IMG/VR virus record: IMGVR_UViG_3300010391_000273
Location: 1 to 64,000 of that record
DNA: 64,000 nucleotides
Strand: one strand, 5' to 3'
Origin: a virus
Shown: one piece after another, positions 1 through 64,000 of the stretch
How positions within the stretch are numbered: position 1 is the first letter of the stretch
Layout of the letters: each line of letters opens with the position of its first letter
Position numbers and translations under genes: made by a program
The notes under the pieces: generated by a model
The model's database searches: none
Seen by the model: only the letters and a program-made list of their open reading frames with translations
What the model was told of the DNA's origin: nothing

Positions 1-15
1 CCCCCCCCCCCCCCC
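1..15. other. Homopolymer C run at the window edge
   Basis: Fifteen consecutive C bases open the window and nothing like them occurs elsewhere in it. A run of this kind at a contig end is most easily explained as a sequencing or assembly artefact (a poly-G read tail). It could also be a real homopolymer, and the sequence alone cannot decide. Confidence 0.6.
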
Positions 16-116
16 ACGTCCAGATGTCCATCATGTATTAAGGGTGATCATAAGAAGTGTTCAATCGTCCACTGTAATTGTACGTGCGAGTTTAGAAAAG
101 AGGTTTAGGAGTCATT

Positions 117-272
117 ATGTCTAAACTAGGTGAACCACTCGATGTAGCTAAGGAACTAGCTGATATGAAATGTAGGCTTGAAGCATTAGAATTAAGAGTA
201 TATACCATCAATAAAAATCGTGATCCTGCTACTAAACCATTTAACATGCATGATCTGCTTAATCATACATGA
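117..272 (+). CDS. Small phage protein, 51 aa, unknown function
   Basis: An ATG is preceded by AGGAG at six bases spacing, a strong ribosome binding site. The product begins MSKLGEPLDVAKELADMKC and its first half reads as one amphipathic helix (heptad-like Leu/Ala/Met spacing), so a small coiled-coil protein is plausible. No family is recognised. It is on the plus strand, convergent with the leftward virion operon that ends at about 300, and probably belongs to another transcription unit reaching in from outside the window. Confidence 0.6.
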   Translation: MSKLGEPLDVAKELADMKCRLEALELRVYTINKNRDPATKPFNMHDLLNHT

Positions 273-295
273 TTGTTAGTCAAACCTAATTAGAC

Positions 296-335
296 ATAAA
301 AAAAAGAGGCCCTAGACTTTGATGTCTGGGGCCTC
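296..335 (-). terminator. Rho-independent terminator closing the leftward operon
   Basis: A GAGGCCC/GGGCCTC stem (306-312 with 329-335), extended inward by TAGAC/GTCTG-type pairs, is followed on the minus strand by a run of T (plus-strand A run at about 297-305). The stop codon of the last leftward gene lies inside the hairpin, so termination directly follows that gene. Confidence 0.85.
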
Positions 336-659
336 AGGTGTTTCTAGGGGTTCAATTTTTACTTGTTTAGGTCGTTTTAACTTAGGTTTTGTGAGATTAT
401 AGGGAGTGATGGACCTTACCATAGCTCTCGGAATAAATGATCGACCTCGAAAGACATCTTGACCATCTTGAGTAGATCGCTCGTTGGCTACACTAATTCC
501 AACTTCATCGTCTTGAATCAAGAGGCCCATGGTTACAACTCGCATAGGTTCGTGAGTTGATTTGATACCATGAGCTGTTACAAAATTCTCTTGGTCCTGC
601 CAAGCATCATCCCAAACAACAATTACAAACTGACGGGTTTCTTTCATAAACCTCGCCAC
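312..659 (-). CDS. Conserved-type phage protein, 115 aa, unknown function
   Basis: Last gene of the leftward operon. The N-terminal two thirds looks like a compact beta-rich domain (FVIVVWDDAW, MRVVTMGLLIQ) and the C-terminus is a Lys/Pro-rich tail (about residues 90-115) that is probably disordered. It may bind nucleic acid through the basic tail, but this is only inference. Its stop codon sits within the terminator hairpin. Confidence 0.7.
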   Translation of the reverse strand: MARFMKETRQFVIVVWDDAWQDQENFVTAHGIKSTHEPMRVVTMGLLIQDDEVGISVANERSTQDGQDVFRGRSFIPRAMVRSITPYNLTKPKLKRPKQVKIEPLETPEAPDIKV

Positions 660-676
660 CTTTCCATATGAACCTC

Positions 677-1258
677 CTATTTAGACTTAAGAAATTCTCT
701 AATTTCCTGGGCTCCACAGAGGACTCCAACGATGTCGTTCGAAGCCATGTTAATTCCAACAACCTTCCCATGAGCGTCTATAACTGGACCTCCAGACATA
801 CCTGGAATGAGTGGGCCATCAATTATGATATCTGATCCTTCTTTGGTAAATCCTGCGACATGTCGTGTTAAGACTTTCATTGTTCCCCATCCAAACCCAA
901 ACGTTTGGGTTTGATCTCCAATTGAAGGGTTGTCTTTTTGTATGTCTAAAGAAGGTCGAGACATAGGTATAATAGATAACAATGCTAGGGTCTCACCTTT
1001 CTCTATCACAAGAGAGTCTACACCATCAACTTGGACCACATCCAAATCAGCAACACAGTGGGAAGCCGTTAGGACTTGACCCTTTGCGGAATTTATAACA
1101 AAGCCTGTACAGCTCATGTGATCGTTCTCACTCTTCTCATAGGTAACACTGACAATAGAGCGTTGTACTCTATCTACGATATTTTTTGGTCCTCCAAACC
1201 CAAATAGGCTGGAAAGACTAAGGGCATATGATACGCTTGTGATGAGGATGAGATTCAT
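677..1258 (-). CDS. Trypsin-like (S1-type) serine protease domain protein
   Basis: 193 aa. A hydrophobic N-terminus (residues 1-19) resembles a signal peptide or anchor, followed by a chymotrypsin/trypsin-fold core. The histidine motif TASHC (H67) and the nucleophile motif PGMSGGPV (S155) are clear. The usual catalytic Asp precedes an LALL-type strand; here that position reads ETLALL, with Thr at residue 90, so the Asp may be missing or displaced. It may be an exported protease acting in the host envelope or a degraded peptidase that only binds substrate. It lies among lysis and accessory genes at the end of the late operon. Confidence 0.8.
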   Translation of the reverse strand: MNLILITSVSYALSLSSLFGFGGPKNIVDRVQRSIVSVTYEKSENDHMSCTGFVINSAKGQVLTASHCVADLDVVQVDGVDSLVIEKGETLALLSIIPMSRPSLDIQKDNPSIGDQTQTFGFGWGTMKVLTRHVAGFTKEGSDIIIDGPLIPGMSGGPVIDAHGKVVGINMASNDIVGVLCGAQEIREFLKSK

Positions 1259-1260
1259 AA

Positions 1261-1419
1261 TTAACTACGTTTCATAAGCTCTTTAGCTTGGAGCATAACA
1301 TACTTAGATATTGTGGGAAGTTGATGGCTATGTCCAGGGTGAGGTAAATAGCACATAATCCCTTGACATTGGCAACACCTACAAATTGGTTCTGGTGAAC
1401 ATTCGATTAGTTTATTCAT
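1261..1419 (-). CDS. Small cysteine-rich protein, 52 aa
   Basis: The start overlaps the stop of the upstream exonuclease gene as TAATG, a common sign of translational coupling. The product has a C-x-C-C-x-x-C-x(4)-C cluster near residues 12-22, suggesting a zinc site, then a helical C-terminus. No family is recognised. The tight junction and cysteine cluster are the reasons to call it a gene. Confidence 0.6.
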   Translation of the reverse strand: MNKLIECSPEPICRCCQCQGIMCYLPHPGHSHQLPTISKYVMLQAKELMKRS

Positions 1420-2189
1420 TATAAAACTCTAAACTTTGTTGAACCTGTTTGTCCCTTAAGGAGTCTGAACCAACCTAAACAGGATTGACATTGGAACCGT
1501 TGGTAAACCTTAGTGATGGCTCGATGAACACCCCGGCTTTGAATCCTTGTTGATCCACAGCGTGGGCAACCTGAGCCTCCAAATAATTCGCGATTAAGGT
1601 GATTAGGGATAAATGGTCTAAGTTTAAGGAATACGTCTTTTAAAAGGGTTACATCCCGTTTATTATAATCTACCATAGCTTTAATAGCAGACTTTGAACC
1701 CTTAAGTACATCTAACCACAGACCTTTCGGAGTATCCGTCTTACCACCACAACCAAGTATCTTACCAACATAGTCTAATCGATTTGCATTAAATTTAAAG
1801 TTTGCTTTAACTACTTTATACGTATCGATTGAGGCTATAGGTGGAAGAACTGGAAGACCTTTAATAATCATTCGAGTTTTTAGATACCTGAAATCGAATG
1901 CATCCCCATTGTGAGCTATAAGACAATCTGCCTCAGCTAGAACCTTAGCAAACTCCTTTAATACATAAGTATCATCAGAAGGATTCTTTGCAAACCGCTT
2001 AGGATCATCTAGAACTGAGACTGAGTGTACTTTAGATTCTCCTAACCACTGCCAACATATTGATAGAACATACCTCTCGGTAACAAGATTGTCTGGATTG
2101 ATATAATCATTGTACTTAAGATCAAAAATAGCTGCGAGTTGAAGCGATGTCTCTATATCATAAAGTAAAACTCTAGGCTTATTATTCAT
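1419..2189 (-). CDS. DnaQ-like (DEDDy) 3'-5' exonuclease with C-terminal zinc ribbon
   Basis: 256 aa. Motif ExoI is LLYDIETS (D11, E13), ExoII is LIAHNGDAFDFRYL (acidic residues at 97 and 99), and ExoIII is DYNKRDVTLL with Tyr175 and Asp179, the DEDDy arrangement. A zinc ribbon follows (CPRC at 208-211, CQSC at 234-237), probably for nucleic-acid binding. This resembles RNase H-fold ribonuclease/exonucleases of phages. It overlaps the upstream HNH gene by 8 nt and the downstream 52-aa gene by 1 nt. A role in DNA degradation, repair or recombination is inferred. Confidence 0.85.
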   Translation of the reverse strand: MNNKPRVLLYDIETSLQLAAIFDLKYNDYINPDNLVTERYVLSICWQWLGESKVHSVSVLDDPKRFAKNPSDDTYVLKEFAKVLAEADCLIAHNGDAFDFRYLKTRMIIKGLPVLPPIASIDTYKVVKANFKFNANRLDYVGKILGCGGKTDTPKGLWLDVLKGSKSAIKAMVDYNKRDVTLLKDVFLKLRPFIPNHLNRELFGGSGCPRCGSTRIQSRGVHRAITKVYQRFQCQSCLGWFRLLKGQTGSTKFRVL

Positions 2190-2673
2190 TTGTCTCCACT
2201 AAATATTGCCCAATTTTTAAAACGGCTTGTGGTCTTGATTCAAAAAAGCCAATAACTATGTTGCAACCTTGACAAACTATGCCACGAACTTTCCCAGTAG
2301 TATGAGAATGATCTACAGAAGGGTTTTTTATAGGGGAACTATTACATAGTTTACAAGCATTATTTTGTTGGGTAAGGATCTTATTGTAATCTTCAAGAGT
2401 TATTCCATAGTCTCTGCGAAGTTGCCAATCTTTACTTTTATTTGGAAAGCGTTTCCTAAAATCTTTCCAGTACTGAGCAACTTTACTTTTATTTTGTTGG
2501 TATCTAGCTCTACCTTGAGCTAATTGTTTCTCTCTTGTTCTTCCATAACTTTTCTGACTATATCCAGGATGTTTCTTTCTCCACTCAGCTCCATAACAGT
2601 TATGGCATAACCCAAAGGCATAGTGTGGTTTATCTGAATGACAAACAGGCTTACGATTAGAATCTCCATTCAT
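2182..2673 (-). CDS. HNH nuclease of the recombination endonuclease VII family
   Basis: 163 aa. An N-terminal zinc-like segment (CHSDKPHYAFGLCHNC) is followed by a Lys/Arg-rich helical linker. The C-terminal endonuclease VII core has CKLC, then VDHSHTTGKVRG and CQGCN (about residues 106-137), giving the ββα-metal site. Free-standing genes of this family in phages are usually homing endonucleases, although T4 gp49 resolves branched DNA. A promoter of its own lies just upstream, which favours a mobile endonuclease here. Confidence 0.85.
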   Translation of the reverse strand: MNGDSNRKPVCHSDKPHYAFGLCHNCYGAEWRKKHPGYSQKSYGRTREKQLAQGRARYQQNKSKVAQYWKDFRKRFPNKSKDWQLRRDYGITLEDYNKILTQQNNACKLCNSSPIKNPSVDHSHTTGKVRGIVCQGCNIVIGFFESRPQAVLKIGQYLVETNE

Positions 2674-2681
2674 AGAAGATT

Positions 2682-2710
2682 ATTATCTCTTAATCTATTG
2701 GAATTGTCAA
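2682..2710 (-). promoter_or_regulatory. Sigma70-type promoter for the HNH gene
   Basis: On the minus strand TTGACA (2705-2710) is separated by 17 bp from GATAAT (2682-2687). It sits 9 bases upstream of the HNH gene start. The flanking AAT after the -35 box is shared with the other promoters listed here. Confidence 0.75.
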
Positions 2711-2743
2711 GCTAAATTAACTTAGGAGCAATTGTTAACCTAT

Positions 2744-4042
2744 TTAGCCTACGTGTTTAACTCCCATCGATTTTAGATAAGCCCTATTAGCTTGGGTCTT
2801 AGCGACCATCCCGGCAAAGTCTGTCCCACACCGGACGGCAGCATACAGGTTGTACTCCATGGCACAATGGCCCCACGGGCCTCTAGGATTGGGTACGTTG
2901 AGATAATATCTACGGTCTGGGTCATCACCGGCCGGTTGGTCTGGTGGCCTTATATAGTCCTTCTCTAGGCGATTGAGGATTTGCCATGTAGAGTCCATAT
3001 GAATATTGTAATCGGTCCCACCATACTCCCCAAGAAGAAGGTCGTAGTCAGCCATCCGGCCTGGGTTAACTTGAATATCTTGACCAGCAGCACGGGGCTT
3101 ATAGTCGTCTCCACCCTCACCTACGGGGATATGACCTGTAGAATAATGGAGGGCAAGGGTGCCATCTGGGAACAGCTGGCGAAATCGTTGACCAAAGATC
3201 ATCACTTGTTCGAGGGGCCAACCATAGAAGACCCCATCCCAACCTGGAACGACTGCACAATACTTATAGAGAGTAAATCTATAGTCTAAGTTATTATATA
3301 GGAGGTCTAGTTGGGTAAAGGCAACCTTATAGTGGTCTCCGTCTCCATCCCCACCAAGATAAAGTAGGATCCTAAAGCCCTCTTTGATTACCTCTTGAAT
3401 GAGATCGGTAAACTTAGGGTCTATTGTGGTGTTGCCTGCTGTCCAATCTAGGGGACCAAATTTATCAGCACTGTAGGCTTGATTAGCCTCGTCATAGAGG
3501 GCTGGACCACTTGGAAGAAACACAATACAGTGGGTATCCCCAGCCTGGTGTTTAGCGGCGTAGACAGCCTGACGGTCTTGTGGGGTTAGCCATGGGAGAG
3601 CGGCCTCAAACCATGGAAGTTTACCAAATTGGGTGGTATCAACTACTAAACCTTGAAAGGTAATGTTTACCCCAATGAGTTCATCCCGACTGGGCGGAGC
3701 TGGGAGTGGAGCAACCTTGGGAATAAGTGTAAATGGAAGGTTTATATTAGTGGGTGGTAAATCAACATGCTGGTTAAAATCTAGGAAGTCTTCAACTACA
3801 ATCCACACATGAGAAGCCCCTAAACTAACTGGAACTTTAGGGAATAGGATATAACCATCTGTATTTGTGATTCCTACATGTTTAAATGGATGGTCATCTA
3901 GGGTCACCTTGGCCCCTGGAATAGGCCCAGATGGACCTAAGGCTACAACCGAGACTGCCCTCATGGGATTCGATGGGGGTGAGGGTGGGATTGGAATTGG
4001 AGGACAACCAAGGCCGAACCATCGACACCAAAATGATGACAT
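2744..4042 (-). CDS. Virion or secreted protein: CarboxypepD-reg-like domain plus glycosidase-like C-terminal domain
   Basis: 432 aa. After a short N-terminus with a proline run, residues about 25-110 look like a carboxypeptidase-regulatory/PEGA-type β-sandwich (AVSVVALGPSGPIPGAKVTL, then ITNTDGYILFP). The remaining ~300 residues have motifs reminiscent of a TIM-barrel (FRILLYLGGDGDGDHY, YCAVVPGWDGVFYGWP, MADYDLLLGEYGG). The family is not certain. The position beside tail and lysis genes suggests a receptor-binding or polysaccharide-degrading role, which is inference. Confidence 0.7.
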   Translation of the reverse strand: MSSFWCRWFGLGCPPIPIPPSPPSNPMRAVSVVALGPSGPIPGAKVTLDDHPFKHVGITNTDGYILFPKVPVSLGASHVWIVVEDFLDFNQHVDLPPTNINLPFTLIPKVAPLPAPPSRDELIGVNITFQGLVVDTTQFGKLPWFEAALPWLTPQDRQAVYAAKHQAGDTHCIVFLPSGPALYDEANQAYSADKFGPLDWTAGNTTIDPKFTDLIQEVIKEGFRILLYLGGDGDGDHYKVAFTQLDLLYNNLDYRFTLYKYCAVVPGWDGVFYGWPLEQVMIFGQRFRQLFPDGTLALHYSTGHIPVGEGGDDYKPRAAGQDIQVNPGRMADYDLLLGEYGGTDYNIHMDSTWQILNRLEKDYIRPPDQPAGDDPDRRYYLNVPNPRGPWGHCAMEYNLYAAVRCGTDFAGMVAKTQANRAYLKSMGVKHVG

Positions 4043-4065
4043 AATTTATCCTTATTGTAAGTTAA

Positions 4066-4632
4066 TTAAGCTGTTGGCTTGGGCTTTGGGCGGGTTCTTG
4101 TTAGGTGCTCAGCTAAAAGTTTACTACGAATGTCGTTTCGTTGATCGATAGCTTGGTCTTGGAGTGCTTGACTACGTTGCATGAGGGTATCTTGAAGGCT
4201 TGATTGTCTGTCCTGATTTCGAATGACTTGGGACTCTTGGGCCTTGTAAGCACGATCCTTCTCGGCTTCCATGGACTTATGCTGGAGTTCAACCTGCTTC
4301 ATTTCAAGCTTTTGGGCATGACTTCTTTCGAGTAATTGAGCCTTAAGGGCTTGTTCCCTGGCTTTAGCTTCGGCCTCGGCTTGGTTTTTGGCGTGTTCGA
4401 CTGCTGCCATGGCCGGGTCAATGGCTCCACCCCCTCCACGAGCTTCAGCGGCAGCGTTGTGCTCACTTGCAAGCTGGTTGATGTGGCCTGGAGGTTGAAT
4501 TTGACCGTTTGTACGATTATAGACCCCCCTATAATCAAATGAATTCTTAGGATCGTCAAAGTTATCTATATTGTGGGCTTTTGTCCAGCCCCTGAAAAGC
4601 ATCTCTTGAAGCGGGCTAAGCTGTGTGGCCAT
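4066..4632 (-). CDS. Coiled-coil protein with N-terminal SPLQ motif
   Basis: 188 aa. It begins MATQLSPLQEMLFRG, a short motif recurring at the ends of several neighbouring proteins. Residues about 75-165 are a long charged helix rich in Ala, Glu, Lys and Gln (HAKNQAEAEAKAREQALK and following), a predicted coiled coil. It lies in the ejection-protein/lysozyme block, so it is probably a minor virion or internal protein. Its start overlaps the end of a 21-codon reading frame. Confidence 0.7.
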   Translation of the reverse strand: MATQLSPLQEMLFRGWTKAHNIDNFDDPKNSFDYRGVYNRTNGQIQPPGHINQLASEHNAAAEARGGGGAIDPAMAAVEHAKNQAEAEAKAREQALKAQLLERSHAQKLEMKQVELQHKSMEAEKDRAYKAQESQVIRNQDRQSSLQDTLMQRSQALQDQAIDQRNDIRSKLLAEHLTRTRPKPKPTA

Positions 4633-4681
4633 ATGTAAATTCTTTCATATAATTTGCAAAGGGACTTAATTGTGTAGGCAT
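4616..4681 (-). CDS. 21-aa micro-ORF with SPF motif
   Basis: ATG at 4681 encodes MPTQLSPFANYMKEFTYGHT plus Ala, ending inside the next gene. Its start (PTQLSPF) matches the start of that gene (ATQLSPL), so it could be a decayed copy of the same leader motif. There are no other coding signs, hence low confidence. Confidence 0.35.
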   Translation of the reverse strand: MPTQLSPFANYMKEFTYGHTA

Positions 4682-4683
4682 GA

Positions 4684-5214
4684 TTAACGACCCTGTTGTA
4701 AGAGTTCTAACAATTTGGATGAAGTACTTGAAGGATCATATCCGGTAGTACGATCACCAGCAAATGCCCCAGAGTCTTTTAAGGCTTTAACAGTGGGATT
4801 AGCTTGTTGGTACATTCGGTCCATAACTTGTCTTGTTTTGGGGTTAAGTATATCCCGAGCAGATTGGTTAGCAAGAGCTATAGTTGTAGGTGATATCACG
4901 TTTGAAGTACTCTTAGTGGCATTAGGCACTTTAGCTAAGTTGTATTTTAATACCCCTACAAGCGAGTCTGTATCACTTGCCGATGGCATTACTTGCTTGG
5001 TATGTTGCCAAGGTGATGACTCTATGATATCCATAGAAGGAGCTTGGACTATATCCTTAAATCTACCTGCAAGACGTTTAAGACCACTTGCTATTTTTCC
5101 TGGGGTCATGGGCATCATAGCAGCTGTTACAGGACCTAATTTGGATTCAAGCTCAGGTTGGGGTGAGCGGGCTAGGCTGATTCTCTTCATGAGTTCTTGA
5201 AGTAAGTTGGCCAT
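4684..5214 (-). CDS. Probable minor virion protein, 176 aa
   Basis: It starts MANLLQELMKRISLARSP, again the Leu/Gln-rich amphipathic leader of this gene block, and ends with a similar SSKLLELLQQGR. The middle is Ser/Thr/Pro-rich with little predicted structure. There is no recognisable family. It starts 1 base past the stop of a 21-aa ORF. Packing between lysozyme and coiled-coil genes suggests a structural or ejected protein. Confidence 0.65.
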   Translation of the reverse strand: MANLLQELMKRISLARSPQPELESKLGPVTAAMMPMTPGKIASGLKRLAGRFKDIVQAPSMDIIESSPWQHTKQVMPSASDTDSLVGVLKYNLAKVPNATKSTSNVISPTTIALANQSARDILNPKTRQVMDRMYQQANPTVKALKDSGAFAGDRTTGYDPSSTSSKLLELLQQGR

Positions 5215-5280
5215 TTAACGAGTTCTCATCATGTACTCTAACAACTGTTGTTTAGGAGAAATCCCTGGTGGAAGCAGCAT
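5215..5280 (-). CDS. 21-aa micro-ORF carrying SPKQQLLEYMMRTR motif
   Basis: It fits exactly between the lysozyme stop (5283) and the next start (5214): ATG at 5280, TAA at 5215-5217 directly followed by ATG. Its product ends ISPKQQLLEYMMRTR, which resembles LSPLQQALMDRRTRK at the C-terminus of the metallopeptidase-like protein at 22.1-22.6 kb. The exact fit and the motif make it a credible small gene. Confidence 0.5.
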   Translation of the reverse strand: MLLPPGISPKQQLLEYMMRTR

Positions 5281-5282
5281 AG

Positions 5283-5702
5283 TTAAAAATCTTTTCCTGT
5301 TCTAATCATAGAGGCTAAGTGTATGGCACGTATCCCGGTTTGTTGAGCAAACTTTGAGGCGAGTAGGGCGTCTGCAGCAGCATCCCAGTTTTTGGCTTGG
5401 ATGGCTGGAAGCATAGTTTTAAAATCGAGGATTTTGCCCATTAGATTAAAGGCCATGTCCGCGAGGGCTCGTTGGCGTACATCATCATTCATTCCAGCCC
5501 ACCACGGGAGATTCTTCCCTAAGAATGATACTGTGTCGTTGATGTCATCAGAGAGGATATTCCTAATTTGGGATGGGCTTAGGCCTTTTGCCGTTAGGTT
5601 GTGCCCCACTCCGATTGTTAGGTTCCCTGTTGTATCTGTATAGGGGAACTTTCTATTTCCCTCATGAATGATAAGTTGATTGGCAAGTTTGTTATAATCC
5701 AT
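5283..5702 (-). CDS. Phage lysozyme (GH24, T4 lysozyme type)
   Basis: 139 aa. The catalytic signature has E14 (IIHEG), D23 (YTDTTG) and T29 (LTIGVGH), with the same spacing as Glu11/Asp20/Thr26 of T4 lysozyme. The rest follows the family (ALADMAFNLMG helix region). It cleaves the MurNAc-GlcNAc bond of peptidoglycan. There is no signal peptide, so release would need a holin, or the enzyme could be a virion lysin since it sits among ejection-protein genes. Confidence 0.9.
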   Translation of the reverse strand: MDYNKLANQLIIHEGNRKFPYTDTTGNLTIGVGHNLTAKGLSPSQIRNILSDDINDTVSFLGKNLPWWAGMNDDVRQRALADMAFNLMGKILDFKTMLPAIQAKNWDAAADALLASKFAQQTGIRAIHLASMIRTGKDF

Positions 5703-5731
5703 TTTAAACCTTTTTGATCGGGCGCCGCAGG

Positions 5732-5920
5732 CTAACTTAGATACTTTTTAGATGGTCCTCTACGCATAGCCATTCTTAAAATAGGGGCGCTCAACTTGGG
5801 AACAGGCGAACTAAGATTAAGTAGACGTGGTTGAGCTATTTTTTTAGATGGGGCTAGATTTTTCCCCATATTTCGCTGTACCAAGGTTTTTTCGAGTGGG
5901 GTCAGAGGTGTATTTTTCAT
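5732..5920 (-). CDS. Small basic protein, 62 aa, TPLEKTL leader
   Basis: Begins MKNTPLTPLEKTLVQRNMGK and continues with a Lys/Arg/Pro/Leu-rich tail without clear fold. The N-terminal TPLEKTLVQR motif matches leaders in other proteins of this block (TPLEQQIL, PLTQILLQR). Unknown role; possibly a minor virion protein targeted through that motif. Confidence 0.6.
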   Translation of the reverse strand: MKNTPLTPLEKTLVQRNMGKNLAPSKKIAQPRLLNLSSPVPKLSAPILRMAMRRGPSKKYLS

Positions 5921-5940
5921 ATGGTTTTTAATTGTAAGGC

Positions 5941-6198
5941 CTAATCTTTTAAACTAGCTTGGAGTAGTACAGGATTAGGAGACCACCCTTGCCTGTAGGC
6001 TTCCATAATTTGTTGGGCGTTTGCAAATCTCTTAGCAGCTGGTGGTACCCGATTATGTGTATTGGGGGGCACGACAGGCATAGGTTGAGCGAGAGGCCTT
6101 GAAGGTCCAATTGGACCATCCTGGCCCTCTGGACGATTATCTGACGCCGTAGGCTGGGCCTGGGCTCGTTGTAGGAGGATTTGGGTTAGTGGATCCAT
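5941..6198 (-). CDS. Small protein, 85 aa, PLTQILLQR leader
   Basis: Begins MDPLTQILLQRAQAQP, a short amphipathic helix, then a Pro/Gly-rich disordered centre and a C-terminal helix (AKRFANAQQIMEAYRQGW). It lies 2 bases after the stop of the giant ejection-protein gene, so the two are cotranscribed. No family recognised. Confidence 0.6.
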   Translation of the reverse strand: MDPLTQILLQRAQAQPTASDNRPEGQDGPIGPSRPLAQPMPVVPPNTHNRVPPAAKRFANAQQIMEAYRQGWSPNPVLLQASLKD

Positions 6199-6200
6199 TG

Positions 6201-9200
6201 TTACTTTTTAGTTGGTCTAGCTGGTGGAGTAAAAGGTTTTCTTGTTGATCCACTAGGTTGTGGTCTGGTTGTAATTACAGGTTGGGCCGGTCTGGAATTT
6301 ATTGGTGGTTCAGATTTATCCATAAGTTGACTAATAAAACCTGGAAGAGAACCTGGACGATTTGGTCTAAAGACACCCGGAAGAAGCCCCCCAGGAAGTG
6401 ATTCCAGTGATGCCTCTTTTTCTCCAGTCAATACTTTACTTAGATTATAGACATCAACAATTGGTTGAGTTGTAGGAAGAGGTAAATCTCCTGACGAAAG
6501 CCTCTGAATAACCGCACCCGCTGGGCTTTTTTGAGAACTGTAGGCTAGACCTGCTACGAAGGCTGAGGAAACAAGGGTTCCATATTGACCTGTAGCTTCA
6601 TTAATAAACTTCCGAATAACCTTGTTAGTTGGGCTTCTCGGATCAGAACCTGGCATAGAGGCTCCTAGCAAGAACGAAGCTCCAGCTAGACCTCCTCCAA
6701 AGGTTTGTTGTGCAATTTGGGCGGACCTTGAATCTCGATCTATAACATCCTTTGCTCTTTGAGCAAAGATGCCTATAACGGGTGTACGCTCAAGTGAGCG
6801 TTCCATCTGATTTACAGCTGTTCTATAGAAAGGTAGAGCTAGATTAGCACTAATAGATTTAATTCCACCCTTTGTTTGAGCACCTTTTTTAAACTTGGCA
6901 ATACCCTGACCCCACCCTGTTAGTGGCTCTGCAGTCAATGTTATAAGACGTGCTTCTTGTTCAGAAAAGCCCGCATCCATTAGTGTGCGCCTAGCCGAGC
7001 GGTCTCCTGCAGCCATAAGTATTGCTGGAGATGAAACCAAGGCTCTAAATGATTTAGGACCAGCTTGTCCCATAACTCCTTCAGTTCGCTCAGTAACATC
7101 CGCGATAATGTGTTTAGCTTCACCTGCCATAACACCAGTTTTAACTCCAGAAAGGAATTTATTTGTAGTTAAAAGTAGTTTTAAGGCTTTTAGTCCTCTC
7201 ATATCGCCTTGCAAAGCATGTTCAATAGAACCCATGAGAGCTGATCCGTATGGACCAACAAGGACGTTAATTGGAAGATTTATTGGATCTAGGAGATAAG
7301 AAAATCTCTGCCAGTCTGGGAGCATTCTGCCAAGTGTGGTAACAGACCCTTTAACTTTATCTGCAACTTCTGAGATTTCAGTTTGGGTTGCATTTGGGTT
7401 TGAACGAACAGCATTAATGGCTGCTCTAATAGCTCCAGGAGCCAAGACTCCTGCTGTTCCACCAATCAAGGCTCCTTTCAGGGGATCCTCTGGAGTTTGT
7501 GTAGCACCTACAGCCGCTCCACCGAGACCCCCAGCGATTCTAAAGATAGCCTGATTTGCAATTTCACCCTTTTCCCCATTCTGCTTGAACTTCCTTACAA
7601 GATCAGCAAGGAGCCTATCTTGTTCAGCAGGAGAGAGTTTACTTAGTTCATCAGAGGTCGGTGAAGGAGTCTCAACAGGCGGTTCAAAAGGCTTAACTGG
7701 CTCTACTGGTATAGCAGATTTAGAGGCAGCTGCAAGTCTTTGTTTCTCACTTTGTGCAAGAGCTTGTAAGGCCTGACCAGTTTCACGTTTAATTTCAGGA
7801 GGAGTTGAAGGATTATTATAGATTGCATCGAGACGTTCTCTCTCTAAATTGGCTTCTGGTGAGAAGTTCTTTAGAGCAAAGTCTATTTGCTTTTGAATTC
7901 GTGCTGCCCGACTAGCATCAGGAGTTGAACGAATAGGCGCAGCACCTTGAGGCTCAACAGGAGCTGGGGGTGTAAATAGGTCAGGTTGTGATGAAGGAAC
8001 TGCACCTTCTCCTAGTGGACCTGGAAAACCAGCACCTTCTGGGGCTTGAGCCGGCATTCTAGGAACAAGCTTAGGCGTAGGGTTATTTGTAGGGTTTACT
8101 CCTGGAAGTGTAGGTTCAGGCTCTCCAACAGCGTTAATTTGAGGTGGAACTTGTGGTTCAACTGGGTGAGCCAGAGCACCATAAGAATCAATAAGATCTT
8201 GGGCATCAGCTGGAGACATCTTACTAGACATCTCTGGTGTGACCCCCATTTTTTCTAAAGCTGCTTGTTGAGCAGCAGAAAGTGGGGCGATAGACACACG
8301 AGTATTACCTGGGTATTGTGGATCTGGTTCCTTAAATGTTAGATCTGATGGAGGTTCAGCTGGGAATTGAACTTGAATTTTACCTTGACTTCGAGTATAG
8401 AGATCTTTCCACTCTGCTAGTTCTGCTGGAGTTCTTCTCACACCTACTCCAGGTTGAATATCCTTCATACGCAAAACTTCATCTGGTGATAGATCGCCAA
8501 AGTTAGGTTTAGGGACAGGTATTGGCTCAGAAACAATTGGTTGAGCAGGTTTAAAAGGAACTGGAGCTTCTGCTATAGGCTCAGCACTCACATCTGGGGC
8601 TACAGGGGCTTGTGAATCTAAACTCTTAAATCTAACTTCCCACTTAGTTGGGCTTACTTGTTTAACATAACTATCACCACCTAATTGCTTTACCTTAAAA
8701 AATGCCTCAGTTTTGTTAAAACGTTGACCATGAAGCCCCATCATTTCATCAGTGATAATAGGGCTGCCTGGGCCTGGGGTAGGCGGCTCTGGGGTTGGGG
8801 TAGGTTCGATTGGGCTTGTAGAAGGAACTTCAGGTGGTTTGGTGGGGACTATTTCAATGAGTCTATAGGCTCCTCCAGGTGTTTTGGCAATGTCATATTT
8901 ACCACCAAGTTTATTACTGGCGACTACAGCTTCCTTTTTAGTTTCATAGAGTATTTGTAGGGGATCTTGGGGGCCTGTCTTAGAGCCCCCACCTAAAGCT
9001 GCTGCTTCATCTACTGGGGGTTCAGCCACATGCTTGATGGATCCTGATATTGGAAGACCAGTCTCTGGATCAATACCCCTCAATGGGGTTGAAAGAGATG
9101 ATGGATCTTGCTGAATTGGAAGACCTTCTTTGATTCTATCTAGTTCAGCCTGAGCAAGTCTAGCTACTTCTTCTTTAGCCTGAGTTGCTGCAATAGCTTG

Positions 9201-10361
9201 TTGTGTTGTTCCACCTTCAGTTGTTCTGATATTTGCTACATCAGCTGCGTTTTCAGCCCCCATAGCTTGTTTAGCGGCTGCGCGATTAGCTACAATTCTC
9301 TGTGTAGTCATTCGTTGATTAGCTGAATTAGCTAATGCAGCTTGTGTAGCCTCTGAAGGACCAGCTCCAGGAACAGCACGAGCTAAAGTAGCATTTGGAT
9401 TGATTTGGAACCCTTCTGCAAGTTTCTGATCAATAAGAGCGTTGGTTTCTGGATCAGCTATGGCAGCATGTCCCTCTCCAGGAATTGGTAATCCTGTCTG
9501 AGGATCTATACCTGTATGGAGAACATTTTCTATATTTACTGGTTGTTGTGGGGTCGTTGTTGATGGACGTGAGTCTATTATAGCTTGCTTTATACTATTT
9601 ATTTTGCCCTTAGCAGCCTTTTTAACAATGGGAATGATACCTCTAGCAGCTAGATTAGCTGCATTTTCACTGGAGTTAAAATCTGAAGCAGTAATTGCTG
9701 GAGAAGTACTAGTTAAAGCTGGGGCTTCAGCTTTAATTGGTATGCCAGTTTCTGGATTGATAGCAGGCCAAGACTTTACCCCTGTTACTGGATCTACAGA
9801 TTTTGGAGTTGGAGCTGGAGGAACAGCAGTCTTAACTGCTTCGAGTGTAGGAGCAGGTGCATGTGGTTTGGAATATTTTCCAAAGGCTCCACCTGTAGCA
9901 CCGCCTACAAGCATTCCTAGAAGGTCTCCACTTGACCAATTTGTAGCAGCTGTCTTTAGATCTTCTCCTTCAGCTACTTTATTGGCAACAGTAGAGGCTC
10001 CCGAGATACCAGCACCAATTCCAGCTGAGACAAAAGGTTTACCAGCACGAATCATCCATGAACCTGGAATAGCTCCTAGTGCTCCACCTACAAGAACTCT
10101 TTTTGGATTGACTTCATGTTTAGGTTCTATATACTTTTCTACGGCAGCTTCAGATAAGGCCCCACCTAGCCCGCCTCCAACGATTGCTCCAGGTGGACCA
10201 CCAACAGCAAATCCTCCCATGGCACCTACGCCCATTCCGCCGACTCGAAGGACTCCACCACCAATAATTCGGGCATAATCCTCCCAAGTCATCTCCTCTG
10301 GTTTTGGTGGAGGAGCTTCTTCCTGTAGGGCTGGTGACGTATACGGTTTACGATTAGGCAC
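6201..10361 (-). CDS. Giant virion (probable DNA-ejection) protein, 1386 aa
   Basis: Largest gene of the window. Residues about 30-75 and 90-160 are glycine-zipper-like hydrophobic stretches (GGGVLRVGGMGVGAMGGFAV), suggesting membrane insertion. A very long Pro/Ala/Glu-rich middle (about 170-900) carries a recurring phrase of the type GIDPETGLPI (near residues 280, 430). A second Gly/Ala-rich hydrophobic part and helical C-terminal domain (about 940-1330) follow. In podophages, large internal proteins with such segments enter the host envelope during genome entry. There is no sign of tape-measure repeats or a lytic transglycosylase domain. Function is inferred from size, position and composition. 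Confidence 0.75.
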   Translation of the reverse strand: MPNRKPYTSPALQEEAPPPKPEEMTWEDYARIIGGGVLRVGGMGVGAMGGFAVGGPPGAIVGGGLGGALSEAAVEKYIEPKHEVNPKRVLVGGALGAIPGSWMIRAGKPFVSAGIGAGISGASTVANKVAEGEDLKTAATNWSSGDLLGMLVGGATGGAFGKYSKPHAPAPTLEAVKTAVPPAPTPKSVDPVTGVKSWPAINPETGIPIKAEAPALTSTSPAITASDFNSSENAANLAARGIIPIVKKAAKGKINSIKQAIIDSRPSTTTPQQPVNIENVLHTGIDPQTGLPIPGEGHAAIADPETNALIDQKLAEGFQINPNATLARAVPGAGPSEATQAALANSANQRMTTQRIVANRAAAKQAMGAENAADVANIRTTEGGTTQQAIAATQAKEEVARLAQAELDRIKEGLPIQQDPSSLSTPLRGIDPETGLPISGSIKHVAEPPVDEAAALGGGSKTGPQDPLQILYETKKEAVVASNKLGGKYDIAKTPGGAYRLIEIVPTKPPEVPSTSPIEPTPTPEPPTPGPGSPIITDEMMGLHGQRFNKTEAFFKVKQLGGDSYVKQVSPTKWEVRFKSLDSQAPVAPDVSAEPIAEAPVPFKPAQPIVSEPIPVPKPNFGDLSPDEVLRMKDIQPGVGVRRTPAELAEWKDLYTRSQGKIQVQFPAEPPSDLTFKEPDPQYPGNTRVSIAPLSAAQQAALEKMGVTPEMSSKMSPADAQDLIDSYGALAHPVEPQVPPQINAVGEPEPTLPGVNPTNNPTPKLVPRMPAQAPEGAGFPGPLGEGAVPSSQPDLFTPPAPVEPQGAAPIRSTPDASRAARIQKQIDFALKNFSPEANLERERLDAIYNNPSTPPEIKRETGQALQALAQSEKQRLAAASKSAIPVEPVKPFEPPVETPSPTSDELSKLSPAEQDRLLADLVRKFKQNGEKGEIANQAIFRIAGGLGGAAVGATQTPEDPLKGALIGGTAGVLAPGAIRAAINAVRSNPNATQTEISEVADKVKGSVTTLGRMLPDWQRFSYLLDPINLPINVLVGPYGSALMGSIEHALQGDMRGLKALKLLLTTNKFLSGVKTGVMAGEAKHIIADVTERTEGVMGQAGPKSFRALVSSPAILMAAGDRSARRTLMDAGFSEQEARLITLTAEPLTGWGQGIAKFKKGAQTKGGIKSISANLALPFYRTAVNQMERSLERTPVIGIFAQRAKDVIDRDSRSAQIAQQTFGGGLAGASFLLGASMPGSDPRSPTNKVIRKFINEATGQYGTLVSSAFVAGLAYSSQKSPAGAVIQRLSSGDLPLPTTQPIVDVYNLSKVLTGEKEASLESLPGGLLPGVFRPNRPGSLPGFISQLMDKSEPPINSRPAQPVITTRPQPSGSTRKPFTPPARPTKK

Positions 10362-11527
10362 TAGCGACTCCTAATCGTTTGTAGAAGTTGATATACCATA
10401 GCACGATCTTCTGGAAGGATTGATCCTTCTTCTAAACCATGAGTAATAATATCCTCATTTGAAACTCCAGCTGGAGTAGTTTTTACAATAGTTTTTACTA
10501 GGTTACTAATATCTGATGGAAATCTACCATAGAGGCTATCCTCAAATTGAAGGAATTCTGCCTTGGCCTTTTCTGTAGGTTTTTTATCTGGAAGAAATCC
10601 AGATAAACCTCCAGGTTGAGTTGTTCCTAGCCCCCTAAGTTTAGCATATTGTCTGTCGTCAGTAGGAGTAATAATAGCTTTAGATCCAGATGTCGAAGGC
10701 TTAGCTCCTAATGAACCACCACCTGGAACAGTTTCAATAGTAAGTTTACCGTTACGCATAATGTAAACTTGTGAGGGAACAGGGTTTCCTTGAGCATCCA
10801 AAACAGGTCGATCTAGAAAAGTTCCATGATCTTGTGGAGGTTGTACCCTCTTTCTATTGGCATCTTCAGTCTGATATTGTGGAAAAGTACCTTTATATCC
10901 TTCTGACTTTGCATCTAAATATTCGACATAATTTGCTGAGTGTGCAGGTTCTTTACGTCCACCAATGATGTCCATGGATGGCTCTGAACCTGTGGCGAGT
11001 CTGTAAATGGCTGCACGTTGAGCAACGGTGTACTTCTTTTCAAAGTCTGGATCTTCGAGTTTAGCTTGAGCATCTTCTTGGAGTTTAGCCTTACGAATAG
11101 CTTCAATCTGAACTGGGAAACCCCTAAACTTTTTGGGCGTAGCAGGTTGAGATGGCCCTACCTCACCTGGTCCGAGGGGAACTGTTCCTGGTTGGCCTGG
11201 AATAACGAGGTTAGGCGCTTGCTGTTCAATAAAATTAGTATCTGAACCCGGAACCATATCTTGACCTGGGGTGAGCATGCTTCCTCGACGTTGAAGCTCT
11301 TGAACTTCTCTATCGGACTTGTCAGCAACCATTTTCTCCATCGTCGCTTGACGATAGAGGGCATTTGTCTTGGCGTTCTCATCCCGATCCCGAATTTGGG
11401 ACTCAATATTTCTATTATTAATCTCGTCCATCATAGCTTGACGCTTCTCTAGACGTCTAGTAGTCAAGATTTCGTCAAGTGTAGATCCAAGTGTATAAGG
11501 ATTATTAGAGTTTGATTGAATTGGCAT
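10361..11527 (-). CDS. Probable internal/ejection virion protein, 388 aa
   Basis: The N-terminal 90 residues are a charged coiled coil (TRRLEKRQAMMDEINNRNIE and onwards), the middle is Pro/Gly-rich and the C-terminus helical. It shares one base with the start of the giant gene, so translation is coupled. Position between two other large structural genes suggests an internal head protein. No family is recognised. Confidence 0.65.
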   Translation of the reverse strand: MPIQSNSNNPYTLGSTLDEILTTRRLEKRQAMMDEINNRNIESQIRDRDENAKTNALYRQATMEKMVADKSDREVQELQRRGSMLTPGQDMVPGSDTNFIEQQAPNLVIPGQPGTVPLGPGEVGPSQPATPKKFRGFPVQIEAIRKAKLQEDAQAKLEDPDFEKKYTVAQRAAIYRLATGSEPSMDIIGGRKEPAHSANYVEYLDAKSEGYKGTFPQYQTEDANRKRVQPPQDHGTFLDRPVLDAQGNPVPSQVYIMRNGKLTIETVPGGGSLGAKPSTSGSKAIITPTDDRQYAKLRGLGTTQPGGLSGFLPDKKPTEKAKAEFLQFEDSLYGRFPSDISNLVKTIVKTTPAGVSNEDIITHGLEEGSILPEDRAMVYQLLQTIRSR

Positions 11528-11530
11528 GAG

Positions 11531-12607
11531 TTATCTTCCAAAGAATCGGCTAGCTAAATCTAAGCCAGTTAAAGCTCTTGATCCCCATTGAGCAGCCTTT
11601 TCTGTCTTCCCTGGTATAGCATAACCAGTTAGAGGTTGTGGAGTATAAGAACCTCCTGGAGCGAGTCTGGCTTGAAGTTGGGCTTGGAGAGTAGCGGCCC
11701 CGGCTTTTTCAGCATCAGAGGGAGCTATAGGGCCATAACCTAGATCCATTGGAGCATAAGTTTTATTATTTAGCGTCAAGGAAGGTGGAGTAAATTTAGA
11801 ACCACCACCCATGATATAACTTGTCTGTCCTAACTTACGCATTGCATCAGATTCATTCTGGTTTCGTCCAGTTTGTGCCTGTTGCATAAGCTGATCATAC
11901 TTCTGGGTGAAGTCACCTTGAGTATTACGATTGGTAGCTGCAGTGTTAGCCTCGCTATCAAATAACTTTGCAGCATCACCAAAAGTGGTACGATCAGTAT
12001 TTGGATTGCTACCTCTACCCATAAGCCGAGACAACCAGTTTCCACTTTCTCTAGCCCCATTTAAAGCTGAGGTTCCACCTACAGAAGGTGTTAGACCTGT
12101 AGGAAGTATGGATGATCCTGCTACAGTTTGTGTAGAGGGTAGTAAACCAGCCATTGTTGAACCAGCTCCAGTTGCAGACGCACCTACAGTTCCCGCCCCA
12201 ATCGAGGTACCCGCACCAGGCAATGTGGCACTGCCCAAACCTGACGTCACCCCCGCTTCCACCCCACCAACCCCGCCAGAAAACACGCCAGCCGCCCCCA
12301 TAGTGGCAAGTGTCGCCGCCGCGAGTCCGGCCACGATCAAGGTATTGCGAAGTTTATGCCCCTTGGGATTGAAGTTTCCGTGATCATCGACTTCCATATC
12401 CCCCTCATTGACCACATACCCATTCGCCTGGGCCATCCTCAGAATCTGCTGACTCTGACTCTTCGAGATGGTCGGATGTCCCGGATCTTGTCCCCACGCA
12501 CGCATCTGCTCTTGATACCAAGGCATCGCCCGCATGGCAATATTTGCCTGGTCAATCGTCGCTTCTGATGGTTTATTATAACCTAAGTTAGGCTGAGTTG
12601 TTGGCAT
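11531..12607 (-). CDS. Probable ejection protein with a Gly/Ala-rich membrane segment, 358 aa
   Basis: An N-terminal helical domain (about 1-85; YQEQMRAWGQDPGHPTISKS) is followed by a strongly hydrophobic Ala/Gly segment (residues about 88-120, NTLIVAGLAAATLATMGAAG) and a Gly/Thr-rich low-complexity part. The 5' third of the gene (12160-12560) is clearly GC-richer than its 3' part, suggesting mosaic origin. A membrane-penetrating role at DNA entry is inferred. The start lies inside the repeated CATTTAACGAGTCT leader. Confidence 0.65.
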   Translation of the reverse strand: MPTTQPNLGYNKPSEATIDQANIAMRAMPWYQEQMRAWGQDPGHPTISKSQSQQILRMAQANGYVVNEGDMEVDDHGNFNPKGHKLRNTLIVAGLAAATLATMGAAGVFSGGVGGVEAGVTSGLGSATLPGAGTSIGAGTVGASATGAGSTMAGLLPSTQTVAGSSILPTGLTPSVGGTSALNGARESGNWLSRLMGRGSNPNTDRTTFGDAAKLFDSEANTAATNRNTQGDFTQKYDQLMQQAQTGRNQNESDAMRKLGQTSYIMGGGSKFTPPSLTLNNKTYAPMDLGYGPIAPSDAEKAGAATLQAQLQARLAPGGSYTPQPLTGYAIPGKTEKAAQWGSRALTGLDLASRFFGR

Positions 12608-12681
12608 TTAACGAGTCTCCGAGTTAAATTTCATATAATTATCTCTTAAGCTTTAAGACTATACTAGACTAGGCTTGATCA

Positions 12682-13809
12682 TTAACCAGTTGGATTTCGT
12701 CTTCGATCGTCCCAATAGTTTGCATTTTGAGTTGCTTGCTGGCCAAAGTTAGCAGCGAATTGGTCATTTTGTGAATTGATTCCCTGTTGCTGTAAGCCCT
12801 GAGATCCGAGGCCTAGGGCATAGTTACGATCTGAGTTAGTGTAACCTAGACCTAAATTACCCTGACCTAGCCAGAATTGGTTATTGACTCCCTTATTTCG
12901 AATTTGAGCGTCGATAAGGCCAAGCTCCTTTTGCAAGCCAAGTTGATCTTGTTGAGAAAGGAGCGAGCCTTGCTCTGAAAGGGCATTTTGAATCTCTTGT
13001 CTACGAGCATTTAACTCATTTTGCAGGAGTTGCGATTGAAATGATGCTGTGTTCTGTCCAGCCTTCTCATAGGCTCCTCGTGTTTCAGAGCTAGGATTAC
13101 CATATGCACCGCCCTGCTCAGCCATTTGAGCCAGATAATCTCGAACCCCGCGTGTCTGTGTATCCCGAAAGGCTTCAGTTTGACCTTTGATGACTGGATC
13201 ATTGGGATTAACACTCAGACTTTGATTAGCCCTTTCCATAAGAGTTCGGAAAAGCTGCGAATCTTGAGGACTTGGTAAATATTGGCTTCCAGGATCATTA
13301 AAATTGACTGGGTTACTTAAACTAGAAAATCCACCGAAGCCCCCCGAACCAAATCCACTTGAACTTCCACCGGGTGCAGAAGCATAACCACTATCATAAT
13401 TTGAAGATCCTGGGGCTCCTTGTCCACTTGTGGACCATGGACCTGTTCCTGGTGTGCCTGTTGGTTGATCTCTACCTGTGCCTGCTAGGTCAGCCGCGAG
13501 ACGGCCATTTTGAATTTCCGAGGGATGAGCAAGCCAATAGGCACGATCGGCAAACCCGCTTCCTTGACCACCGTCGGTGATGCCATATTGCTTGTAGAGA
13601 GCATCGATGCCATAGGGATCATTGGGAGGAGGAGTTGATCCTGGAGCTGGAGGAGTTGTAGGGGGAGGTGTTGCAGGTGGTGGGATAGGTGGAGGAAGAG
13701 GTGGCCTACGTCTCGATCCATCTGGCCCCACGATATCTGGATCTGGTGCCTGGATATTTGGATCAGTGTAGTCTTGATCAGCTCTGGTATTGTCGTTTAA
13801 AAATGCCAT
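12682..13809 (-). CDS. Probable internal virion protein, Pro/Gly/Gln-rich, 375 aa
   Basis: The first 70 residues are proline-rich (PPLPPPIPPPATPPPTTPPA region), followed by a Gly/Ser-rich part and a Gln/Asn-rich helical C-terminal half (about 190-350; MERANQSLSVNPNDPVIKGQ, EIQNALSEQGSLLSQQDQLG). The C-terminal half resembles the soluble helical parts of podophage internal proteins. Family unknown. Confidence 0.65.
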   Translation of the reverse strand: MAFLNDNTRADQDYTDPNIQAPDPDIVGPDGSRRRPPLPPPIPPPATPPPTTPPAPGSTPPPNDPYGIDALYKQYGITDGGQGSGFADRAYWLAHPSEIQNGRLAADLAGTGRDQPTGTPGTGPWSTSGQGAPGSSNYDSGYASAPGGSSSGFGSGGFGGFSSLSNPVNFNDPGSQYLPSPQDSQLFRTLMERANQSLSVNPNDPVIKGQTEAFRDTQTRGVRDYLAQMAEQGGAYGNPSSETRGAYEKAGQNTASFQSQLLQNELNARRQEIQNALSEQGSLLSQQDQLGLQKELGLIDAQIRNKGVNNQFWLGQGNLGLGYTNSDRNYALGLGSQGLQQQGINSQNDQFAANFGQQATQNANYWDDRRRNPTG

Positions 13810-13834
13810 AATATTATTCCTATTCTTATACTAG

Positions 13835-13942
13835 TTAGATAGCCATTCCAGCATTCCATGCTAAGGCGCACTGCCGGGTAAGTTCATCCATTAGAAGACT
13901 TCGTTGCCCACACCAACTATGAAAGACGGCACCTGCACACAT
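13835..13942 (-). CDS. Small protein, 35 aa
   Basis: ORF in an otherwise gene-free 180-base gap, ATG at 13942. Product MCAGAVFHSWCGQRSLLMDE then a short helix. No strong ribosome binding site; called because the surroundings are densely coding on this strand. Confidence 0.35.
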   Translation of the reverse strand: MCAGAVFHSWCGQRSLLMDELTRQCALAWNAGMAI

Positions 13943-13989
13943 TAATTTTATTTATCTTCTACTGAGGATCTCGGCTTAGGAAATTGATA

Positions 13990-14607
13990 CTAAAAAACGA
14001 GAAACATCCGATTACTGGTTGAAGCCAACAGTGGTGCAAACGACGCGATGACCATATCATGATCAGCACCAACTTTTATGATACTCAAACTATAACTTCC
14101 AGCAGGTGTTTGAGCCGCGTTTGAATCAGACATTGAGAGTCCGCCTTGGGTCGTACGAATCGTCGTGTTGGCGCCTGCTGACTGTCCCCCTACGACGTTC
14201 CCTGAGACTGCGACCAGCCAACAGTTATCCAATACCGTTGTGACGGCAACAGTGATAGGGCTCCCCGTTGGAAGCGATCCGGTGTTGCTGGCATCCGGCA
14301 CACCTGTCGTTTTTGCTCCCGTATAGGACGTGGATCCTCCAGACGATGAAGCGGTTCCTCCGGTGAGAGACACCGTATTCGCGCCTGCAGTTGGATTGAC
14401 GAGATAGAACAGATACAACTCATTGGTGTGATTCGGCAAGACGATCTTGTTGATCTGGGTCATCGCCACACTGTTATAAGTGACACCCGTAATCAGATCA
14501 GTTGGGTGCTGACACCCCACGAACAACACCGAGGCTCCGGCGGCACACGTATGCGTCCAGGTTGCCCCACCATTCACGCCAGCTGTTGCATCAAAGGCAA
14601 TGGCCAT
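13990..14607 (-). CDS. Tail/fibre-associated β-rich protein, 205 aa
   Basis: Start ATG at 14607 overlaps the upstream stop as TAATG. An upstream in-frame start exists but would overlap the previous gene by 34 bases. The product is a Gly/Ser/Thr-rich β-protein (AIAFDATAGVNGGATWTHTC, then VSLTGGTASSSGGST), typical of receptor-binding or decoration modules. It belongs to the GC-richer fibre block 13.9-20.6 kb. Confidence 0.7.
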   Translation of the reverse strand: MAIAFDATAGVNGGATWTHTCAAGASVLFVGCQHPTDLITGVTYNSVAMTQINKIVLPNHTNELYLFYLVNPTAGANTVSLTGGTASSSGGSTSYTGAKTTGVPDASNTGSLPTGSPITVAVTTVLDNCWLVAVSGNVVGGQSAGANTTIRTTQGGLSMSDSNAAQTPAGSYSLSIIKVGADHDMVIASFAPLLASTSNRMFLVF

Positions 14608-15521
14608 TAGAATCCCTTGGTGACTGCCACCACGTCCCAAAACGAATCGATACTACTATACACACATCCAATATAGTCGGTCTTCCCGGAGGCTGTTTGT
14701 GTCAATGCTGTGATGTCTGTTCCAAAGCGGAATCCGCCAGCTCCCGTGTTCAACGCAAGAGTTCTTGCACCCCCTGATGCAAGATGTCGAATGGTGATTT
14801 TCTGTCCATTTGTTGCATTAGACGGTACATCAATAGTACGATCTCCGGCAGCAGCAAGCGTAAAAACAGTTGCCAATGACGCATCAAGGGCAGGAGTGGC
14901 ACCATCCGAGAGTGCAACAACAATAGGAGCACCTGTTGCTACATAAGTAGGGAGAGCCGCTCCATTTGACTTGAGCAAATAACCACTAGTTCCCACACCC
15001 ACATTTTGCAGGGCTCCAGTAGCTGTGGTACCAGCTGCTACAAGTCCATAGGCGGTAGTGAGAGTTGCGAGGCCTGTTCCACCACCTACGACGCCTAGGA
15101 CCGCAAACGCGGGGTCCGCAGCCGCTCCACCGCTCACCAAAGGATGACCTGTAGTGCCAGCAGTTGTCACAACAACAGCCGCTCCAGCTTGTCCAAGGAG
15201 GACTCCATGATTCGTGAGGGTCGTGTCCCCTGTGCCACCTTGGGTGACTGGAAGGGTGCCACTGAAGGGAGGACCTGGAGGTCCCATCTCGCCCTGTTCA
15301 CCTTCTTCGCCCTCAAGTCCTTGAGGTCCTAAGCCTGGGGGACCTGTCGCGCCAGTGGATCCTGGGTTGGTATAAGACAAACCTGCCCATACCGTGGCAC
15401 CGTCGCCAATCTTGGTCTTGCCTGTATCGGTCTCGTATCCGATTTCACCGGCCAAGAGTGTGGGATCAGCTGCAGTCCATCCAGCAGCTGTGCCCCGTCG
15501 AACTTGAATTTGTACAGCCAT
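14607..15521 (-). CDS. Collagen-like tail fibre protein, 304 aa
   Basis: The N-terminus has the phage-fibre repeat pattern VQIQVRRGTAAGWTAADP ... LLAGEIGYETDTGKTKIGDG (about residues 3-45), known from fibre and tropism proteins. It is followed by a short Gly-X-Y collagen-like segment (about 52-90, STGATGPPG, GEMGPPGPP). The rest is a Gly/Ala/Thr-rich β region ending in a DYIGCVYSSIDSFWDVV head. A trimeric host-attachment fibre is likely. Confidence 0.8.
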   Translation of the reverse strand: MAVQIQVRRGTAAGWTAADPTLLAGEIGYETDTGKTKIGDGATVWAGLSYTNPGSTGATGPPGLGPQGLEGEEGEQGEMGPPGPPFSGTLPVTQGGTGDTTLTNHGVLLGQAGAAVVVTTAGTTGHPLVSGGAAADPAFAVLGVVGGGTGLATLTTAYGLVAAGTTATGALQNVGVGTSGYLLKSNGAALPTYVATGAPIVVALSDGATPALDASLATVFTLAAAGDRTIDVPSNATNGQKITIRHLASGGARTLALNTGAGGFRFGTDITALTQTASGKTDYIGCVYSSIDSFWDVVAVTKGF

Positions 15522-15530
15522 AGGTTACTC

Positions 15531-15869
15531 TTAGACGATGACCTTTTCACCTTCGACGGTAATCACCAGGGATGCCCCTGATCCGTCAAGACCAACAAGG
15601 AAGTCTGTGGAGAGCATTTTACACATACAGTAATAGTCAAATTCGCTGTTGGCTGCTACCGAGTGACCCTTGAAAAGTTCCGTACCAACAGTGGCCGTTC
15701 CAGTTGTGGTGCTCAAACAGAGTGTGAACGTAACCGCGCCTGCCGTTACATTCGCGACGTGGATATGCCGGATGACTGTATACTCTGTAGCGATTGCTGA
15801 GGTGTAGACGTTGGTCGCCGTCGCGGCGATGAATGCCGGTCCTGCTAGTTTCTTGATCTGTCCTGCCAT
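15531..15869 (-). CDS. Small fibre/tail-associated protein, 112 aa
   Basis: β-rich product (TAIATEYTVIRHIHVANVTA, VTFTLCLSTTTGTATVGTEL) with the look of a small jelly-roll or decoration module. It is located between two collagen-like fibre genes. Similar small proteins in phages sit on fibres or baseplates; no family assigned. Confidence 0.65.
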   Translation of the reverse strand: MAGQIKKLAGPAFIAATATNVYTSAIATEYTVIRHIHVANVTAGAVTFTLCLSTTTGTATVGTELFKGHSVAANSEFDYYCMCKMLSTDFLVGLDGSGASLVITVEGEKVIV

Positions 15870-15923
15870 GTGTGTATTCCTTTAGTTTAAGAGTTTATGT
15901 TGGTTTACGTTTGGGATAGAGTA

Positions 15924-16814
15924 TTAGGGGGCTCCGCCGTCGAGGATATTATAACCAAAAAATGTGAAACCTGTGGGTGTACCACCATCGATCCAGACGG
16001 GATCAAGTTCACTACCGCTCCCACCACCAGTTGCTCCCGTAGGGCCTCGTGGTCCGATGGGGCCTGGGATGTAACTATCTTCTCCGTCTTCGCCATCGGG
16101 ACCCATAAGGCCCTGAAGACCCATCGGTCCTTGGAGCCCTGTGGCCCCTGTCAAACCTGTGGCACCGGGGGGACCCATCTCTCCAGGTTCGCCGTCGTCG
16201 CCATCTTGACCAGGGACGCCCATCAGCCCTTGGGGACCTGTTGCCCCCGCTACCCCAGCAGCGCCCGTTGTCCCAGCAGCTCCTGGAATCCCGATGCCAT
16301 CTTCTCCATCTTCACCAGGATCGCCAGGGAACCCCATGACGCCTTGGAGGCCCATGGGACCACGTGGACCAGGAATGATAGGAGCATCTTCTCCAGGTTC
16401 CCCATCTTGACTCATGCCATATATGTTGATGGCCGAAAGAGTTGTCCCAGATACTTGTAAACCACTTCCTATTGATAACTCTTGGAAGTCACCGGCACCA
16501 CTACTTCCACGCCCAACAATTTTGGCGCTTCCGGTGGCTGCGACGAGATTTTTGAAAGGGAGACGCCCTTTAACACCAGTTTCTAGATCTACCTGGTCCC
16601 AGAGTAGGGGATTATCTCCTGTCCCAGTGTTTGTAATCGAACGGGATTGAGGAGTAGAATCACCTTGGATGGTTCCTGGCTTGAGAAGATTTTTGTCTCC
16701 AAAGGTTTGGTTCCAGCGTTGGTTGATTGCTGATTCAATATGATCCAGATCGTCCCGGAGATAACCCCGAACACGTTCCCATGGACCATCAAGATATTTG
16801 AGTAGGCTAATCAT
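15924..16814 (-). CDS. Collagen-like tail fibre protein, 296 aa
   Basis: The N-terminal ~120 residues form an attachment part (LDGPWERVRGYLRDDLDHIE). A Gly-X-Y repeat of more than 100 residues follows (about 150-270), interrupted in several places, with typical triplets GPRGPMGLQG and GATGLTGATG. The C-terminus is a short β head. Collagen-like triple helices are known in phage fibres. The gene is GC-rich because of Gly/Pro codons. Confidence 0.8.
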   Translation of the reverse strand: MISLLKYLDGPWERVRGYLRDDLDHIESAINQRWNQTFGDKNLLKPGTIQGDSTPQSRSITNTGTGDNPLLWDQVDLETGVKGRLPFKNLVAATGSAKIVGRGSSGAGDFQELSIGSGLQVSGTTLSAINIYGMSQDGEPGEDAPIIPGPRGPMGLQGVMGFPGDPGEDGEDGIGIPGAAGTTGAAGVAGATGPQGLMGVPGQDGDDGEPGEMGPPGATGLTGATGLQGPMGLQGLMGPDGEDGEDSYIPGPIGPRGPTGATGGGSGSELDPVWIDGGTPTGFTFFGYNILDGGAP

Positions 16815-16839
16815 ACTAGTTCCGCAAATGCCAAGTCAA

Positions 16840-16853
16840 GCCGCACGTGCGGC
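16840..16853. repeat. 14-bp perfect palindrome GCCGCACGTGCGGC
   Basis: Self-complementary sequence between two fibre genes. Without a T run it is not a normal terminator. Related GC-rich units with GCGGCGAA or GCCGCAGGCT occur at about 5722, 22686 and 38645, so it belongs to a dispersed family. Confidence 0.5.
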
Positions 16854-16862
16854 GAACCCAGG

Positions 16863-17849
16863 CTATGATCGTTCCTCTTCACGAGGATGAATATCTAGAC
16901 GATGAATTTGCCATCCCTCTGGGACCGACACCGTTGCAGGAGTAACATCAACGGAGCCAGAAGCAGCTAAGGCAAAACCATACACGTCCATTCCAACCGT
17001 GGCGATGATCGTTCCTAGATCTAACGTACCCACACCAAACGCACGAATGTGGCCTGACGCACTCGGAAACGTGGGATTAATGTTCGTTGACGTGTTACCC
17101 GTATGCCATGGGCCTCGCCATGCAGACTCGTTGCCTGCTGCTGTAAAAGGACGAGCGACAGCAAACGCTGGGGTAAACCCAAATCCCGAAACAGTAAGAA
17201 TTGATCCCGTGCCGGTTGTTTTATAGGTGCAAAAGAGATTACGGATTGGGTCACCCACAGGAATACTTAAAGCGACATAGTAGTGGGTAAAGCCCACCGT
17301 GTTGACGTTCGAGTCTGAGCTACAGGTAAAGGGTCCACCAAGTGACGTGATGAGATGTGTAAGCACCACAGCCGCGTTGAGCAGCACGACGGCCTGATCT
17401 GCTGTAAAGTCGTCCGAGCGCCATGCTGGCACCCCTTGGGCAAAAATCCACAGCTGGGTTAGGGGCACATAGGGACCGAGTAATCGTGTGAGATCGGCTG
17501 ATCCAACATAGGAACCCACATGCATATAGCGATTGTCACTGGTCGAGTCTCGGAGGACGATGGCTGTATACTTCGCGGCGGAAGTATTGACGAATGAGTT
17601 GGCACTATTTGTAACTGTAAAGCCGCCCGACACAAAGCTCATCACGCCGCCAAGTGTATCTGGGGTGGTTGTCGCATAGATGGTTCCTGGCATGTTGTTG
17701 GATCGAAATGTTGGAAGTTTGGTTATTTGGGGGAACACCCAAATGGCCACCACACCCGATGCCAAAGAGAAGGTGGTAGGAATCAGGCGGGCCGATGTGC
17801 CATCACCAGTCCATGTTACGATTTGTTGTTCCCATTTTCCTGTTGCCAT
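16863..17849 (-). CDS. Tail/fibre protein, 328 aa, unknown family
   Basis: A Gly/Ser/Thr-rich β protein opening MATGKWEQQIVTWTGDGTSA and ending with a conserved-looking C-terminus WQIHRLDIHPREEERS. The next fibre gene upstream ends WQLHRFEINPRVEEQS, so both share a C-terminal tag and may be paralogues or dock to the same partner. Starts in the CATTTATCGAGTCT leader repeat. Confidence 0.7.
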   Translation of the reverse strand: MATGKWEQQIVTWTGDGTSARLIPTTFSLASGVVAIWVFPQITKLPTFRSNNMPGTIYATTTPDTLGGVMSFVSGGFTVTNSANSFVNTSAAKYTAIVLRDSTSDNRYMHVGSYVGSADLTRLLGPYVPLTQLWIFAQGVPAWRSDDFTADQAVVLLNAAVVLTHLITSLGGPFTCSSDSNVNTVGFTHYYVALSIPVGDPIRNLFCTYKTTGTGSILTVSGFGFTPAFAVARPFTAAGNESAWRGPWHTGNTSTNINPTFPSASGHIRAFGVGTLDLGTIIATVGMDVYGFALAASGSVDVTPATVSVPEGWQIHRLDIHPREEERS

Positions 17850-17935
17850 TTATCGAGTCTCCGAAATACAACCCATTTACAATAGTCCTGTGATTAAAAA
17901 TTCCATTTATTGAGTCTCCAAGGTAAATCTCATTA
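17847..17935 (-). repeat. Duplicated gene-leader repeat (CATTTATTGAGTCTCC family)
   Basis: Two copies, 17847-17869 and 17904-17935. On the minus strand the unit reads like a ribosome-binding leader ending in ATG (GGAGACTCRATAAATG). Only the copy at 17847 leads a gene; the one at 17904 is an orphan. Other copies start genes at 12607, 21685 and 29038. Confidence 0.7.
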
Positions 17936-18727
17936 GGATTGTTCCTCTACTCTTGGGTTAATTTCAAATCGATGGAGTTGCCACTGAGCAGGTATATTCA
18001 CGATTGTCGGTGTTGCATAGAGCAAAATGTTGTCAAGTGCCCCAAGTAGACCATAATAACCGAACCAAATTTCTCGTAATTCATTATTCGTGCGCCAGTC
18101 GATATATACGGCAAAGTTTGTGACACTAAAAACTTCTACCCCATTAATCGAGAGTTTTACCCAACCATCGGCAAGGACATCATTGAAATCTCCTACCACT
18201 GTCCCACATTGCCATGAGAGATCAAATGTGTAGGGTGTACCCGCGACGAATGGAAAGAGGATGTCTTGATCGTAGGTGGTCGTCCATCCCTGAATAACCA
18301 GGTTGATGGTGTGGGGTGGAGTTTGTGTTCGTACACCTACAACCATGGCTTGATGGTTAAATGTTCCTCGTAATTCTGTCGCAATATGATAAAAACCCAC
18401 ACCAAGAGAGGTGACATTTGGAGTATAGGTACTTGAGATGCACCCTGAAGTGGCGTTAAAGAGTGGGAAGCCATTTGGGGAGGCGACCACACTTTTAAGG
18501 GCTATACCACTTGTTTGGTAATCACCATATGTGCCACTCCAATCAGCTTGACCACTAGCGACCTTCATACTCTCAGCACCAACGATAGCCGGATATAAGG
18601 GATCATAGGCCGCAACACCTGGATTGGGACTTGTCGGCGTGTCATATACGTCCATTGAGGTGAATGTACTTGAACCCGCCGAGAAATCTTGTGAATACAA
18701 TAGAGGACCACTGCAGGGTGTTGACAT
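17933..18727 (-). CDS. Tail/fibre protein with lectin-like fold appearance, 264 aa
   Basis: The β-rich sequence has motifs like those of concanavalin-type or laminin-G carbohydrate domains (GVGFYHIATELRGTFNHQAM, WVKLSINGVEVFSVTNFAVY), where a strand followed by a kLyvNG-type turn is typical. It shares the C-terminal WQLHRFEINPRVEEQS tag with the next gene. Sugar binding at the host surface is inferred. Confidence 0.65.
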   Translation of the reverse strand: MSTPCSGPLLYSQDFSAGSSTFTSMDVYDTPTSPNPGVAAYDPLYPAIVGAESMKVASGQADWSGTYGDYQTSGIALKSVVASPNGFPLFNATSGCISSTYTPNVTSLGVGFYHIATELRGTFNHQAMVVGVRTQTPPHTINLVIQGWTTTYDQDILFPFVAGTPYTFDLSWQCGTVVGDFNDVLADGWVKLSINGVEVFSVTNFAVYIDWRTNNELREIWFGYYGLLGALDNILLYATPTIVNIPAQWQLHRFEINPRVEEQS

Positions 18728-18768
18728 ATGAATAGGTTTCTGATGAGAGCGTGTGAAACCTTAGGTTT

Positions 18769-20653
18769 CTAGGCGTCCGTAATTTCCACTTGGAGTGTTG
18801 TAGCGTTGGACATAACTAAATCATCAAAACGCTTGATGACAAGAGATTCACTCCCGTCCGCTGCGAGATTTGTGGTAATGGAGTTTGTTTCAACCCCCAT
18901 ATCACGAATCAACTTGACCACCACGGAAAAAGAGGCATTGGCTGTGGCTAAGAGGGCTCCACGCATGGCTCCCCACCTATTTAAGAGGCCAACAGTAAAG
19001 AAGGGTCGTGTCCGAATCGTGGCCGTGTAGGCAATCGTCGCGTCGGTGGATTCCGTATCACATCTCTGAATGAAATCTGGTGATGTGAGGCCAATCCATG
19101 GACGTAGATATGATGCCGTGATCCCATTTACTGTTGTGGTCTCAGTTATAGCTGCTACAGCTTGGGCTTCTGCAATTCTTCCCGTTGCTGTAGACCACCC
19201 GCGTCCAGGACCTTCTGAAGTAGCCAGAACAATTTTTAGGTTTGGGACCAAGGCTCCATCAACAGATAACCACCAATGAACTTGGCCCTTATGGGGATAA
19301 AACATACTACGTGCGATAGGTGCGGCGAGTAGATTGACTCGTGCCCATGTTCCACGAAGACCAGGCATCGGCTCCAATCCCATGCTTCCAATCCGATAGG
19401 GACCAAGATAGGGATCAAGGAAATAAATACAGGATACACCATGCTCATCAATACCACGAACAATACTCCCAAGCACAGCTCCGATGACTTGACTCAAGGG
19501 GATGACATCATAGGCCCTATTGACATCTCCCGTGCGGACCATTTTATACACTTTATTCCATTTAAAGGCATAAAAGGTTCCAATAGCTCCAGAGGCGAGA
19601 CCTGTAAGGGGGCCTCCATCAAAATTGTCCAGATGGACCTTATTATCAATATCGACCGGGAGCCGCTCATCATTCCCAGCACCCGGATCATTGGTGACTG
19701 GCGTCCAAGAGATTGTGGATTCTGCAGCGGAATCCAAATAACTTCCTCCCATGATCAGGCGATCACCGTCTGCGATGATAAATCGTGCTCCTGGAATGAG
19801 TGCATAGGTGCCAATATCTTCAGAGAGAGTGCCCGTGGCGGCATAACCCGTGGCAAAGACGACCTCATCATTCACGGTGGTCGTAGCAATGACTGTTCGA
19901 GCAATCCGATAAAAGGTGGAGTTGTCCAGAGAGGCTTCCAGTTCCCAATGTGTTTCCCCTTCATTGATCAGACCGGGCATAGGAACCGTAAATCCTGCCC
20001 CTGTGCCGGGAGGTGTCGCGGAATGGGTGTTCCCCGGTTCACTCCGGCGTAGCACAGTCGTGCCACTCATTTCCACGAATCTGGAACGATACGTGCGTTG
20101 TCCAGAAAAGGTGCCCACACCTTCAGACGTAGGGACAGAACTGAGAAAGATGGGTTCAGCGAGTCCTGTACGCCGCAGGCTGGTTTTATCCCAGACATGA
20201 AGACGATCCAGGTCACTCCGATAAGCAAAGAATAATTTATTATTGAGGGCCTGTGAAATAACATCCTGCAGATCGGACTTGGAATAACTTCCTGTGGCCC
20301 CACCTGTGTGGAGGTGATCTTTGGGAACCACAGGAGCCCATGCAGCACCAACACGACGTGCCCACGACGAGGACGTAAAGAAGGTGGCCCCGATGGTCCA
20401 CACCTCGGGATTGGTGGTGTCGTTCCCTGGAAACCATTGGGAAAGATGAGCAATAAAGGCCTCTGTGATCAGGCCTGAACTCGTGAGATCAACTGGCGCA
20501 CATCCATTTCGGCGCTCGCCCAGCATAGAGGAAAAAAACTCCATTATTGGCAACGACACATTGATCGTTGGCCAGGGAGTTTGGTGGATCGCTATCGTTC
20601 AAACCTCCCCGCAAGGAGGTAATGGCAATGTCGTTTGATGCTCGTGAAGCCAT
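18769..20653 (-). CDS. Podophage tail nozzle/stabilisation-type protein, split by a 7-T frameshift
   Basis: The open frame from the GTG at 20559 encodes 596 aa, but its true N-terminus is in another frame. ATG at 20653 gives MASRASNDIAITSLRGGLND followed by a DPPNSLANDQC segment, in the style of proteins that continue into SSMLGERRNGCAPVDL. The two frames meet at a run of seven T (plus-strand A 20532-20538); removing one T joins them. The long β-rich body (about 600 aa) next to the adaptor suggests a P22 gp10/T7 gp12-like tail protein. Either a homopolymer error or real slippage explains the break. Confidence 0.75.
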
Positions 20654-20660
20654 AAATTAG

Positions 20661-21323
20661 CTATCCCTGATTCCTATTTATGTAGGGCCACCGACCAGTT
20701 TTTATCAATTTACCAGGATATAGGTCAAGGTAACCATTTTTGGCAATCCACATCCGTAGGTCTGATAGTCTACGTTCATAATTAGCTTCGGCATCTTGCA
20801 TCAAGGCGAGTTTTTCCATCTTTCGGTATTCATCAGCCATTGCACCGAAGACTAAAATGTCGTGATAGGATTCAGAAAAGTCTGGGCTCATCGTGCCAGA
20901 CAGGGTGATTAGAGAAACTTGTCCATCTGCATAAAGGGTAAAGGCAGTAGTCGGGATGCAATCTATCATGATACTCACGGAGTTAGTATGCATGTTGGTG
21001 ATGGCATAGTTACGTGGGGGCTGGCTACTCACAGGCCAAACATGCATCTCATCAGCAGTAAGTTGATTGAGCATAGTGTCCTTAGAAGTAGAGCTTAATC
21101 GTTCGAAAACTGCTAGGATCTTTTCAACACCTGGGAACGTAAGAGTATTAGACCCAACGGTGACGAGAGTAGACGTAGAAAGACGCCTGGAGGTCTCTAA
21201 GCCGATACTAGATGTGAGCCGTTTAAGGCGGTCATTCACCATCTTCCCAACACGAGTAGTAGCTGTAGTGCTAGTTAGATTTAAACGATCCATTGTCTCG
21301 CTGACAATTTCGGAAAAATTCAT
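20661..21323 (-). CDS. Head-tail adaptor-like protein, 220 aa
   Basis: Starts MNFSEIVSETMDRLNLTS and is helical at both ends with a β-hairpin middle. The C-terminus has YHDILVFGAMADEYRKMEKL and a helix of the ANYERRLSDLRMWI type, the usual pattern of tail adaptors (T7 gp11/P22 gp4-like). It directly precedes the nozzle-like gene in transcription order, as in other podophages. Confidence 0.75.
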   Translation of the reverse strand: MNFSEIVSETMDRLNLTSTTATTRVGKMVNDRLKRLTSSIGLETSRRLSTSTLVTVGSNTLTFPGVEKILAVFERLSSTSKDTMLNQLTADEMHVWPVSSQPPRNYAITNMHTNSVSIMIDCIPTTAFTLYADGQVSLITLSGTMSPDFSESYHDILVFGAMADEYRKMEKLALMQDAEANYERRLSDLRMWIAKNGYLDLYPGKLIKTGRWPYINRNQG

Positions 21324-21340
21324 GGATAAACCTTAAAAGT

Positions 21341-21685
21341 TTAAAAGTAGTACACGTCGATATTTTCAGAGCCACTTGCAGTGATCACGAAGGTTCCTGG
21401 TGTGACTGCAACTGAAAAAATAGATGGTTGAGTCTTGGAAAGAGGGACACCTGTATCACCTGAGTCACCTTTGAGGGTCTTGGTAATGACTGAGGTTGTA
21501 GGAGGGACTAGAACTACTACGAGTGTGGCTGCAGGAGGGGTGAACGTGACACTTCCGTTGATTAAGGCTCCTGTAATGTGTTGATATGGAGAGGCTACAT
21601 TAGGAGCGGGTACCACAAGGATGTTTGCCAAGATCCCGTCGCCCGTAATAGTTAAGTTTGCAGAACCTGTAAAAGATTTTGCCAT
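21341..21685 (-). CDS. Small β-rich structural protein, 114 aa
   Basis: Predicted β-sandwich (SANLTITGDGILANILVVPA, VTPGTFVITASGSENIDVYY). Starts in a CATTTATTGAGTCC leader repeat. It could be a decoration or fibre-tip protein; no family recognised. Confidence 0.65.
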   Translation of the reverse strand: MAKSFTGSANLTITGDGILANILVVPAPNVASPYQHITGALINGSVTFTPPAATLVVVLVPPTTSVITKTLKGDSGDTGVPLSKTQPSIFSVAVTPGTFVITASGSENIDVYYF

Positions 21686-21711
21686 TTATTGAGTCCTCGA
21701 AATAAATTTCA

Positions 21712-22041
21712 TTAGTCTACGTCTTTCTTAGGGTGATGGAATTTACCTAGATTCTTAGCCCTATTTGGATGTGCAAGCTTAATAGCATTCTTTGTAGCGT
21801 CAAGTTCGGAGCTGCCAGCGTGCATCATCGTAGCTATGTTTACATGCATGATCCCTTTTGAGTTGCCCTTAAGGAGGGGAGTCTTAGAGACGTGTTTGGG
21901 TTTGCCAGCTTCAGAACCAACTGAAAAGTCGCGGAGTTGTTTGTGGGACATAGTTTTCCTTAGTTTCTTAGCCATGGGAAAAGTTGCACCGTGGGAAGCG
22001 GCCTGCATAAGGTGTTGTTGTGCGATACTTTTTGATGGCAT
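21712..22041 (-). CDS. Basic His/Lys-rich protein, 109 aa
   Basis: Begins MPSKSIAQQHLMQAASHGAT and continues with a Lys/His-rich sequence (FPMAKKLRKTMSHKQLRDFS, HVSKTPLLKG). Proteins starting PxSxxQQ..MxAAxHG occur in phage structural modules as short basic proteins of unknown function; DNA contact inside the head is possible. Family recognition is by pattern only. Confidence 0.65.
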   Translation of the reverse strand: MPSKSIAQQHLMQAASHGATFPMAKKLRKTMSHKQLRDFSVGSEAGKPKHVSKTPLLKGNSKGIMHVNIATMMHAGSSELDATKNAIKLAHPNRAKNLGKFHHPKKDVD

Positions 22042-22088
22042 ATTAATTTCCTTTAGGATCGCCTGGCGCTGCAGGCCCGTAGGCTAGC

Positions 22089-22619
22089 TTATTTCCGTGT
22101 GCGTCGGTCCATGAGGGCTTGTTGCAAAGGACTTAAGAGACGGATGTCACCACCCTCACGAAAACCTGGAGAAGAAAAGTTAGGCAGGCTAGTAGGTATG
22201 CGACTCTCTTTTGATGTCCGATCTGCCTCTGTTTGGAAGGCCTCTAATTCGTCTGGGTTTTGACCATAACTAAAACTGGGCATGGTATAGAGACTCTTAG
22301 CATAGGCCAAAAGTCGTGCTGGGAGGGATTTTCCACCAAACTCTCGCTTTGTTTGCCGAGCGTGGGTTAACTCGTGAGCAAGAGTGTCTTCGATTGCTGA
22401 TTGGGATTGGCCCTGCATGGCCGTGGGGTTGTAACTTATCGTGCCTGTTATGGGATTTTCAAAAGCTTGGATTGATGTATCGGGACGACTTCGTGCATTT
22501 ACAATATAGGCACCAATGGGCCCTATGGGACTTATGGCCGTGTTTGCCACATCAGGCATCTCCTGAGAAAGTTTCAGTTTGGCCTGAAGAATCTGTTGTT
22601 CGAGAGGAGTTAATGGCAT
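22089..22619 (-). CDS. HExxH metallopeptidase-like protein (DUF4157-like), 176 aa
   Basis: A zinc-protease motif AHELTHARQT is present (H82, E83, H86) in a small domain that resembles DUF4157/SprT-like metallopeptidases. The N-terminal MPLTPLEQQILQAKL and C-terminal LSPLQQALMDRRTRK ends carry the same short motif seen at the ends of several other proteins of this phage. A structural protease or a cell-wall-acting virion enzyme is conceivable. Confidence 0.7.
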   Translation of the reverse strand: MPLTPLEQQILQAKLKLSQEMPDVANTAISPIGPIGAYIVNARSRPDTSIQAFENPITGTISYNPTAMQGQSQSAIEDTLAHELTHARQTKREFGGKSLPARLLAYAKSLYTMPSFSYGQNPDELEAFQTEADRTSKESRIPTSLPNFSSPGFREGGDIRLLSPLQQALMDRRTRK

Positions 22620-22627
22620 AGGGGCCT

Positions 22628-22662
22628 AAAAAAAAAGAGCCTATCTAGTTTTAGAAAGGCCC
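22628..22662 (-). terminator. Rho-independent terminator after the 164-aa gene
   Basis: On the minus strand GGGCCT (22657-22662) pairs with AGGCTC (22637-22642, one G-U), followed by nine T (22628-22636). Confidence 0.75.
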
Positions 22663-22710
22663 TTAACGAGAGGGAAACGTCAAATTCCGCTAAACTTGCG
22701 GCGAAAGCCC

Positions 22711-23205
22711 TTAGGCTTCGTCCAACTCTTCAACTGGACGTGGGTTAGCGGCTTCTTCGATGCAACGTTCTAGGAGGGATTTAAAGGAGTTTGCATATCT
22801 AAAGAGCTTAAGACGTTGAGAAGCTGTCTTGGCTGGATAATCGATGTCAATACCATGATCCTTACGACGGTAAACTTTGACCCAACCTTCACAGAAGCGA
22901 CCTACCTTGAGTCGGTTCATGAGCTCAATTTCCTCATTTGTATGGAAATCAGGGTCGATGAAGATACCGTGCTGGTACATCTTCCGCTTGAGCTTGAGCT
23001 TGGGGGAGCCGTCCTTGGGAGCCCATGGGGAACCATTTTTGCGATTAGCAGCGGTTTTCTTTTCGAAGGGCTTCGTGAGTTGAATGGCTTGGACGAGCGC
23101 GGCTACGAGATCCTTGGAGGAGGTGTCAGACTGAGTTGCCTGAACTTGTGTAGCTTGTACTGCTTGAGTTGCTTGATCTACGACGACCTTCTTTGGTCTT
23201 CCCAT
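22711..23205 (-). CDS. Conserved-type phage protein, 164 aa, unknown function
   Basis: The N-terminus is a repetitive Gln/Ala/Thr stretch (DQATQAVQATQVQATQSD), followed by a basic domain with aromatic and charged residues (KRKMYQHGIFIDPDFHTNEE, RFCEGWVKVYRRKDHGIDID) and a C-terminal helix. The centre might bind nucleic acid, but no family is recognised. Followed by a clear terminator. Confidence 0.65.
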   Translation of the reverse strand: MGRPKKVVVDQATQAVQATQVQATQSDTSSKDLVAALVQAIQLTKPFEKKTAANRKNGSPWAPKDGSPKLKLKRKMYQHGIFIDPDFHTNEEIELMNRLKVGRFCEGWVKVYRRKDHGIDIDYPAKTASQRLKLFRYANSFKSLLERCIEEAANPRPVEELDEA

Positions 23206-23242
23206 TTTTATATTCCTCGTTTAAGCTTCTAAGTTTAAATCA

Positions 23243-23276
23243 ATTAAGGTTACCAGAGAAGCGCCTGAACCTTAAT
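23243..23276. repeat. 9-bp inverted repeat ATTAAGGTT/AACCTTAAT
   Basis: Perfect 9-bp arms (23243-23251 and 23268-23276) around a 16-nt loop, upstream of the 164-aa gene. It could be an operator or RNA hairpin; a second short hairpin (GAGGTC TTTA GACCTC) lies at about 23306-23321. Confidence 0.5.
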
Positions 23277-23326
23277 ATACGATACGAACGATTGTAAGAT
23301 TTGAGGTCTTTAGACCTCTATGAACT

Positions 23327-24079
23327 TTAGCTAGGACTATAGTAGCCTTCAATATGGATACGCCCTACACCAGTACTTGAGTGAGAGACATCCACATTGG
23401 CAAGAGCTGTAACTGGTGTGCCAGCTACACCAAAATCCCATGTGACTACTGATGGAACTCCAACAGCAGCGGTAGCATCTGTATGAGCGGCAATCACGGC
23501 ACCGGCCCCATCATCATCAATTAAATATACATCACCATTAACATGGGTTGTAATACTAAGGGTAATCTTCGTGATAAAGGATGTAAAACCAGTTTTTGCT
23601 GGGAACACATTGGCATAGGCCGCTGTGCCAGTTAAGACTTCGACATTAATTGTTTTCCATCTACGAACTTTGTCTCGATAGGCCACTGGTCCAGTGCCAA
23701 ACGCCTGGAGAGAGGTACGAGCACGATTTTCGATAGAGAATTGGGCCGCTACGAAGTTGACTGTGACACCATCGACAGTTACTGAAGCCACGACCACAGT
23801 GTAGTCGTTTCCAGCAGCAAAGAATCCGGCATCAGTATCGTTACTTAGATCGATTGAGAAGCCATGAATACCTGTGGTCAGGTCAAGATCGATGCCGTCG
23901 GTATCAAGGAGCGTGTAGCCTGCATCACTTGAGCGTTGGGTCATGCTTCCATTTTTGTAAATTTCTATGTCACTGGCAAGAAGACCAGTAAGTGTAACTG
24001 AGGCACGGGTATCATGCACAAACGTGTCAAAATAGACATAGACAGTTGCGCCTGTCGAGAAATCACCTAGATAATTCAT
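23327..24079 (-). CDS. Structural β-sandwich protein, 250 aa
   Basis: Starts MNYLGDFSTGATVYVYFDTF with Thr/Asp-rich strands (DAGYTLLDTDGIDLDLTTGI, YTVVVASVTVDGVTVNFVAA). The pattern resembles phage head-to-tail or fibre β proteins placed downstream of capsid genes. Function unknown. Confidence 0.65.
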   Translation of the reverse strand: MNYLGDFSTGATVYVYFDTFVHDTRASVTLTGLLASDIEIYKNGSMTQRSSDAGYTLLDTDGIDLDLTTGIHGFSIDLSNDTDAGFFAAGNDYTVVVASVTVDGVTVNFVAAQFSIENRARTSLQAFGTGPVAYRDKVRRWKTINVEVLTGTAAYANVFPAKTGFTSFITKITLSITTHVNGDVYLIDDDGAGAVIAAHTDATAAVGVPSVVTWDFGVAGTPVTALANVDVSHSSTGVGRIHIEGYYSPS

Positions 24080-24090
24080 AGTTGGAGCCT

Positions 24091-24133
24091 AAAATAAAAG
24101 GGCCTCTCCACCAGGAGAGATGAAGAAGCCCTT
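24091..24133 (-). terminator. Rho-independent terminator after the decoration-type genes
   Basis: On the minus strand, stem CTCTCC/GGAGAG (24114-24119 with 24104-24109) is continued by AAGGGC/GCCCTT outer pairs and followed by T-rich sequence (plus-strand AAAATAAAA at 24091-24099). Confidence 0.75.
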
Positions 24134-24158
24134 GGGGTCATGTTAAAAAGAAAAATTA

Positions 24159-24599
24159 TTAGAGACCCGTTTTGACTCGACGATAACGGACAACATAGGT
24201 AAAGACACCTGTTGCTGTTCCTGGTTGGGTTGGAGCGCCTGAATCGATCAGGTTGAGGCCCCGACCCTTAGTGTGTGTAAGCTTTGTTGCTGCTAGAGGA
24301 ACAAGCTCCATGATGGTGTCTGAAGCTGCCGTATCGAAGCTGGCTGCGATACCTGTGAGGGCCGTTGTGCCTCCACCAATTGCGACGGCGATGTTTCCAC
24401 CACCACCGTAGGCTGCTACACCAAAGTTATTAACGATCATGCAGGAGACCAGTTGAGTAACTGTGTCGGCGTCTCCAGCTGAAACCATTTCGACACCGTT
24501 TGCGTGGCCAAGTTGGCCTGCAGCAGTGCCGACGATGTTGGCTGGTGAGATGGTCCCACGAGCTTGGAGAACATCTGAATAGAATTGTGACTTTTTCAT
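24159..24599 (-). CDS. Capsid decoration-type protein, paralogue of the C-terminal part of the next gene
   Basis: 146 aa. The stretch GTISPANIVGTAAGQLGHAN matches GTITSANITGAAAGQLGHAQ in the neighbouring 306-aa protein, and the end TQPGTATGVFTYVVRYRRV matches TQPGTATGTLKWIIGYRAI. This shows a gene duplication. The gene next to the capsid gene and the β-rich sequence suggest a head decoration or stabilising protein. Confidence 0.75.
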   Translation of the reverse strand: MKKSQFYSDVLQARGTISPANIVGTAAGQLGHANGVEMVSAGDADTVTQLVSCMIVNNFGVAAYGGGGNIAVAIGGGTTALTGIAASFDTAASDTIMELVPLAATKLTHTKGRGLNLIDSGAPTQPGTATGVFTYVVRYRRVKTGL

Positions 24600-24611
24600 A
24601 TGTTATCCTTT

Positions 24612-25532
24612 TTAGGCTGTAATTGCGCGGTAACCAATGATCCACTTCAGGGTGCCAGTTGCTGTTCCTGGTTGGGTTGGAGCTACAGTAGAAACCAGGT
24701 TGAGCGGGTTATTTAGAACTACGACACGGTTAGCTGCTGTTAGAGGATCAAGCTCACCATAGGCCGTTGCAGCATTAGTACACCACACTGTGTTAGCTGC
24801 TACGCCTGTGATAGCTGTGCCGCCTGCACCATTGTTCACTGAGAGGTTACCACCATCGGTATAGGCCGCTGTGAGAAACAAAGATTCCCAAACCGCATAG
24901 ACTAATTGATTGTAAACTCCAACACCACCAGCAGCAACTAGGACAACACCTTGAGCATGGCCAAGTTGACCTGCGGCTGCACCTGTGATGTTAGCTGAGG
25001 TGATGGTTCCTGTGGCTGTTAGAATACTTGCGTCTACACCTGACTGAATACTTCCTGAACCGAACTTAGAAGCTGGTTGGATGTCCCAGGCAATCTGTCC
25101 TACTGAGGTTGATTTGACTGTGGTATAGCCCACGAGAACGACAACTGATGGGTTGCTTGTTGGGGCTGTTGCGGTGAATCCTCCAGCGGTTGTGTTTAGG
25201 TAAACTGGATCACCAACCGTCGTAACACCATTAGTATTTAAGTTAGCTGCTGATAGACCCCCCTTATAAACGTTTCCTGCTTTACCATTGGTAATCTTAC
25301 CAAGTGTGACATATACATCTGTTGCCAAGTTAGCAGAGTCTGCGTCCGCGAGAACAACCTTGACTAGTTTAGTTGTCACATCAAAGCCTGAAATGGCTAC
25401 AAGCGAGTCGGCGGCAATGTCGGAGCCGGTCTTATTAATAACAACCTGGCCCATTTGTCGGCGACCTCTAAATAGGAAGCCACCAGCACGAAGAACGGAT
25501 GAAAAACTACGAATATTTTTTGTTTGTGCCAT
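24612..25532 (-). CDS. Two-domain capsid-associated protein, DUF2190-like N-terminus plus duplicated C-terminal domain
   Basis: 306 aa. Residues about 25-150 resemble DUF2190-like head proteins (VINKTGSDIAADSLVAISGF, VGDPVYLNTTAGGFTATAPT). Residues about 165-306 are homologous to the separate downstream 146-aa protein. A fused form and a separate copy of the second domain side by side suggest a recent duplication. Probably a head-decoration or fibre protein. Confidence 0.75.
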   Translation of the reverse strand: MAQTKNIRSFSSVLRAGGFLFRGRRQMGQVVINKTGSDIAADSLVAISGFDVTTKLVKVVLADADSANLATDVYVTLGKITNGKAGNVYKGGLSAANLNTNGVTTVGDPVYLNTTAGGFTATAPTSNPSVVVLVGYTTVKSTSVGQIAWDIQPASKFGSGSIQSGVDASILTATGTITSANITGAAAGQLGHAQGVVLVAAGGVGVYNQLVYAVWESLFLTAAYTDGGNLSVNNGAGGTAITGVAANTVWCTNAATAYGELDPLTAANRVVVLNNPLNLVSTVAPTQPGTATGTLKWIIGYRAITA

Positions 25533-25601
25533 AGTATGGCTCCTTTAGTTGATCAGCTCCTATTGAAGATTATAATCTTCAAGCTGATCCGATTAATTGA
25601 T

Positions 25602-25635
25602 AAAAGAGTGGGAGGACAGCGAGAGCCATCCTCCC
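25602..25635 (-). terminator. Rho-independent terminator after the 145-aa gene
   Basis: On the minus strand GGGAGGA/TCCTCCC arms (25629-25635 with 25610-25616) are followed by ACTCTTTTATC. It lies 15 bases after the stop codon at 25650. Confidence 0.7.
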
Positions 25636-25649
25636 ATTAGGAAACAGTG

Positions 25650-26087
25650 TTATGCACCGTTTACGTCATCAACGAATGGGTAACGGATCTGAACTGCTCC
25701 AGAAGCCGCTCCTGTCGTTGCCACACGCTGAACGCAGTTGTAGATTTCGTCGCCTGCTGCTCGACCATCACCAACCTTACCATCTGTGGTTTCTCGACCA
25801 ACTCTGGTATTGTCTGCACTATTTGCTACGATATTGGCTGTTGCGTTTCCAGCAATCTGATACCACCCAAACTTTGTGGAAGCGTCCACAGCAGCCATAG
25901 CAAAGGCAACAGGGCCAATAGCGTTTGCTGCTAGGAGTGTTGAGACACCTAGCTCATCGTAGGTAACTGCATCATTTGCTACTGTGCTCGTGACACCTTT
26001 GAGATAAATAAACTCGTTACCATCCTGCTTCCGAGTGGTGTTAAGCTTAAAACGCTTGCTTGTGTGAACTTGTGTAAATGCTGACAT
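25650..26087 (-). CDS. Capsid decoration-like protein, 145 aa
   Basis: Ala/Thr/Val-rich β protein (TVANDAVTYDELGVSTLLAA, FGWYQIAGNATANIVANSAD) with the style of phage head-decoration proteins encoded next to the major capsid protein. It is followed by its own terminator, consistent with a high-copy product. Confidence 0.7.
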   Translation of the reverse strand: MSAFTQVHTSKRFKLNTTRKQDGNEFIYLKGVTSTVANDAVTYDELGVSTLLAANAIGPVAFAMAAVDASTKFGWYQIAGNATANIVANSADNTRVGRETTDGKVGDGRAAGDEIYNCVQRVATTGAASGAVQIRYPFVDDVNGA

Positions 26088-26199
26088 TGTATTTTCCTTA
26101 TCCCTTACGGTCTGTAGAGGCTATAGCCGGATATTTCAGGGTGTGTCTACAGGTACGATTGCCCCGTTCGCTGTAGTTTGGTTGTTTAACGATTGATTG

Positions 26200-26805
26200 T
26201 TATAGGCTTAACGGAGCCACGCGACCGCTGTCTATTCTATTCTGTGTTCTTATTCGGTGACAATTGGCACAGACTAGCTCGCATTTAGCTATTTCTTCCA
26301 TAATATCTTTTATGGATCTATTTTTGTGCATATTAGCTATTGTATCTTTTTTATCATCACGAACATGGTCAAAGTCCATTACGTATACTGGAAACTGTTG
26401 ACCACAGTCCATACACGGTTTGTTTTTGAAAGAATCGATTATAGACTTCTTTTCAGCTTGTTTTGTTAACTGATAAGATAAACGCTTCTCACGATTATTG
26501 GCTGCATAAATTAGAGCTTTTTCTCGTTGACGATCCACATATTCTGGGTGGGTTGCTCTATATATTCGTTGTCGCTCGGTTTCTTTAGAAGGGTTAGCTA
26601 GTATTCGTTTTCTTGCTGCCACAGCTCTTGCTTGTCTAACTTCAGGTTTAGCTCTACGTCTAGCATCTGCAGCACGCATCAATTCTGGGTGCTTCTTCCG
26701 CCATTCGTAAAGATGTATCCTACGACATGCTTTACATCTTACTTTGTTCTTTCGAGTATAGTCTTTTTCTGGTTTATCTTCATTACAGTATTTACAAATC
26801 GACAT
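26200..26805 (-). CDS. HNH homing-type endonuclease, 201 aa
   Basis: N-terminal CKYCNEDKPEKDY...CKAC zinc motif, a basic helical linker, then the HNH core: CMDCGQQF, VMDFDHVRDDKKDTIANMHK and CELVCANCHRIRT (about residues 137-188). It is inserted between the major capsid and decoration genes and has its own promoter, the typical position of a free-standing homing endonuclease. It probably cuts an allele of a neighbouring gene. Confidence 0.85.
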   Translation of the reverse strand: MSICKYCNEDKPEKDYTRKNKVRCKACRRIHLYEWRKKHPELMRAADARRRAKPEVRQARAVAARKRILANPSKETERQRIYRATHPEYVDRQREKALIYAANNREKRLSYQLTKQAEKKSIIDSFKNKPCMDCGQQFPVYVMDFDHVRDDKKDTIANMHKNRSIKDIMEEIAKCELVCANCHRIRTQNRIDSGRVAPLSL

Positions 26806-26827
26806 TGTGTAATCAACCTCTATTAGA

Positions 26828-26856
26828 ATAATAACAGATTAATAACACAATGTCAA
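26828..26856 (-). promoter_or_regulatory. Sigma70-type promoter for the HNH gene
   Basis: Minus-strand TTGACA (26851-26856), 17-bp spacer, TATTAT (26828-26833), 23 bases upstream of the HNH start. Close to consensus and alike to the promoters of the other homing endonuclease genes. Confidence 0.8.
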
Positions 26857-26898
26857 GATGATTATTTCATACAATTATTACTAATCTGTACTGAAATT

Positions 26899-26922
26899 CC
26901 TTTAAATAGTTGATTTTAAAGG
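26899..26922 (-). terminator. Hairpin after the major capsid gene
   Basis: CCTTTAAA/TTTAAAGG arms (26899-26906, 26915-26922) begin three bases past the capsid stop codon. There is no long T run, so it may act as an RNA-stabilising hairpin or weak terminator. Confidence 0.5.
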
Positions 26923-26924
26923 AC

Positions 26925-27800
26925 TTATGCCGACTCACAAACGGCCAATCTGCTGCGGTTGTTAACTAGAGCTTGCAAAGCGGAGTATATTTTGAAGACA
27001 AATGCATTCTGACTGGGGATTTCGACAGTGTTGCCCTTGTCTCGGAAGTACTGCTTGGAAACTACGATGTTGTAGTTCTTTGGATTCAGGAAGTAGACAG
27101 GTGTTCCACCATATTGTGAGAATACGTATCTGGCTGTCTTGAACGCTAGGACCTTAAAGCCTGCGTTGGCTTCGTCGGTGTCTGTGAAGCGTTGAAGGGT
27201 CTGAAGTCCTGACTCATAGAGGACGTGTGGTGTCACTCCTGAAATCATGAACTTTGGTTGAAGACTGGCTCCTGAACCTTTAGCTGCCTTATTGAAGGCG
27301 GTTGTGAAGGTTGCTTCGATGTCAGATCCGTCTGCAGCGTATGTATCCGCGTAGTTCTTCCACCATGTTTCGACTGAGCTGTCAATGCCACCGACTGTAC
27401 CCGTACCTGCAGTGGAAACTAGGTCGTTGAGGCCGTTGAGTTCGTCGCCACCGGCTGTCGAAGTGACGAAGATGGACTGCTCGATTAGGTCATCGTGCGA
27501 GTTGATGCCATTTTCGAGAAGTTGCTTGACGAGGGCAATCTTCTGATTTTCCTCTGGGTTCTTAGCATCATCGCCCTTAGTCCATACGACGGGGACTGAG
27601 ATCTGGGCGACGTTGTAAGAGGCAGAGGTGCCAATTTCTGTCTTGACTAGCGAAGCTTCGTCCTGGTCAGAGGCTAGGACCGCTGCATCAGGATTTGCAC
27701 GGTAGTCGAGGGGAGCTTCGATTGTTGGTCCGAGTGCGATATGTTGGATAACGCCTTGACGTTCCATCTCACGAAGGGCTGCGTTTTCAGCCCACTGATT
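26925..27800 (-). CDS. Major capsid protein, exon 2 (main part)
   Basis: The continuous ATG-initiated frame is 280 aa (from 27767), but the frame is open upstream and continues with NQWAENAALRE before that Met, without a start codon. Motifs such as LGPTIEAPLDYRANPDAAVL, WTKGDDAKNPEENQKIALVK, LLENGINSHDDLIEQSIF and GTVGGIDSSVETWWKN match a major capsid protein family of tailed phages. The beginning of the gene lies beyond a group I intron (exon 1 at 28069-28155), so the spliced product is about 320 aa. It forms the phage head; expression depends on splicing. Confidence 0.85.
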   Translation of the reverse strand, partial: NQWAENAALREMERQGVIQHIALGPTIEAPLDYRANPDAAVLASDQDEASLVKTEIGTSASYNVAQISVPVVWTKGDDAKNPEENQKIALVKQLLENGINSHDDLIEQSIFVTSTAGGDELNGLNDLVSTAGTGTVGGIDSSVETWWKNYADTYAADGSDIEATFTTAFNKAAKGSGASLQPKFMISGVTPHVLYESGLQTLQRFTDTDEANAGFKVLAFKTARYVFSQYGGTPVYFLNPKNYNIVVSKQYFRDKGNTVEIPSQNAFVFKIYSALQALVNNRSRLAVCESA

Positions 27801-28068
27801 CTTTATTGTTACAAACGATTTTAATCGTTAGGGTTAGTCGTTTCTGTTCCGCCAACCTCCCTAGGTTTAAGTTTCACTAGGGAACAGACTATTGCATTCT
27901 CCATTAGGAGATCCCTTCGTTTAGTCGTTCACGCTGGATTTTTAATCCTTGCGCCTCGTAACCATTTCAGGCGTCCGAGTCGATTAGAGGGGATTTTCTA
28001 AAAAGTCATTACAACTTTTTAGGGCCATGTATGATACCTAGCAGTCTAATCCAGTGGTTGGATCGTTA
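27801..28068 (-). ncRNA. Small group I intron interrupting the major capsid gene
   Basis: About 268 nt with stop codons, lying between two capsid coding segments. Core elements on the minus strand: a P5-like CGCCT/AGGCG, a P6-like GGATT/AATCC, P7 GACTA/TAGTC, a P8 hairpin TCTCC-TAAT-GGAGA between the P7 strands, and a P9 hairpin CCCTAG/CTAGGG. The order P7-(P8)-P7-P9 is diagnostic. Exon 1 ends in U, and the proposed last intron base is G, as group I splicing requires. Exact ends are uncertain by roughly 15 nt; the internal guide pairing was not resolved. No ORF inside. Confidence 0.8.
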
Positions 28069-28155
28069 AGCCGCCTTACGCATTTCCGCAAGGACTGCTG
28101 GGTAGCTCACCTTTTTAAGTTGGGAAGCCGCGATTTGTTCTATAGAAAGGCTCAT
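28069..28155 (-). CDS. Major capsid protein, exon 1 (29 codons)
   Basis: ATG at 28155 with GGAG nine bases before it. It encodes MSLSIEQIAASQLKKVSYPA then VLAEMRKAA and meets TAA immediately, at the proposed intron start. Joined to NQWAENAALRE of exon 2 this gives a normal capsid N-terminus. Unspliced mRNA would make only this 29-aa peptide. Confidence 0.75.
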
Positions 28156-28169
28156 AATTTAAATCTCCA

Positions 28170-28403
28170 TTAGTGAATAGTTATTGTTTCAATTGTACTA
28201 TCTGCACTTACGGAGGCAGGGACCGATTTACGAGATACCACATTGGTATTACGAGATAGCAGATATTGTTTGGCTGCTTCCAACAGGTCTATGGAGTCGC
28301 CTAACATGCCAATACCTGTATAACATGTTAAGCAGAGTAGGCCACGAACTACTCCAGAAACGTGGCAATGATCAACGTGACTCACTTTTTGTCCACTCCC
28401 CAA
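28170..28403 (-). pseudogene. Truncated endonuclease VII-type HNH next to the intron-containing capsid gene
   Basis: 77 codons from a TTG. Only the second half of the endonuclease VII core is present: VDHCHVSGVVRGLLCLTC followed by the usual LLEAAKQYL helix. The first CxxC zinc half, normally 20-30 residues before VDH, is missing; that DNA now belongs to the end of the upstream membrane-protein gene. It ends 14 bases before the capsid start. Probably a remnant of a homing endonuclease that served the capsid intron; a split protein is an alternative. Confidence 0.7.
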
Positions 28404-29038
28404 TAATAGGAAAGGGCTTGTTGAGCGAACACTTTTTGAAGACTTTTATATACTTTGAAACCAAAATATGTGAGGCCTGCGACGAGGATGACTACGACTC
28501 CTAAACCTATCATGAAGAGGTTAGACCAATTCACAACGGTGCCAAATTTCTCGGCTGTGGTGACTGTCGTCATGAGTTGTCGGGCGATGGCGCCAAGGAT
28601 GATTAGAGCGACTGGGCCTGCAACACCGAAAATGGCTACGTTTTGACGGGTGATGTGTGTTTCAGCCCGATCAAGACGACCATTCTGGGTGATCATGTGG
28701 GCTTCGACGGCTTTAACGGTGGTGTTTATAGAATTTAGTACGATGTCTTGGCCTTTAGTATGGGTTTGAATAAGATCACGAACCATTGATACCGTGGTAC
28801 TCGATTCCATTTGCTGAGCGGTTCGAATTTCTCGAATGTCATCTTGGAGACGTGGGAATTCACTTAAGGCTTTACTTGCTGTATCGGATACTATCTTCGC
28901 TGATTGAGCAGCGGCAGTGTTTAGGGTTTTTACGGCATCGGCAGCAGCAGTAGTGATTGTCGTTGTAGCTATTGCAGAAGCAGCTGCAATTATAGACGCC
29001 GCGTCTTTTTGTCTAGTAGAAGATCTTTCTAAAGCCAT
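28382..29038 (-). CDS. Coiled-coil membrane protein, 218 aa
   Basis: The N-terminal ~110 residues are Ala/Thr-rich helices (DAASIIAAASAIATTTITTA, PRLQDDIREIRTAQQMESST). Two membrane segments follow at about residues 134-155 (VAIFGVAGPVALIILGAI) and 172-195 (LFMIGLGVVVILVAGLTYFG). Such proteins in phage late regions can be holin or spanin-like, or envelope-disturbing. No family assigned. Starts in the CATTTATTGAGTCTTC leader. Confidence 0.65.
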   Translation of the reverse strand: MALERSSTRQKDAASIIAAASAIATTTITTAAADAVKTLNTAAAQSAKIVSDTASKALSEFPRLQDDIREIRTAQQMESSTTVSMVRDLIQTHTKGQDIVLNSINTTVKAVEAHMITQNGRLDRAETHITRQNVAIFGVAGPVALIILGAIARQLMTTVTTAEKFGTVVNWSNLFMIGLGVVVILVAGLTYFGFKVYKSLQKVFAQQALSYYWGVDKK

Positions 29039-29113
29039 TTATTGAGTCTTCGAAATTTTTTAACTCTCACGATCAATCACTATTTATTGAGTCTTCGAAA
29101 TAAATTCTATCAT
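29036..29113 (-). repeat. Duplicated gene-leader repeat (CATTTATTGAGTCTTCGAAAT)
   Basis: Copy 1 at 29036-29058 contains the start of the 218-aa gene. Copy 2 at 29082-29113 leads no gene and lies between two genes. Within a copy, ATTTATT and AAATAAAT pair. The same doubled arrangement occurs at 17.85-17.94 kb. Confidence 0.7.
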
Positions 29114-29126
29114 CTAACGTCGTAGG

Positions 29127-29402
29127 CTAGCCAGACACCACCTGATCAATGGCTTTCAAGGTAACTGAGCCCGGCATGATCGTTGCTGAAACTGGTTGAG
29201 TCGTAATCATTCTAAGAAAGATATTGATTGCTGCTACAACTGCCATACACAGTGGAAGGTATTTGGGCGGGATCACAAAGCTGGTAATCTCGGTTGCTGA
29301 TCCTATGGCTGCGACTAAGGTCAGGAAATTGATCCAGAAAGTCTTCGAGCTAAAAAGCGATGTAGCTAGGACTAGGGTTCTGGAAGTGATGATATCAGAC
29401 AT
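29127..29402 (-). CDS. Holin-like small membrane protein, 91 aa
   Basis: Start taken at ATG 29402 (MSDIITSRTLVLATSLFSSK); an in-frame ATG 33 bases upstream would add a poor N-terminus. Two membrane segments are likely: FWINFLTLVAAIGSATEI and YLPLCMAVVAAINIFLRM. Size, topology and charge suit a class II-type holin that would release the lysozyme. It is far from the lysozyme gene, so the call is tentative. Confidence 0.55.
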   Translation of the reverse strand: MSDIITSRTLVLATSLFSSKTFWINFLTLVAAIGSATEITSFVIPPKYLPLCMAVVAAINIFLRMITTQPVSATIMPGSVTLKAIDQVVSG

Positions 29403-29483
29403 ATCAGAGCCTATGGTCAGATAGGTTAAACACATCAGCCTACTCTATGGGGTCCAACCCCGTAGGGTAGGTTAGAATCGAGT

Positions 29484-29553
29484 TGGATCCCCATGGTGGG
29501 GTTGAACCACCGTCTCCTGACCGGAGCCAGGCACTCTTCTGAGCTAATGGGGA
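29484..29553 (-). tRNA. tRNA gene, shortened D arm, encoded CCA; anticodon uncertain (CCG best reading)
   Basis: On the minus strand the acceptor TCCCCAT pairs with ATGGGGA over 7 bp, followed by T and CCA. The T arm GGTGG-TTCAACC-CCACC is canonical. The D arm is only GCTC-AGAA-GAGT, and the anticodon arm CCTGG...TCAGG encloses CTCCGG, so the anticodon reads as CCG (Arg) if the loop is counted from the T. The total of 70 nt is short. Either a reduced phage tRNA or a decayed gene. Confidence 0.65.
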
Positions 29554-29756
29554 ATAAAAAGGGCCTTTATATTTTATATCCCATAAGGGTAGGGATAATA
29601 GATCGTAGGTTAAGCCAGGTCCGACCCCGTAGGGTAGGAGAAGGGGCCAAGAAAAACCAGCAGGAGGGTGGCTGGGTATGTACCCCTTTAAAATAAGTTT
29701 GAGATGACTAAATATAACTATAGCTATTTCTAATCATCTCAGTAAGTATCTTTAAA

Positions 29757-29786
29757 AGCATAACATGTTTTAAAGGTGATTGTCAA
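29757..29786 (-). promoter_or_regulatory. Sigma70-like promoter upstream of the tRNA and downstream genes
   Basis: Minus-strand TTGACA (29781-29786), 18-bp spacer and TATGCT (29757-29762). The 29554-29840 stretch has no gene. It also contains GAGATGA/TCATCTC and CTTTAAAA/TTTTAAAG inverted repeats, and a copy of the GTCCRACCCCGTAGGGTRG repeat near 29618. Confidence 0.6.
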
Positions 29787-29840
29787 GCTTTATTTTTAAT
29801 CATGTCAGGTGATCAGGCATGATTTGGGATGGCATGAGCC

Positions 29841-30983
29841 TTAGCCTCTTATTCCTGAGCTATCAACACTTTCCTTGATAATCTCAGTTAGAGTGCGGGG
29901 GGTTGTAGAAGTTGAGGCTACTGGTTTGGAGCTGATTCCTGGGTTTAAGGAGGTTGACTTTGGGGCCTTCTTGAGTTCGGCTAGAATTTCAGCCCGGATA
30001 GCCTCTCTATTAACCTTGACTTCACCTGACTTGGTTTCCACTTCCTTCTTGAGTTTGTCTTGCTCGGCTTGGAGCTTTGGCCAAACAATGTGTTGATAGG
30101 CCCGTTCAAGGGAGACCTGTGGGTTTTGTTGAAGAGTTTTGACAATTTCCTCTTCATTTTCGTTGAACTGGGGCCAAGTACGAGCATCTGCTATTTGAGC
30201 TTGAATCTTAGGAAGAGCGGCTTGGGTAGCTTGGAAACTTATGTAGTCCTTTTCTAGGCCCCCGTAACGTTTCTCGACTTCTCCCATGATTTCTTTGCGA
30301 GCCTGGGCTCTATTCCAGGCGTTTAGGGTCTTGAGTCCTTCTAGACTATAAACTGAGGAGCCGTCTGTGAGTTGCTGATCAGGCTGAGGCATCTCGTCTG
30401 AGGTATCGGCTAAAGGAGCCTCAACTGGGTCCGGGTTCTTAAGGTCACTGAAGATCTTTGCGTAGGCTGGAATGGTCGAGAGCATGTCAAGGAATTTTGG
30501 GGCGTCATTCATCATGACGTTTTCAAACTCACTTACTTTTGTCAGGCGCTCTGTGTAGTCCTTAGTGACGGCTTCTAACTCTTGATACTTGGCAACTGGA
30601 ACGTGAGAAGTTTCTAACTCCTTTGTCCAACCAGACTTAGCATCGGTCACGGCTCGTTCGGTGATCTTTTTGACTCGTGAATAGGGGATACGATTCTCAC
30701 GGCCTGAGCTGGATTGGGCTGGGATTCCGAACTTCTTCTCAAAGTCGTCTTGGACGGGCTTAACGGCTCCTGGGGAGGCGACCTCGGAGCTTGTAGCCCC
30801 GACTACTGGGGTCTCTGTTGTTGTGGGTTCTACGACCTCTGTAGGGGATTCTGAGGGAGTCTCAGGGGTTTCATCTACTTCATCAGCATGGGTATCGATA
30901 TCGTCGGTCTCTGGGGTCTCTTCTGGTAGGGCTGCGTCGGAAACTGCATTGGTTATGATCTCGTCGAGGTTATTATTTGACAT
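29841..30983 (-). CDS. Probable capsid scaffolding protein, 380 aa
   Basis: Acidic, Glu/Thr/Pro-rich N-terminus (VSDAALPEETPETDDIDTHA; residues 1-90), long charged helical centre (residues 120-330, with FEKKFGIP and LEKDYISFQATQAAL segments) and a Ser/Thr tail. This acidic-disordered plus helical architecture upstream of the major capsid gene is typical of scaffold proteins of P22-like phages. No protease motif is visible, so cleavage is not implied. Confidence 0.75.
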   Translation of the reverse strand: MSNNNLDEIITNAVSDAALPEETPETDDIDTHADEVDETPETPSESPTEVVEPTTTETPVVGATSSEVASPGAVKPVQDDFEKKFGIPAQSSSGRENRIPYSRVKKITERAVTDAKSGWTKELETSHVPVAKYQELEAVTKDYTERLTKVSEFENVMMNDAPKFLDMLSTIPAYAKIFSDLKNPDPVEAPLADTSDEMPQPDQQLTDGSSVYSLEGLKTLNAWNRAQARKEIMGEVEKRYGGLEKDYISFQATQAALPKIQAQIADARTWPQFNENEEEIVKTLQQNPQVSLERAYQHIVWPKLQAEQDKLKKEVETKSGEVKVNREAIRAEILAELKKAPKSTSLNPGISSKPVASTSTTPRTLTEIIKESVDSSGIRG

Positions 30984-31070
30984 TTTGTGGCTCCTGGTGA
31001 CGCTTGAGGGCGTCTATTTACGATTTGGTTTCGTGGGTTTATCTAAAGGTAAGGCATATTACATTAATCC

Positions 31071-31099
31071 TTGACAATTGCCTCATTATATGTTAATCT
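31071..31099 (+). promoter_or_regulatory. Sigma70-type promoter for the plus-strand HNH gene
   Basis: TTGACA (31071-31076), 17-bp spacer, TAATCT (31094-31099), 52 bases upstream of the HNH start. It faces against the late operon and matches the other TTGACAAT promoters. Confidence 0.75.
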
Positions 31100-31150
31100 T
31101 ATAACTCATTTAGTTTTAATAGATTAACCTATATTGACAAGGAAAAGCTC

Positions 31151-31630
31151 ATGAGAAAAAAGTATTACAAGACAGAAAATCGGAAAGCGTTTTTTGCAGA
31201 GATGGTTGAAAAATTTGGTGATCAATGTATGATTTGTCATCAACATATTCGACACCTTCTTATAGACCATGATCATCAGACAGGTATCATGCGTGGACTT
31301 CTTTGTGTTCAACATAATTTTGGTCTTGGTAATTTTCAAGATAGTCCAGAACTATTAAGAAAAGCTGCTAATTATTTAGAAACGATGAATATTGCCGAGC
31401 TGACCAACGGTGCAAAGAATAATGAGATGTCAGGACCAGTTAGAAAACCTTATCTAACAAATCAAGATATTGATGACATTCTTTTAGATAAACACTACAA
31501 ATCAGATCGCCAACGTGCTAAAGAGCTAACAGTTAGATATAATATTAGTTTTAGTGCTGCCCAATCTAGAGTCTCAAGACGGGGAATGAGGCAATGCACT
31601 GCATCCTATGTAATTGCATCACCCCTTTAG
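31151..31630 (+). CDS. Endonuclease VII-type HNH nuclease on the opposite strand
   Basis: 159 aa. Core CMICHQHIRHLLIDHDHQTG then IMRGLLCVQHNFGLGNF (about residues 26-63), followed by the family LLRKAANYLE helix. The fourth Cys position is replaced (CVQH), which may weaken zinc binding. The C-terminal half (YLTNQDIDDILLDKHYKSDR, NISFSAAQSRVSRRGM) looks like a helix-turn-helix DNA-binding module, as in many homing enzymes. A strand-reversed gene with its own promoter in the late operon marks a mobile insertion. Confidence 0.85.
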   Translation: MRKKYYKTENRKAFFAEMVEKFGDQCMICHQHIRHLLIDHDHQTGIMRGLLCVQHNFGLGNFQDSPELLRKAANYLETMNIAELTNGAKNNEMSGPVRKPYLTNQDIDDILLDKHYKSDRQRAKELTVRYNISFSAAQSRVSRRGMRQCTASYVIASPL

Positions 31631-31707
31631 AATCAACAACTTATAAGGTTTATGCAAAAAATATGCATGTTCAAAAAATTATGCATGGAAGGCATTGATT
31701 CTAAAGG
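31624..31707. repeat. 13-bp inverted repeat CCTTTAGAATCAA around a 58-base loop
   Basis: Perfect arms at 31624-31636 and 31695-31707, overlapping the stop codon of the HNH gene. The loop contains repeated ATGCAT (three times). A related CTTAGAATCAACAAGTT occurs near 39031. It may mark the edge of the mobile insertion or act as a bidirectional terminator. Confidence 0.6.
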
Positions 31708-31775
31708 ACTTAAGATCGTTTTTGACTCAAAGTTCTCCGGGAGTGTGGGAAATTTATGCATTATGCCTACCTTTT

Positions 31776-31820
31776 GGGGAGAGTAGGACTCCCTTTAGGA
31801 GTCCGTCCTACGTCTCCTCC
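31776..31820. terminator. Long GC-rich hairpin at the convergence of the HNH and late genes
   Basis: GGGGAGA-GTAGGACTCC-CTTT-AGGAGTCC-GTCCTAC-GTCTCC forms a strong stem with one offset. It lies between the plus-strand HNH gene and the leftward operon. There is no clear T run, so it may be a structural terminator or processing signal. Apart from this and the inverted repeat, the 31631-31912 stretch holds no gene. Confidence 0.55.
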
Positions 31821-31912
31821 CAGAGAACAAGGCAATTGAGAAAGTATAGGGTTTATCTCCGAGGCATGCATAAAAGTAAACACTATGCCTGATCGTGAGT
31901 ATAGCGGGAGCC

Positions 31913-32239
31913 TTAGTTTATGGTTGTACTTGTGGCCAGCTCTTGCCATACCTTTTGGGCTTGGAGTTGGGCTTCAGGACTAAGCTCGACGACCTCCCTA
32001 ACTCGGTGTTGGATTGAGATTATATGGGCTGTGAAGATGGTGATATCCTCAACTGGAAGAGTTTTATCTAGTTGGATCAGACTAGGCTTGGACGAAAGGT
32101 GTACCAGGATGGCTTTTTCATCGAAGGAGATTGAATCACCTTTTGCTAGATCTATTGTAAGGGGCATTAGAAATCCTGATGTAAATAAGATGTCGTAGTC
32201 ATCCAGGTATCTCTTAATTTCAGGTGTTTGAATAATCAT
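31913..32239 (-). CDS. Conserved-type phage protein, 108 aa, unknown function
   Basis: Mixed α/β sequence (TPEIKRYLDDYDILFTSGFL, VHLSSKPSLIQLDKTLPVED). It has no motif I can assign. It sits in the accessory cluster between portal and scaffold, where phages keep variable small genes. Confidence 0.6.
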   Translation of the reverse strand: MIIQTPEIKRYLDDYDILFTSGFLMPLTIDLAKGDSISFDEKAILVHLSSKPSLIQLDKTLPVEDITIFTAHIISIQHRVREVVELSPEAQLQAQKVWQELATSTTIN

Positions 32240-32248
32240 AGGGTTTCT

Positions 32249-32560
32249 TTAATTAGAGTGTTTACAACCTTGAGTGGGGCTAGTTTGGCTAATTTTGTTA
32301 GCTTCACCACTTGTGAGTATTTGACCAGTTGTGTTGTATTGAAGAGATCCTGGATTATGAAAGAACGGTTGCTGCACCTCACCAGAATACCAAGGATAAG
32401 AATATCCATAGGTATAGTCTGACTTGGTAACCCATTCTTTATGACAACCCTTACAATATACCACGTAACAATGTGAACAATAGCTTACGGCTTCGTGTTT
32501 GCAAACGCATGAATGATCTGTGTGATTATGTTTGGTCATAGGTTCCTCATTTTGGGTCAT
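32249..32560 (-). CDS. Zinc-binding protein, 103 aa
   Basis: CVCKHEAVSYCSHCYVVYCK and a following GCHKEW make a cysteine/histidine cluster (about residues 19-43) able to bind one or two zinc ions. The C-terminal part is Ser/Gln/Asn-rich and probably disordered. Role unknown. Confidence 0.65.
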   Translation of the reverse strand: MTQNEEPMTKHNHTDHSCVCKHEAVSYCSHCYVVYCKGCHKEWVTKSDYTYGYSYPWYSGEVQQPFFHNPGSLQYNTTGQILTSGEANKISQTSPTQGCKHSN

Positions 32561-32966
32561 GCTTGATCGTAGGTGACGTGAGCTGATCCTTTTTGTTTAA
32601 AATTCTTAAGATGGTTTTCGACGGGGTGAACTTGACGATCCTTTTTAATGGAATGGTGACGATACCGCGAGGAGGACTATGAAGGCTACGCTGACGATTC
32701 TTAGGACCACCTTCAAAATAACTGACCGATTTTTTTCTAGGGAGACGTGTATAAACTTCTAAGGTCCCAAAGCCATCTATTTTTATGGATTCACCTTTTT
32801 GTAAGGCCTCAGTCATTGTATTTATGATGATCCGCACGATTTTACGGGCCTTGCCTGTTTTAGGTTTAGAGTGAATGAGACCAAATTCCTCTATAAGATC
32901 AGAGATAGCAACAGCTAAGACCTCACCCCTAATCGTAGGTATGGTGGGAACTTTAGTCGTTTCCAT
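32547..32966 (-). CDS. HU/IHF-like DNA-binding protein
   Basis: The ATG at 32966 is preferred because it overlaps the upstream gene by only 14 bases, giving 139 codons less stop. The body shows the HU/IHF pattern: helix (VLAVAISDLIEEFGL), helix (KARKIVRIIINTMTEALQKG), strand pair (ESIKIDGFGTLEVYTRLPRK) and a C-terminal IPLKRIVKFTPSKTILRIL. HU family proteins bend DNA. A phage-encoded copy could help packaging, replication or gene control. Confidence 0.75.
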   Translation of the reverse strand: METTKVPTIPTIRGEVLAVAISDLIEEFGLIHSKPKTGKARKIVRIIINTMTEALQKGESIKIDGFGTLEVYTRLPRKKSVSYFEGGPKNRQRSLHSPPRGIVTIPLKRIVKFTPSKTILRILNKKDQLTSPTIKHDPK

Positions 32967-33270
32967 GCTTGTCTTCTCGTTTAGCTTGTCGTTCTTCTGA
33001 TAGACGATGGTTGGTTTTGGGGGTGTCGTTGCCTTGGAAATAACCTGTTTCATAGGCAACCCGCTTGATTTCAGACTTAGATCTAAATCTACGAGGACTT
33101 CCGTCAGGCCAGCACAGTCCATGTTTAATCATGGTATCACATTCGTCCCCGATCATGTATGGAGCCTTGTTGATTGAGCCTTTTGTTACTTGGTGGCAAT
33201 CCCAACACCATAACTGATTACCGTGAATAACAATTGAATTAACGTCTTGGTGACAATTTTGACAAGTCAT
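32953..33270 (-). CDS. Zinc-ribbon protein, 105 aa
   Basis: It has CQNCHQDVNS with CWDCHQ (four Cys at about residues 3-24), followed by CDTMIKHGLCWPDGSPRRF and a basic C-terminus rich in Arg/Lys. Probably a nucleic-acid-binding zinc protein. It starts 3 bases past the portal gene stop and overlaps the HU-like gene. Confidence 0.65.
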   Translation of the reverse strand: MTCQNCHQDVNSIVIHGNQLWCWDCHQVTKGSINKAPYMIGDECDTMIKHGLCWPDGSPRRFRSKSEIKRVAYETGYFQGNDTPKTNHRLSEERQAKREDKHGND

Positions 33271-33272
33271 AC

Positions 33273-35423
33273 CTATTGTTTGCCCCCTGCTTCTGAACGT
33301 TGGTTGATCTGAGGTAGACTTGACATCTGAGGATTTGCCTCACCCGTTGCTGGCGATGGTGGTAGCGGGAGGGGGGTTCCTGGTGATGGGCCCGGAACCG
33401 GGGGAGCTAAGGGCAAACCTGAAGGAGGTATTTCGCCTGGGCCTGGGGGTGGAAGGGGTTGACCATCGGGTCCAACCTGGCCTGGGGCAGGAGTTGGAGG
33501 AACCACGGATTGTTGGATTAAAGCCTTGGCTTGTTCGATGAGATCGCCAGAGGGAGCTTGTCCTGAGTGCATAAGGAATGCCAAGGCAAGTGGGTTGAGG
33601 AGGTCTTCTACACCTGTTAGTCTTAGGCTGATGTTCGGTTCGACTGGGGGCTTGGCTTCTGGGGCCTTGATGGCTATGGATGGATCGAGACCTGATAGGG
33701 TTGCTACTTCTTGCATGACAGGTTCAAGGTTAACCCACCCAGACTTAGCATAGAGGTTGACAAATTCGTTTAGGCGTGTAAGCTTTTGAACTGAGTCAAG
33801 GAGGACTGTAGAGTCTGCTAGAATCGAATATTTGAGAATCTTGGAGACACTTGGGGTAAAACCTTCTCCGAAGGAAGCCGGATCCTCATAGAGACACATG
33901 AGACCACCTAAAACTTCTGCGATGCCTACAACAAATGAAGCGACCTTAGCACGTTCGCGGCCTGCCTTTGTGTTGAAATTGGATTTGTTTTGAGAAGGAT
34001 CACCTTTCTCTACCTCGTCTTGTTGAGTGGAGGCAAGAGCCCCAAACTCTTCAAGGAGGTCGGCTTTGGCAATCTTGTCAAACATAAAGGTTTCTTGTGG
34101 CATCTGGGCACGAGCCACTTCTCCGATGACTCTTGTGCCCTCACCTTGGACTGGGATCATGGCTTGCCATGTACCGCGCATTAGGGTTGTCTGAATGGCA
34201 GGATCAATTCGGTTTACGTCAAACCACCGAACTGGTAGAGACCTCTCACGTTGGCGAATCATCTGGGTACGAGCCTTGTTGATTTCGTCAATCTGGGGAC
34301 GACCAATAGCTGAGTCTGAAGGTGGAATTGTTTCGTCGGTTAAGTAGGCTAGAGTTAGAAGTCTGATGGGGTATTTGGTGGCGCCTGTGATTGAACCATC
34401 GTCTTCGATCTTTTGTCCCTTCCATGGTTCGTCGATAACTGGAGTGTCTTTACCATTTAGAAAGACAAGATGATGAATGGTTGAGAATGATTGAGCTGTA
34501 GAATTATATTGATACTCTTTATAAAAAAGTTCATCAAATCCTACCATCTCATCTGCTTGCGATCGATCTTTCTCGATGTCATGGGTGAGTTTATCCAGCA
34601 TGGGACGATCTTCACCTAGAACTGAGTCTTTGTCGGATTCCTTTAGTTTGAATCGCTGAACTGCATCTGCCCAAGTGATTCGACCTGAACGCCCAATCCA
34701 TGAGGCATTGTCAAAGTTTGAGCCTGTGAAGGTAATTGGCCATAGAAGATCGGCTGGAGAGAATCTTTGGGTTGAAAATCTATGATCAAGAGTATAGGGG
34801 GTAGATTCCATGGGAATAGGTTGGCCGTTAAGTTGACCTGTTTGGAGTGCTTGTGCATGAAGGGCTGGAGGAAGTTGAGACATATCGATCTTGGGGACAT
34901 CTCGATCCTCTGTGATTGAGTCATAGGAGACAATAACTCCACAAATACCAGCAGCGTTAATACAATCTGGAAGGCACTCGTCCATAGCAGCTTCGATACC
35001 CGACTCTTTTAAATAGTCATTAAGTTTATGCTCAAACTTCGAGGACCATGGGGCTTGCTTTGGGAGGAGGTCATCACCATGATTAAGACGAATTTCTGGA
35101 ACTTGGGAGAAGAGGGCTGCTTGCTTTGATTTGGTTAGACTCCAATCGAGGTTTACTGCGATTTGATCTTGATCGTTCTGGGAGGCAAAGGGCTTACCTC
35201 TCCGATAGTCGATTGATATGGTCCATTGAGCAATGAGCTTGCGTCTATAGGACTTACAAAGATCGACTCTCTGACGGAACTCATCATTACGCTTCTTGAC
35301 CTTCGGATCAACTGAAGGCTTAGGATCTTTGGGTTGGTTCTGGTCTGAAACTACCTGTTGAGCTGTTGTAGTAGGATCCGATCCTAGGGTGGAATCTGGG
35401 TTGGGGGAGATTGGTGGAAACAT
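33273..35423 (-). CDS. Portal protein, 716 aa
   Basis: Size, position directly after the large terminase, and sequence fit a P22-type portal. Visible features are a helical N-terminal third (YRRKLIAQWTISIDYRRGKP), KSKQAALFSQVPEIRLNHGD, a central DRSQADEMVGFDELFYKEYQ, and ARTQMIRQRERSLPVRWFDV. The C-terminal ~90 residues are Pro/Gly-rich and probably disordered. It forms the dodecameric ring through which DNA is packaged and leaves the head. Confidence 0.85.
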   Translation of the reverse strand: MFPPISPNPDSTLGSDPTTTAQQVVSDQNQPKDPKPSVDPKVKKRNDEFRQRVDLCKSYRRKLIAQWTISIDYRRGKPFASQNDQDQIAVNLDWSLTKSKQAALFSQVPEIRLNHGDDLLPKQAPWSSKFEHKLNDYLKESGIEAAMDECLPDCINAAGICGVIVSYDSITEDRDVPKIDMSQLPPALHAQALQTGQLNGQPIPMESTPYTLDHRFSTQRFSPADLLWPITFTGSNFDNASWIGRSGRITWADAVQRFKLKESDKDSVLGEDRPMLDKLTHDIEKDRSQADEMVGFDELFYKEYQYNSTAQSFSTIHHLVFLNGKDTPVIDEPWKGQKIEDDGSITGATKYPIRLLTLAYLTDETIPPSDSAIGRPQIDEINKARTQMIRQRERSLPVRWFDVNRIDPAIQTTLMRGTWQAMIPVQGEGTRVIGEVARAQMPQETFMFDKIAKADLLEEFGALASTQQDEVEKGDPSQNKSNFNTKAGRERAKVASFVVGIAEVLGGLMCLYEDPASFGEGFTPSVSKILKYSILADSTVLLDSVQKLTRLNEFVNLYAKSGWVNLEPVMQEVATLSGLDPSIAIKAPEAKPPVEPNISLRLTGVEDLLNPLALAFLMHSGQAPSGDLIEQAKALIQQSVVPPTPAPGQVGPDGQPLPPPGPGEIPPSGLPLAPPVPGPSPGTPLPLPPSPATGEANPQMSSLPQINQRSEAGGKQ

Positions 35424-35482
35424 AGGTTATTTAGCCTTCTTTTTTACGTTAGAGTTAATAGTAGGATGATCAAACTTGATTG

Positions 35483-38053
35483 TTAATTGACCCTCGTTCG
35501 TACATTGTTGGATCCTAGGACATAACGCTCTTGGGTTTTTGGCTTCATCCAAGGTTTTGGACCCGAAAATTCAGTACTTGAACGTCTTTCGTCTGAAGCA
35601 TGGGACATGACATAGTAAGCAAGAGCTACAACCGCATGGTCGTCTTTGTGGTCTGCCATAAATTCTGGTCGCTTTTGATCATAGCGCATTTGGGGAAGGG
35701 TCCTAACTAGATAGGGACATCCCTGGTGGCCGTAAGCAAAGAACTGGATTCGTGGGAGGTTTTCTCCAGCTTCTTCGGCTAGGACATTATGGATAGCTGA
35801 TGCAAAGACATCCCGTTTGTTAATGGAGCATTCCATAGGGATACCATTAATCTCATAAATCTCTTTAATGGTACGGATATCAGCTGTTGTGTTGATGTCC
35901 ATGGAAGGATCACAATAAGTGATAGCTACTTTGAAAACTCCAAGGCGGATGTCTTCGTCTTTGATATCTTCTGCAACTTGGGTGGCGGTGGTCTTGTACC
36001 AAATCTTCTCGTTGAAGACGATGTGCCTGTTTCCCAGGTGGGCTATCCATAGAACTACAGTAGGATCAGGGAACCAACCTGAATCGATAGCTCGATAGAC
36101 AGTGGCATATTTAAGTATTTTGGGTAGGTCGAGTTCAGGAGTAACATGGTAGGGCTTTCCTTCTAAAGTAGGTTTAAAGTCGAATAGAGCGTTTTCCATC
36201 GAGAATTCACCATCTACCCAAGCCTTTCTGACATGGGCTGGGAGGCCGGAGAATCTCTTTTTATACTCTATGGGGAGATAAGGGTTGTCTTCCAGGTTGG
36301 CTTTAATGGCGTACCAATCAGCTGGATTGTAGTCACGATCTTCCTCTGGGTCAACAGTTTTGTCTATAAAGTATTCTTGAATCTTCTGAGCTGACATTCC
36401 CATAGGATTTGTTAGGGCTCTAACGAGGGCACCACAATTCATGTTAACAGGGGCTCGGACTGAAGAGGCCAGTTTTCTAAAGTGTTCCCATTCAAAGGTT
36501 GAGACCTCATCAAACAGGGCCAGATAGAACTCACCTCCGAGAAGGTTTAGTACGTCTTCTTCCGTATTACAGTGGGAGAAGAAACCTGCTGAACCATTAG
36601 AATAGGTTAAAATATGTTTAGTTTGATTGTAGGAGGCCCCTAGAAGTTTAGCCTCCCTAGGGATGGCATAAAGGTGGGTATTATGAGTTGGGATAGACGT
36701 GTATCCAATAAGGTATTGATGTGAAGGATGTTCTACTGCAATACACTTACAAATAGTGTCCTCGACTTGTTCACACCCTATGATATAATGATTGCTTGTC
36801 GTTAATCTAGTAATTCTAGTTGATTTATAAGTCTCTAGATTTTTTAGTTTTCTAGGAAGTCTAAAAAGAGGTAAAGAACTTGTCCATTCAACTTTATAGG
36901 CTAATTGACAAACTGACCCATTTAACTTTGGTTGGTATTCTGTAATATTTGGTTTAAATCCAAGAGAAGACACTAATATAAGAACTTGATAAGCAAGGTT
37001 TTTATTCGAATTATAGAAACCAATTAATCCATCTTTTCTTCCATGTCCATCTGTATCTAAAAGTCCTTGTAATAGAGCAAGCCTATTGTCATAACTACTT
37101 ATAAGATAAGCTGCTGGAATATGCTTTTTATTTAAAAGCCCTTGAAGACGAAGTTGTTTTTGTAACCTTAGAATACCATAACCATATTGATTTGATGGTT
37201 GTTTTCTAACTGTGTAACCAAGTTCCACAACGTGTTCAAATATCTCTGGGTCATTTGACGTGATTGCTCCACAGTCTGAAGAACCGTCACCAAGCCATAC
37301 CCCTAGTACATAAGGATTTATAGGAAGGGGTTGATTATTCTGTGTTTGCCATGGTTTTGCAATAGGAATAGAGTGATTGGCTCGTAAACCATCTTCAACT
37401 TTTAATGTATTAAAAATCTCTTGAGTAGTTCGTATTTTTGGTGATGAGTTAATATAGGTTCTGGATTGGGCACCAGACTGTATTCTCTGTTGGCCCGACC
37501 TTTCTCGATGATTTGAGGTGACCCACAAATGACCAGCACTTACAATAAAACTTTCTTTGTTGTCAAACGTTATTTTGTAGGTTCCTTGTACATCAACTTT
37601 AGGAACCGACATACCAATAATTGTCGTGGGAGATCCATCTGGAGCAAAAACTTGATCGCCAATTTCTAAGGTACCCATGGTTTTCATACCATTTGGTGTA
37701 GGAATTAGGGTGTCCAAACTACAGGCTTTTTCAAGCTCGGGGAAAGTCCTTCTTAGAATGACATACTTATAATCTGGAATAGAGAGAGCCCTAATATGAG
37801 CATCCCACCTACCAGTTGTGGACTTGGCAGAACCTCGACCACCATAGAAAAGGACGTTTTCTTCGGTACGTTGGTGATATTCTACACCTTTTTCGGTGGG
37901 AACATAAAGAACCTCATTACCAACGATAACACTACCAACATTACACCATTCACAATTAATAGATGGAGGAATAAACTTATGCCTACCATCTGGAGAAGGC
38001 TTACAAATTTTAACTAGGGGGATTGTAGTAGGATAATATAGCTCGTTAGACAA
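35483..38053 (-). CDS. terL: Large terminase subunit with an intein
   Basis: 856 aa precursor. The extein has an ATPase with Walker A GGRGSAKST (71-79), the RRTFPELEK segment (101-109), Walker B LALFDE (511-516), and nuclease acidic sites near RAIDSGWFPDP, YCDPSMDI and HKDDHAVVALAYY. Residues 111-458 are an intein inserted right after EKA. Removal leaves about 508 aa, normal for TerL. The enzyme pumps DNA into the prohead and cuts it. It overlaps the small upstream gene by 8 bases. Active enzyme requires protein splicing. Confidence 0.92.
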   Translation of the reverse strand: MSNELYYPTTIPLVKICKPSPDGRHKFIPPSINCEWCNVGSVIVGNEVLYVPTEKGVEYHQRTEENVLFYGGRGSAKSTTGRWDAHIRALSIPDYKYVILRRTFPELEKACSLDTLIPTPNGMKTMGTLEIGDQVFAPDGSPTTIIGMSVPKVDVQGTYKITFDNKESFIVSAGHLWVTSNHRERSGQQRIQSGAQSRTYINSSPKIRTTQEIFNTLKVEDGLRANHSIPIAKPWQTQNNQPLPINPYVLGVWLGDGSSDCGAITSNDPEIFEHVVELGYTVRKQPSNQYGYGILRLQKQLRLQGLLNKKHIPAAYLISSYDNRLALLQGLLDTDGHGRKDGLIGFYNSNKNLAYQVLILVSSLGFKPNITEYQPKLNGSVCQLAYKVEWTSSLPLFRLPRKLKNLETYKSTRITRLTTSNHYIIGCEQVEDTICKCIAVEHPSHQYLIGYTSIPTHNTHLYAIPREAKLLGASYNQTKHILTYSNGSAGFFSHCNTEEDVLNLLGGEFYLALFDEVSTFEWEHFRKLASSVRAPVNMNCGALVRALTNPMGMSAQKIQEYFIDKTVDPEEDRDYNPADWYAIKANLEDNPYLPIEYKKRFSGLPAHVRKAWVDGEFSMENALFDFKPTLEGKPYHVTPELDLPKILKYATVYRAIDSGWFPDPTVVLWIAHLGNRHIVFNEKIWYKTTATQVAEDIKDEDIRLGVFKVAITYCDPSMDINTTADIRTIKEIYEINGIPMECSINKRDVFASAIHNVLAEEAGENLPRIQFFAYGHQGCPYLVRTLPQMRYDQKRPEFMADHKDDHAVVALAYYVMSHASDERRSSTEFSGPKPWMKPKTQERYVLGSNNVRTRVN
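36680..37723 (-). mobile_element. LAGLIDADG intein within the large terminase
   Basis: 348 residues. The first residue is Cys (CSLDTLIPTPNGMKTMGTLE), and block B is present (SAGHLWVTS). The homing endonuclease has two dodecapeptide motifs, LGVWLGDGS and LLQGLLDTDGH (residues 250-258 and 327-337). The C-terminal splice motif is HQYLIGYTSIPTHN followed by Thr (+1). All residues needed for splicing are visible: Cys1, the block B His, terminal Asn and Thr+1, though the penultimate residue is His as usual. The insertion lies in the ATPase domain just past the Walker A region. Confidence 0.92.
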
Positions 38054-38396
38054 CCTTTAGAACCTCAGCTTCAATAACGTGGGGAGGGAGTTCTTTTGGT
38101 ATGTTTTTATTGGGGCCTAATTGAATTCCTATTTGGATTACAGGCACTTGTTTACCCTCAATTTCCTTAGGTTTGGCAGCTGAGGAGTCGATCATGCGAT
38201 CCCCCTCTTCATGTGGCATATGCTCGATGAGCTTCCATAGGACTTCTTCAGCGACCTCTAACTTACCTTCTGACTTAGCTTGGGCTGCTAACTCCATATA
38301 GGCTTCAAAAATCTCTTCAGCTCTCTCCCTTAGGAGTTCTCTAGCCACTTTAACTTTAGGGAAGTATTCACGTTTTTCACCCTTTTTAGTTAGCAT
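38046..38396 (-). CDS. Candidate small terminase subunit, 116 aa
   Basis: Helical N-terminus with a basic start (TKKGEKREYFPKVKVARELL), repeated acidic helices (EEIFEAYMELAAQAKSEGKL, VAEEVLWKLIEHMP) and a short β tail. First gene of the packaging operon and overlapping TerL, the usual place of TerS. There is no obvious helix-turn-helix, so the function is by position. Confidence 0.6.
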   Translation of the reverse strand: MLTKKGEKREYFPKVKVARELLRERAEEIFEAYMELAAQAKSEGKLEVAEEVLWKLIEHMPHEEGDRMIDSSAAKPKEIEGKQVPVIQIGIQLGPNKNIPKELPPHVIEAEVLKVV

Positions 38397-38459
38397 TGGT
38401 TTCCGCTCCCCTTACGATCATGCATGATCATTAGGAATTTTGCATGATCAGGTTTATGA

Positions 38460-38591
38460 CTATACATTCTTAACCTTTTTGACCTTTATCTCTTGACTAT
38501 TAAGATTAGGCTTTCTGGGACCTGTAGCGTGGCCCTCGGGCTTTCGAGAGATACGATCGAGTTGAATGAGAAGAAAGGTGGCTAGGGTCAT
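38460..38591 (-). CDS. Small basic protein, 43 aa
   Basis: ATG at 38591. Product MTLATFLLIQLDRISRKPEG continues with a Lys/Asn-rich tail. It stands alone upstream of the packaging genes with no convincing ribosome binding site, so it may be a leader peptide or chance ORF. Confidence 0.4.
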   Translation of the reverse strand: MTLATFLLIQLDRISRKPEGHATGPRKPNLNSQEIKVKKVKNV

Positions 38592-38861
38592 TGCTTACAA
38601 TCATGCACTTACGATTATGGGGAGCTCCCGCCATATTTGCGATCAAGCGCCGCAGGCTATGAGGTTTGGTTATAAGCCCTTTGACAATCTCAGGCTTATA
38701 TAAAGAGCCTCAATAATGTAGTTTCCGTCCATACTTAAATGGTACCAAACTATACCGACTCAACCACCCTACGGGGTCGGACTGTAGGGCACCCGACAAG
38801 CCATGTTTACGATCATGCTCCTACGATCAGGCCTATGATCATGCTTAATCATTAGGTATCT

Positions 38862-38890
38862 TGCATAATAGTTGAAAAAGGGATTGTCAA
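38862..38890 (-). promoter_or_regulatory. Leftward late-operon promoter, proximal copy
   Basis: Minus-strand TTGACA (38885-38890), 17-bp spacer, TATGCA (38862-38867). The -10 box is weak, and a GATC-rich palindrome cluster lies just downstream. Confidence 0.55.
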
Positions 38891-38917
38891 GGGAAAAGTA
38901 GTCTATCTATAAACAAT

Positions 38918-38946
38918 ATAGTACATAGATAAACCTTCATTGTCAA
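38918..38946 (-). promoter_or_regulatory. Leftward late-operon promoter, distal copy
   Basis: Minus-strand TTGACA (38941-38946), 17-bp spacer, TACTAT (38918-38923). Good consensus match, in an AT-rich stretch. With the proximal copy it forms a tandem pair pointing to the packaging and capsid genes. Confidence 0.7.
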
Positions 38947-39116
38947 GTTTTATTTATTTTTTTTTAGTTTATATGTGGACAAAGCTTCTCGTAGGATCCT
39001 ATTTTTAGTTTAGGTTTGGTCTTAAAGGGCTTAGAATCAACAAGTTAGCTATATGGGCTACTGTCACTTTAGATCCTAAAACTTGAGAAACAGGATCACG
39101 CTTCTACCCCCAGCGG

Positions 39117-39146
39117 ACTCGAACGTACTCTAACGTACTCCAACGA
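39117..39146. repeat. Three tandem 10-bp units ACTCNAACGT
   Basis: ACTCGAACGT, ACTCTAACGT and ACTCCAACGA in direct succession, exactly where base composition changes from AT-rich phage DNA to the GC-rich block. The stretch 39147-39422 holds no gene I would support and ends with two CGTTACC heptamers (39409-39415, 39417-39423). Iterons or an attachment junction are possible. Confidence 0.55.
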
Positions 39147-39422
39147 CACGCCCGAAAGTGGCGCACGCAAGGCTCCCGCCCATAGAGTACCTAAGAGTCA
39201 TATCAAACCCTAGCCCTTCCGAGGGTGTCAACACTACAAATAGTCCTTTAGAGTCGTATGGCCCCGCCTGGTCGGCTAGGTCGAGGGCAAAGCGATCACC
39301 CAATCACGCACCCTTCGGCACGCAGCACCTGGCCCTTGGGGGGCAAAGCAAAAGGGGCCGACGAGCTCCAAGGCCCATCGACCCCCTCTCCAGACCGCCG
39401 GCGTAACCCGTTACCTCGTTAC

Positions 39423-39617
39423 CTACTCAGTTATCGATTGCACGACGGCCCGCAGCGCGAAACTGACCAGGGTCATTGCTGCGAACCAACAGCCCAGGAC
39501 AAACGGAACCGCAATCAACCACGCAACGACCGTTGTCATTCGTTCGCCCATAGATCCCTCTCGCCACACCCGTTGTTGCTCAGCCCAAAACACCGCATCA
39601 TCGACTTGTTCGCTCAC
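39423..39617 (-). CDS. Small single-pass membrane protein, 64 aa
   Basis: GTG start at 39617 overlaps the preceding stop (GTGA). Charged N-terminus (SEQVDDAVFWAEQQRVWREG) then one membrane helix (TTVVAWLIAVPFVLGCWFAA). It is the last gene of a four-gene overlapping operon in the GC-rich block. Confidence 0.6.
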   Translation of the reverse strand: MSEQVDDAVFWAEQQRVWREGSMGERMTTVVAWLIAVPFVLGCWFAAMTLVSFALRAVVQSITE

Positions 39618-39805
39618 GACTGACCCCCTTCTCTCCGAACCCGCTTCACTTCGAGCAGCGCGACCTTGAATCGTAATAGCTCGCGACCCTGCAACCATCG
39701 ATACAGCAGCCTCGCAACCTCGCACGCTTCATCCGCCCGACCCAGCTTGATCTCCCTTCTCACACGCCCGACGAGAAACCAAAACATCATATCCTCTATC
39801 ATCAT
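39614..39805 (-). CDS. Small helical protein, 63 aa
   Basis: ATG at 39805 overlaps the upstream stop as ATGA; its own stop overlaps the next start. Product MMIEDMMFWFLVGRVRREIK then Arg/Leu-rich helices. Unknown function; coding status rests on the chain of 4-nt overlaps. Confidence 0.6.
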   Translation of the reverse strand: MMIEDMMFWFLVGRVRREIKLGRADEACEVARLLYRWLQGRELLRFKVALLEVKRVRREGGQS

Positions 39806-39909
39806 TCCCCCCTGTCAAACCATCGCGGATTGATCGTCACGTTCCCGAGCCAACCAAATTTTTCCAGCCTTGCCCGCCACCAGCCGACCCAATCACACAT
39901 ACCAGTCAT
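39802..39909 (-). CDS. Tiny Trp-rich protein, 35 aa
   Basis: ATG at 39909 overlaps the ATPase stop (ATGA), and its TGA overlaps the next ATG. Product MTGMCDWVGWWRARLEKFGW and onwards has six Trp residues. Exact coupling on both sides supports a real gene. Confidence 0.55.
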   Translation of the reverse strand: MTGMCDWVGWWRARLEKFGWLGNVTINPRWFDRGE

Positions 39910-41042
39910 CGTCCGCCCCCCGCACCGTCTAGCCCCAATCCCTCAAACGCCCGCACGACATCGGCCCGCTGATACCCCTTCAGCGCCTTTCCCGCCACCT
40001 TGACGGTCCTCGGAGCTAACCCATGACGCGATACCAAAGACGCCAGCATTTCAGCCGTCAGCCCACCCCGGAACACACCCCACGGCGACATCGCCCGCAA
40101 CCGACCGACGATATCTGCACTGAACATCGCCCGCCCGACGAACAGCGCCATGACATCACGCACAGCCCGCTCGCCATACGCCAGCGTAACCACCGCTTGC
40201 TCGTCTTCGTGGATTTCATTGCGCCTACGCGGCTCAGTCTTGACCGCCGCCTGATTGATCGCCCAATTTTCAAGGCGCGCCATCATCGCGACATCACACC
40301 CAAGCCAATTCGCAAGCCCGAGCATCGATCCCCAAATCTCCCGATCCCGCGCATCCAACCGTTCCGAGAACACCGGGCCGATAGCGTGCTCGCCAGTCGA
40401 GAGCACCGCCTGTATCTGCCCGCTCAACACCTGCCCCTCATGCTCTGCTACCTCCGGCAGATATTCCCGCGCCGGTCGCCCACGCTCAAGCGTCATCACA
40501 ATCGACCGCCCCCGCGCAGTCTCATCAAGATCACCAATCAACGCAAAAGCCCACACGCTGTAGCTCCGGTATTCGACCGTGCCACTGGCCCCACTTGCGC
40601 GGCCAATCGTATCGCCACGCCGATAGCCGCTATTGATCACTTCTGAAAAAAACTTGTTCCCCCTCGTTTCCGCTTCATCCCATAGCTGACTACAACGCCC
40701 ATCGGCCTCAGCAATCCGACGCAGAATGAACGCCGGAGACGGTCCAACACCTTTCCACGGCCTACGAACCAGTAACCGAACCAATTCCAAAACACGCGAC
40801 TTGCCCGCACCCTTGACCGCTGCCGTAACCGCGAGAAACGGCCACGCATAGAACCGGTCGAAAACCCAAGACCCCACACACCACAACGCCAGCACCAACG
40901 GCAGATCCTTATCGCCGGTCGCTACATACCCGCTGATCCACGACGCCACAGCTTCAAGCAACTTTTGACCGTTCGATTTTTCCACTTCAGCCCCCAAACT
41001 TGACACAATCGCCACTGATAACAGGAGCAAACAGCATACCAC
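39906..41042 (-). CDS. DUF3631-like P-loop ATPase, up to 378 aa
   Basis: The frame opens at a GTG (41042); a later start is possible as the first 20 residues are merely hydrophobic. Residues about 45-100 match the DUF3631 pattern: LPLVLALWCVGSWVFDRFYA, then a P-loop VKGAGKSRVLELV, and later SQLWDEAE (Walker B-like) and YSVWAFALIGDLDETARGRS. The C-terminal part has the family-style EIWGSMLGLANWLG. These proteins are helicase/primase-like ATPases found on plasmids and mobile islands. A replication role for the GC-rich element is inferred. Confidence 0.75.
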   Translation of the reverse strand: MVCCLLLLSVAIVSSLGAEVEKSNGQKLLEAVASWISGYVATGDKDLPLVLALWCVGSWVFDRFYAWPFLAVTAAVKGAGKSRVLELVRLLVRRPWKGVGPSPAFILRRIAEADGRCSQLWDEAETRGNKFFSEVINSGYRRGDTIGRASGASGTVEYRSYSVWAFALIGDLDETARGRSIVMTLERGRPAREYLPEVAEHEGQVLSGQIQAVLSTGEHAIGPVFSERLDARDREIWGSMLGLANWLGCDVAMMARLENWAINQAAVKTEPRRRNEIHEDEQAVVTLAYGERAVRDVMALFVGRAMFSADIVGRLRAMSPWGVFRGGLTAEMLASLVSRHGLAPRTVKVAGKALKGYQRADVVRAFEGLGLDGAGGGR

Positions 41043-41496
41043 ACAAAACCCCTGCTAACCCCTTGCATAATCGCCCTTAGACCCCTCTCATTGTGTCCTG
41101 TTTTTCACCCTATGTCCCAAAATAGCCCAGCAAGCAAACTGCATACCGGAACCAAAGCGAACACATAGCGAAAATTCCCCGCCCACAGCTCACAAAAAAC
41201 TGACCAAAAACAGCCCAATTTCCACCAGCTCACAAGACCGACCGAACGTCCGTAAACCATTGCATATCGACCAAGCACCCAGACCAGAACCCTACTCGCA
41301 CGAGCGCCGGCAGAACCTCGCGCCTACCCGCCGCGCCACCCGATACCCCGTTACCTTTGGTCGCTTGCCGAAGCTTTTCCCCCCTCGCGCCCGGACGCCA
41401 CACAACCCCGGCAAGGCGTCTAGCTGGCCCGCTACGCCCCGAACGCAGGCCGAGCGCCCCATCAGTCGGACCCCAAAAAAAAATCGTTAAAACCCC
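41043..41496. other. Divergent control region of the GC-rich block, no gene
   Basis: Between the leftward ATPase operon and the rightward operon. The open frames here look like GC-rich noise. One CGTTACC heptamer lies at 41349-41355, and an A run at 41474-41483 precedes the rightward promoter. A replication origin would be plausible but no iteron array is visible. Confidence 0.5.
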
Positions 41497-41525
41497 TTGA
41501 CAGCCCATTTCGCAAGGCGCATACT
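41497..41525 (+). promoter_or_regulatory. Sigma70-type promoter of the rightward GC-rich operon
   Basis: TTGACA (41497-41502), 17-bp spacer and CATACT (41520-41525). It is followed by a leader of about 140 bases before the first gene, whose ribosome binding site is AGGAGAACATCACC. Confidence 0.75.
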
Positions 41526-41667
41526 CCGTGAGTCAGTTCGGAACGGGGCGACGAAACGCCAAAGACGCCAGCGGCAAGACAGCGCGGCAACCTAAGCGAA
41601 GCTATACCCCAAACCGAATCATCTCAACAAACCGGGCTAACAGCCCAAACATCAGGAGAACATCACC

Positions 41668-42174
41668 ATGATCGACGGAAACAACGACGAGACTCTGACA
41701 ATCGGTGCCGCGCCGACGCCCCTGCACACTATCGCGGATCTCTTCTCTGGCGTGATCTTCATGACGCCCGCACGCCCCGAACCCTATACTTTCACCAACG
41801 GCACGAAGAGAACGCCGCTGGCCGATGTGCTGTTCGAACTCGGAAACACCGGGATCACCCTGAGCGGTGCTCAGATCGTGGACGAGCAGAACCCGAAGCG
41901 CGGACGCTCGATTCAACTCCGACTCCCGAACAAGGGCAAGGTCGGCGGTTATGATCCGCTGTTCATGGCGGAATCAGAACGGGACAAGGCGGCATTCATC
42001 GCGTTTCACAAGGACGTAGTTTCCAAGTGGGCTACGTGGCGCCGTGAGCAGGTTCTCGCCGGAACGACCGTTCGACCGAGCGAAATCAAGGCTGACGCCG
42101 TGGTTTACTCTGACGACGACCTGATCAGCCTTGGACTGATGGAGGCAAACACACCCAAGCCGGCAGCCGTCTAA
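41668..42174 (+). CDS. Unknown protein, 168 aa, first gene of the rightward GC-rich operon
   Basis: Starts MIDGNNDETLTIGAAPTPLH with a good AGGAG site. Mixed α/β content (YTFTNGTKRTPLADVLFELG, VSKWATWRREQVLAGTTVRP). No family recognised. Strong codon preference for C/G third positions, unlike the phage genes on either side, indicates a different origin. Confidence 0.7.
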   Translation: MIDGNNDETLTIGAAPTPLHTIADLFSGVIFMTPARPEPYTFTNGTKRTPLADVLFELGNTGITLSGAQIVDEQNPKRGRSIQLRLPNKGKVGGYDPLFMAESERDKAAFIAFHKDVVSKWATWRREQVLAGTTVRPSEIKADAVVYSDDDLISLGLMEANTPKPAAV

Positions 42175-42246
42175 AGACCGTCGAAAGGTGGACCGGAGCT
42201 TAGGTTCCGGTCTATCTTTGGACACGTCTTAGACAAGGTTTCCCTT

Positions 42247-42867
42247 ATGGCTAACCCCTTTAACGGATCAGCACATGGCAAGCGCGACGGTTCAGTCTAT
42301 CGAGCTTCCAAGACTGCCGACCGTGTGTTAGACATGCGTCCCGCTGCCACCCGCAAGGCTCACCCATTGTACCAGCCTGATAGCGCCCCCTCGACTTGGA
42401 CGGCAACCGAAAGCGCCGGTCTAGCATGGCAGTGCAATCAAGAAATCGAGGAAACCCGCGAAACACATGGCGACATTCGACGCCGCAGCCTAACCGAGTC
42501 AGCACACCTCGAACAGCGAACCGAGCAGCTAGACTTTGGTGTCAGGCGCGAACGTCGTATCGTCCGCAGGTGGAACGGCTACAAAGCCGAGTGGGAACCA
42601 GTTTTCAACGCCGACGGTTCCCCATGTTGGGTTAAAGGTATGCCCGAGGCGGAAGGTTGGATTGAAAACCCGCGCCTACTATGGAAGTCTGACAAAACCC
42701 TGTTACGTCAAGGACATCCAGACCAAGCACCCAAAGACATCAAACGTATCGACCCCTACACCAAACAAATCATTCGAGACGAACAAGAACGGTCCGCAGT
42801 CGAAGAAGTGCCGATCATGGACAACCTCGAAATCGACCGCTTGAACCTCGACTACAACGACCTTTAG
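42247..42867 (+). CDS. Unknown protein, 206 aa
   Basis: Arg/Glu-rich, little hydrophobic core. Segments include RRERRIVRRWNGYKAEWEPV (a short β-hairpin-like piece) and a highly charged C-terminus. It may be a DNA- or RNA-binding protein. A CGTTACC pair follows directly after its stop (42869-42875, 42877-42883). Confidence 0.65.
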   Translation: MANPFNGSAHGKRDGSVYRASKTADRVLDMRPAATRKAHPLYQPDSAPSTWTATESAGLAWQCNQEIEETRETHGDIRRRSLTESAHLEQRTEQLDFGVRRERRIVRRWNGYKAEWEPVFNADGSPCWVKGMPEAEGWIENPRLLWKSDKTLLRQGHPDQAPKDIKRIDPYTKQIIRDEQERSAVEEVPIMDNLEIDRLNLDYNDL

Positions 42868-42896
42868 CCGTTACCCCGTTACCATTTCGGTTCAAA

Positions 42897-43520
42897 ATGA
42901 CCAAAACACCACTATTGCTGTACTCAAGGGAAGTAGGCTTTTCCCGCTCCCGCGATGAGGCGATGCGTAATGAGGTGAAGTCAGTCCATAACCATAGTGG
43001 ACTAACTAACACGACATCAGCAATCAAAACCAGAATCGCTAAGGTGACTGAATCGTTAGCAACTGGCGAGCGTCTATATGCGAAGGACGCAGACACACCA
43101 ACAGCCGATCAGGGTGGACTACTCGCGGATCGCAAGGTTCAGGCCGAAGCTAGATTGAGAGAAGTAGAGATCAGAAGCGATCAGGAATTTTCCGAGCTAG
43201 TCTCAAAGTGGGAAGAGAAATTTCCCCCGGTAAACACGTTAGGACCAATCACGCCCGGCCTAATCAACGATTTAGGATTGGATCCGACAATCGTTTTCCC
43301 GGCTGGCCCATGTTGCACATTCTGCGGTAAGTCGGTCGAAGAAGTGCATGCAACACATGGCCGCCGACCCCTTCGTAAGGTCAGTGTGACCGAAGAAATT
43401 ATCGTCGCGGGCAAGCTGATCACAACGACTAAAATCGTCCACACGACCGATAAACAGCTTGCTTGCCCCGATTGTTGCCTGAAGATCACCGATACCATGT
43501 TCAAAAGTCAAAGGACATAA
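42897..43520 (+). CDS. Zinc-binding protein, 207 aa
   Basis: The N-terminal half is helical and charged (KTRIAKVTESLATGERLYAK, KVQAEARLREVEIRSDQEFS). The C-terminal quarter has CCTFCGKS and CPDCCLKI Cys pairs about 55 residues apart, forming one zinc site. Function unknown. Confidence 0.65.
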   Translation: MTKTPLLLYSREVGFSRSRDEAMRNEVKSVHNHSGLTNTTSAIKTRIAKVTESLATGERLYAKDADTPTADQGGLLADRKVQAEARLREVEIRSDQEFSELVSKWEEKFPPVNTLGPITPGLINDLGLDPTIVFPAGPCCTFCGKSVEEVHATHGRRPLRKVSVTEEIIVAGKLITTTKIVHTTDKQLACPDCCLKITDTMFKSQRT

Positions 43521-43525
43521 CGCTC

Positions 43526-43663
43526 ATGGATCAACCACACTGTTACTACTGCCACTCCACCCATACCACGTGGAATGATCGGTTCCGTTGTTACCTCTGC
43601 CACCATTGCTATCTCAAACTGGAAGATGATCGAAGACGACCAGGAATAGTAGACATGAGGTAA
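43526..43663 (+). CDS. Small zinc-ribbon protein, 45 aa
   Basis: ATG at 43526, 5 bases past the previous stop. MDQPHCYYCHSTHTTWNDRF then CYLCHHCY: four or five Cys in two knuckles. Nearly the entire protein is a zinc ribbon; a transcription or nucleic-acid adaptor is possible. Confidence 0.6.
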   Translation: MDQPHCYYCHSTHTTWNDRFRCYLCHHCYLKLEDDRRRPGIVDMR

Positions 43664-43676
43664 CACCCAAGTAATC

Positions 43677-43868
43677 ATGACAATTTACAGAATGGGGCCT
43701 AAAGTGAACGAGAAGACCTTTCCAGTAAACATCGGCCAGGACGAGCGGGACATGATCACGTCAATCCAGAACAAGATTGAGGTGAACATGGGCTACAAGG
43801 TCACTCAGCGAGCCGTGGTCACTCGTGCGATTCGCAAGATGCACGAAGAGATTTTTCAGAAAACTTGA
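43677..43868 (+). CDS. Ribbon-helix-helix-like protein, 63 aa
   Basis: KTFPVNIGQDERDMITSIQN and GYKVTQRAVVTRAIRKMHEE give strand-helix-helix order (MetJ/Arc type). Proteins like this repress transcription as dimers. It could control the GC-rich operon; its stop overlaps a TTG of the next frame. Confidence 0.6.
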   Translation: MTIYRMGPKVNEKTFPVNIGQDERDMITSIQNKIEVNMGYKVTQRAVVTRAIRKMHEEIFQKT

Positions 43869-44149
43869 TTGTCGTACCACAGTCTCTGAAGATGGCGGAC
43901 CTCATGTGTACGACCCACAAGGATTACGTCATCGCGCCGTTTGATTGCCCAGGATGCACCCATGAGGCGCTCGCGCGCATGCAGACCCTTGCACCACACG
44001 ATGCGGTGGACGACCTCGCAGAGACAGTCGCGGTGCCCACTATCTGTTGCTGTGATGAGGACGTCACGGAACCAGATGGGTCGTACATAGGCACCAAGGG
44101 GTGCATGCACGATCCGCCAGCACCCTTCTCCTTAAAACACGACGATTAA
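43865..44149 (+). CDS. Cysteine/histidine-rich protein, 94 aa
   Basis: TTG at 43865 overlaps the previous stop; ATG at 43892 is the alternative. It has CTTHKDYVIAPFDCPGCTHE and ICCCDEDVTEPDGSYIGTKG with a later Cys-His, so one or two zinc sites. Unknown function. Confidence 0.6.
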   Translation: MIVVPQSLKMADLMCTTHKDYVIAPFDCPGCTHEALARMQTLAPHDAVDDLAETVAVPTICCCDEDVTEPDGSYIGTKGCMHDPPAPFSLKHDD

Positions 44150-44170
44150 GCCAACGGATGAGGTCAAGTC

Positions 44171-44329
44171 ATGCTGTGGCGAAAGATGAAGGATCGCGGC
44201 GGGAAAATGTCCTCGGTGTGGAGATGCCCCAAGTGTAAACAGTGGAAAGTCGAGCTTCTAGCTGAGGCCTGTCACGCTTTGATAGAGTTCGACAAGGGGA
44301 TAGATGAGAACAACCCTCTACCTAAGTAG
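44171..44329 (+). CDS. Small protein with zinc knuckle, 52 aa
   Basis: ATG at 44171. MLWRKMKDRGGKMSSVWRCP then KCKQWKVELL: a CPKC knuckle in a basic helix. Short and unrecognised; coding is supported by continuous tight spacing. Confidence 0.5.
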   Translation: MLWRKMKDRGGKMSSVWRCPKCKQWKVELLAEACHALIEFDKGIDENNPLPK

Positions 44330-44339
44330 GAGTACAAGG

Positions 44340-44564
44340 ATGATCATCGAACTTGCGAACGGTGTAAAGGTTGCTACTAAAAGAGCTTCCAAGATCACAT
44401 TTAGGAAGATCGGGCTTCCCGGTTGGTGGCGGTGGTATCTCATCTACGATGCAAAGGGTGGGCAAAGCCGCAGTTTAGTAACCGTTCGTAGTATACAATC
44501 AATCAAAGGAGGAACTGATTATAGTCATTTCTTGGGAAGAAAAGAAAGTTCCTGTAAGTCGTAA
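44340..44564 (+). CDS. Small β-rich protein, 74 aa
   Basis: ATG at 44340 has AGGAG upstream and is preferred to an earlier frame start. The product MIIELANGVKVATKRASKIT, WWRWYLIYDAKGGQSRSLVT looks like a small SH3-like or β-barrel fold. No family assigned. Confidence 0.55.
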   Translation: MIIELANGVKVATKRASKITFRKIGLPGWWRWYLIYDAKGGQSRSLVTVRSIQSIKGGTDYSHFLGRKESSCKS

Positions 44565-44591
44565 ACGTAGGGGTTACATAGACTTAGAACT

Positions 44592-44801
44592 ATGAAACTC
44601 TCAAAAGATCACGCCATTCGAATTGCTGTCTCTCATCTCAAGGGAGTTGATCGAGACGCCGAGATACTTCGCTTGTGTAAACACCCCAGGCAAATCATGC
44701 GGGCAGCCCAGATCAAGATCATCTTGATTCGTCGGATGAAGGGTGTAAGAAAAGAGCACAAGCATAACCTTAACCCTTCGCATAAGTCATTGAGGTCTTA
44801 A
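44592..44801 (+). CDS. Small basic helical protein, 69 aa
   Basis: HAIRIAVSHLKGVDRDAEIL followed by basic helices (IKIILIRRMKGVRKEHKHNL). Possibly nucleic-acid binding. Only weak support from codon pattern and spacing. Confidence 0.5.
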   Translation: MKLSKDHAIRIAVSHLKGVDRDAEILRLCKHPRQIMRAAQIKIILIRRMKGVRKEHKHNLNPSHKSLRS

Positions 44802-44804
44802 GCT

Positions 44805-45014
44805 ATGTGGACACTACTTAATCAAAGTGGAACCTTGACATGTGGCATCTTTGAAACTGAGGAAGATGCCATCGACTGGTCAGAGAGGTTCCTTCCCAGT
44901 TTAGGTTTGATCCCAGTTGAACTCCTTATCTCAAAAGAGATGAAAATGAACATCACCATAACTACATGGGAAGGGCAAGCCCATACTTTCCCCACACCCC
45001 TGAGCATTAACTAG
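44805..45014 (+). CDS. Small protein, 69 aa
   Basis: Starts MWTLLNQSGTLTCGIFETEE directly after the previous gene (3-nt gap). Mixed α/β, no motif. Unknown function. Confidence 0.5.
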   Translation: MWTLLNQSGTLTCGIFETEEDAIDWSERFLPSLGLIPVELLISKEMKMNITITTWEGQAHTFPTPLSIN

Positions 45015-45063
45015 GATCAGGCTACAAGAGAGAACAAATCGCAAAGAGGAAGCAGGTTAGATC

Positions 45064-45144
45064 ATGATTCTTCCAGGCTGGTCCTTTCCTATATCTCCAG
45101 AATTAGAGAAAGCCATCAACGATGGGATAGTCACGACTGAGTAG
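45064..45144 (+). CDS. Tiny ORF, 26 aa
   Basis: ATG at 45064 after a GAGGAAGCAGG segment. Product MILPGWSFPISPELEKAIND and GIVTTE. The ribosome-binding site is fair, the rest unsupported. Confidence 0.3.
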   Translation: MILPGWSFPISPELEKAINDGIVTTE

Positions 45145-45217
45145 AACGCGAAGGAAAAGTTTACCTACGTAAAAGGTAAGTATGTAAATGCTCATGGGAT
45201 CGTGATTGAGTTTCAAT

Positions 45218-45406
45218 ATGGAATATGAAGTAGTCGAGAGCGACTTCGAACCTGGTGTATGGAAAGTTGAAGTCCATGACCATAGGAGCGGTGATTGCTA
45301 TATCACAAACTTCTACGGTCCCAAGTCAAAGGAACGCGCCGTGGAGTATCTGGTGTTCAAAATAAAAACCTCCGCGCCATCTGACGTATTCCACGCTGTC
45401 ATGTGA
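45218..45406 (+). CDS. Small protein, 62 aa
   Basis: ATG at 45218; an in-frame TTG at 45206 adds four residues. EYEVVESDFEPGVWKVEVHD and NFYGPKSKERAVEYLVFKIK suggest a small α/β fold. Unknown. Confidence 0.5.
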   Translation: MEYEVVESDFEPGVWKVEVHDHRSGDCYITNFYGPKSKERAVEYLVFKIKTSAPSDVFHAVM

Positions 45407-45421
45407 AAGAGGCTATTCTAA

Positions 45422-45712
45422 GTGCCTAACAAGTATGAACTAGGTAATGGTCTCATTCCACTTGGTGCTAAACATGGCAGGTACCTCTATATCAAGTATA
45501 AGTGCAAGTGTGTAGTGTGTCGTAAAGCGGCTTCAGTCTACCAAGTCGAGAGGGTCAAAGCACTCGTAGCCCAAGGTAAGTGTAAGTCATGTGGGAAACC
45601 TCATGTTGATGGCCTTCAGTATAGGTGCAAGGCTTGCAATGAGAAGTCTACCATCTACAATAGGAAGATGAGGGAGACTAACAAGCTTTTAAAGACTCTT
45701 GGGGTTTTTTAA
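45422..45712 (+). CDS. Zinc-binding protein, 96 aa, HNH-like cysteine pattern
   Basis: GTG start. CKCVVCRKAASV and CKSCGKP plus CKACNEKS form a three-pair cysteine array in a Lys-rich small protein. The CxxC-x(n)-CxxC spacing recalls the zinc half of phage HNH nucleases but no His-Asn-His centre is visible. Nucleic-acid binding is likely. Confidence 0.6.
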   Translation: MPNKYELGNGLIPLGAKHGRYLYIKYKCKCVVCRKAASVYQVERVKALVAQGKCKSCGKPHVDGLQYRCKACNEKSTIYNRKMRETNKLLKTLGVF

Positions 45713-45714
45713 TC

Positions 45715-45792
45715 ATGGAGTTCGGCAACACGGAGATGCCGTGGACGTACAATAAGGCGAAGAAGACGCTCACGCTGGACGAAGAGGCGTAG
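45715..45792 (+). CDS. Tiny ORF, 25 aa
   Basis: ATG at 45715, two bases past the previous stop. Product MEFGNTEMPWTYNKAKKTLT and LDEEA. Codons are GC-rich compared with neighbours. It ends 8 bases before the cloverleaf-like RNA. Confidence 0.35.
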   Translation: MEFGNTEMPWTYNKAKKTLTLDEEA

Positions 45793-45800
45793 GACACATC

Positions 45801-45869
45801 GCGGGGATAGGATGACGTGTTATCCATCGGGCCGCGCCCGAGAGGCTGGTGTGACACCCAGTTCCCCGC
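45801..45869 (+). ncRNA. 69-nt cloverleaf-like structured RNA, copy 1
   Basis: Closing stem GCGGGGA/TCCCCGC (7 bp); arm 1 GGATAGG...TATCC; arm 2 TCGGG/CCCGA; arm 3 GCTGG/CCAGT with an 8-nt loop TGTGACAC. Copy 2 lies at 52434-52502, has the same length, and differs by paired changes in the closing stem, arm 2 and arm 3. It is not a tRNA: no GG in the D-like loop and no TTCRA in the T-like loop. The 45793-46099 gap has no other gene. Confidence 0.75.
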
Positions 45870-46099
45870 ACAGTTTGCCGGTTAGTTCAAAATTGGAGAT
45901 CGAGTTTGGATAACAAGTAGAAACAAGAAAGCTACTATTGTCCATCTCACTAGTAGTGGATGAAGATTGGAGGGTTTCTGGCCATTTGCCCTCGCTCATG
46001 GCGGGTCGGACTGGGGATCGCGCTGTGGAATACCAGTGCAGGGCTCCTGCCGATGATGGTCCGCTGATTGCACACCCAACAACTCAGGAGAAACGAATC

Positions 46100-46969
46100 A
46101 TGAAACGATTGACATGGGGATTTCTTGCACTCGTGTGTGTCTACAGTCTGCTCGTCGGCGGGTGTTCGTTGGACAAGGGGTCCACAGGGCCCTCGGCAGT
46201 CGAATTGGGGACTCCGGTGTCGCCAGGATCACAGCTGTACACCCTCGTGGGGAGTCAGTTTTTGGGGACATTGACCGCCAATGTGGGTGGCACCAGTGGA
46301 ACATTGGGCATCCTGTTTACCTCAGAAGGGGGCACCGCTGTGACCGCAACGGTGACGTTCAACGATGGCCAGGGCTATGTGGGCGATGCCGTAGGGACAC
46401 TGAGCAACCTCCATACACTCGCGCGCAACGGATTATCGGGTGGCGGGTGTACGGCATGGGAGAGTCAGGGAACGGTGACGTTGGCTGTGCCGCCTGCTCG
46501 CGACACCTACACAGGCTCGTACTACGCCACATGCCACAACAGTCCTTCAGCGGTGTTTGGTGATAGCGGGACGTTTGCTCTTTCCCGTACAGGGACATTG
46601 GGACTTCCGATTCCGCCGCCTCCAGTGATTGTAGACGTGTGTCCTAATCTTGAAGGGACACAGCTTGTCGTGCCAGCGGGATACGTCCTCACAAATGGGC
46701 AGTGTGTCCTGATTCCCCCTCCGCCACCGCCCCCGCTGCTCTGCTCCACGTCCTACTGGAGGATGAACAATGGGAACACGAACGCCAAACAGAACAAGTG
46801 CGTGAACAACGGTGGTACGTGGCTCGGAGAGTTTGACGTGCCGGGATCAGCAGCCGGTATCGAGCACGACGTATGCAAGTTCCAACCGAATCCACCGGGC
46901 GCACCAGGGAACGATGAGACATTGATCACGCCGCCTGGATTGACGCCGATTGCGTGTCCGATCTCGTAG
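46100..46969 (+). CDS. Secreted lipoprotein, 289 aa
   Basis: The start has an AGGAG site seven bases upstream. The signal MKRLTWGFLALVCVYSLLVG ends in a GGC lipobox, so it is processed by signal peptidase II and lipidated at Cys23. The body is a Gly/Thr-rich β region (LGTLTANVGGTSGTLGILFT, VTATVTFNDGQGYVGDAVGT), then a Pro-rich linker and a C-terminal domain with several Cys. GC content is above that of the neighbours. It may change the host surface (superinfection exclusion) or be a captured host gene. Confidence 0.75.
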   Translation: MKRLTWGFLALVCVYSLLVGGCSLDKGSTGPSAVELGTPVSPGSQLYTLVGSQFLGTLTANVGGTSGTLGILFTSEGGTAVTATVTFNDGQGYVGDAVGTLSNLHTLARNGLSGGGCTAWESQGTVTLAVPPARDTYTGSYYATCHNSPSAVFGDSGTFALSRTGTLGLPIPPPPVIVDVCPNLEGTQLVVPAGYVLTNGQCVLIPPPPPPPLLCSTSYWRMNNGNTNAKQNKCVNNGGTWLGEFDVPGSAAGIEHDVCKFQPNPPGAPGNDETLITPPGLTPIACPIS

Positions 46970-47036
46970 GCGACAACTAACTACTAGTGAATGACGTGGA
47001 TTTCACTGCTAGATACTACCCAGATAGGCCTTTAAC

Positions 47037-47255
47037 ATGAGGTATTACACATACAACGAGCCTCCAATCGTACCCGGTGGTACACCCACTCAACCTATTC
47101 TTTCAGAGGCCCAGATCCTAGCGATCTACTTCCCATGTTGGTCTAAACAGATGAGGAAGGCAGGCAAACAGAATCTCATCAGCTTCGAGAATTGCATAAA
47201 GGATTGGGTTGTAGTCCATTGGGCTTGGGAAGTCCTTAAGCCATTAGATGTATAA
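47037..47255 (+). CDS. Small protein, 72 aa
   Basis: MRYYTYNEPPIVPGGTPTQP then EAQILAIYFPCWSKQMRKAG. A small phage protein with aromatic/proline start; no family assigned. It ends 5 bases before a palindromic GATCGTAAC unit (47254-47271). Confidence 0.55.
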   Translation: MRYYTYNEPPIVPGGTPTQPILSEAQILAIYFPCWSKQMRKAGKQNLISFENCIKDWVVVHWAWEVLKPLDV

Positions 47256-47287
47256 TCGTGCATGATCGTAACAGGAAAAAATTAACC

Positions 47288-47419
47288 ATGATCTCAATCA
47301 TTCTCGGCTTTACGTTAGGTGGCCTAATCCCGGCCTATATCCTTAAGCATTACCAGGCCTATACATGCCTCGTTAACCTAAATTGTAATTGTAAATATGA
47401 TGAGGATTGGTTAGATTAA
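47288..47419 (+). CDS. Small membrane protein, 43 aa
   Basis: ATG at 47288. One membrane helix (MISIILGFTLGGLIPAYILK) then CLVNLNCNCKYDE, possibly a single-pass envelope protein. Two palindromic units follow its stop. Confidence 0.5.
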   Translation: MISIILGFTLGGLIPAYILKHYQAYTCLVNLNCNCKYDEDWLD

Positions 47420-47471
47420 GTCTTCTAACAATCATGCAATGATCATCAGTCATGCAATGATCGGTAGTAGG

Positions 47472-47664
47472 TTGAAAAAGTCTCTCTAAGAACAAGTTAA
47501 ATCCTCAACCGTGCTGGGAGCTAGGTTGAACTCACTTGTCTATGATCTACTGATCATGTTAGAGAGACCTTTTGAGCCTACTGCCCGGTCAAACCTCAAG
47601 GTAATAGGGTGTGAGGTGCCTTCACCTACCATCTTTCTCCCAACCCATTGGTGGTAGGCTCAAC
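47472..47664 (+). ncRNA. Structured intergenic RNA with two long-range stems
   Basis: Stem A: GTCTCTCTAA (47480-47489) pairs with TTAGAGAGAC (47559-47568), with AAAA/TTTT outside. Stem B: TTGAGCCTAC (47572-47581) pairs with GTAGGCTCAA (47654-47663). Both are perfect 10-bp stems around internal hairpins (for example GGTG ccTT CACC). Nothing codes in the 47420-47710 gap. It may be a regulatory leader for the 47711 gene or a separate RNA. Confidence 0.6.
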
Positions 47665-47710
47665 TTTATCATTGCATAATGATATGCATGATTATTCTAA
47701 GGTGTTTAAC

Positions 47711-48286
47711 ATGATCGCGGCTAAAGTCGTCGTCGTCGTGAAGGATCCGTTTGAAGTCAGTCTCTTAACGAGTGAGGATGCGAACCTCCTTGTTCGTGGG
47801 TCAGGGCGTTTGCAAGATCATGCTGCTCGTCAACTCAAACCTGAGTCTGATCCTTTAGGGCTCCCTGTGAATGAGTGGCAATGTGTTCATGTGGAGACCA
47901 CCTACAAACAACAGGATGGAGCACCGAAAGGTGTCACCATTCCACAAAGTTTCCGGTGTACCCACTCTATCGATAATGGTGGGTTCCTTTGCTCGTACCA
48001 TGATCGACACCTTCTCTCAATCAAACTGAGCCCGGTTGACCAAGCCCAGTTCAAACTTTGGTATGAGACTCATGCCGCTGATATCGTGGTCGATGGCGTG
48101 ATCAAGGCTGACCAGCGTGAACTTAGGAACTACACCATCCAGAAGCGGTGGGGTCTCAAGATCCACACTTGCCCAACGCCGCCACAGCTTGTCAACTCCA
48201 AGACTGGAAAGACAAGAGAGATCGCTGTTGACCCTGAATGGGAGAAGGTGGAGCTTGTAGGGGCTGGTCAATCCGATGAAGTCTGA
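47711..48286 (+). CDS. Unknown protein, 191 aa
   Basis: ATG at 47711 with AAGG upstream; an upstream GTG would reach into the structured RNA. MIAAKVVVVVKDPFEVSLLT, VPEWQC-like and FRCTHSIDNGGFLCSYHDRH segments; three Cys and two His may bind metal. Unrecognised. Overlaps the next gene by 11 bases. Confidence 0.6.
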   Translation: MIAAKVVVVVKDPFEVSLLTSEDANLLVRGSGRLQDHAARQLKPESDPLGLPVNEWQCVHVETTYKQQDGAPKGVTIPQSFRCTHSIDNGGFLCSYHDRHLLSIKLSPVDQAQFKLWYETHAADIVVDGVIKADQRELRNYTIQKRWGLKIHTCPTPPQLVNSKTGKTREIAVDPEWEKVELVGAGQSDEV

Positions 48287-48671
48287 GGACTACCTGAACG
48301 ACATACGGCTTAGCTCATTCAAGCCGCTGAAGACTCTTCCTAAGGAGTCTAAGAAGATTCTCTACATGACTCTCTTTAATGAGGGTAACAAGGTTCTTAA
48401 AGCTTATAACCCATGTCAAATTAAGGATGGGACGTGCGCCGGAAGCTATAAGGATGATATAGGCTTATGCTGTAATGGTTGTAAGCACCTTGGACCTCTT
48501 GGCTGTACTGTTGAAAGCCTAATGTGTAAGCTTTGGCTTTGTCAAGGTATCATACAAACACCAGCTGGTAAAAGTGCTATCTTAAGACTGATTCAACTTC
48601 ACCATGTAGCACGAGCATCTGGTGTACCTCTCGTAATGAGATCTTCATTTGAGGCATCTTTCAATGAATGA
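48276..48671 (+). CDS. Cysteine-rich protein, 131 aa
   Basis: Has CQIKDGTCAGSY and CCNGCKHLGPLGCTVESLMC plus KLWLC: eight Cys in a compact centre (about residues 47-90). The pattern resembles small Fe-S or zinc-binding proteins (YkgJ-like Cys-rich), but identity is uncertain. Confidence 0.6.
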   Translation: MKSEDYLNDIRLSSFKPLKTLPKESKKILYMTLFNEGNKVLKAYNPCQIKDGTCAGSYKDDIGLCCNGCKHLGPLGCTVESLMCKLWLCQGIIQTPAGKSAILRLIQLHHVARASGVPLVMRSSFEASFNE

Positions 48672-48768
48672 CTACCTAGGAGAGCTGGCTCCACTCAAGA
48701 CTAAGCTTAAAATCTTCTATAAGTGTTTTGAGTGTGGACTCATTCGGCGAAGCCTTTTGGAGACCTAA
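48664..48768 (+). CDS. Tiny protein with CxxC, 34 aa
   Basis: ATG at 48664 overlaps the upstream stop. MNDYLGELAPLKTKLKIFYK then CFECGLIRRSLLET: one CxxC knuckle. It ends 2 bases before the next ATG. Coupling favours a real gene. Confidence 0.5.
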   Translation: MNDYLGELAPLKTKLKIFYKCFECGLIRRSLLET

Positions 48769-48770
48769 AT

Positions 48771-49271
48771 ATGCGTGATTTTATCAAAGTGCCAGCTATG
48801 TTTTTTACCTATGGTTTTCTCTGGATCGCGATTCAAGACCGTAGTGTTGATGCTCTCGTGGCGATGATCTTACCTATAGTTATCTGGGTCTGGGCAGGCA
48901 CGACTGGTGAATATCCAACCTTTGATTGCACCTCGTGGGAAAAGAAGCTTGCAAAAGAGATTGAATATGGGATTGAGCAGACTCAAAAACAAGCAGATGA
49001 GCAAGAAAATGATCGACAGAGCGGTATACGGTGGTTCAGAGTTACTACTGGTAAACCATCAGTCCTTGCTCAAGCGTTCTATGTTCAGGGATCAGCCTAT
49101 GGACCTCAACGATATTTCAGGGCGAAAAGTTATTCTATTAACTGTGGGGCTCTTGTATTAGAAGGGCCGGTTTTACCAAAACGGAGCATTTCTGTTTTTT
49201 CTTCTGTATGGTTAGAGGATGCTCCACAGTGTATGTCAGCAGGATCTTGGTGCTCTATAGAAGAAATGTAA
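48771..49271 (+). CDS. Membrane protein, 166 codons; 3' end overlaid by an antisense endonuclease gene
   Basis: ATG at 48771. Two membrane segments (VPAMFFTYGFLWIAIQ and LVAMILPIVIWVWAGT), then a charged helix rich in Gln/Glu. Past about 49130 the frame overlaps a LAGLIDADG ORF on the other strand, so the last ~45 residues may not be ancestral. The original gene is probably truncated by the insertion. Confidence 0.55.
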   Translation: MRDFIKVPAMFFTYGFLWIAIQDRSVDALVAMILPIVIWVWAGTTGEYPTFDCTSWEKKLAKEIEYGIEQTQKQADEQENDRQSGIRWFRVTTGKPSVLAQAFYVQGSAYGPQRYFRAKSYSINCGALVLEGPVLPKRSISVFSSVWLEDAPQCMSAGSWCSIEEM

Positions 49272-49438
49272 GGACTGTAATAGAAGGAAATCAGGAAAAT
49301 AGTATGACCCTTTGGTTCATCTCTGATAGATACAACGGGAGCACGATAAATATCTCCTTTGTTTCCATAACTCATTGTAACACACCCTTCACCATCGAAT
49401 AATCCGGCTAGATATTGAATAGAAACAGTCTTTTTCAT
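49130..49438 (-). pseudogene. Truncated LAGLIDADG homing endonuclease
   Basis: 102 codons. The first motif is clear: YLAGLFDGEGCVTM (residues 9-22). Family similarity stops around residue 45, and no second motif follows; the rest reads as out-of-frame sequence. A promoter of the common type lies upstream. It is most likely a decayed homing endonuclease that inserted beside the tmRNA gene. Confidence 0.7.
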
Positions 49439-49470
49439 TTTTAAATACTCCCAATAAGTTACAAACTTAT

Positions 49471-49500
49471 AGTCTACTAGATAATAAAGAAGATTGTCAA
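49471..49500 (-). promoter_or_regulatory. Promoter for the LAGLIDADG gene
   Basis: Minus-strand TTGACA (49495-49500), 18-bp spacer, TAGACT (49471-49476), 33 bases before the LAGLIDADG start. Shares the TTGACAAT core with the HNH promoters. Confidence 0.65.
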
Positions 49501-49503
49501 CAA

Positions 49504-49770
49504 GATTAAACTGTTGAAGATCAACAAACCGCCATTCGGACGGGGCTGCAATGCCCCCGACTCCACCATAACAAATTTAATGAGTATGGGGTCGACTTAG
49601 TTTCGACGGGTAGCTTAGTAGTTGATTGGAGGTTTAGTCGTAAGACCCACGAAACGGGTCAACCGATAGTCAACGACTATCAAATGGCAGCGTAAGCTGC
49701 AATCGACTTATAAGGTCTAATCACCTTTAGGTCCGGGTTTTGTGGGTTGTCCTCGGAACAGAATCAACCC
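49504..49770 (+). ncRNA. ssrA: Circularly permuted tmRNA (acceptor piece 49504-49568, coding piece from 49588)
   Basis: The acceptor piece ends TTCGGACGGGG...CGACTCC-ACCA (to 49568), closely like the standard tmRNA 3' end. The coding piece begins GGGGTCG (49588-49594), which pairs with CGACTCC, then has the hallmark TTCGACGGG (49602-49610). Helix 2 pairs GTTGATT (49621-49627) with GATCAAC (49519-49525), and GGTTTAG (49631-49637) with TTAAACT (49506-49512). GATAGTC precedes the tag frame NDYQMAA-stop (49672-49695). It has a GGCAGC-GTAA-GCTGC hairpin and pseudoknot-like stems to about 49770. It rescues stalled ribosomes and tags peptides for proteolysis. The T loop is 6 nt. Confidence 0.82.
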
Positions 49771-49933
49771 TCTTTCAAACAAGTTTTAAGTTTGTGGTGT
49801 CCAGACTCCTTAGAGGAAGAGGAGACACTCCTCACTTAAGCGGCTTAGGCTAGCAGGCTGACAGACGCTGGATGAGAGACCCCTTTGGCGTAATAGCACA
49901 CTAGGCACCACAATCAATAAGGTTAGAGTGTAT

Positions 49934-51667
49934 ATGATGAATCCAACTCTAGCTACGATTGACCTGTTCAATGTGGTAGTTGCCTCTGAGACTGGCTTGA
50001 ACCTAAGCCATGCTCCCTATGGGTTTGTGACCAACTTCCAGCCCACTCAGGAGCAGATTGAGGTTCTGAGGGAACGTTTCAAGGCTCTCTCCATCATCAC
50101 CCTGTTTTCGGTGAGGGAGCGGGAAACCGCAAGCCTTGACCAACTCCTTCTCAAGCAGCTGCTCCACTATGTCGAGGTATATGGGTTGGAGAGCCCAGGA
50201 TTGTTCAATCTTGAGGTGATAGGTGGGAGGGTTCAGACCATCTCCTATGTCAAAGCCATCTCGATAGGTGAGCTAGACAAAAAGATAACTGAACTACTCT
50301 ATGCCAATCGCCCCATAGATGATATCGCCCCTGTGCTTGAGATCATCTCACACTACAAGATCCTCTATGACTTTAACAAGATCAAGAATAACGAGCTAAA
50401 GGTCGCTCTCTTTGATATCTGTAGGGATACATTTGTATCTGGAGATGATGCAGTTCGTTATATCTGCTACAAAGCTACTAAGAGTACACTCCTTATCAAG
50501 AGCAAAGATGTCATTCAAAAGGTAGCAGTCAGTCAGCCTTCTGATGAGTTTCTATCCAAGCATGTAAAGCCATTAGCGCAGGTATTCAATCGACATAAGA
50601 GGATCATCCTCGCCTGTAAGAACAAGCTGAATCGTGGAGTGATTAACCGGATCTCAAAGCTGAGTAAAAAGGCTCATGTTCCTATTCATGAGGCAGTTTC
50701 CAAGAGATTCATCTCATCAGCAGTTAACGGAAAGGTTCCAACCAATCTTCTCGATACTGAGGCCATCACCCTTCGTGACAAGCTAAAGTATCTAAACTTG
50801 ATCGAGTATAGGCTCCTTGAGCTCCCCTTTGATACGTTCCTGATCAGGAATGGAAAGGTGTGGGCTGAGACAGAGCGAGCCATTCTCGATCCATCTAAGT
50901 TGACCACTCTTCGGGAACTTATTCTCAAGTCAATTTGCAAAGATTTGAGTGAACTGAGGGGTAAGTCCATCCTCCTCGATCCTGCCGTTGATTATGGCTT
51001 GCCTACCTCCCGGAAACAAGTTGTAGGACGACTTCCCTTCGGGACACGGGTTGAGGTTGATCCTCATGATGAGGTACTTTCAGCTGGAATCTACTGGCAT
51101 AACGACTCATGGGAGGGTCAATCAATCGATCTAGACCTCTCCGCCATAAGCTCAAGTGGTGGTCGTACTGGGTGGGGACATTACTCAAGCTTCACATCTA
51201 AAGATATCGTGTTCTCTGGAGACATCACGAGTGCTCCTGAGGGCGCTATGGAATTCATGATGGTTCATCCAAATGAGACCAATCGCTATGGTCTCATGGT
51301 GAATGTCTACAAGGGTCCAGATGAGTGTCCTATGGAGATTGTGGTGGGATCTTCTAACAAAAAGGATTGGCTTGATCTTGCTATCATTCGTGAGAAGATT
51401 GTTCTCAAGTCTAAGCAGAGCATCATTGGCTTCCTAAAGGACGATACCTTTGTCGTGTACACTGGGAGACTCAGCAATTCAAGGGTCTCGGCTGGAAAGC
51501 ATCCAGTTATCGACAAGGGCTTAGGCAATCTGTGGACGATCAAGACACTTTTGGATGAGTGTAAGGTCAAGTATGATTTTGTTCCCAAGGCGGGATTAGT
51601 CTACGACTTCGATCTGACCTATCAAAACTTCTCGCTTGACAAGCTAGAAATCCTCTTGGGCGTCTAA
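49934..51667 (+). CDS. Large protein with C-terminal TerD-like domain, 577 aa
   Basis: An ATG at 49934 is chosen; GTG at 49928 is also possible. The N-terminal ~360 residues are helical (LDQLLLKQLLHYVEVYGLES, PLAQVFNRHKRIILACKNKL). Residues about 370-460 match the TerD type: LPFGTRVEVDPHDEVLSAGI, IDLDLSAISSSGGRTGWGHY, DIVFSGDITSAPEGAMEFMM. The layout resembles MXAN_6230/SCO0854-type proteins but without a visible RING. TerD domains bind calcium and occur in stress- and phage-response systems. It lies directly downstream of the tmRNA. Confidence 0.7.
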   Translation: MMNPTLATIDLFNVVVASETGLNLSHAPYGFVTNFQPTQEQIEVLRERFKALSIITLFSVRERETASLDQLLLKQLLHYVEVYGLESPGLFNLEVIGGRVQTISYVKAISIGELDKKITELLYANRPIDDIAPVLEIISHYKILYDFNKIKNNELKVALFDICRDTFVSGDDAVRYICYKATKSTLLIKSKDVIQKVAVSQPSDEFLSKHVKPLAQVFNRHKRIILACKNKLNRGVINRISKLSKKAHVPIHEAVSKRFISSAVNGKVPTNLLDTEAITLRDKLKYLNLIEYRLLELPFDTFLIRNGKVWAETERAILDPSKLTTLRELILKSICKDLSELRGKSILLDPAVDYGLPTSRKQVVGRLPFGTRVEVDPHDEVLSAGIYWHNDSWEGQSIDLDLSAISSSGGRTGWGHYSSFTSKDIVFSGDITSAPEGAMEFMMVHPNETNRYGLMVNVYKGPDECPMEIVVGSSNKKDWLDLAIIREKIVLKSKQSIIGFLKDDTFVVYTGRLSNSRVSAGKHPVIDKGLGNLWTIKTLLDECKVKYDFVPKAGLVYDFDLTYQNFSLDKLEILLGV

Positions 51668-51684
51668 TTAGCTCTTGAAGCCAA

Positions 51685-51850
51685 TAGAGTTCCTTAAAAT
51701 TTAATGCAAATTACTCTACGCTTCTAATTAAAAATATGGTTTAACTGGTCTGTATGAGCAAATAGGGTTCCTTAAACTTGGTTATTACCCTACGCCCTTA
51801 ACCTTTTCTCGACAAACAGAGTTCCTTAAAATTTTATACAAATTACTCTG
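51685..51850 (+). ncRNA. Three tandem hairpins sharing a TTCCTTAAA loop motif
   Basis: Hairpins at 51685-51718 (TAGAGT/ACTCTA), 51763-51792 (TAGGGT/ACCCTA) and 51817-51850 (CAGAGT/ACTCTG). The stems change in a compensatory way while the 5' loop side TCCTTAAA and the trailing CG after the stem are kept. Covarying stems with a fixed loop indicate selected RNA structure. No ORF spans the 51668-51904 gap. Function unknown; CCTTA is also part of the anti-Shine-Dalgarno sequence. Confidence 0.7.
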
Positions 51851-51904
51851 CGTCGGGAATCTCTACTAGGCCTATTAGAATAACTCGTCAGATAGGAGCC
51901 GCCC

Positions 51905-52429
51905 TTGTTTATTTGTGATGTATGTTCGAAGCCTGTCGGCCCTGGGGTCAAGCCCCTTATGCTCATCCTTCCGACTGATATGAGGCAGACTTCCTATCAT
52001 AATGTGATAGTCGATCCCGAGACTGAGGAGAAGTTTACCAAGGTCTCAAGTGGAAGTGAGTTCATCATCGAGTATAAAACGTGTGGTGCGTGTGCTGGAG
52101 TGGAAGCGAAGATTCCAACCAAGCCCAACCATACAGGCCACATCAACATCATGAGAGGTATGCAAGCTCATGCTAAGCTGTGTAAGAAGAAGTTTGACGA
52201 GTGTGGTCATTGTCAGGAGAATGTGGAGTTTTTCAAGTCGATTCCACTCGTGACCATAAATTTGGGTCTAACCGATCCTATGACAAAGCCTATGAAGGTT
52301 AGCATGGCCTACACAGTCGTGGAGAACATGCTCAGAAGGTCTAAGCACACCTCCATGCGGTCCAAGGCAGACTTTAACGTATCTTACCCCATTCTCAAAC
52401 AGTATGAGGAACGTGGAGGAAGTCTCTAA
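51905..52429 (+). CDS. Zinc-binding protein, 174 aa
   Basis: TTG start with AGGAG upstream. N-terminal CDVCSKPVGPG, then CGACAGVE and CGHCQENVEFFKS, giving at least three Cys pairs. The rest is mixed. Likely a zinc-ribbon protein with a regulatory or structural role; unrecognised. Confidence 0.6.
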   Translation: MFICDVCSKPVGPGVKPLMLILPTDMRQTSYHNVIVDPETEEKFTKVSSGSEFIIEYKTCGACAGVEAKIPTKPNHTGHINIMRGMQAHAKLCKKKFDECGHCQENVEFFKSIPLVTINLGLTDPMTKPMKVSMAYTVVENMLRRSKHTSMRSKADFNVSYPILKQYEERGGSL

Positions 52430-52433
52430 AATT

Positions 52434-52502
52434 TCGGGGATAGGATGACGTGTTATCCAACAGGTCGCAACTGTTAGGCCGGTTTCACACCCGGCTCCCC
52501 GA
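52434..52502 (+). ncRNA. 69-nt cloverleaf-like structured RNA, copy 2
   Basis: Closing stem TCGGGGA/TCCCCGA; arm 1 as in copy 1 (TAGGATGACGTGTTATCC identical); arm 2 AACAG-GTCGCAA-CTGTT; arm 3 GCCGG-TTTCACAC-CCGGC. Compared with copy 1, base changes are paired. The following ACA and a CCGGT...AATTTGGA tail are also similar. It lies between the end of a coding gene and the next start (52600). Confidence 0.75.
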
Positions 52503-52599
52503 ACAATAAGTCCGGTCAATATGCAATTTGGAACACGGGGCCACAAACGTTGAGTCCCATCACCTGTGTGTTTAAACCGTTGGTGCATCAGGAGTTACA

Positions 52600-52884
52600 A
52601 TGTTTACCTTGAAACCGAGCGACCTGTCTATCCTTTCAGAAATCAACGAGCTTTCTCATAGATATGGCGACATTTCTGGGGCGTACCTATTCAAATTAGG
52701 AGAGACGTTTCAATGGATGCCCCTCAAAGACTATCAAAGACGAATAATCAGGCTTGTAGACAACAAATACATCGATATTAAAGGCAACTTAGCCTTCCTA
52801 ACACCTCTTGGGACACGTGCCGTAGGGGGTGTCCTAACGAGGTCGGATGTAGTTGGAGTAGAGACAGAAGCCGAGCAGGCATAG
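52600..52884 (+). CDS. Winged-helix-like small protein, 94 aa
   Basis: Helical pattern SDLSILSEINELSHRYGDIS, DYQRRIIRLVDNKYIDIKGN, LAFLTPLGTRAVGGVL is like a winged helix: two helices and a β-wing. It might be a transcription regulator. The upstream leader contains the 69-nt RNA, so that RNA could control it. Confidence 0.55.
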   Translation: MFTLKPSDLSILSEINELSHRYGDISGAYLFKLGETFQWMPLKDYQRRIIRLVDNKYIDIKGNLAFLTPLGTRAVGGVLTRSDVVGVETEAEQA

Positions 52885-53088
52885 GCTGCTACTTTTTTAC
52901 CATTTTCCATTGTCCAGCTCATTAGAGGTTCAACCTGTAGCCTATGGTTTCGTCGTTTGACTATACCTAATTTTGAGTGGTCCTTTAGGTTTAGTTATGT
53001 TTATCTTTCCACTACTCCTCGTTTTATGTGCTGTTTGGGGTTTTGGAATTTAGGAAACTTGGAAAAGCTATGCAAAATTATTGTAATC

Positions 53089-53316
53089 ATGACTAATCCC
53101 ATTCAAAGGATGAGAGAGCGTGTTTGGAACTACATGAACGAAGACTATGATATTGACGACTCTTATGCTGTCGATATCATGGAAGACTTCTTGAAGATGT
53201 TAGGGACAACGCTACCACACTCAGAGAACGATTTTAATAGAGCCTCCATTTTAGACGATCCTAAGATGGAGGAGTTCCTACTCAATGTCGAGATGAACTT
53301 GAGTGGTGGCGGTTAG
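53089..53316 (+). CDS. Small acidic protein, 75 aa
   Basis: ATG at 53089 is taken; an earlier in-frame start would give an unlikely hydrophobic stretch. MTNPIQRMRERVWNYMNEDY, DSYAVDIMEDFLKMLGTTLP: acidic helices, no family. It is followed by a GATCATGCATGATCGTAAG-type unit (53322-53340). Confidence 0.5.
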   Translation: MTNPIQRMRERVWNYMNEDYDIDDSYAVDIMEDFLKMLGTTLPHSENDFNRASILDDPKMEEFLLNVEMNLSGGG

Positions 53317-53353
53317 AGGTTAATCATGCATGATCGTAAGCGGGGTGTAAGTT

Positions 53354-54232
53354 ATGAAGAAGATCATCATGGTAACCCTAGGCATGTTGAGTGCTGGCCT
53401 TCTGTGTGCCCAAACGGGGAAACTGTATATTGGTCCAGAGAACCCCACAGATACCCGGTGGGCTACTAAAGCAGACTTTGATGGCTCCATTATCTTTTGC
53501 CGTGGGTTCTATACGAGTGATCGACAAGAGGCTAATGGGGGTGGATGGTGGACCGATTACCCAGGCGGTGATAACAATTTCCTTGTGAGACTCTCTGAGT
53601 TGACGGAGACTCGGGTAAGGTTCTCCAAGGATCGAATTCCCTTCTTTGTAGTTGTGCATCTGGACGATCCGCTTCTGTTCAAATGTCCGATCCTGTTTAT
53701 GGAGGATGTAGGGACAGTACGATTCACCGATCGGCAAGTGGAGATGCTCACACGATATTTTGCTCAAGGTGGCTTCTTGTGGGTTGATGACTTCTGGGGC
53801 TCACAAGCTTGGGAGCAGTGGGAGTATGAGATTCGACGGGTCTTACCATCGGGAACCCATCCGATGTTTGACATCCCTACCGACCACCCGATTATGCACA
53901 TGCTGTATGAGGTGCCAAAGATTCATCAGCAGCCCACAATTGGGTTATGGAACACAAGTTGCTCGGGCGATGAGTTTGACTCTGACGCCACAGTCATTCC
54001 ATGCCTTGATCAACGCTGGCCCACCTCCGAACGTGGGGCCGACAGCGCAGAAGTCCACTTTAGAGGCATTCAAGATGAGAATGGCCACCTCCAAGTCGTC
54101 ATGACACATAACACAGACATCGCGGATGGCTGGGAAGAGGAAAAGCCCAATAACATGGCCTACATCCATGAGTTTTCCGCTAAGTGCTACGCGATTGGCG
54201 TCAACATCTTTTTATATGCGCTTACCCATTAA
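53354..54232 (+). CDS. DUF4159-like secreted protein, 292 aa
   Basis: Signal peptide (MKKIIMVTLGMLSAGLLCAQ). DUF4159 hallmarks: FCRGFYTSDRQEANGGGWWT, DYPGGDNNFLVRLSELT, LDDPLLFKCPILFM, and YFAQGGFLWVDDFWGSQAWE then RRVLPSG. The family is mostly bacterial, often within larger membrane-associated proteins, and its function is unknown. Here it is a single-domain periplasmic or secreted form. Capture from a bacterial host is probable. Confidence 0.8.
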   Translation: MKKIIMVTLGMLSAGLLCAQTGKLYIGPENPTDTRWATKADFDGSIIFCRGFYTSDRQEANGGGWWTDYPGGDNNFLVRLSELTETRVRFSKDRIPFFVVVHLDDPLLFKCPILFMEDVGTVRFTDRQVEMLTRYFAQGGFLWVDDFWGSQAWEQWEYEIRRVLPSGTHPMFDIPTDHPIMHMLYEVPKIHQQPTIGLWNTSCSGDEFDSDATVIPCLDQRWPTSERGADSAEVHFRGIQDENGHLQVVMTHNTDIADGWEEEKPNNMAYIHEFSAKCYAIGVNIFLYALTH

Positions 54233-54253
54233 CAACCGTTTTAGAGGTCTAAA

Positions 54254-54409
54254 TTGAAAGCTACCGAAAAGCGCAAGATTATTCGGCTGCGTTGGGCACA
54301 GAAGATGAAAGAGGGTGACACGAACGATGCTTCAAGTGGCAATTGGGGCAAGGCCGCCAACGCCACCACTGAACACCACAATACTTGGGGATCTAGCCAC
54401 GGAAGATAG
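54254..54409 (+). CDS. Small basic protein, 51 aa
   Basis: TTG at 54254. MKATEKRKIIRLRWAQKMKE then Gly/Asn/Thr-rich C-terminus. A GAGG-type site lies 8 bases upstream. No family. Confidence 0.45.
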   Translation: MKATEKRKIIRLRWAQKMKEGDTNDASSGNWGKAANATTEHHNTWGSSHGR

Positions 54410-54425
54410 TTACTGAGGTCATCTC

Positions 54426-54833
54426 ATGTTATTCCTGGTCTTACAACTTTGGACTTCCCTAATGAGTCCCTACGATCGTCAGCATGAGGTAAAGCTCTTC
54501 GGGAATTGGCAAAGTTGTTTGCAGGATGATAACACGTATGGTGAGAGGATTTATGATCATGTAGTTGGTAGTAAGTTCCTTTGGACCTTTCATATGGGAC
54601 CCATGGATGAGCTTGCCTTTTATAGTGGGTCTGGTCCCGAAGATGATCTCCATGATCATGATAATACACTAAACTTGCTCATGCCTGCCTATAGAGTATT
54701 TAGCGTCTCAACTTGGAAAGGCAAGCGTAATTGGTCTATCCCATCTTTTAAGCTTCATATCAGCGTGGTAAGTGCAGGCGGGAGCCGAGATGAGTGTGAG
54801 AGCTTCATTGTTAAGATCGAGGGGACACGATGA
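54426..54833 (+). CDS. Unknown protein, 135 aa
   Basis: ATG at 54426 with GAGG seven bases upstream; ATG 54462 (MSPYDRQHEVKLFGNW) is an alternative. The centre is rich in Asp/His (SGPEDDLHDHDNTLN), which might bind metal. Overlaps the next gene by ATGA. Confidence 0.5.
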   Translation: MLFLVLQLWTSLMSPYDRQHEVKLFGNWQSCLQDDNTYGERIYDHVVGSKFLWTFHMGPMDELAFYSGSGPEDDLHDHDNTLNLLMPAYRVFSVSTWKGKRNWSIPSFKLHISVVSAGGSRDECESFIVKIEGTR

Positions 54834-55036
54834 TCATAACCTACATTACCATCCTTGCCGTGAGCTTTCTAGTAGGCTTTATATTTACCTTTATTAATCG
54901 TAAAGGATTAAGCATGAAACTTCCCCCCTATTGGGATGCCAAAACTATCTTAACCTTTGAACTTGTCATGGTTGGTTTAATCTCATCCCTTTTTGTGTGG
55001 TTGATTACTAATACATACAATACTAGTGCATACTAG
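54830..55036 (+). CDS. Small membrane protein, two helices, 68 aa
   Basis: MIITYITILAVSFLVGFIFT and FELVMVGLISSLFVWLITNT are two membrane segments joined by a basic loop (INRKGLSMKLPPYW). Holin-like topology but no family. Starts in a 4-base overlap. Confidence 0.6.
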   Translation: MIITYITILAVSFLVGFIFTFINRKGLSMKLPPYWDAKTILTFELVMVGLISSLFVWLITNTYNTSAY

Positions 55037-55059
55037 GATTATATGGTGGCGGGAGTCTT

Positions 55060-55848
55060 ATGTTAAAAGGTAAAGAGTGGTATGACGATCATCTGAAGAG
55101 TTTCGTTATACCTGTCTTAGGTAAGATTCCAAAGCTTCTTAACAATAACTATCTTACAACTAATCAATCTCTAAAAATGTTAAAGGTTGAGGTTAATCTT
55201 AAGGCTCTTCTAGAGTTGTGGGCCGAAGCTAAAAAGAGAGCCCAAGGTAGGATTATCCTCCTACCTGGGAGAGATGTATGGCTATTCGAAGTTTTAGCCA
55301 GGCTTGATGGTACGAAGACCATCTTTAGACCTGAGATTTCTTCAGACACTTGGAAATGGGTAGCGGCACATGATCCTGAGAGGGAACTCTTTAAGAATTG
55401 TTATTGTGTAGACTCAGGAAATGCTGGGTCCATCCCTAAAGGATTGAGTTGTGTTGATTGGGGCTTGGTTTACTACTCTATGGGTCATCATCCACTCCAC
55501 CAACTGATTCAATTTAACCCTAATTTTAAAGGTCCCTACTACGATTGCTATTGCATCTTGGAGAGTATCCCAAAGTATTGGGTGAGAGGTGCTTTAACTA
55601 CTGGTCCTTACAATGTTCAGAAGATTGCTCCGACTAGTTTGAATGGTATTGGTACCTTTACGGTTGCTGTTTTAGGTACGATGCTTGTAGCAAACTATTG
55701 GTTCAAAGTTAATGAGACTAAGGTAGCTTCACGTATAAGGTTAACAGGACTAAGATTGAAAAGGCTTAAGCCTAGAATCCTCAAGAGACCTAGAATAAGG
55801 TATGTGGATGGTCATTCTATCCCGACTAAGTTAAAAAGGATAAGATAA
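55060..55848 (+). CDS. Unknown α/β enzyme-like protein, 262 aa
   Basis: Has IILLPGRDVWLFEVLARLDG, FRPEISSDTWKWV and a CVDSGNAGSIPKGLSCVDWG segment. A D-x-G-x-x-G-S-I-P loop of this type suggests phosphate or nucleotide binding, but I cannot name a family. The C-terminus is very basic (LKRLKPRILKRPRIRYVDGH), a sign of RNA binding. It opens the gene run that contains the RNA ligases. Confidence 0.6.
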   Translation: MLKGKEWYDDHLKSFVIPVLGKIPKLLNNNYLTTNQSLKMLKVEVNLKALLELWAEAKKRAQGRIILLPGRDVWLFEVLARLDGTKTIFRPEISSDTWKWVAAHDPERELFKNCYCVDSGNAGSIPKGLSCVDWGLVYYSMGHHPLHQLIQFNPNFKGPYYDCYCILESIPKYWVRGALTTGPYNVQKIAPTSLNGIGTFTVAVLGTMLVANYWFKVNETKVASRIRLTGLRLKRLKPRILKRPRIRYVDGHSIPTKLKRIR

Positions 55849-55876
55849 CAAACTTTCCATTCTAAATAGGAACTAA

Positions 55877-56620
55877 ATGAGTTTACCTAAGGTAGTTACG
55901 TTTACGGGGGCCGACGATTCAGTCAAGGCCAAAGACATCCTAAAAGTTTCTAAGGCCTATCCTGATACCGAATGGGGAATCTTATTTGGTGGACCAACAA
56001 ACGGAGCCCCCAGATATCCTTCTAGGCTATGGCTGGCTAGTGAGCTTCCTAAGTTAAAGGGACTCAATCTCACAGCTCATTTGTGTGGGAACTGGGTGTA
56101 TGACCTGGTTCTTAGAGGTGATTTCACATGGCTTTATGCCTTTAGTGGGATTACCACACTATTCCAGCGGATTCAACTGAACTTCCATGGCATGGAGTTC
56201 CCGCCTGCTGCGAGGAGTTTCCACCCTAGAATCCAAGATGAACCATTTCAGTTCATCTTTCAAGACGATGAAGTCAATGGTCATCTCATGCAACATGGTA
56301 CTATTAATGAGGTAAGGTTGTTTGATGTGTCACACGGGGCTGGAGTCCTTCCAGGTGAAGAGGGTGAAACTAATCCATGGCCTAAGCGTACCAAGTATGA
56401 ATACATGGGCTATGCTGGTGGCTTAGGTCCTGATAACATTGTAGAGCAACTTAAACTGATTACAGAGTCGGCTAATCCGGCATCGTATGGGAACTTTTGG
56501 ATCGACATGGAATCAAAAGTTAGAAGCAAGGTTCCTGTTGTGGATGGGCTTATTAATCAGGTTGAAGACATCTTCGACCTAAAGAAGGTTAGACAAGTCT
56601 GTAAGAAGGTGTGGGGCTAA
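55877..56620 (+). CDS. TrpF-like TIM-barrel protein, 247 aa
   Basis: Opening VVTFTGADDSVKAKDILKVS and EWGILFGGPTNGAPRYPSRL then LNLTAHLCGNWVYDLVLRGD are typical of a family of TIM-barrel proteins related to phosphoribosylanthranilate isomerase. A 241-247 aa length fits one barrel. The catalytic pattern of true TrpF is not evident, so substrate is unknown. The neighbours suggest small-molecule or nucleotide chemistry. Confidence 0.6.
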   Translation: MSLPKVVTFTGADDSVKAKDILKVSKAYPDTEWGILFGGPTNGAPRYPSRLWLASELPKLKGLNLTAHLCGNWVYDLVLRGDFTWLYAFSGITTLFQRIQLNFHGMEFPPAARSFHPRIQDEPFQFIFQDDEVNGHLMQHGTINEVRLFDVSHGAGVLPGEEGETNPWPKRTKYEYMGYAGGLGPDNIVEQLKLITESANPASYGNFWIDMESKVRSKVPVVDGLINQVEDIFDLKKVRQVCKKVWG

Positions 56621-56806
56621 TTGTCAGCCTTACTAAAAGCCTTAGCATTCAGATGGTGTCGGGATTATGGGGACAGGACCCATAAAGACTTCCACTATAA
56701 GGGAGGCGAATGTCAAAACATCTTCAATCTGTTTTGCCCCAATTGTAATGATGGCTATAACTTTGCAAAAGATGTGATCGAGTGTGTTAAAAAGAGGTTA
56801 GCATAA
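56621..56806 (+). CDS. Small Cys-rich protein, 61 aa
   Basis: TTG start immediately after the previous stop. Contains RWCRDYGDRTHKDFHYKGGE, CQNIFNLFCPNC and a final Cys, probably a zinc site. Its TAA overlaps the next ATG. Confidence 0.55.
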   Translation: MSALLKALAFRWCRDYGDRTHKDFHYKGGECQNIFNLFCPNCNDGYNFAKDVIECVKKRLA

Positions 56807-56979
56807 TGAATGCAAAACGTAGTAATAAAATCATTCTCACTCTAACCCAGAGTGAGGCTGATAAAATCGTGGAAGAACTTAGTGACTTTGGCTTCGATGC
56901 CGATGACATGTCTGGGAAGAAGCAGCCCAACCAGAAGTGGCCTACTTTATTTGAGCTATATGAGGAGTTAGGTTACTAA
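56806..56979 (+). CDS. Small acidic protein, 57 aa
   Basis: TAATG junction with the previous gene. IILTLTQSEADKIVEELSDF and DADDMSGKKQPNQKWPTLFE; helical, acidic; unknown function. Followed after one base by the receiver-like gene. Confidence 0.55.
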   Translation: MNAKRSNKIILTLTQSEADKIVEELSDFGFDADDMSGKKQPNQKWPTLFELYEELGY

Positions 56980-56980
56980 G

Positions 56981-57427
56981 ATGAGACTTGAACCAACAAA
57001 CTCAGGCTCACTACGCTGGTTCATTTTGGAAGATGAGGCTTATACTGATGCGGGCTATGACAACCCACCTAGATCAACTCTCTTAAAGATTCTAGGACGC
57101 CATAATCTAACAGTCGCACTCAGTTCTGATGAGGCTAAGCTTAAATTTGATCCTAGAGCTTGTTATACGCACATGATCATCGATTTTGATATGCACGGGT
57201 TCCCCAATCCCGATTTGACCTTTCCTAACACTGGATTAAACTTCATTCAGTGGATGGTAGCTAGACATAAGCTTCTAATTCCAACCCCAGAGATTTTCCT
57301 CCATTCTCAAAACGTTAGAGGCCGAGAAGCTATGGCTAAACTTCTAAAGGTCTCAGGTTATAAGAAGGTAAGTCAACACTACTTTGGTAGAGACTATTTG
57401 GCGATGTTGAGTGAGAGGTTCCTATGA
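56981..57427 (+). CDS. Cyclic-phosphate-processing receiver-like domain (cREC type), 148 aa
   Basis: The fold pattern is that of a receiver: RWFILEDEAYTDAGYDNPPR (acidic pair at the first strand), LTVALSSDEAKLKFD, THMIIDFDMHG (the phospho-acceptor strand), GLNFIQWMVA and IFLHSQNVRGREAMAKLL. This matches the cREC family, proposed from gene neighbourhoods to process 2',3'-cyclic phosphate ends together with RNA ligases. Two RNA ligases 1.4 kb downstream support the same idea. The reaction itself is not proven. Confidence 0.7.
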   Translation: MRLEPTNSGSLRWFILEDEAYTDAGYDNPPRSTLLKILGRHNLTVALSSDEAKLKFDPRACYTHMIIDFDMHGFPNPDLTFPNTGLNFIQWMVARHKLLIPTPEIFLHSQNVRGREAMAKLLKVSGYKKVSQHYFGRDYLAMLSERFL

Positions 57428-57561
57428 AGTTCCTTTGTAGACTCTTCGGGCATAAGCGGCCCAAGTTCAAGCTTCGGCGAGGTTTCCATTGTCGTCGATG
57501 TATGACTTGGGTAAATATCCTTCCTCCTAAGTATGATCGTAAGGATGGCGAGAGCTTATGA
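57424..57561 (+). CDS. Small basic CxxC protein, 45 aa
   Basis: ATG overlaps the previous stop. MKFLCRLFGHKRPKFKLRRG then CRRCMTWVNILPP. The LFGHK...CxxC pattern recurs in a 35-aa protein at 57773 and is seen in many phage mini-proteins. Its TGA overlaps the next ATG. A zinc knuckle is likely. Confidence 0.6.
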   Translation: MKFLCRLFGHKRPKFKLRRGFHCRRCMTWVNILPPKYDRKDGESL

Positions 57562-57773
57562 AAGACCCCCTTTGTGAAGGTGGAGAGGCTGAAATCTTCA
57601 AGGGCTTCATTCATCTGGGCCTATTCGGGCTCGGTGTGACCTGTGCGGCCTATAATGCGATGGCTTGGAGTCAACGCCGCGAGAACCACTTGCTAAAGAA
57701 CGTGATCGTCTACGGCGCCCTCGCATGGTATGAGGGAGTACAGATCTCCCGACATCTCATAGGGACTAAGTGA
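57558..57773 (+). CDS. Small membrane-associated protein, 71 aa
   Basis: ATGA overlap with the previous gene. One membrane-like segment (FIHLGLFGLGVTCAAYNAMA) and a second weaker one (VIVYGALAWYEGVQISRHLI). Unknown. Confidence 0.55.
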   Translation: MKDPLCEGGEAEIFKGFIHLGLFGLGVTCAAYNAMAWSQRRENHLLKNVIVYGALAWYEGVQISRHLIGTK

Positions 57774-57880
57774 TGTGGAATAAACTTAAGTGCCTACTTG
57801 GCTTTCATGACTATGTTCCAAGTTTAAATGCCAAGTATGACTATTGCACTCGTTGCCCCAAATACATTAAGGTAGTTTAA
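57773..57880 (+). CDS. Small CxxC protein, 35 aa
   Basis: TGATG junction. MWNKLKCLLGFHDYVPSLNA then YCTRCPKYIKVV. Similar in design to the 45-aa protein at 57424 (Cys, aromatic GH/GFH, CxxC), so both may be zinc-knuckle paralogues. Confidence 0.55.
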   Translation: MWNKLKCLLGFHDYVPSLNAKYDYCTRCPKYIKVV

Positions 57881-57881
57881 A

Positions 57882-57983
57882 ATGAACGAAACTATTGTGC
57901 CCCTGCTCGGTTGGATACCTATCATCTATTGCGTAGTGATGTTGGGGATTCACGCAGGCAAACCAAGTGGCGGTTTTCGATGA
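57882..57983 (+). CDS. Small membrane protein, 33 aa
   Basis: ATG at 57882, one base past the previous stop. MNETIVPLLGWIPIIYCVVM, one membrane helix. Its stop overlaps the following start (ATGA). Confidence 0.5.
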   Translation: MNETIVPLLGWIPIIYCVVMLGIHAGKPSGGFR

Positions 57984-58321
57984 AATTCCTAATCCTACTT
58001 TTGCTCACTCTTACTCCACTTGAGGCGAAGGAATTGAAGATTAGTGTGAAGGTGACACCCACGATCTGTCTGGCTCCCTGCACGGTGCGGGTCGAGTTGG
58101 TGATTCCTCAACAAGAAGACAACCGATGGGCTGTTGTTGAAGTGAGTGGAGATATGTTTCGCTCCACACAAGTTCAGCTTGATGGACTCTCTGCCCCAAA
58201 ACGCTTCACCTTCACCTACAAAGATCTTCCTGAAGACAACTACGACGTTAAGGGTATGTTATACAATAGCGTCCGAGAAATTGGTCGCTCACAGCAAACC
58301 CTAATTGTCAAAGGCTTTTAA
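57980..58321 (+). CDS. Secreted β-sandwich protein, 113 aa
   Basis: Start at 57980 because it overlaps the preceding stop as ATGA and yields a clean signal peptide (MKFLILLLLTLTPLEA). The mature part looks like an immunoglobulin/PKD-type fold (PTICLAPCTVRVELVIPQQE, APKRFTFTYKDLPEDNYDVK). A periplasmic role, such as protection of the infected cell, is only inference. Confidence 0.65.
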   Translation: MKFLILLLLTLTPLEAKELKISVKVTPTICLAPCTVRVELVIPQQEDNRWAVVEVSGDMFRSTQVQLDGLSAPKRFTFTYKDLPEDNYDVKGMLYNSVREIGRSQQTLIVKGF

Positions 58322-58341
58322 GCTATAGATGATTATAAAAA

Positions 58342-58614
58342 ATGTCTAAAGGCCGGAGAAGTTACAGGCATCTTAGTGAAAAATGGGTTGCAATCTTAAG
58401 AAAAGACCCTTGCTCATTTTGTGGAGTGAGAGCCTCTATCACGATTGACCACATTTTCCCTTTGAGCAAGTTTAATGAACTTAAGACTTATTCTACGTTT
58501 GGTCCCAATAATTGGGAGAACCTTACTGGAGTCTGTTGGGATTGCAATGAATTTAAAGGAACAACTAAATTGTTAAGATTCCTTGTGGAGGCTCATGAAA
58601 ATCTACTTCATTAA
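58342..58614 (+). CDS. HNH endonuclease, 90 aa
   Basis: CSFCGVRASITIDHIFPLSK then NWENLTGVCWDCNEFKGTTK: complete HNH motif with two CxxC pairs (about residues 24-75). Small single-domain HNH proteins act as nicking or homing enzymes or help packaging. No own promoter seen, unlike the others. Confidence 0.85.
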   Translation: MSKGRRSYRHLSEKWVAILRKDPCSFCGVRASITIDHIFPLSKFNELKTYSTFGPNNWENLTGVCWDCNEFKGTTKLLRFLVEAHENLLH

Positions 58615-58789
58615 ACATGAGACTGATTATGGTCCCTTCTTTTCCTCTAGAGCGAAAGCCCTAGACTATCTCAAAGAAGATTCTGAGTGGTGGAAGGTAT
58701 GGGGAGCTGGGATAGAGACTGATAAAGACGCCTATATAACAGTTCAAGAAGTCGAACTCGATGATGAAAATGTTAGATTTGATGGTTAA
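58595..58789 (+). CDS. Small protein, 64 aa
   Basis: ATG at 58595, overlapping the HNH gene by 20 bases. MKIYFIKHETDYGPFFSSRA, SEWWKVWGAGIETDKDAYIT. A compact α/β protein, unrecognised. Confidence 0.5.
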   Translation: MKIYFIKHETDYGPFFSSRAKALDYLKEDSEWWKVWGAGIETDKDAYITVQEVELDDENVRFDG

Positions 58790-58794
58790 TCTTT

Positions 58795-59682
58795 ATGAGT
58801 TACATGCACATAGACCTACTTTACAAGTGCCCAGACATCTTAGCTTTTAAACAACTCTTTGCCTTAGAGAAGATTCATGGGACGAGTGCTCACCTTAGAC
58901 TTAAGCTTGGGGAGATTACCTACTTCTCAGGTGGGGAAAGTCTAGGTAAGTTTAGAGCCTTGTTTGATGATGACAAGCTTCATGAGGCCTTTAAGACTAA
59001 GTTTGGTGAGGCCGATGTAGTTACCATCTATGGTGAGGCCTACGGAGGTAAACAACAGGGCATGAGCCATACCTATGGGCCTGACCTGAAGTTTGTGGCC
59101 TTCGAGGTCAACCTGAACGAGATGTGGCTGAGTGTTCCTCAAGCTCACGACTTCTGTACGAGTTTTGGAATTGAGTTTGTAAGTTATAATCTTGTAAGCT
59201 CAGACTTAGAGACTCTTAATGCTGAGCGTGATTTGCCTTCTGTGCAAGCCGTGAGAAACGGAATTACTGAGCCTAAGCTCCGAGAAGGCATCGTTCTGAG
59301 ACCTCCCTTCGAATGTAAGACTAATAGGGGTAGGCTCATCTCTAAGCATAAGGGTGAGGCTTTTGACGAGCGCGATAAGCCTGTTCACCCTGTCGATCCA
59401 GCAAAAGCTGATGAACAGGTTAAAGCCGAAGCCATCGCCTTTGAATGGGTAACACCTAATAGGCTTGAACATGTAATCGACCATATGGTTGCCATGCGGG
59501 AGGATAAAGAGGTTGGTATGGAAGATGCAACAGCCCTTATTGCTGATATGGTTGAAGACATCACCCGAGAAGGTGCAGGTGAGGTTGAAATGACTCCCAA
59601 ACTCAATAGGAAGGCCATAGGAGCCCAAACAGTGAAGCTTCTTAAGGCTAGACTCCAAGCAAGACTAGAACAAGCATCATGA
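58795..59682 (+). CDS. Rnl2-like RNA ligase, 295 aa
   Basis: Nucleotidyltransferase motifs in order: motif I EKIHGT (adenylated Lys26, the signature of the T4 Rnl2 family), motif III VTIYGEAYGG (about 76-85), motif IV REGIVLRPP (about 163), motif V LISKHKGEAF (about 178). A helical C-terminal domain follows. It seals 3'-OH/5'-phosphate RNA nicks. The stop overlaps the next ligase start (ATGA), so they are made together. Confidence 0.85.
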   Translation: MSYMHIDLLYKCPDILAFKQLFALEKIHGTSAHLRLKLGEITYFSGGESLGKFRALFDDDKLHEAFKTKFGEADVVTIYGEAYGGKQQGMSHTYGPDLKFVAFEVNLNEMWLSVPQAHDFCTSFGIEFVSYNLVSSDLETLNAERDLPSVQAVRNGITEPKLREGIVLRPPFECKTNRGRLISKHKGEAFDERDKPVHPVDPAKADEQVKAEAIAFEWVTPNRLEHVIDHMVAMREDKEVGMEDATALIADMVEDITREGAGEVEMTPKLNRKAIGAQTVKLLKARLQARLEQAS

Positions 59683-60824
59683 CTTTAGATCCTGAGCTAT
59701 TCGATGTCCATGAGAAAGACGGCCTTAGACTTATCATTCCAGCTAGGAATGGGTCTGTAGCCAACGCCCCATGGTCTAAAGAAACTGTTATGTATCGGTC
59801 TAGAGTGGAAACTTTAGAAGGATTAGTTGTTTCTCAAGGCTTTGGTAAGTTCTTCAATTTGGCGACTGGGCCTGATGGTCTAAGGGTCGAGCTTGATGAC
59901 TTGATCAAGGCAACTGAGAAAAGTGATGCTATAGCAACCCTTAAGATCGATGGCTCACTCCTGATTAGGTCGGTTTATAATGGCAAGATCATGCTCAGGA
60001 CTAGGGGCAGCTTTGGGTATGAGTTCTTAGATAACGCCGATGAGATCGACCTCTTTAGAGCTAAGTATCCACTTGTCTTTGATCCTAGCTTATTTGTGGG
60101 TTATAGTCTCCTATTTGAGTGGGTAAGCCCGAGGAACGTAATAGTTCTTAAGTATCCTGAGCCTAACATCATCCTAATTGGGGGTGTGCAGCATACTCCA
60201 GACTTACCATACCTGACGTTTGCCCATAGTCAGTTGGACTTCATTGCAAAACGTTTAAATGTGCCGCTTGTTACCTCCTTTGATTTGACTTCTGAGGGCT
60301 GGGCTGAACTTCATGCAAACTTGGAGTCTAACCAAGAGATTGAGGGTTATGTTATCAGGCTTCATAATGAGCAAGTCTTAGTCAAGGTGAAGTGTGCCCC
60401 ATATTTGACTAAGCATGGGCTTAAATCGACCTTGACAACCGAGAAACTCATCGACATGTGGTTCCAGCAGGGATCACCTGATTATCAAGCTTTTTGTGCA
60501 ACTTTCCTTGCAAGTTTTGACGAGGAAACCTTTATGTGGACCTTGGGGGCTATCTCAAGTCTCTTTGATGGGATTAGAACCCTAACCAAGATCATGAACC
60601 ATATGGGCGGTAAAGTCGAGGTTAGGAAGAATTGGCCTAGAAAAGAAGCTGCCCTAGCTGGGCTAGCCGAGTACGGTCAAACTAAGAGATTCTCGGCTTA
60701 CATGAACTTGTGGGAAGGTAAACAGCCTAGCTTTGATTTGCTTAAATCGCTTCTGTTGCAAAATACCAAGCAGGTCGAAATTGAAATGTTCAAGGCTACA
60801 GGCCCAGCTATTTTAGGAGATTAA
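59679..60824 (+). CDS. Rnl1-like RNA ligase, 381 aa
   Basis: Motif I ATLKIDGSLL (Lys89 adenylated), preceded by VVSQGFGKFFNLAT as in T4 Rnl1 family members. Motif III LLFEWVSPRN, motif IV EIEGYVIRL and motif V LVKVKCAPYL follow. The remaining C-terminal part is helical. It joins 5'-phosphate and 3'-OH RNA ends; T4 Rnl1 repairs tRNA cut by host anticodon nucleases. No polynucleotide kinase partner is visible in the window. Confidence 0.85.
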   Translation: MTLDPELFDVHEKDGLRLIIPARNGSVANAPWSKETVMYRSRVETLEGLVVSQGFGKFFNLATGPDGLRVELDDLIKATEKSDAIATLKIDGSLLIRSVYNGKIMLRTRGSFGYEFLDNADEIDLFRAKYPLVFDPSLFVGYSLLFEWVSPRNVIVLKYPEPNIILIGGVQHTPDLPYLTFAHSQLDFIAKRLNVPLVTSFDLTSEGWAELHANLESNQEIEGYVIRLHNEQVLVKVKCAPYLTKHGLKSTLTTEKLIDMWFQQGSPDYQAFCATFLASFDEETFMWTLGAISSLFDGIRTLTKIMNHMGGKVEVRKNWPRKEAALAGLAEYGQTKRFSAYMNLWEGKQPSFDLLKSLLLQNTKQVEIEMFKATGPAILGD

Positions 60825-60826
60825 AG

Positions 60827-61606
60827 ATGCCTAGTGTGAATCTAAAGATTGCCAAAGTCGCTCTGACCCCGACGAACTATGAGACAGGCCACTTACTGCG
60901 GGAGCTTATGATCGAGAGAGGGATTACCTTAGACAAGAATAGCCCTATCACAATCTGCTATGGATTACCTTCTGAAGCCTCTAAGTGTCTAAACGGCAAT
61001 GTGGGTGGGGGAGATAAGATTTTAAGATTGAAACAGATGGAAGAGGGTGGAGTACGAACCATTCCGTGGTTTGATGGAAGGAATCTTTCAACAACTGGCG
61101 TACCCATGAGCTTTAAGTTTCCAGCCCTCGCAAGAGCTATCTCAGGTCATGGTGGAGAAGATATCATGCCTGTCTTTCAGGCTCAAGAGATCCCATGGCG
61201 AGTTGCTGCGGGGTTTGCATGGTTCTCAAGTTATGTACCCTTTACGACTGAATATAGGGTGTGGACCTTTAGGGGTAAGATCCTGGATGTGTACGAGAAG
61301 ACAATGGCTCGGCCGGATGAATATAAGTTCGTAGCTGGTAGGAACTTTAGACAGGGATTTGAGTTTACAAAGGTCACTAATTTCCCTGAGGAAGAAGTTA
61401 AGATTCAAGCTGGAAGGGTCTTGAAGGCCTGTAAGTTTGACTTCGCAGCTATTGATATGCTTCATGGTGAAGACGAGAAGGTCTATGTCCTCGAAGCTAA
61501 CACAGCCCCAGGAGTCATCCGGTCAGGTTGCAAGCCTACGCTTGAAAAGCTTGTTGACTGTATGGCGGGTTGGGTTCATGACGGATGCCCAGTGCGAGGT
61601 TACTAG
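60827..61606 (+). CDS. ATP-grasp ligase 1 (RimK/Ddl-like), 259 aa
   Basis: Starts 2 bases past the RNA ligase stop. The ATP-grasp C-terminal metal motif is VYVLEANTAPGVIRSG; the central part holds YRVWTFRGKILDVYEKTMAR. ATP-grasp enzymes couple acids to amines through acyl-phosphates. Length suits the ATP-grasp domain with a reduced N-domain. A peptide, amino-acid tag or nucleobase adduct are possible substrates; neighbours do not decide. Confidence 0.75.
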   Translation: MPSVNLKIAKVALTPTNYETGHLLRELMIERGITLDKNSPITICYGLPSEASKCLNGNVGGGDKILRLKQMEEGGVRTIPWFDGRNLSTTGVPMSFKFPALARAISGHGGEDIMPVFQAQEIPWRVAAGFAWFSSYVPFTTEYRVWTFRGKILDVYEKTMARPDEYKFVAGRNFRQGFEFTKVTNFPEEEVKIQAGRVLKACKFDFAAIDMLHGEDEKVYVLEANTAPGVIRSGCKPTLEKLVDCMAGWVHDGCPVRGY

Positions 61607-61607
61607 A

Positions 61608-61799
61608 ATGATCATCCTTACTAAAAAAGATTTAGTAGAGGCATTATCCAAGTATCCAGATGACGCTGTAGTTTCAATCAGCGATGCTGATACTGGCTGG
61701 GACATGAATATTGATACTATAGTAAAAGAAGAAAGAGAACAAAAAACCTTGCTATCTTTTATTCCTTCTGGCTATAATGCAGACTTTCGAATGGAATAA
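61608..61799 (+). CDS. Small protein, 63 aa
   Basis: ATG at 61608, just past the ATP-grasp stop. MIILTKKDLVEALSKYPDDA then VVSISDADTGWDMNIDTIVK. Similar short proteins (phage DUF-type, EALSKYPDD) occur in phages without known function. Confidence 0.55.
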   Translation: MIILTKKDLVEALSKYPDDAVVSISDADTGWDMNIDTIVKEEREQKTLLSFIPSGYNADFRME

Positions 61800-61802
61800 A
61801 CC

Positions 61803-62534
61803 ATGGTTACACTTCTATATCATTCTAAACAGATTGGGTACATTTGCAAGCGGATCGCAGATACTAATCCTGAGAAGCTCCGGGCGGTCTGTGACAAGAC
61901 ACTTCCAAATGCTATGATGGATTATGGCACCATCGTTCGATGGGACTCAGTTCACCCACTAGGTGCTCATAAGACGATTAACACGGCTGAAGCTGTAACC
62001 CTATCTAGAAACAAGCACGATTCAAGATTTAAGCTTCTAGACTTGTGTCCTACAACTTGGGATGATGCTAGTTATCTTGAATACCCATGCCTAATTCGGC
62101 CTAAAAAGCATTTTGCAGCCCATAAGTTCTTTGTAGTCAAGACTAAGCTTGAAGCTAAGCGGGCTATCAAGCGGTGTGGGCGTGGTTGGTATGCGAGCCC
62201 TTTAATCGACAAGAAGCTTGAGTATAGAGTGTTTGTCCTGAATGGCAAGGCTTTCAAGATGGTTAGGCGATTCCACACCGATCCTAATCAGGTTGCTTGG
62301 AACATTGCCAACGGTGGGACGAGTGTTAGGATTATGAAGGAATCTTGGCCAGCGAACGTTGCTACGATTGCTGTTGAGGCTGGGAAGCTTCTAGGACTTG
62401 ATTGGTATGCTGCTGATGTGATTGTTGATCAAGCTGGTAAGCCCTATGTCCTCGAACTTAACACGGCCCCAGGCCTAGCTCGCGATCTTACGATTACTAA
62501 CCTTGCAAAACTGTTTGTAAAGTGTGGAGCCTAA
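61803..62534 (+). CDS. ATP-grasp ligase 2, 243 aa
   Basis: Metal/ATP motif PYVLELNTAPGLARDL near the C-terminus and PCLIRPKKHFAAHKFFVVKT in the N-half (the ATP-binding lysine strand). KKLEYRVFVLNGKAFKMVRR is the usual substrate-side strand. It is related to the gene at 60827 and probably a paralogue. Two ATP-grasps in series suggest two coupling steps. Confidence 0.75.
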   Translation: MVTLLYHSKQIGYICKRIADTNPEKLRAVCDKTLPNAMMDYGTIVRWDSVHPLGAHKTINTAEAVTLSRNKHDSRFKLLDLCPTTWDDASYLEYPCLIRPKKHFAAHKFFVVKTKLEAKRAIKRCGRGWYASPLIDKKLEYRVFVLNGKAFKMVRRFHTDPNQVAWNIANGGTSVRIMKESWPANVATIAVEAGKLLGLDWYAADVIVDQAGKPYVLELNTAPGLARDLTITNLAKLFVKCGA

Positions 62535-62538
62535 TCTA

Positions 62539-63540
62539 ATGCCACTAGATCCTACAACTATTGTAACCCCAAGTATACCTAGTCTAACAATAGATGCCCA
62601 TCTTGACACTCCTTGGATTGGGACCAAGGTGAGAGCTGCTAATAATGGAATAGGGTTCTATTTGCGTGAGGGTCATGAACAGTCATTGTTTACAATCGAT
62701 GCGGCTCATGAAGGTGGGCTCAAAGCTGCTATCTTTGCCCTTTATCTTTCGGATGTGTGGCAAGATGCACATACTGAAGCTGAAGCATTTGAGGAACTCC
62801 GTATCCAACGAAATAGGTTGATAAATGGTTTTCGTGTTTTGTTTCCGAATCCCAATCATAATTTTAACTTAGAGCATTTTCTACAAGATGTAAATGATGC
62901 TCCTGATTGGTTCCCAGTACTTCTTGGTTTGGAAGGTGGAAGACTCATTCATAATAGTCTTGATAGACTTAAGACTTATGCTGAATGGGGTATAAGATAT
63001 CTTACACTCACACACAATAGAAATACAAATTGGGCTGACTCAGCTACCGATTTTGAACATATTGGTGGTCTCTCCGGTTTTGGAAGAGACGTTATTAAGA
63101 AGTGTAATGAGCTTAATATTCTAGTTGATGTATCTCATGCTTCGGATCATACAGCTTATGATGCTATAGATATTTCTACTAAGCCTGTGATTGCTTCACA
63201 CTCAGGTGTTAGAAGTCTTGTTAAGCAACCTAGAAATCTTTCAGACTCCTTAATTAAGCGAATTGCTCAAACAGGCGGGATTATATGTGTGCCATTTGCG
63301 AAGCGGTTTATGGGTCACTATAAGGTAAGTGACCATATCAACTATATCGTGGATTTGGTTGGGGTTAATCATGTAGGGATTGGGTCTGACATTGATGGGG
63401 CCGTGTTGATTCCTGGGTTCACTAGTATCACTCAATGGAAAGATACTATTGTTCCAGACTTAATGGGTGCAGGTTGGAGTCAAGTTGACATCGACAAGAT
63501 CCTAGGTGGGAACCTCTTGAGAGTCTTAAAGAATGCCTAA
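62539..63540 (+). CDS. Membrane dipeptidase-like peptidase (M19), 333 aa
   Basis: ATG at 62539; the preceding stop is at 62532-62534. Metal ligands by family pattern: TIDAHLDTPW (H21, D23), LLGLEGGRLI (E about 131), VDVSHASDHT (H about 201), IASHSGVRSL (H about 222) and IGSDIDG (D about 287). This is the zinc dipeptidase TIM barrel. It hydrolyses dipeptides, including D-amino acid types. Presence after two ATP-grasp ligases in a phage is unusual. Confidence 0.85.
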   Translation: MPLDPTTIVTPSIPSLTIDAHLDTPWIGTKVRAANNGIGFYLREGHEQSLFTIDAAHEGGLKAAIFALYLSDVWQDAHTEAEAFEELRIQRNRLINGFRVLFPNPNHNFNLEHFLQDVNDAPDWFPVLLGLEGGRLIHNSLDRLKTYAEWGIRYLTLTHNRNTNWADSATDFEHIGGLSGFGRDVIKKCNELNILVDVSHASDHTAYDAIDISTKPVIASHSGVRSLVKQPRNLSDSLIKRIAQTGGIICVPFAKRFMGHYKVSDHINYIVDLVGVNHVGIGSDIDGAVLIPGFTSITQWKDTIVPDLMGAGWSQVDIDKILGGNLLRVLKNA

Positions 63541-63622
63541 CATGATTAAGCCCAAGTGTGATCATAGAGTTAAACCAACTCCCTCAGGATATGTATGTAT
63601 AAAATGTGGGAGATTTGCATGA
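63533..63622 (+). CDS. Tiny zinc-knuckle protein, 29 aa
   Basis: ATG at 63533 overlaps the dipeptidase stop. MPNMIKPKCDHRVKPTPSGY then VCIKCGRFA: CDH and CIKC residues form one zinc knuckle. Similar mini-proteins at 57424 and 57773. Confidence 0.5.
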   Translation: MPNMIKPKCDHRVKPTPSGYVCIKCGRFA

Positions 63623-63786
63623 TAAAGCCTATGATCGAAAGGCTAAGAGCTGCTATTAAGGATGCTGAGGCTTGTAGTCCTAAGCATGGAGTGATCATCT
63701 CTCAGACTGATGCAAAACGATTGCTTTATAGACTATTGAAAGAGGAGAACCATGATAGGAAAAAATACATACCCTTTTCTGTGTAA
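63619..63786 (+). CDS. Small helical protein, 55 aa
   Basis: ATG at 63619 overlaps the preceding stop (ATGA). MIKPMIERLRAAIKDAEACS, QTDAKRLLYRLLKEENHDRK: helical, no family. Confidence 0.5.
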   Translation: MIKPMIERLRAAIKDAEACSPKHGVIISQTDAKRLLYRLLKEENHDRKKYIPFSV

Positions 63787-63901
63787 ACACCCCTTCCATA
63801 GCCTAAAACGAGTTGATGATGGAGACTATGGAACCCACTTCATTTGTAAGAGGTGTGGCGCTAAATTAGACATGCTTGGAAGACCATGGCAAGAACAATA
63901 A
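63752..63901 (+). CDS. Small zinc-binding protein, 49 aa
   Basis: ATG at 63752 within the end of the previous gene. CKHPFHSLKRVDDGDYGTHF and CKRCGAKLDM: CxH-x(n)-CxxC zinc pattern. Confidence 0.5.
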   Translation: MIGKNTYPFLCKHPFHSLKRVDDGDYGTHFICKRCGAKLDMLGRPWQEQ

Positions 63902-64000
63902 AATCTTTCTTTAGGGTTACCAAGCCTTCTAAAAGGTTCTTTTATCTTATGTTGTGGATTTTAACCTTTGAGATTGTTACTATCCTAATGGGTGGTGGGA
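63886..64000 (+). CDS. Membrane protein, truncated by the window end
   Basis: ATG at 63886, open to the last base. MARTIKSFFRVTKPSKRFFY then one membrane helix (LMLWILTFEIVTILMGGG). The gene continues beyond the window. Confidence 0.5.
   Translation, partial: MARTIKSFFRVTKPSKRFFYLMLWILTFEIVTILMGGG

Follow-up and report, generated by a model that had tools for sequence, protein, structure and literature searches.

Introduction

The systems closest to the locus described here are the psbA/F-CphI pair of cyanophage S-PM2, the major capsid gene of mycobacteriophage LittleE and the large terminase gene (terL) of phage ICP1; phage capsid introns, introns with an adjacent endonuclease gene and collaborative homing are thus already known. 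In the first of these systems, F-CphI has been reported to cut intronless psbA and to carry the intron along (PMC6083498). How collaborative loci arise has been described as unclear (PMC10448857).

The present locus lies in a window of 64,000 nucleotides, positions 1 to 64,000 of the IMG/VR virus record IMGVR_UViG_3300010391_000273, and we found no open-access paper on its capsid family, its intron family or the series formed by the window and the related loci L010 and L072. On balance we favour, as rather probable, a reading in which the major capsid gene of this phage is split by a group I intron and a DHHRN endonuclease, once the collaborative homing partner of that intron, was subsequently half deleted.

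Results

The capsid gene lies in two pieces on the (-) strand. The larger piece, exon 2 (26925-27800), has 291 codons and a stop and matches the major head proteins of PHROG 9953 (E 4e-27); its frame begins at 27800 with no start codon, and the first ATG within it is at 27767. Exon 1 (28069-28155; 29 codons, 87 nt, MSLSIEQIAASQLKKVSYPAVLAEMRKAA) encodes a homologous N-terminus, joined without a break to the exon 2 portion in 58 of 62 relatives, and it runs directly into an in-frame stop, so that unspliced RNA terminates at codon 30. Between the exons lie exactly 268 nt (28068-27801). The spliced protein would read ...MRKAA/NQWAENAALRE... (the slash marks the junction here and below), the two pieces joining at a codon boundary, and in the protein alignment the motif VSYPAVLAEMRKAA followed by NQWAENAALRE is unbroken in 58 of the 62 related IMG/VR loci. 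The four exceptions are L072, L009 (= L075) and L021 (= L101), which carry introns at other positions, and L126, a partial match elsewhere. These relatives were drawn from IMG/VR, 27 and then 62 loci, all of them metagenome contigs and some of them copies or near-copies of one contig; no prophage relative was found among the genome contigs searched. The coordinates and the continuous reading of the relatives agree with the first-pass annotation, which had noticed a capsid frame lacking its N-terminus and a 29-codon exon 268 nt upstream. As the relatives read through this point and unspliced RNA stops so early, we strongly infer that capsid synthesis would depend on RNA splicing. A capsid protein starting only at the internal Met 27767, the outcome named beforehand as contrary to splicing, is not what the comparison suggests: the N-terminal 24-29 residues are conserved across the relatives, Met 27767 falls within the conserved stretch REMERQG (with REL or RVL in relatives), and in none of them does it serve as a start codon.

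Exon 1 also contains, at 28111-28125 (-), a 15-nt in-frame insertion, TCCCAACTTAAAAAG, which adds SQLKK and was seen in no relative. With U in front of it, G as its last base and an L021 intron position 2 nt away, it could be the scar of a lost intron. The hexanucleotide GCGGCU at the end of exon 1 also precedes this insertion, and is there a possible cryptic 5' splice site.

The identity of the 268-nt insert (27801-28068, (-)) was examined with a dedicated covariance model, R1, built from 16 other viral introns with the window excluded and comprising helices P3, P4, P5, P6, P6a and P8. R1 scores the insert at 101.4 bits (E 8.7e-21) and matches nothing else in the 64 kb or in the remainder of the 98.6-kb record; this bears out the earlier reading of a P7/P8/P9 group I core. 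Because the DNA patterns by which the training introns had been gathered were written from the J3/4-P7 sequence of the window, the score is not fully independent as far as it rests on sequence; the pairing in P3, P6 and P8 is independent. In the alignment that includes the window, 97.5% of pair cells are standard, as against 38-42% when the partners are slid by 1-3 columns, and 19 of 31 pairs have changed on both sides, values reached by 0 of 500 shuffles. P3, P6, P8 and one P7 pair covary, the outer P7 pair being G-C in 13 sequences and A-U in four, among them the window; the conserved core P3, P4, P6, P7 and P8 therefore stands in its fixed order with its pairing kept by covariation. The splice sites, fixed by the protein alignment, are GGCGGCU/UAACG and AAUAAAG/AAUCAG, that is, U before the 5' site and G as the last base of the intron.

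Rfam's group I model RF00028 gives no match to the insert at the gathering threshold, at E 1 or at E 10. Among six sister loci used as a control, it finds only the first L021 capsid intron (46 bits, E 1.5e-8) and misses L044, L054, L064, L009 and L072. RF00028 is thus blind to most of this intron family, and a library match is not a biological criterion: the covariance check proposed by the first-pass annotation fails with the library model and succeeds with the dedicated one. Outside the family, R1 matches strongly in a sequenced Nitratidesulfovibrio phage (78.5 bits) and weakly inside the tail-gene intron of phage Baka (19.5 bits, E 0.025), whose splicing was shown by RT-PCR (PMC3706429); it does not find the verified IA2 intron of Pf-WMP3, nor that of LittleE. 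The model, the covariation and the exact in-frame junction together strongly support the assignment of the insert to an ORF-less group I intron, which would presumably be self-splicing and spliced in vivo.

The catalytic core, P3-P8 with P7 (27883-27997), comprises P3 (27987-27993/27912-27918), P4 (27976-27979/27955-27958), P6a (27936-27948), P7 (27922-27926/27887-27891) and P8 (27898-27911), and is followed by hairpins P9, P9.1 and P9.2 up to the 3' end of the intron (27801-27882), a three-hairpin fold common to the window, L009 and L072. P2 can also form. Complementarity judged by eye places a putative internal guide at 28040-28051, in which GAUU can form P10 with AAUC of exon 2 and GACUGCU would form an imperfect P1 with GGCGGCU of exon 1, requiring a C/A mismatch or a bulge beside the splice site. 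P3 contains a single mismatch, and in J5/4 the window has U at a position where A is otherwise invariant; these departures in P1, P3 and J5/4 are small. The gap of about 4 nt between P7 5' and P3 3' leaves no space for the P7.1/P7.2 elements that mark subgroup IA2 (PMC3428280).

Upstream of exon 1, an ORF at 28403-28170 (-) with a possible GTG start at 28385 encodes what had been annotated as the remnant of an HNH homing endonuclease. That it is broken and ends (28170) 14 nt from the ATG of exon 1 holds; its type is endonuclease VII (DHHRN). Only the C-terminal half is present (28170-28385), matching positions 37-81 of the 82 of PF02945 (E 2.6e-12), with homology to the L010 gene starting at 28379. 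In the alignment DH.H, R and the second Cys pair are retained in the remnant, which lacks the first pair (CxxC) and has Y in place of the final N of DHHRN, in agreement with the loss of the zinc half proposed earlier, whereas L010, L072 and L002 keep D, H, H, R, N and both Cys pairs. The C-terminal tail is in frame and aligns to the end of the L010 protein; of the N-terminal half, nothing is left in the neighbourhood. T4 Endo VII and F-CphI require the corresponding residues for activity, and in F-CphI single changes abolish binding or cutting (PMC6083498); this degraded DHHRN relative should therefore be inactive.

The best match of the remnant is the intact L010 gene, with 88% DNA identity over 95 bp and an abrupt end at about 28379, adjacent to the preceding gene's stop codon; between the window and L010, the capsid genes share only 63% identity. 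A tree of 60 proteins of this kind joins the remnant to L010 as its sister (SH-aLRT 97). The protein borne by the L072 intron is nearest L010 by path and score, without strong branch support, and the L002 and L021 endonucleases belong to other lineages. Two further endonuclease VII-type genes of the window, 31151-31630 (+) and 2182-2673 (-), have both metal-binding halves; one of them is found upstream of the scaffold gene, on the other strand. An apparently intact HNH endonuclease gene (26200-26805, (-); PHROG 3106 HNH, E 5e-27) lies just downstream of the capsid gene, and its product could be the present homing partner.

The related phages display other arrangements of the same elements. L010 has an intronless capsid gene and, in the same slot and at the same 13-14 nt spacing, the intact sister endonuclease. 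L072 (IMG/VR 3300033067_001508) has a 673-nt capsid intron at NNWA/ENAA, 12 bp downstream of the site in the window, with an intact endonuclease VII gene in its P6 region; among the 78 collected loci, the best match of that endonuclease is the L010 gene. L009 carries a 242-nt ORF-less intron after codon 5 and an HNH gene in the slot. L021 has a 193-nt ORF-less intron in the AAV codon and a second one of about 0.9 kb after ...VTW(T) with a LAGLIDADG-like gene (labelled by eye, ends uncertain); both introns lie in one capsid gene (L021 2631-3999) with an endonuclease VII gene directly upstream. In L009 and L021 the capsid introns thus adjoin intact endonuclease genes, an arrangement akin to that of the window, and the total is five introns at five sites in the capsid gene of four phages.

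The slot between the scaffold and capsid genes has repeatedly received different endonucleases: it holds HNH (L009) and T5orf172 (L012, L019, L121) types as well, mostly without an intron. A slot endonuclease gene and a capsid intron co-occur (3 of 4 versus 7 of 49; Fisher p 0.018 without kinship correction), an association that is not significant once kinship is considered, the independent pairs on the tree being too few for a kinship test. In one scan of the endonuclease VII relatives elsewhere (78 loci, L010 included), no R1-type intron was found nearby. Just downstream of the intron site, L067 and L072 show raised identity to the window (0.84 and 0.78 versus about 0.6), a rise too small for a claim of co-conversion around the junction.

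Other features of the window include a phage permuted (two-piece) tmRNA of alphaproteobacterial type at 49507-49695 (+) (RF04321, 69 bits; RF01849, 55 bits), for which aquatic phages, Melnitz among them, offer precedents (PMC9004378), and a large terminase ORF of 856 aa at 35483-38053 (-) with an apparent intein bearing a LAGLIDADG_3 domain. The motif TTTCGARGACTCAATAAAT occurs in four (-) copies (17848-17866, 21684-21702, 29037-29055 and 29082-29100; chance 0.02), three of which run directly into the ATG of an ORF (17849, 21685 and 29038); it is a putative leader or promoter-like element.

Discussion

In the history we propose, a free-standing DHHRN endonuclease would most likely have cut the intronless capsid gene near the intron site of the window, and repair would have copied endonuclease and intron together, as in collaborative homing. 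A later recombination would have deleted the first half of the endonuclease, leaving an intron that would still be spliced and would probably no longer be mobile by the DHHRN enzyme. We infer both the cleavage specificity and the order of events, in which the decay of the enzyme comes afterwards. The anatomy is that of a collaborative pair, an ORF-less intron adjoining a free-standing endonuclease gene, here with the stop codon of the remnant 14 nt from exon 1; former collaborative homing is plausible because this anatomy resembles psbA/F-CphI, because in L010 the same lineage neighbours a capsid gene with no intron and because a relative lies inside the L072 intron. The sister relation of the remnant to L010, with the same spacing and 88% DNA identity despite the divergence of the capsid genes, and the co-occurrence of slot endonuclease and capsid intron also speak for it. 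Against it count the loss of significance of that co-occurrence once kinship is taken into account, the lack of an R1-type intron near endonuclease VII genes elsewhere, the 12 bp between the sites of the window and L072, and the intact downstream HNH gene as a rival partner; the small departures in P1, P3 and J5/4 weigh against the reading as well.

The rival partner belongs to a different account, which we regard as possible and rather doubtful: the intron would be real, the endonuclease VII gene would never have been its partner, and the remnant would be a passenger in a slot that attracts endonucleases. The intron would then have arrived by reverse splicing, through an endonuclease once inside it, or with the downstream HNH gene. 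That the slot holds unrelated endonuclease types in other phages, mostly without an intron, and that an intact HNH gene directly follows the capsid gene of the window speak for such a history; so does the endonuclease turnover proposed for loci of this kind (PMC10448857), which a dead upstream gene and an intact downstream one would also fit. Against it stands the relative of the same lineage inside the L072 capsid intron, which among the 78 loci matches the L010 gene best, and we retain collaborative homing as the preferred reading. It is improbable that the remnant, instead of decaying, still encodes a functional protein such as a fragment that binds DNA: its in-frame tail aligned to the L010 end and its possible GTG start would be expected of one, whereas it lacks the first Cys pair and has Y for N, and the matching single changes in F-CphI abolish binding or cutting. 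An unspliced insert, be it a pseudogene, an assembly error or a capsid gene starting at Met 27767, is scarcely credible; the silence of RF00028 even at E 1 would suit it, and is countered by the failure of that model at five of six sister loci, by the E value of 8.7e-21 with the dedicated model, by the exact in-frame junction with U before and G at the end of the insert, and by the conservation of the N-terminal 24-29 residues in the relatives.

More generally, we tentatively propose, as a possibility still short of an even chance, that the N-terminal 120 bp of the capsid gene serve as an arena of repeated homing, where a single endonuclease VII lineage may have been caught in each state: free-standing by an empty site (L010), inside an intron (L072) and, in the window, decayed next to an intron left stranded. 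If the enzymes of L010 and L072 were to cut either at the two intron sites or between them, these loci would form a natural series leading from free-standing endonucleases to mobile introns. The locus makes the order from free-standing endonuclease to collaboration with an intron, entry into the intron and decay directly testable. Furthermore, capsid protein is made in very large amounts, and the tolerance of five introns in its gene in four phages therefore implies efficient splicing. Since most of the family escapes RF00028, the capsid genes of such phages will be annotated as truncated.

In conclusion, the locus resembles several described systems without coinciding with any of them. Like psbA/F-CphI, it has an essential gene interrupted by an ORF-less group I intron and, adjoining it, a gene of endonuclease VII/DHHRN type; F-CphI, however, is intact and was shown to cut the intronless allele (PMC6083498), whereas here the endonuclease gene is half deleted, the host gene is that of the capsid and cutting is putative. 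As in LittleE, a group I intron revealed by intronless relatives splits a phage major capsid gene; the LittleE intron carries its own endonuclease gene, its splicing was shown by RT-PCR and N-terminal sequencing (PMC3706429), its capsid is unrelated to that of the window, and its intron escapes R1. With ICP1 the window shares an intron and a free-standing endonuclease gene beside a short N-terminal exon, but there the gene is terL, the endonuclease is of the T5orf172 type and splicing was shown by RNA-seq (PMC10448857). Nearest of all is L072, with the same capsid gene, a related group I intron, the same P9-P9.1-P9.2 end and the same endonuclease family, from which the window differs in that the L072 endonuclease is intact and inside an intron inserted 12 bp downstream. 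What is new is a capsid-intron case with an unusually complete comparative series of homing states in one essential gene.

Follow-up and report, generated by a model that had tools for sequence, protein, structure and literature searches.

A block of GC-rich DNA with divergent operons of its own adjoins the terminase genes of an uncultivated phage. This raises the question whether it is a foreign element, as the initial annotation had proposed in likening it to an inserted plasmid, satellite or phage-parasite module, or a part of the phage itself, and what it does there. We analysed a window of 64,000 nucleotides, which makes up positions 1-64000 of a virus record 98,575 bp long. The leftward genes code for the terminase, a portal-like connector and the major head protein. 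Encoded in the right arm of the record are RNA ligases, a Dam methylase, an AAA_25 helicase (at 78.5 kb) and a UDG-PolA fusion, with the PolA-type polymerase at 93.7 kb. In G001, an AAA_25 gene is likewise present, together with partial matches to the UDG-PolA protein. The record is that of a tailed phage in which no tyrosine or serine integrase was identified.

Composition and gene content of the block

The GC content is 0.56 between 39109 and 44150, compared with 0.44 in the remainder of the record. Calculated per kb, it rises abruptly from 0.41 to 0.57-0.60 at 39.1 kb and then slopes down to reach 0.50 at 43-44 kb; the left edge is thus sharp and a right edge is absent. Among the 66 genes of at least 150 amino acids, the three with the most deviant codon usage (at 41668, 39909 and 42247) all lie inside the block, the 168-aa gene at 41668 deviating most. 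The contrast with the surrounding phage that had been noted at the outset thus holds, as do the 10-bp tandem units ACTCNAACGT at the left edge, of which two stand at 39117-39136 (four in the window against 0.22 expected). Over most of the two arms the plus strand has an excess of G, and in the module the skew is reversed; GC-skew along the record marked no clear origin. The features of the region are as follows.

35483-38053, minus strand: terminase large subunit (TerL), interrupted by a LAGLIDADG intein; synteny marker
38046-38396, minus strand: 116-aa protein upstream of TerL, in the position of a small terminase; neighbour conserved in relatives
38915-38975: AT-rich stretch (83% A+T) between the module and the terminase genes; candidate unwinding element
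39109-44150: GC-rich module, sharp at the left edge and not at the right, delimited by GC content, codon usage and relatives
39423-39617, minus strand: 64-aa protein with a hydrophobic segment, last leftward gene (ORF, GTGA overlap)
39614-39805, minus strand: 63-aa protein (ORF)
39802-39909, minus strand: 35-aa ORF with an ATGA overlap at each side
39906-41042, minus strand: DUF3631/RepAM-type AAA+ putative replication initiator, 378 aa as called (PF12307, homologues, model)
39909-40196, minus strand: predicted C-terminal winged-helix domain of the ATPase, proposed iteron reader (separate model, pLDDT 88)
41043-41667: intergenic region between the divergent operons, candidate control or origin region
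41497-41525, plus strand: σ70-like promoter of the rightward operon, TTGACA-17-CATACT
41668-42174, plus strand: 168-aa protein (ORF, codon-usage outlier)
42247-42867, plus strand: 206-aa protein (collinear homologue in contig L019, 5114-5650, minus strand)
42897-43520, plus strand: 207-aa protein with CxxC pairs (collinear homologue in L019, 3314-3817, minus strand)
43526-43663, plus strand: 45-aa CxxC-pair protein (ORF)
43677-43868, plus strand: 63-aa protein (ORF)
43865-44149, plus strand: 94-aa protein (ORF)
44304-44564, plus strand: 86-aa protein, GC 0.44, outside the block (collinear homologue in L019, 2773-2979)

Both operons are organized as initially described. The leftward one opens with the DUF3631-like ATPase and contains three 4-nt overlaps (ATGA at 39906-39909, ATGA at 39802-39805 and GTGA at 39614-39617), and the rightward one follows the promoter at 41497-41525. 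Relative L012 has a counterpart of this promoter, TTGACAGCCCC...TATGCT, ahead of its 163-aa gene. A homology of the 168-aa protein with this 163-aa protein was suspected by eye and found no support on comparison.

The ATPase matches PF12307 (DUF3631) with an E-value of 3.5e-7 and 31 bits, above the gathering cut-off of 24, and its homologues in L012 and L020 score 49.6 and 49.2 bits. Its true start probably lies about 20 codons downstream of the called one. By sequence, the protein belongs to a replication family of plasmids and mobile elements: RepAM, which is equivalent to DUF3631, is responsible for autonomous replication of pMEA300, the one case in which such a role is known (PMC3218068). 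PHROGs and NCBIfam contain no match for the phage protein. Rfam, PADLOC and NCBIfam searches returned no matches, and we found no defence families in the block. The 63-aa protein at 39614-39805 reached no family above cut-off in the profile search. Among 50,697 phage records, the DUF3631 query matched only a protein of Pseudomonas phage Phipami28 (PV029746), with 25% identity.

We built an AlphaFold model of the ATPase from nine sequences (pLDDT 82). It has an AAA+ fold, whose best matches among solved structures are MCM subunits (Z 15-17; 231 residues, 4.2 Å). Foldseek also matched it to AsfvPrimPol and to the SaPI5 initiator helicase PriRep1 (7PDS), and the top or named viral folds include TOPRIM-primase, DUF927, VapE or VapE-like and DUF3987 proteins. 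The core is thus modelled as an AAA+ helicase of the MCM/D5/PriRep class, unlike the rolling-circle start that has been predicted for RepAM (PMC3218068). Residues 283-368, modelled alone, are predicted to form a winged helix with the elements in the order typical of this fold (pLDDT 88). Comparison of this domain with the PDB gave generic winged-helix matches (Z 5-7) and no strong one.

The block in related phages

We identified relatives by scanning contigs with a two-sequence portal alignment; they come from independent metagenomes, and portal identity is 52-69%. No viral or genome contig was retrieved when the DUF3631, 168-aa or portal protein of the window served as a single query, and blastn of the region against annotated phages gave no match. 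A full DUF3631 gene lies just upstream of the terminase in L012, L015 and L020, and the end of one in L009; every relative whose contig extends that far carries the gene at this terminase-adjoining spot. In each of the nine relatives whose contigs include over 600 bp upstream of the terminase genes, this upstream part is GC-richer than the part downstream (for example, 0.60 vs 0.47 in L015 and 0.63 vs 0.48 in L007), and the four full phage copies of the DUF3631 gene all have GC3 values of 0.65-0.70. Elevated GC content is a trait that the module maintains across the family. In L012, L015 and L020, the AT-richest stretch likewise lies between the ATPase and terminase genes.

L012 and L019 are parts of one 99,793-bp record, and in L019 the genes for the 206-, 207- and 86-aa proteins (42.2-44.6 kb in the window) keep their order and direction. 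Since the 86-aa gene lies beyond the block, has a GC content of 0.44 and is still collinear, the right edge is no boundary and the arm continues across it. When DUF3631 proteins from outside the family are included in a tree, the four phage copies form a weakly supported group (74/57), and those of L012, L015 and L020 a firm one; the portal tree likewise unites L012, L015 and L020, along with L013, and places L008 and L009 with the window. Profiles for integrases (PF00589, PF07508) and for ParA-type proteins (PF13614, the only partition type searched) had no match over the whole length of either ~100-kb record.

These observations bear on the origin of the block. A satellite, plasmid or other mobile element that recently entered the phage would account for the distinct GC content and codon usage and for an initiator of plasmid type. 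Against it stand the same gene, place and composition in distant relatives, the collinear right arm and the lack of an integrase and a ParA-type gene. Both trees and the synteny are as vertical descent predicts, which refutes insertion, and we regard a recent event as very unlikely; an ancient acquisition in the ancestor of the family is possible. Homologous phages carry these genes with the same composition, the very observation that had been named as refuting the proposed insert. A chimeric assembly would explain the sharp composition edge at the left, but the junction of module and terminase genes recurs in L012, L015, L020 and L009 from independent metagenomes, and the chance of such an artefact is next to nil. 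Compared with satellites, PICIs and AICEs, the module has no integrase of its own and is not separable, being present at the same place in relatives. What stands of the likeness to a plasmid, satellite or parasite is the distinct composition and the plasmid/mobile-element replication family; insert, satellite, parasite and chimera fall with the synteny. Judged by sequence, the block is native to a little-known family of ~100-kb uncultivated tailed phages, in which it is conserved as a module, and even a marked shift of composition within a phage does not suffice to call an insertion.

Paired 8-bp repeats

The heptamer CGTTACC had been reported at 39409, 39417, 41349, 42869 and 42877, and all five copies are present. 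By count it is not enriched, as the seven copies in the window against 4.3 expected are not significant. Significant is the arrangement: the five copies in the block lie on one strand, at three intergenic places, and form direct doublets with a period of 8 bp (GGGGTAAC-like).

39410-39425, minus strand: doublet A, TAGGTAAC GAGGTAAC
41342-41357, minus strand: doublet B, AAGGTAAC GGGGTATC, between the divergent operons; one exact and one mismatched heptamer
42870-42885, minus strand: doublet C, ATGGTAAC GGGGTAAC, between the 206-aa and 207-aa genes

The doublets are spread over 3.5 kb and do not form one packed array. Although flanked by genes of both strands, they keep to the minus strand, the sense strand of the terminase and ATPase genes. 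Relatives also have tandem doublets on the terminase strand, with a unit that differs by lineage: besides GGGGTAAC in the window, we found GGTGTAAC in L009, GGTGTTGC in L012 (six sites), GGTGCAAC in L015 (three sites), GGTGTGAT in L007, GGTGTTAC/GGTGTGAC in L020 and the GGTGTTAC type in L034; GGTGTNAC is a further unit. L006, L013 and L014 have no terminase-strand doublet in the 0.8-1.1 kb of sequence present, and the sole candidate on the opposite strand is a looser 6-of-8 match common to L006 and L007. A literature search yielded nothing useful on the doublet sequences or on P4 iterons.

Seven family modules contain 17 exact period-8 doublets, compared with 1.35 ± 1.17 in dinucleotide shuffles (largest value 5) and with seven in the remaining 139 kb of phage DNA. 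Periods of 7, 9 and 10 gave 0, 2 and 4 doublets in the same modules. At period 11, seven doublets were counted against 1.6 expected.

We also scanned viral contigs by DNA alone for the related doublet GTGTNACGGTGTNACGG, using a base-matched scrambled doublet as a control. At least 120 stretches were obtained, compared with 23 for the scramble, for which the scan was complete. They include L034, which belongs to the same phage family and has its doublets ahead of the terminase genes, as well as two unrelated phage loci with DUF3631, L040 and L066, in which the doublet precedes the DUF3631 gene by 54-62 bp and 418 bp, respectively. Of 81 loci among the matches listed, the largest ORF within 1.5 kb encodes an AAA_25 protein in 26, Prim-Pol in 18, DUF5906 in 6, VapE in 4 and DUF3631 in 2, and DUF927 and DUF3987 also occur. 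Based on local models, a replication ATPase lies near GTGTNACGGTGTNACGG in 34 of these 81 listed matches but in only one of 60 control positions, taken more than 4 kb away on the same contigs. The 81 neighbouring proteins fall into 43 clusters, one of which holds 26, so the independent evidence amounts to a handful of lineages. Counted in this way, about four nameable replication clusters of 43 compare with one of 45 in the control, a modest enrichment. In 4-5 of 22 cases the scrambled doublet itself adjoins DUF5906/VapE genes, so that it may represent a further spelling of the iteron and not a neutral control.

Outside the family, doublets of this 8-bp kind are absent from the DUF3631 loci L004, L021 and L022; the repeats of L005 are 9 bp long, and L023 has one 8-bp doublet of another sequence nearby. 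The link between DUF3631 and this doublet is therefore not universal. The AAA_25 proteins near the doublet differ from DUF3631 at the C-terminus, so that a reader common to both would be conjectural. We raise only tentatively, and with some doubt, the idea that an 8-bp doublet GGTGTNNN could serve as a general phage origin code read by several unrelated initiator classes (AAA_25/Prim-Pol, VapE, DUF5906 and DUF3631), the code word drifting in this family with the initiator of each lineage while strand and 8-bp pairing are kept. If so, sequence by itself would be enough to call the origins of uncultivated phages.

A candidate replication-initiation module

We propose that the block is a conserved, iteron-based replication-initiation module of this ~100-kb phage family, a reading that we consider likely. 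The RepAM/DUF3631 AAA+ protein would assemble and oligomerise on paired 8-bp iterons, GGGGTAAC-like in this phage, which its C-terminal winged helix would read. It would then melt nearby DNA, possibly the 83% A+T stretch at 38.9 kb by the terminase genes, and replication would start and then pass to the AAA_25 helicase and PolA-type polymerase that the phage itself encodes. The conserved position, the homology of the ATPase, the conserved form and strand of the doublets and, in other phages, the association of replication ATPases with a related doublet are there to be read in the DNA; the binding, the use of one site as an origin, the place of melting and the hand-over are what we infer. Binding is proposed by analogy to SaPI Rep and Cch2, in which a C-terminal domain binds short repeats beside the helicase gene (PMC7581432). 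Several observations count against the reading: the dispersal of the sites, which also suits operators, the redundancy of the motif-neighbour statistics, the different C-terminus of the AAA_25 proteins, the DUF5906/VapE genes near the scrambled doublet, the three relatives without a terminase-strand doublet and the rolling-circle start predicted for RepAM.

The main rival takes the doublets as operators, resembling stoperators or serving activation, for a phage regulator that the module encodes; the DUF3631 protein would then replicate DNA without them. It fits sites that are dispersed, intergenic and located between and after operons, as well as a module that encodes several small proteins and CxxC-pair proteins. 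The stoperators of L5-type phages are dispersed sites on one strand, and the same-strand dispersal seen here agrees with them. Two observations oppose this explanation and leave us to regard it as unlikely: a search by DNA places the related doublet beside replication ATPases of other phages, two unrelated DUF3631 loci among them, and the sites share a single orientation despite flanking genes on both strands. Alternatively, the module could be a plasmid-like maintenance replicon that serves a phage-plasmid life style apart from lytic replication. The initiator is of plasmid type, and since the phage has its own AAA_25 helicase and PolA-type polymerase, two replication systems are conceivable; the absence of a ParA-type gene and an integrase from either ~100-kb record argues against this alternative, which we hold to be rather improbable.

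If the block is a replication-initiation module, a candidate origin is at hand for a phage family of which we found no cultured member, and a DUF family that PHROGs and NCBIfam do not match in these phages gains a testable function. Iterons and initiators that co-diverge at fixed geometry would amount to a natural experiment on how initiators recognise origins, and searching metagenomic phages for the doublet pattern could reveal where their origins lie.

Several known systems come close to the module. Phage P4 α is an initiator helicase with a C-terminal winged helix and short GGTG-type type I iterons, features resembled here by the short GGTG-type candidate iterons, the predicted winged helix and the putative initiator helicase; P4 α differs in its primase domain, ATPase class and iteron sequence. 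No 8-bp GGTG-type doublets were found around the DUF3631 gene of Phipami28, a different phage, unlike in the family modules described here. With SaPI Rep/Cch2 (PriRep1, 7PDS), the phage ATPase shares the AAA+ fold class and the presence of short direct repeats in the vicinity of its gene (PMC7581432), and its C-terminal domain, predicted as a winged helix, may bind DNA as theirs does. It lacks a primase domain and does not belong to a satellite, and its repeats, not confined to the downstream side of the gene, are doublets dispersed across 3.5 kb. The RepAM initiators of actinobacterial integrative conjugative elements (pMEA300 type) belong to the same Pfam family and are stand-alone ATPases of similar size with a neighbouring replication role. 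The phage ATPase shows about 25% identity to them, has no adjoining Prim-Pol, Tra or integrase gene and resides in a genome with virion genes; its repeats are 8-bp doublets, compared with the 9-bp repeats of the Streptomyces plasmid L005, in which short direct repeats likewise lie just after the DUF3631 gene.

Interruptions of the terminase large subunit gene

The gene for the terminase large subunit of the window is interrupted by an intein, which spans about residues 108–460 of the protein and carries a LAGLIDADG domain:

35483-38053, terminase large subunit gene with intein

In two family relatives, L006 and L012, the corresponding gene is uninterrupted; in two others the terminase gene is split by ∼0.6 kb (L013, 2203-2826; L020, 3414-3992). 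The insert of L020 encodes a 192-aa HNH-like protein and has the look of a homing-endonuclease insertion, at roughly the same position.

Upstream of the terminase genes, palindrome-like ACGATCATGC/TGATCAT motifs (D2, D3, I1, I2) are repeated at 38410-38870 and possibly play a regulatory role.

Doublet position in AAA_25 phages

In a clade of AAA_25 phages, comprising the viral loci L032, L035, L039, L050, L054, L059, L082 and L091 together with others, the GTGTNACGGTGTNACGG doublet follows the primase-helicase gene, 88–90 bp past its stop codon, and shares the gene's strand. This site is a candidate origin position.

Other genes and the ends of the record

Further features of the record are as follows:

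29484-29553, minus strand, tRNA-like gene without a called anticodon (ARAGORN)
45938-46969, 343-aa lipoprotein-like ORF, GC 0.58
53354-54232, DUF4159 protein (E = 4e-35)
L003:11743-14556 (another stretch of the same record, positions 93743-96556), fusion of a uracil-DNA-glycosylase-superfamily domain with a family A DNA polymerase

The lipoprotein-like ORF ranks fourth in codon-use deviation, and a family search with it matched nothing; it is possibly a host-derived gene. A signal-like segment is present at the N-terminus of the phage DUF4159 protein.

The complete record (G000) both starts and finishes with a run of 11 C residues, which is probably not a terminal repeat but an artefact of the end or of the assembly.

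Follow-up and report, generated by a model that had tools for sequence, protein, structure and literature searches.

A predicted circularly permuted two-piece tmRNA gene with AAC at the resume position in a divergent phage

Identification and anatomy of the gene

We found a locus on the plus strand of this phage record (98,575 bases, the first 64,000 of which are the stretch analyzed here and referred to as the window) that is very probably a circularly permuted ssrA gene of the alphaproteobacterial and phage two-piece type, likely to act as a functional tmRNA by means of host factors. In a cmscan search of the whole 64-kb window against all Rfam families, to which the E values refer, only two families exceeded their cut-offs, and both did so at this locus: RF04321 (tmRNA_permuted; 69 bits versus a cut-off of 47, E value of 3.5e-11, positions 49507-49695) and RF01849 (alpha_tmRNA; 55.4 bits versus a cut-off of 50, E value of 1.3e-12, positions 49463-49773). 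A preliminary description of the DNA had proposed a two-piece permuted tmRNA in a phage and had pointed to the two-piece Rfam models as a check; the proposal was right, since RF04321 and the alphaproteobacterial model both exceed their cut-offs and all the elements described are present. The other two-piece models did not reach theirs, neither the betaproteobacterial RF01850 (34 bits versus 84) nor the cyanobacterial RF01851 (31.9 bits versus 70). ARAGORN did not report the tmRNA gene; as RF04321 detects what this program misses, counts of phage tmRNAs based on ARAGORN only may be too low.

The anatomy of the gene is complete, comprising an acceptor piece with its CCA, a spacer, a GGGG...TTTCGACGGG coding piece, helices between the pieces, a tag, and a terminal hairpin, all on the plus strand. 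The acceptor (3') piece, located by the RF04321 and RF01849 matches and the sequence itself, spans 49504-49568 (the 5' boundary is approximate) and finishes with the acceptor 3' strand CGACTCC (49558-49564), the discriminator A (49565), and an encoded CCA (49566-49568). It is followed by an intervening sequence of 19 nt (49569-49587), expected to be removed in processing, and by the coding (5') piece (49588-49773), whose 3' end, taken from the end of the RF01849 match at 49773, is approximate (about 49770-49773). GGGGTCGACTTAGTTTCGACGGG begins at 49588, directly after the spacer, and the acceptor 5' strand GGGGTCG plus a D-loop-like ACTTAGTTTCGACGGG occupy 49588-49610, as seen in the sequence and with RF01849. 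The arrangement first described, a CCA piece ending at 49568 and lying 19 bases before the GGGGTCG piece, is thus seen directly in the sequence. Positions 49588-49594 pair with 49558-49564 in a full 7-bp acceptor stem, in which the G3-U70 pair and the discriminator A for AlaRS are present. The T arm, GGGGC-TGCAAT-GCCCC (49542-49557), has an intact 5-bp stem and, as had been noticed, a loop one base under seven. A T loop of 6 nt is also seen in another five virus contigs (L003, L019, L033, L054, and L069, among about 107 listed sequences), and many of the listed relatives have T loops of the form TGC(A/G)AT(A/T).

Two blocks of helix 2 join the pieces. The distal one has 9 bp, formed by GATTAAACT (49504-49512) and GGTTTAGTC (49631-49639), and is supported by covariation; the middle one has 7 bp, formed by GATCAAC (49519-49525) and GTTGATT (49621-49627), while the proximal block near GGAC pairs more weakly. 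With 7, 9, and 7 bp formed, the acceptor stem and both helix 2 blocks do pair in the permuted order, as originally claimed. The duplex energy of the helix 2 arms (-18.0, versus a shuffle mean of -15.5) is not significant, 368 of 2000 shuffles being equally good; hence, the case rests on covariance models and comparison rather than on thermodynamics.

For this comparison, IMG/VR was scanned with a pattern for the permuted order that allowed a spacer of 5-35 nt and that fixed G3-U70 in the relatives, which returned at least 120 stretches. Covariation was assessed across 110 non-identical sequences, one of them from the window, two from bacterial loci, and all others from viruses. Both acceptor pairs left free by the pattern were paired in all 110 listed sequences, with four pair types. 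Five of the six distal helix 2 pairs were formed in 84-90% of the 110 listed sequences and the sixth in 60%, with A-U, U-A, G-C, C-G, and G-U as pair types, and the register GATCAAC/GTTGATT of the middle helix was not conserved in this alignment.

A one-piece tmRNA, next to which the upstream acceptor piece would be a product of chance or a tandem remnant, is extremely improbable. RF00023, the one-piece model, had no match at the locus (elsewhere in the phage genome it gave just 9.2 and 5.4 bits, where ARAGORN calls a tRNA), and no CCA-bearing acceptor lies downstream, where the sole GACTCC (49804) lacks a CCA; the one-piece alternative weighed in the preliminary description therefore failed. 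We counted GTTTCGACGGG in its favor, as we take this element to resemble one-piece tmRNAs too. The TAGTC motif, shared with the one-piece tmRNA of Escherichia coli (PMC2481249), also speaks for it.

The tag frame and its resume codon

In E. coli, frame setting depends on the UAGUC before the resume codon, with A86 essential at position -4 (PMC2481249). The two-piece gene of the phage has TAGTC at exactly 49667-49671 (T at -5 and A at -4), as in E. coli, so that the resume codon would be AAC. GTC was also considered as the resume codon and rejected, since it would place a G at -4. The frame that follows (49672-49695) is AAC GAC TAT CAA ATG GCA GCG TAA, or NDYQMAA-stop, and terminates in the standard Ala-Ala-stop; the preliminary description was correct about AAC following ATAGTC and about the tag ending in MAA. 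The resume codon is alanine "in most cases" (PMC3968760), a usual feature and not a strictly defining one. At this locus, the Ala (sometimes Gly) codon is absent and AAC stands in its place.

A hairpin at the position of PK1, GACCC-ACGAAAC-GGGTC (49644-49660), is evident in the sequence and also in the co-fold; the 11 nt separating it from the resume codon are the same spacing as in L110. Within the folds downstream, the stop codon is contained in a post-tag hairpin, GCAGC-GTAA-GCTGC (49687-49700), beyond which there is another hairpin (GACTTATAAGG...CCTTTAGGTC, 49705-49733). The RF01849 alignment places a terminal hairpin, GGGTTG...CAACCC, at 49744-49770; its conserved loop motif GGAACAGAA agrees with the alphaproteobacterial and phage relatives.

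The resume codon itself is found in the loop of a 7-bp hairpin, GATAGTC-AAC-GACTATC (49665-49681). We dropped this hairpin as a special feature, since nine other compared tmRNAs, including that of L131 (Hyphomicrobiales) and several of viral relatives, have 7-bp counterparts, a recurrence that suggests an ordinary feature of the subtype. For the A86C mutant of E. coli, it has been proposed that inactivity results from a helix enclosing the resume codon (PMC2481249); on this view, use of the codon would require the hairpin to be opened. What remains unusual is the AAC at the resume position and the very short tag.

Automatic assignment gave GCN as the resume codon in 92 of 108 listed sequences, the remainder being assignment errors or GGC, GAC, and GTC; viral relatives also have GAC at the resume position, with GTC as a candidate in two. 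Three sequences (L098, L108, and L116) were automatically assigned AAC, but an in-frame GCA fits better on inspection, which leaves AAC unique to the window among the approximately 105 relatives listed. The best-scoring of the compared relatives, L003 (IMGVR_UViG_3300023215_000989), has the same T stem, GGGGC/GCCCC, and the same 6-nt T loop but differs in its tag (ANDNQAYEDYALAA), its GCC resume codon, and its 30-nt spacer. No bacterial genome was found that combines the permuted order with both GTTTCGACGGG and GGGGNCGAC. A looser pattern recovered four bacterial loci, of which L131 is of a clean alphaproteobacterial type. It reads ATAGTT GCC AAC GAC AAC TAT, whereas the window reads ATAGTC AAC GAC TAT and is two codons shorter, lacking the Ala codon and one more at the start of the tag; the hairpin around the resume codon is retained in both.

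Alternatively, the gene might be a decaying or newly captured permuted ssrA that keeps the fold and tags inefficiently, because the Ala resume codon has been lost and the T loop shortened. An AAC unmatched among the approximately 105 relatives listed and a tag start without the two codons of L131 are in line with this scenario, which we nevertheless consider unlikely: no structural element that was checked is broken, Ala-Ala-stop is still found at the end of the frame, the absence of two codons leaves both arms of the resume hairpin perfectly paired, and other virus contigs also have 6-nt T loops.

Long tags were also seen in the comparison. In four viral permuted tmRNAs (L034, L043, L059, and L073), the tags are related and have 22-25 residues (ANTKALGFADLTVGMSELRLAA is an example), and L107 and L120 have another common tag, of 29 residues. 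A gammaproteobacterial genome contig (L130, Dyella sp. AtDHG13) contains a permuted tmRNA with the tag ANDNVYDQAIAA.

Known systems and the phage carrier

Two-piece tmRNAs of this type have been described before, both in alphaproteobacteria and in other phages, most of them marine. Of 133 tmRNA structures from phages, 53 were reported in 2022 to be two-piece, and of these 50 were marine or aquatic (PMC9004378). The rarity in phages that the preliminary description had implied was therefore mistaken, given this publication and the at least 120 IMG/VR stretches. To judge from the sequences compared, what is new here is the divergent phage carrier and the AAC resume codon, without a match among the approximately 105 relatives listed. 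Resemblance to the RF01849 type, as in L131, extends to the acceptor, helix 2, the resume-codon hairpin, and the terminal GGNAACAGAA-type hairpin; in contrast, GTTTCGACGGG replaces the consensus GGATCGACG, the tag is shorter, and the Ala resume codon is absent. Among phages, the record of the Methylophilales phage Melnitz (MZ577097) is annotated with SsrA, which likewise has the permuted order, the alphaproteobacterial type, and a tag ending in Ala-Ala. However, Melnitz is a myophage whose ssrA is accompanied by a glutamine riboswitch, whereas in this phage no riboswitch and no DNA match to Melnitz were found, and the 6-nt T loop and the AAC resume codon set its tmRNA apart. A blastn search of the tmRNA against INPHARED matched no record.

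The phage itself is very divergent by sequence comparison. A DNA search of INPHARED with the 12 kb around the tmRNA gave no match, and in IMG/VR no relatives were found of the portal or of the 579-amino-acid protein encoded downstream, and two were found of the terminase; none of these searches yielded a close relative of the phage that would point to selection maintaining the tmRNA gene. Searches of structure databases with three virion proteins returned nothing usable. That this is a short-tailed phage, as was first stated, is not demonstrated, since the portal and the large virion proteins have almost no recognizable relatives; the hints of a short tail are weak, namely a match to the phrog_332 adaptor and a distant resemblance of the capsid protein to that of Myxococcus phage Mx8. 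A search for T7-like RNA polymerase or phrog_332, as signs of short-tailed carriers, in 24 virus contigs with permuted tmRNAs gave no match, and neither did the controls, so that this outcome carries no weight.

Several other genes of the phage deserve mention. The terminase large subunit (window 35483-38053, minus strand) appears to hold an intein: it has a LAGLIDADG_3 match at residues 324-376, and its homologs in L123 and L124 have about 340 fewer codons across the same residues. A family A DNA polymerase is fused to an N-terminal uracil-DNA-glycosylase domain (L126:11743-14556, genome 93743-96556). Two RNA ligase-like proteins and a T4-type polynucleotide kinase (window 58795-60824 and L125:12769-13638 of the phage genome) form an RNA repair set, which suggests repair of tRNAs cut by host defense. 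Three tRNAs are predicted in the phage; one of them, a tRNA-Ile with anticodon UAT (L125:1144-1239, genome 65144-65239; 96 nt), has an unusually long variable arm, unlike ordinary Ile tRNAs. An ATP-grasp-like cluster with an M19 dipeptidase and a phiEco32-type COOH-NH2 ligase (window 60827-63540 and L125:1545-2516) is possibly a peptide-conjugation pathway. Between the tmRNA and the 579-amino-acid gene, a non-coding stretch (49789-49916, plus strand) has a 10-bp closing stem, TTGTGGTGTC...GGCACCACAA; the fold z-score for 49773-49922 is just -1.6, and the stretch has no Rfam match.

Possible role during infection

Both pieces would most likely be transcribed as a single precursor. A promoter-like site, GTTACA-16-GATAAT (49458-49485, plus strand), which scored 9/12 in a consensus scan, lies ahead of the acceptor piece, although with three such sites found versus 1.4 expected this is weak evidence; the scan found no strong promoter or terminator at the locus. 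Host RNase P would cut the precursor at about 49588, host 3'-end enzymes would trim it at the encoded CCA (49568), and the acceptor and coding RNAs would be held together through the 7-bp acceptor stem and helix 2. Host AlaRS, recognizing G3-U70 and A73, and host SmpB would then make the tmRNA active. No recognizable SmpB gene was found in the 98.6-kb phage record, and the tmRNA probably works with the SmpB, AlaRS, and RNase P of the host. During infection, it could rescue ribosomes stalled on broken or non-stop mRNAs and add Ala-NDYQMAA, a short tag with an MAA end suited to host proteases. The phage might benefit from ribosomes being kept free, from the recycling of host proteins, or from the displacement of the host tmRNA.

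The RNA might instead be a tmRNA-derived inhibitor or SmpB decoy that is charged, binds SmpB, and titrates or replaces the host tmRNA rather than tagging proteins for destruction. The tmRNA of mycobacteriophage DS6A, which is tag-less, is proposed to have such a role (PMC4131195; PMC11915505); it shares with ours a phage-borne tRNA-like domain, and the lack of a recognizable phage SmpB also favors a decoy. Unlike DS6A, which has no tag frame, this tmRNA keeps a full one along with the frame-setting motif and the stop codon, and we regard a decoy as slightly less probable still than the decay considered above.

A tmRNA that tags through host factors remains our preferred reading, and it adds a divergent phage lineage to the carriers of two-piece tmRNAs. 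Counting against it are the T loop with its missing base, AAC in place of an Ala or Gly codon, shuffled helix 2 arms that pair nearly as well, and the failure of the scan to find a strong promoter or terminator. The most specific version of it, a natural, working tmRNA of a short-tailed phage that resumes on the Asn codon AAC, in the 3-nt loop of a 7-bp hairpin, and adds the short tag NDYQMAA, is one that we put forward tentatively and regard as rather doubtful. The gene nonetheless offers a natural variant of the resume codon that is open to direct testing and, if resumption on AAC is true, the Ala resume codon would be dispensable in nature.
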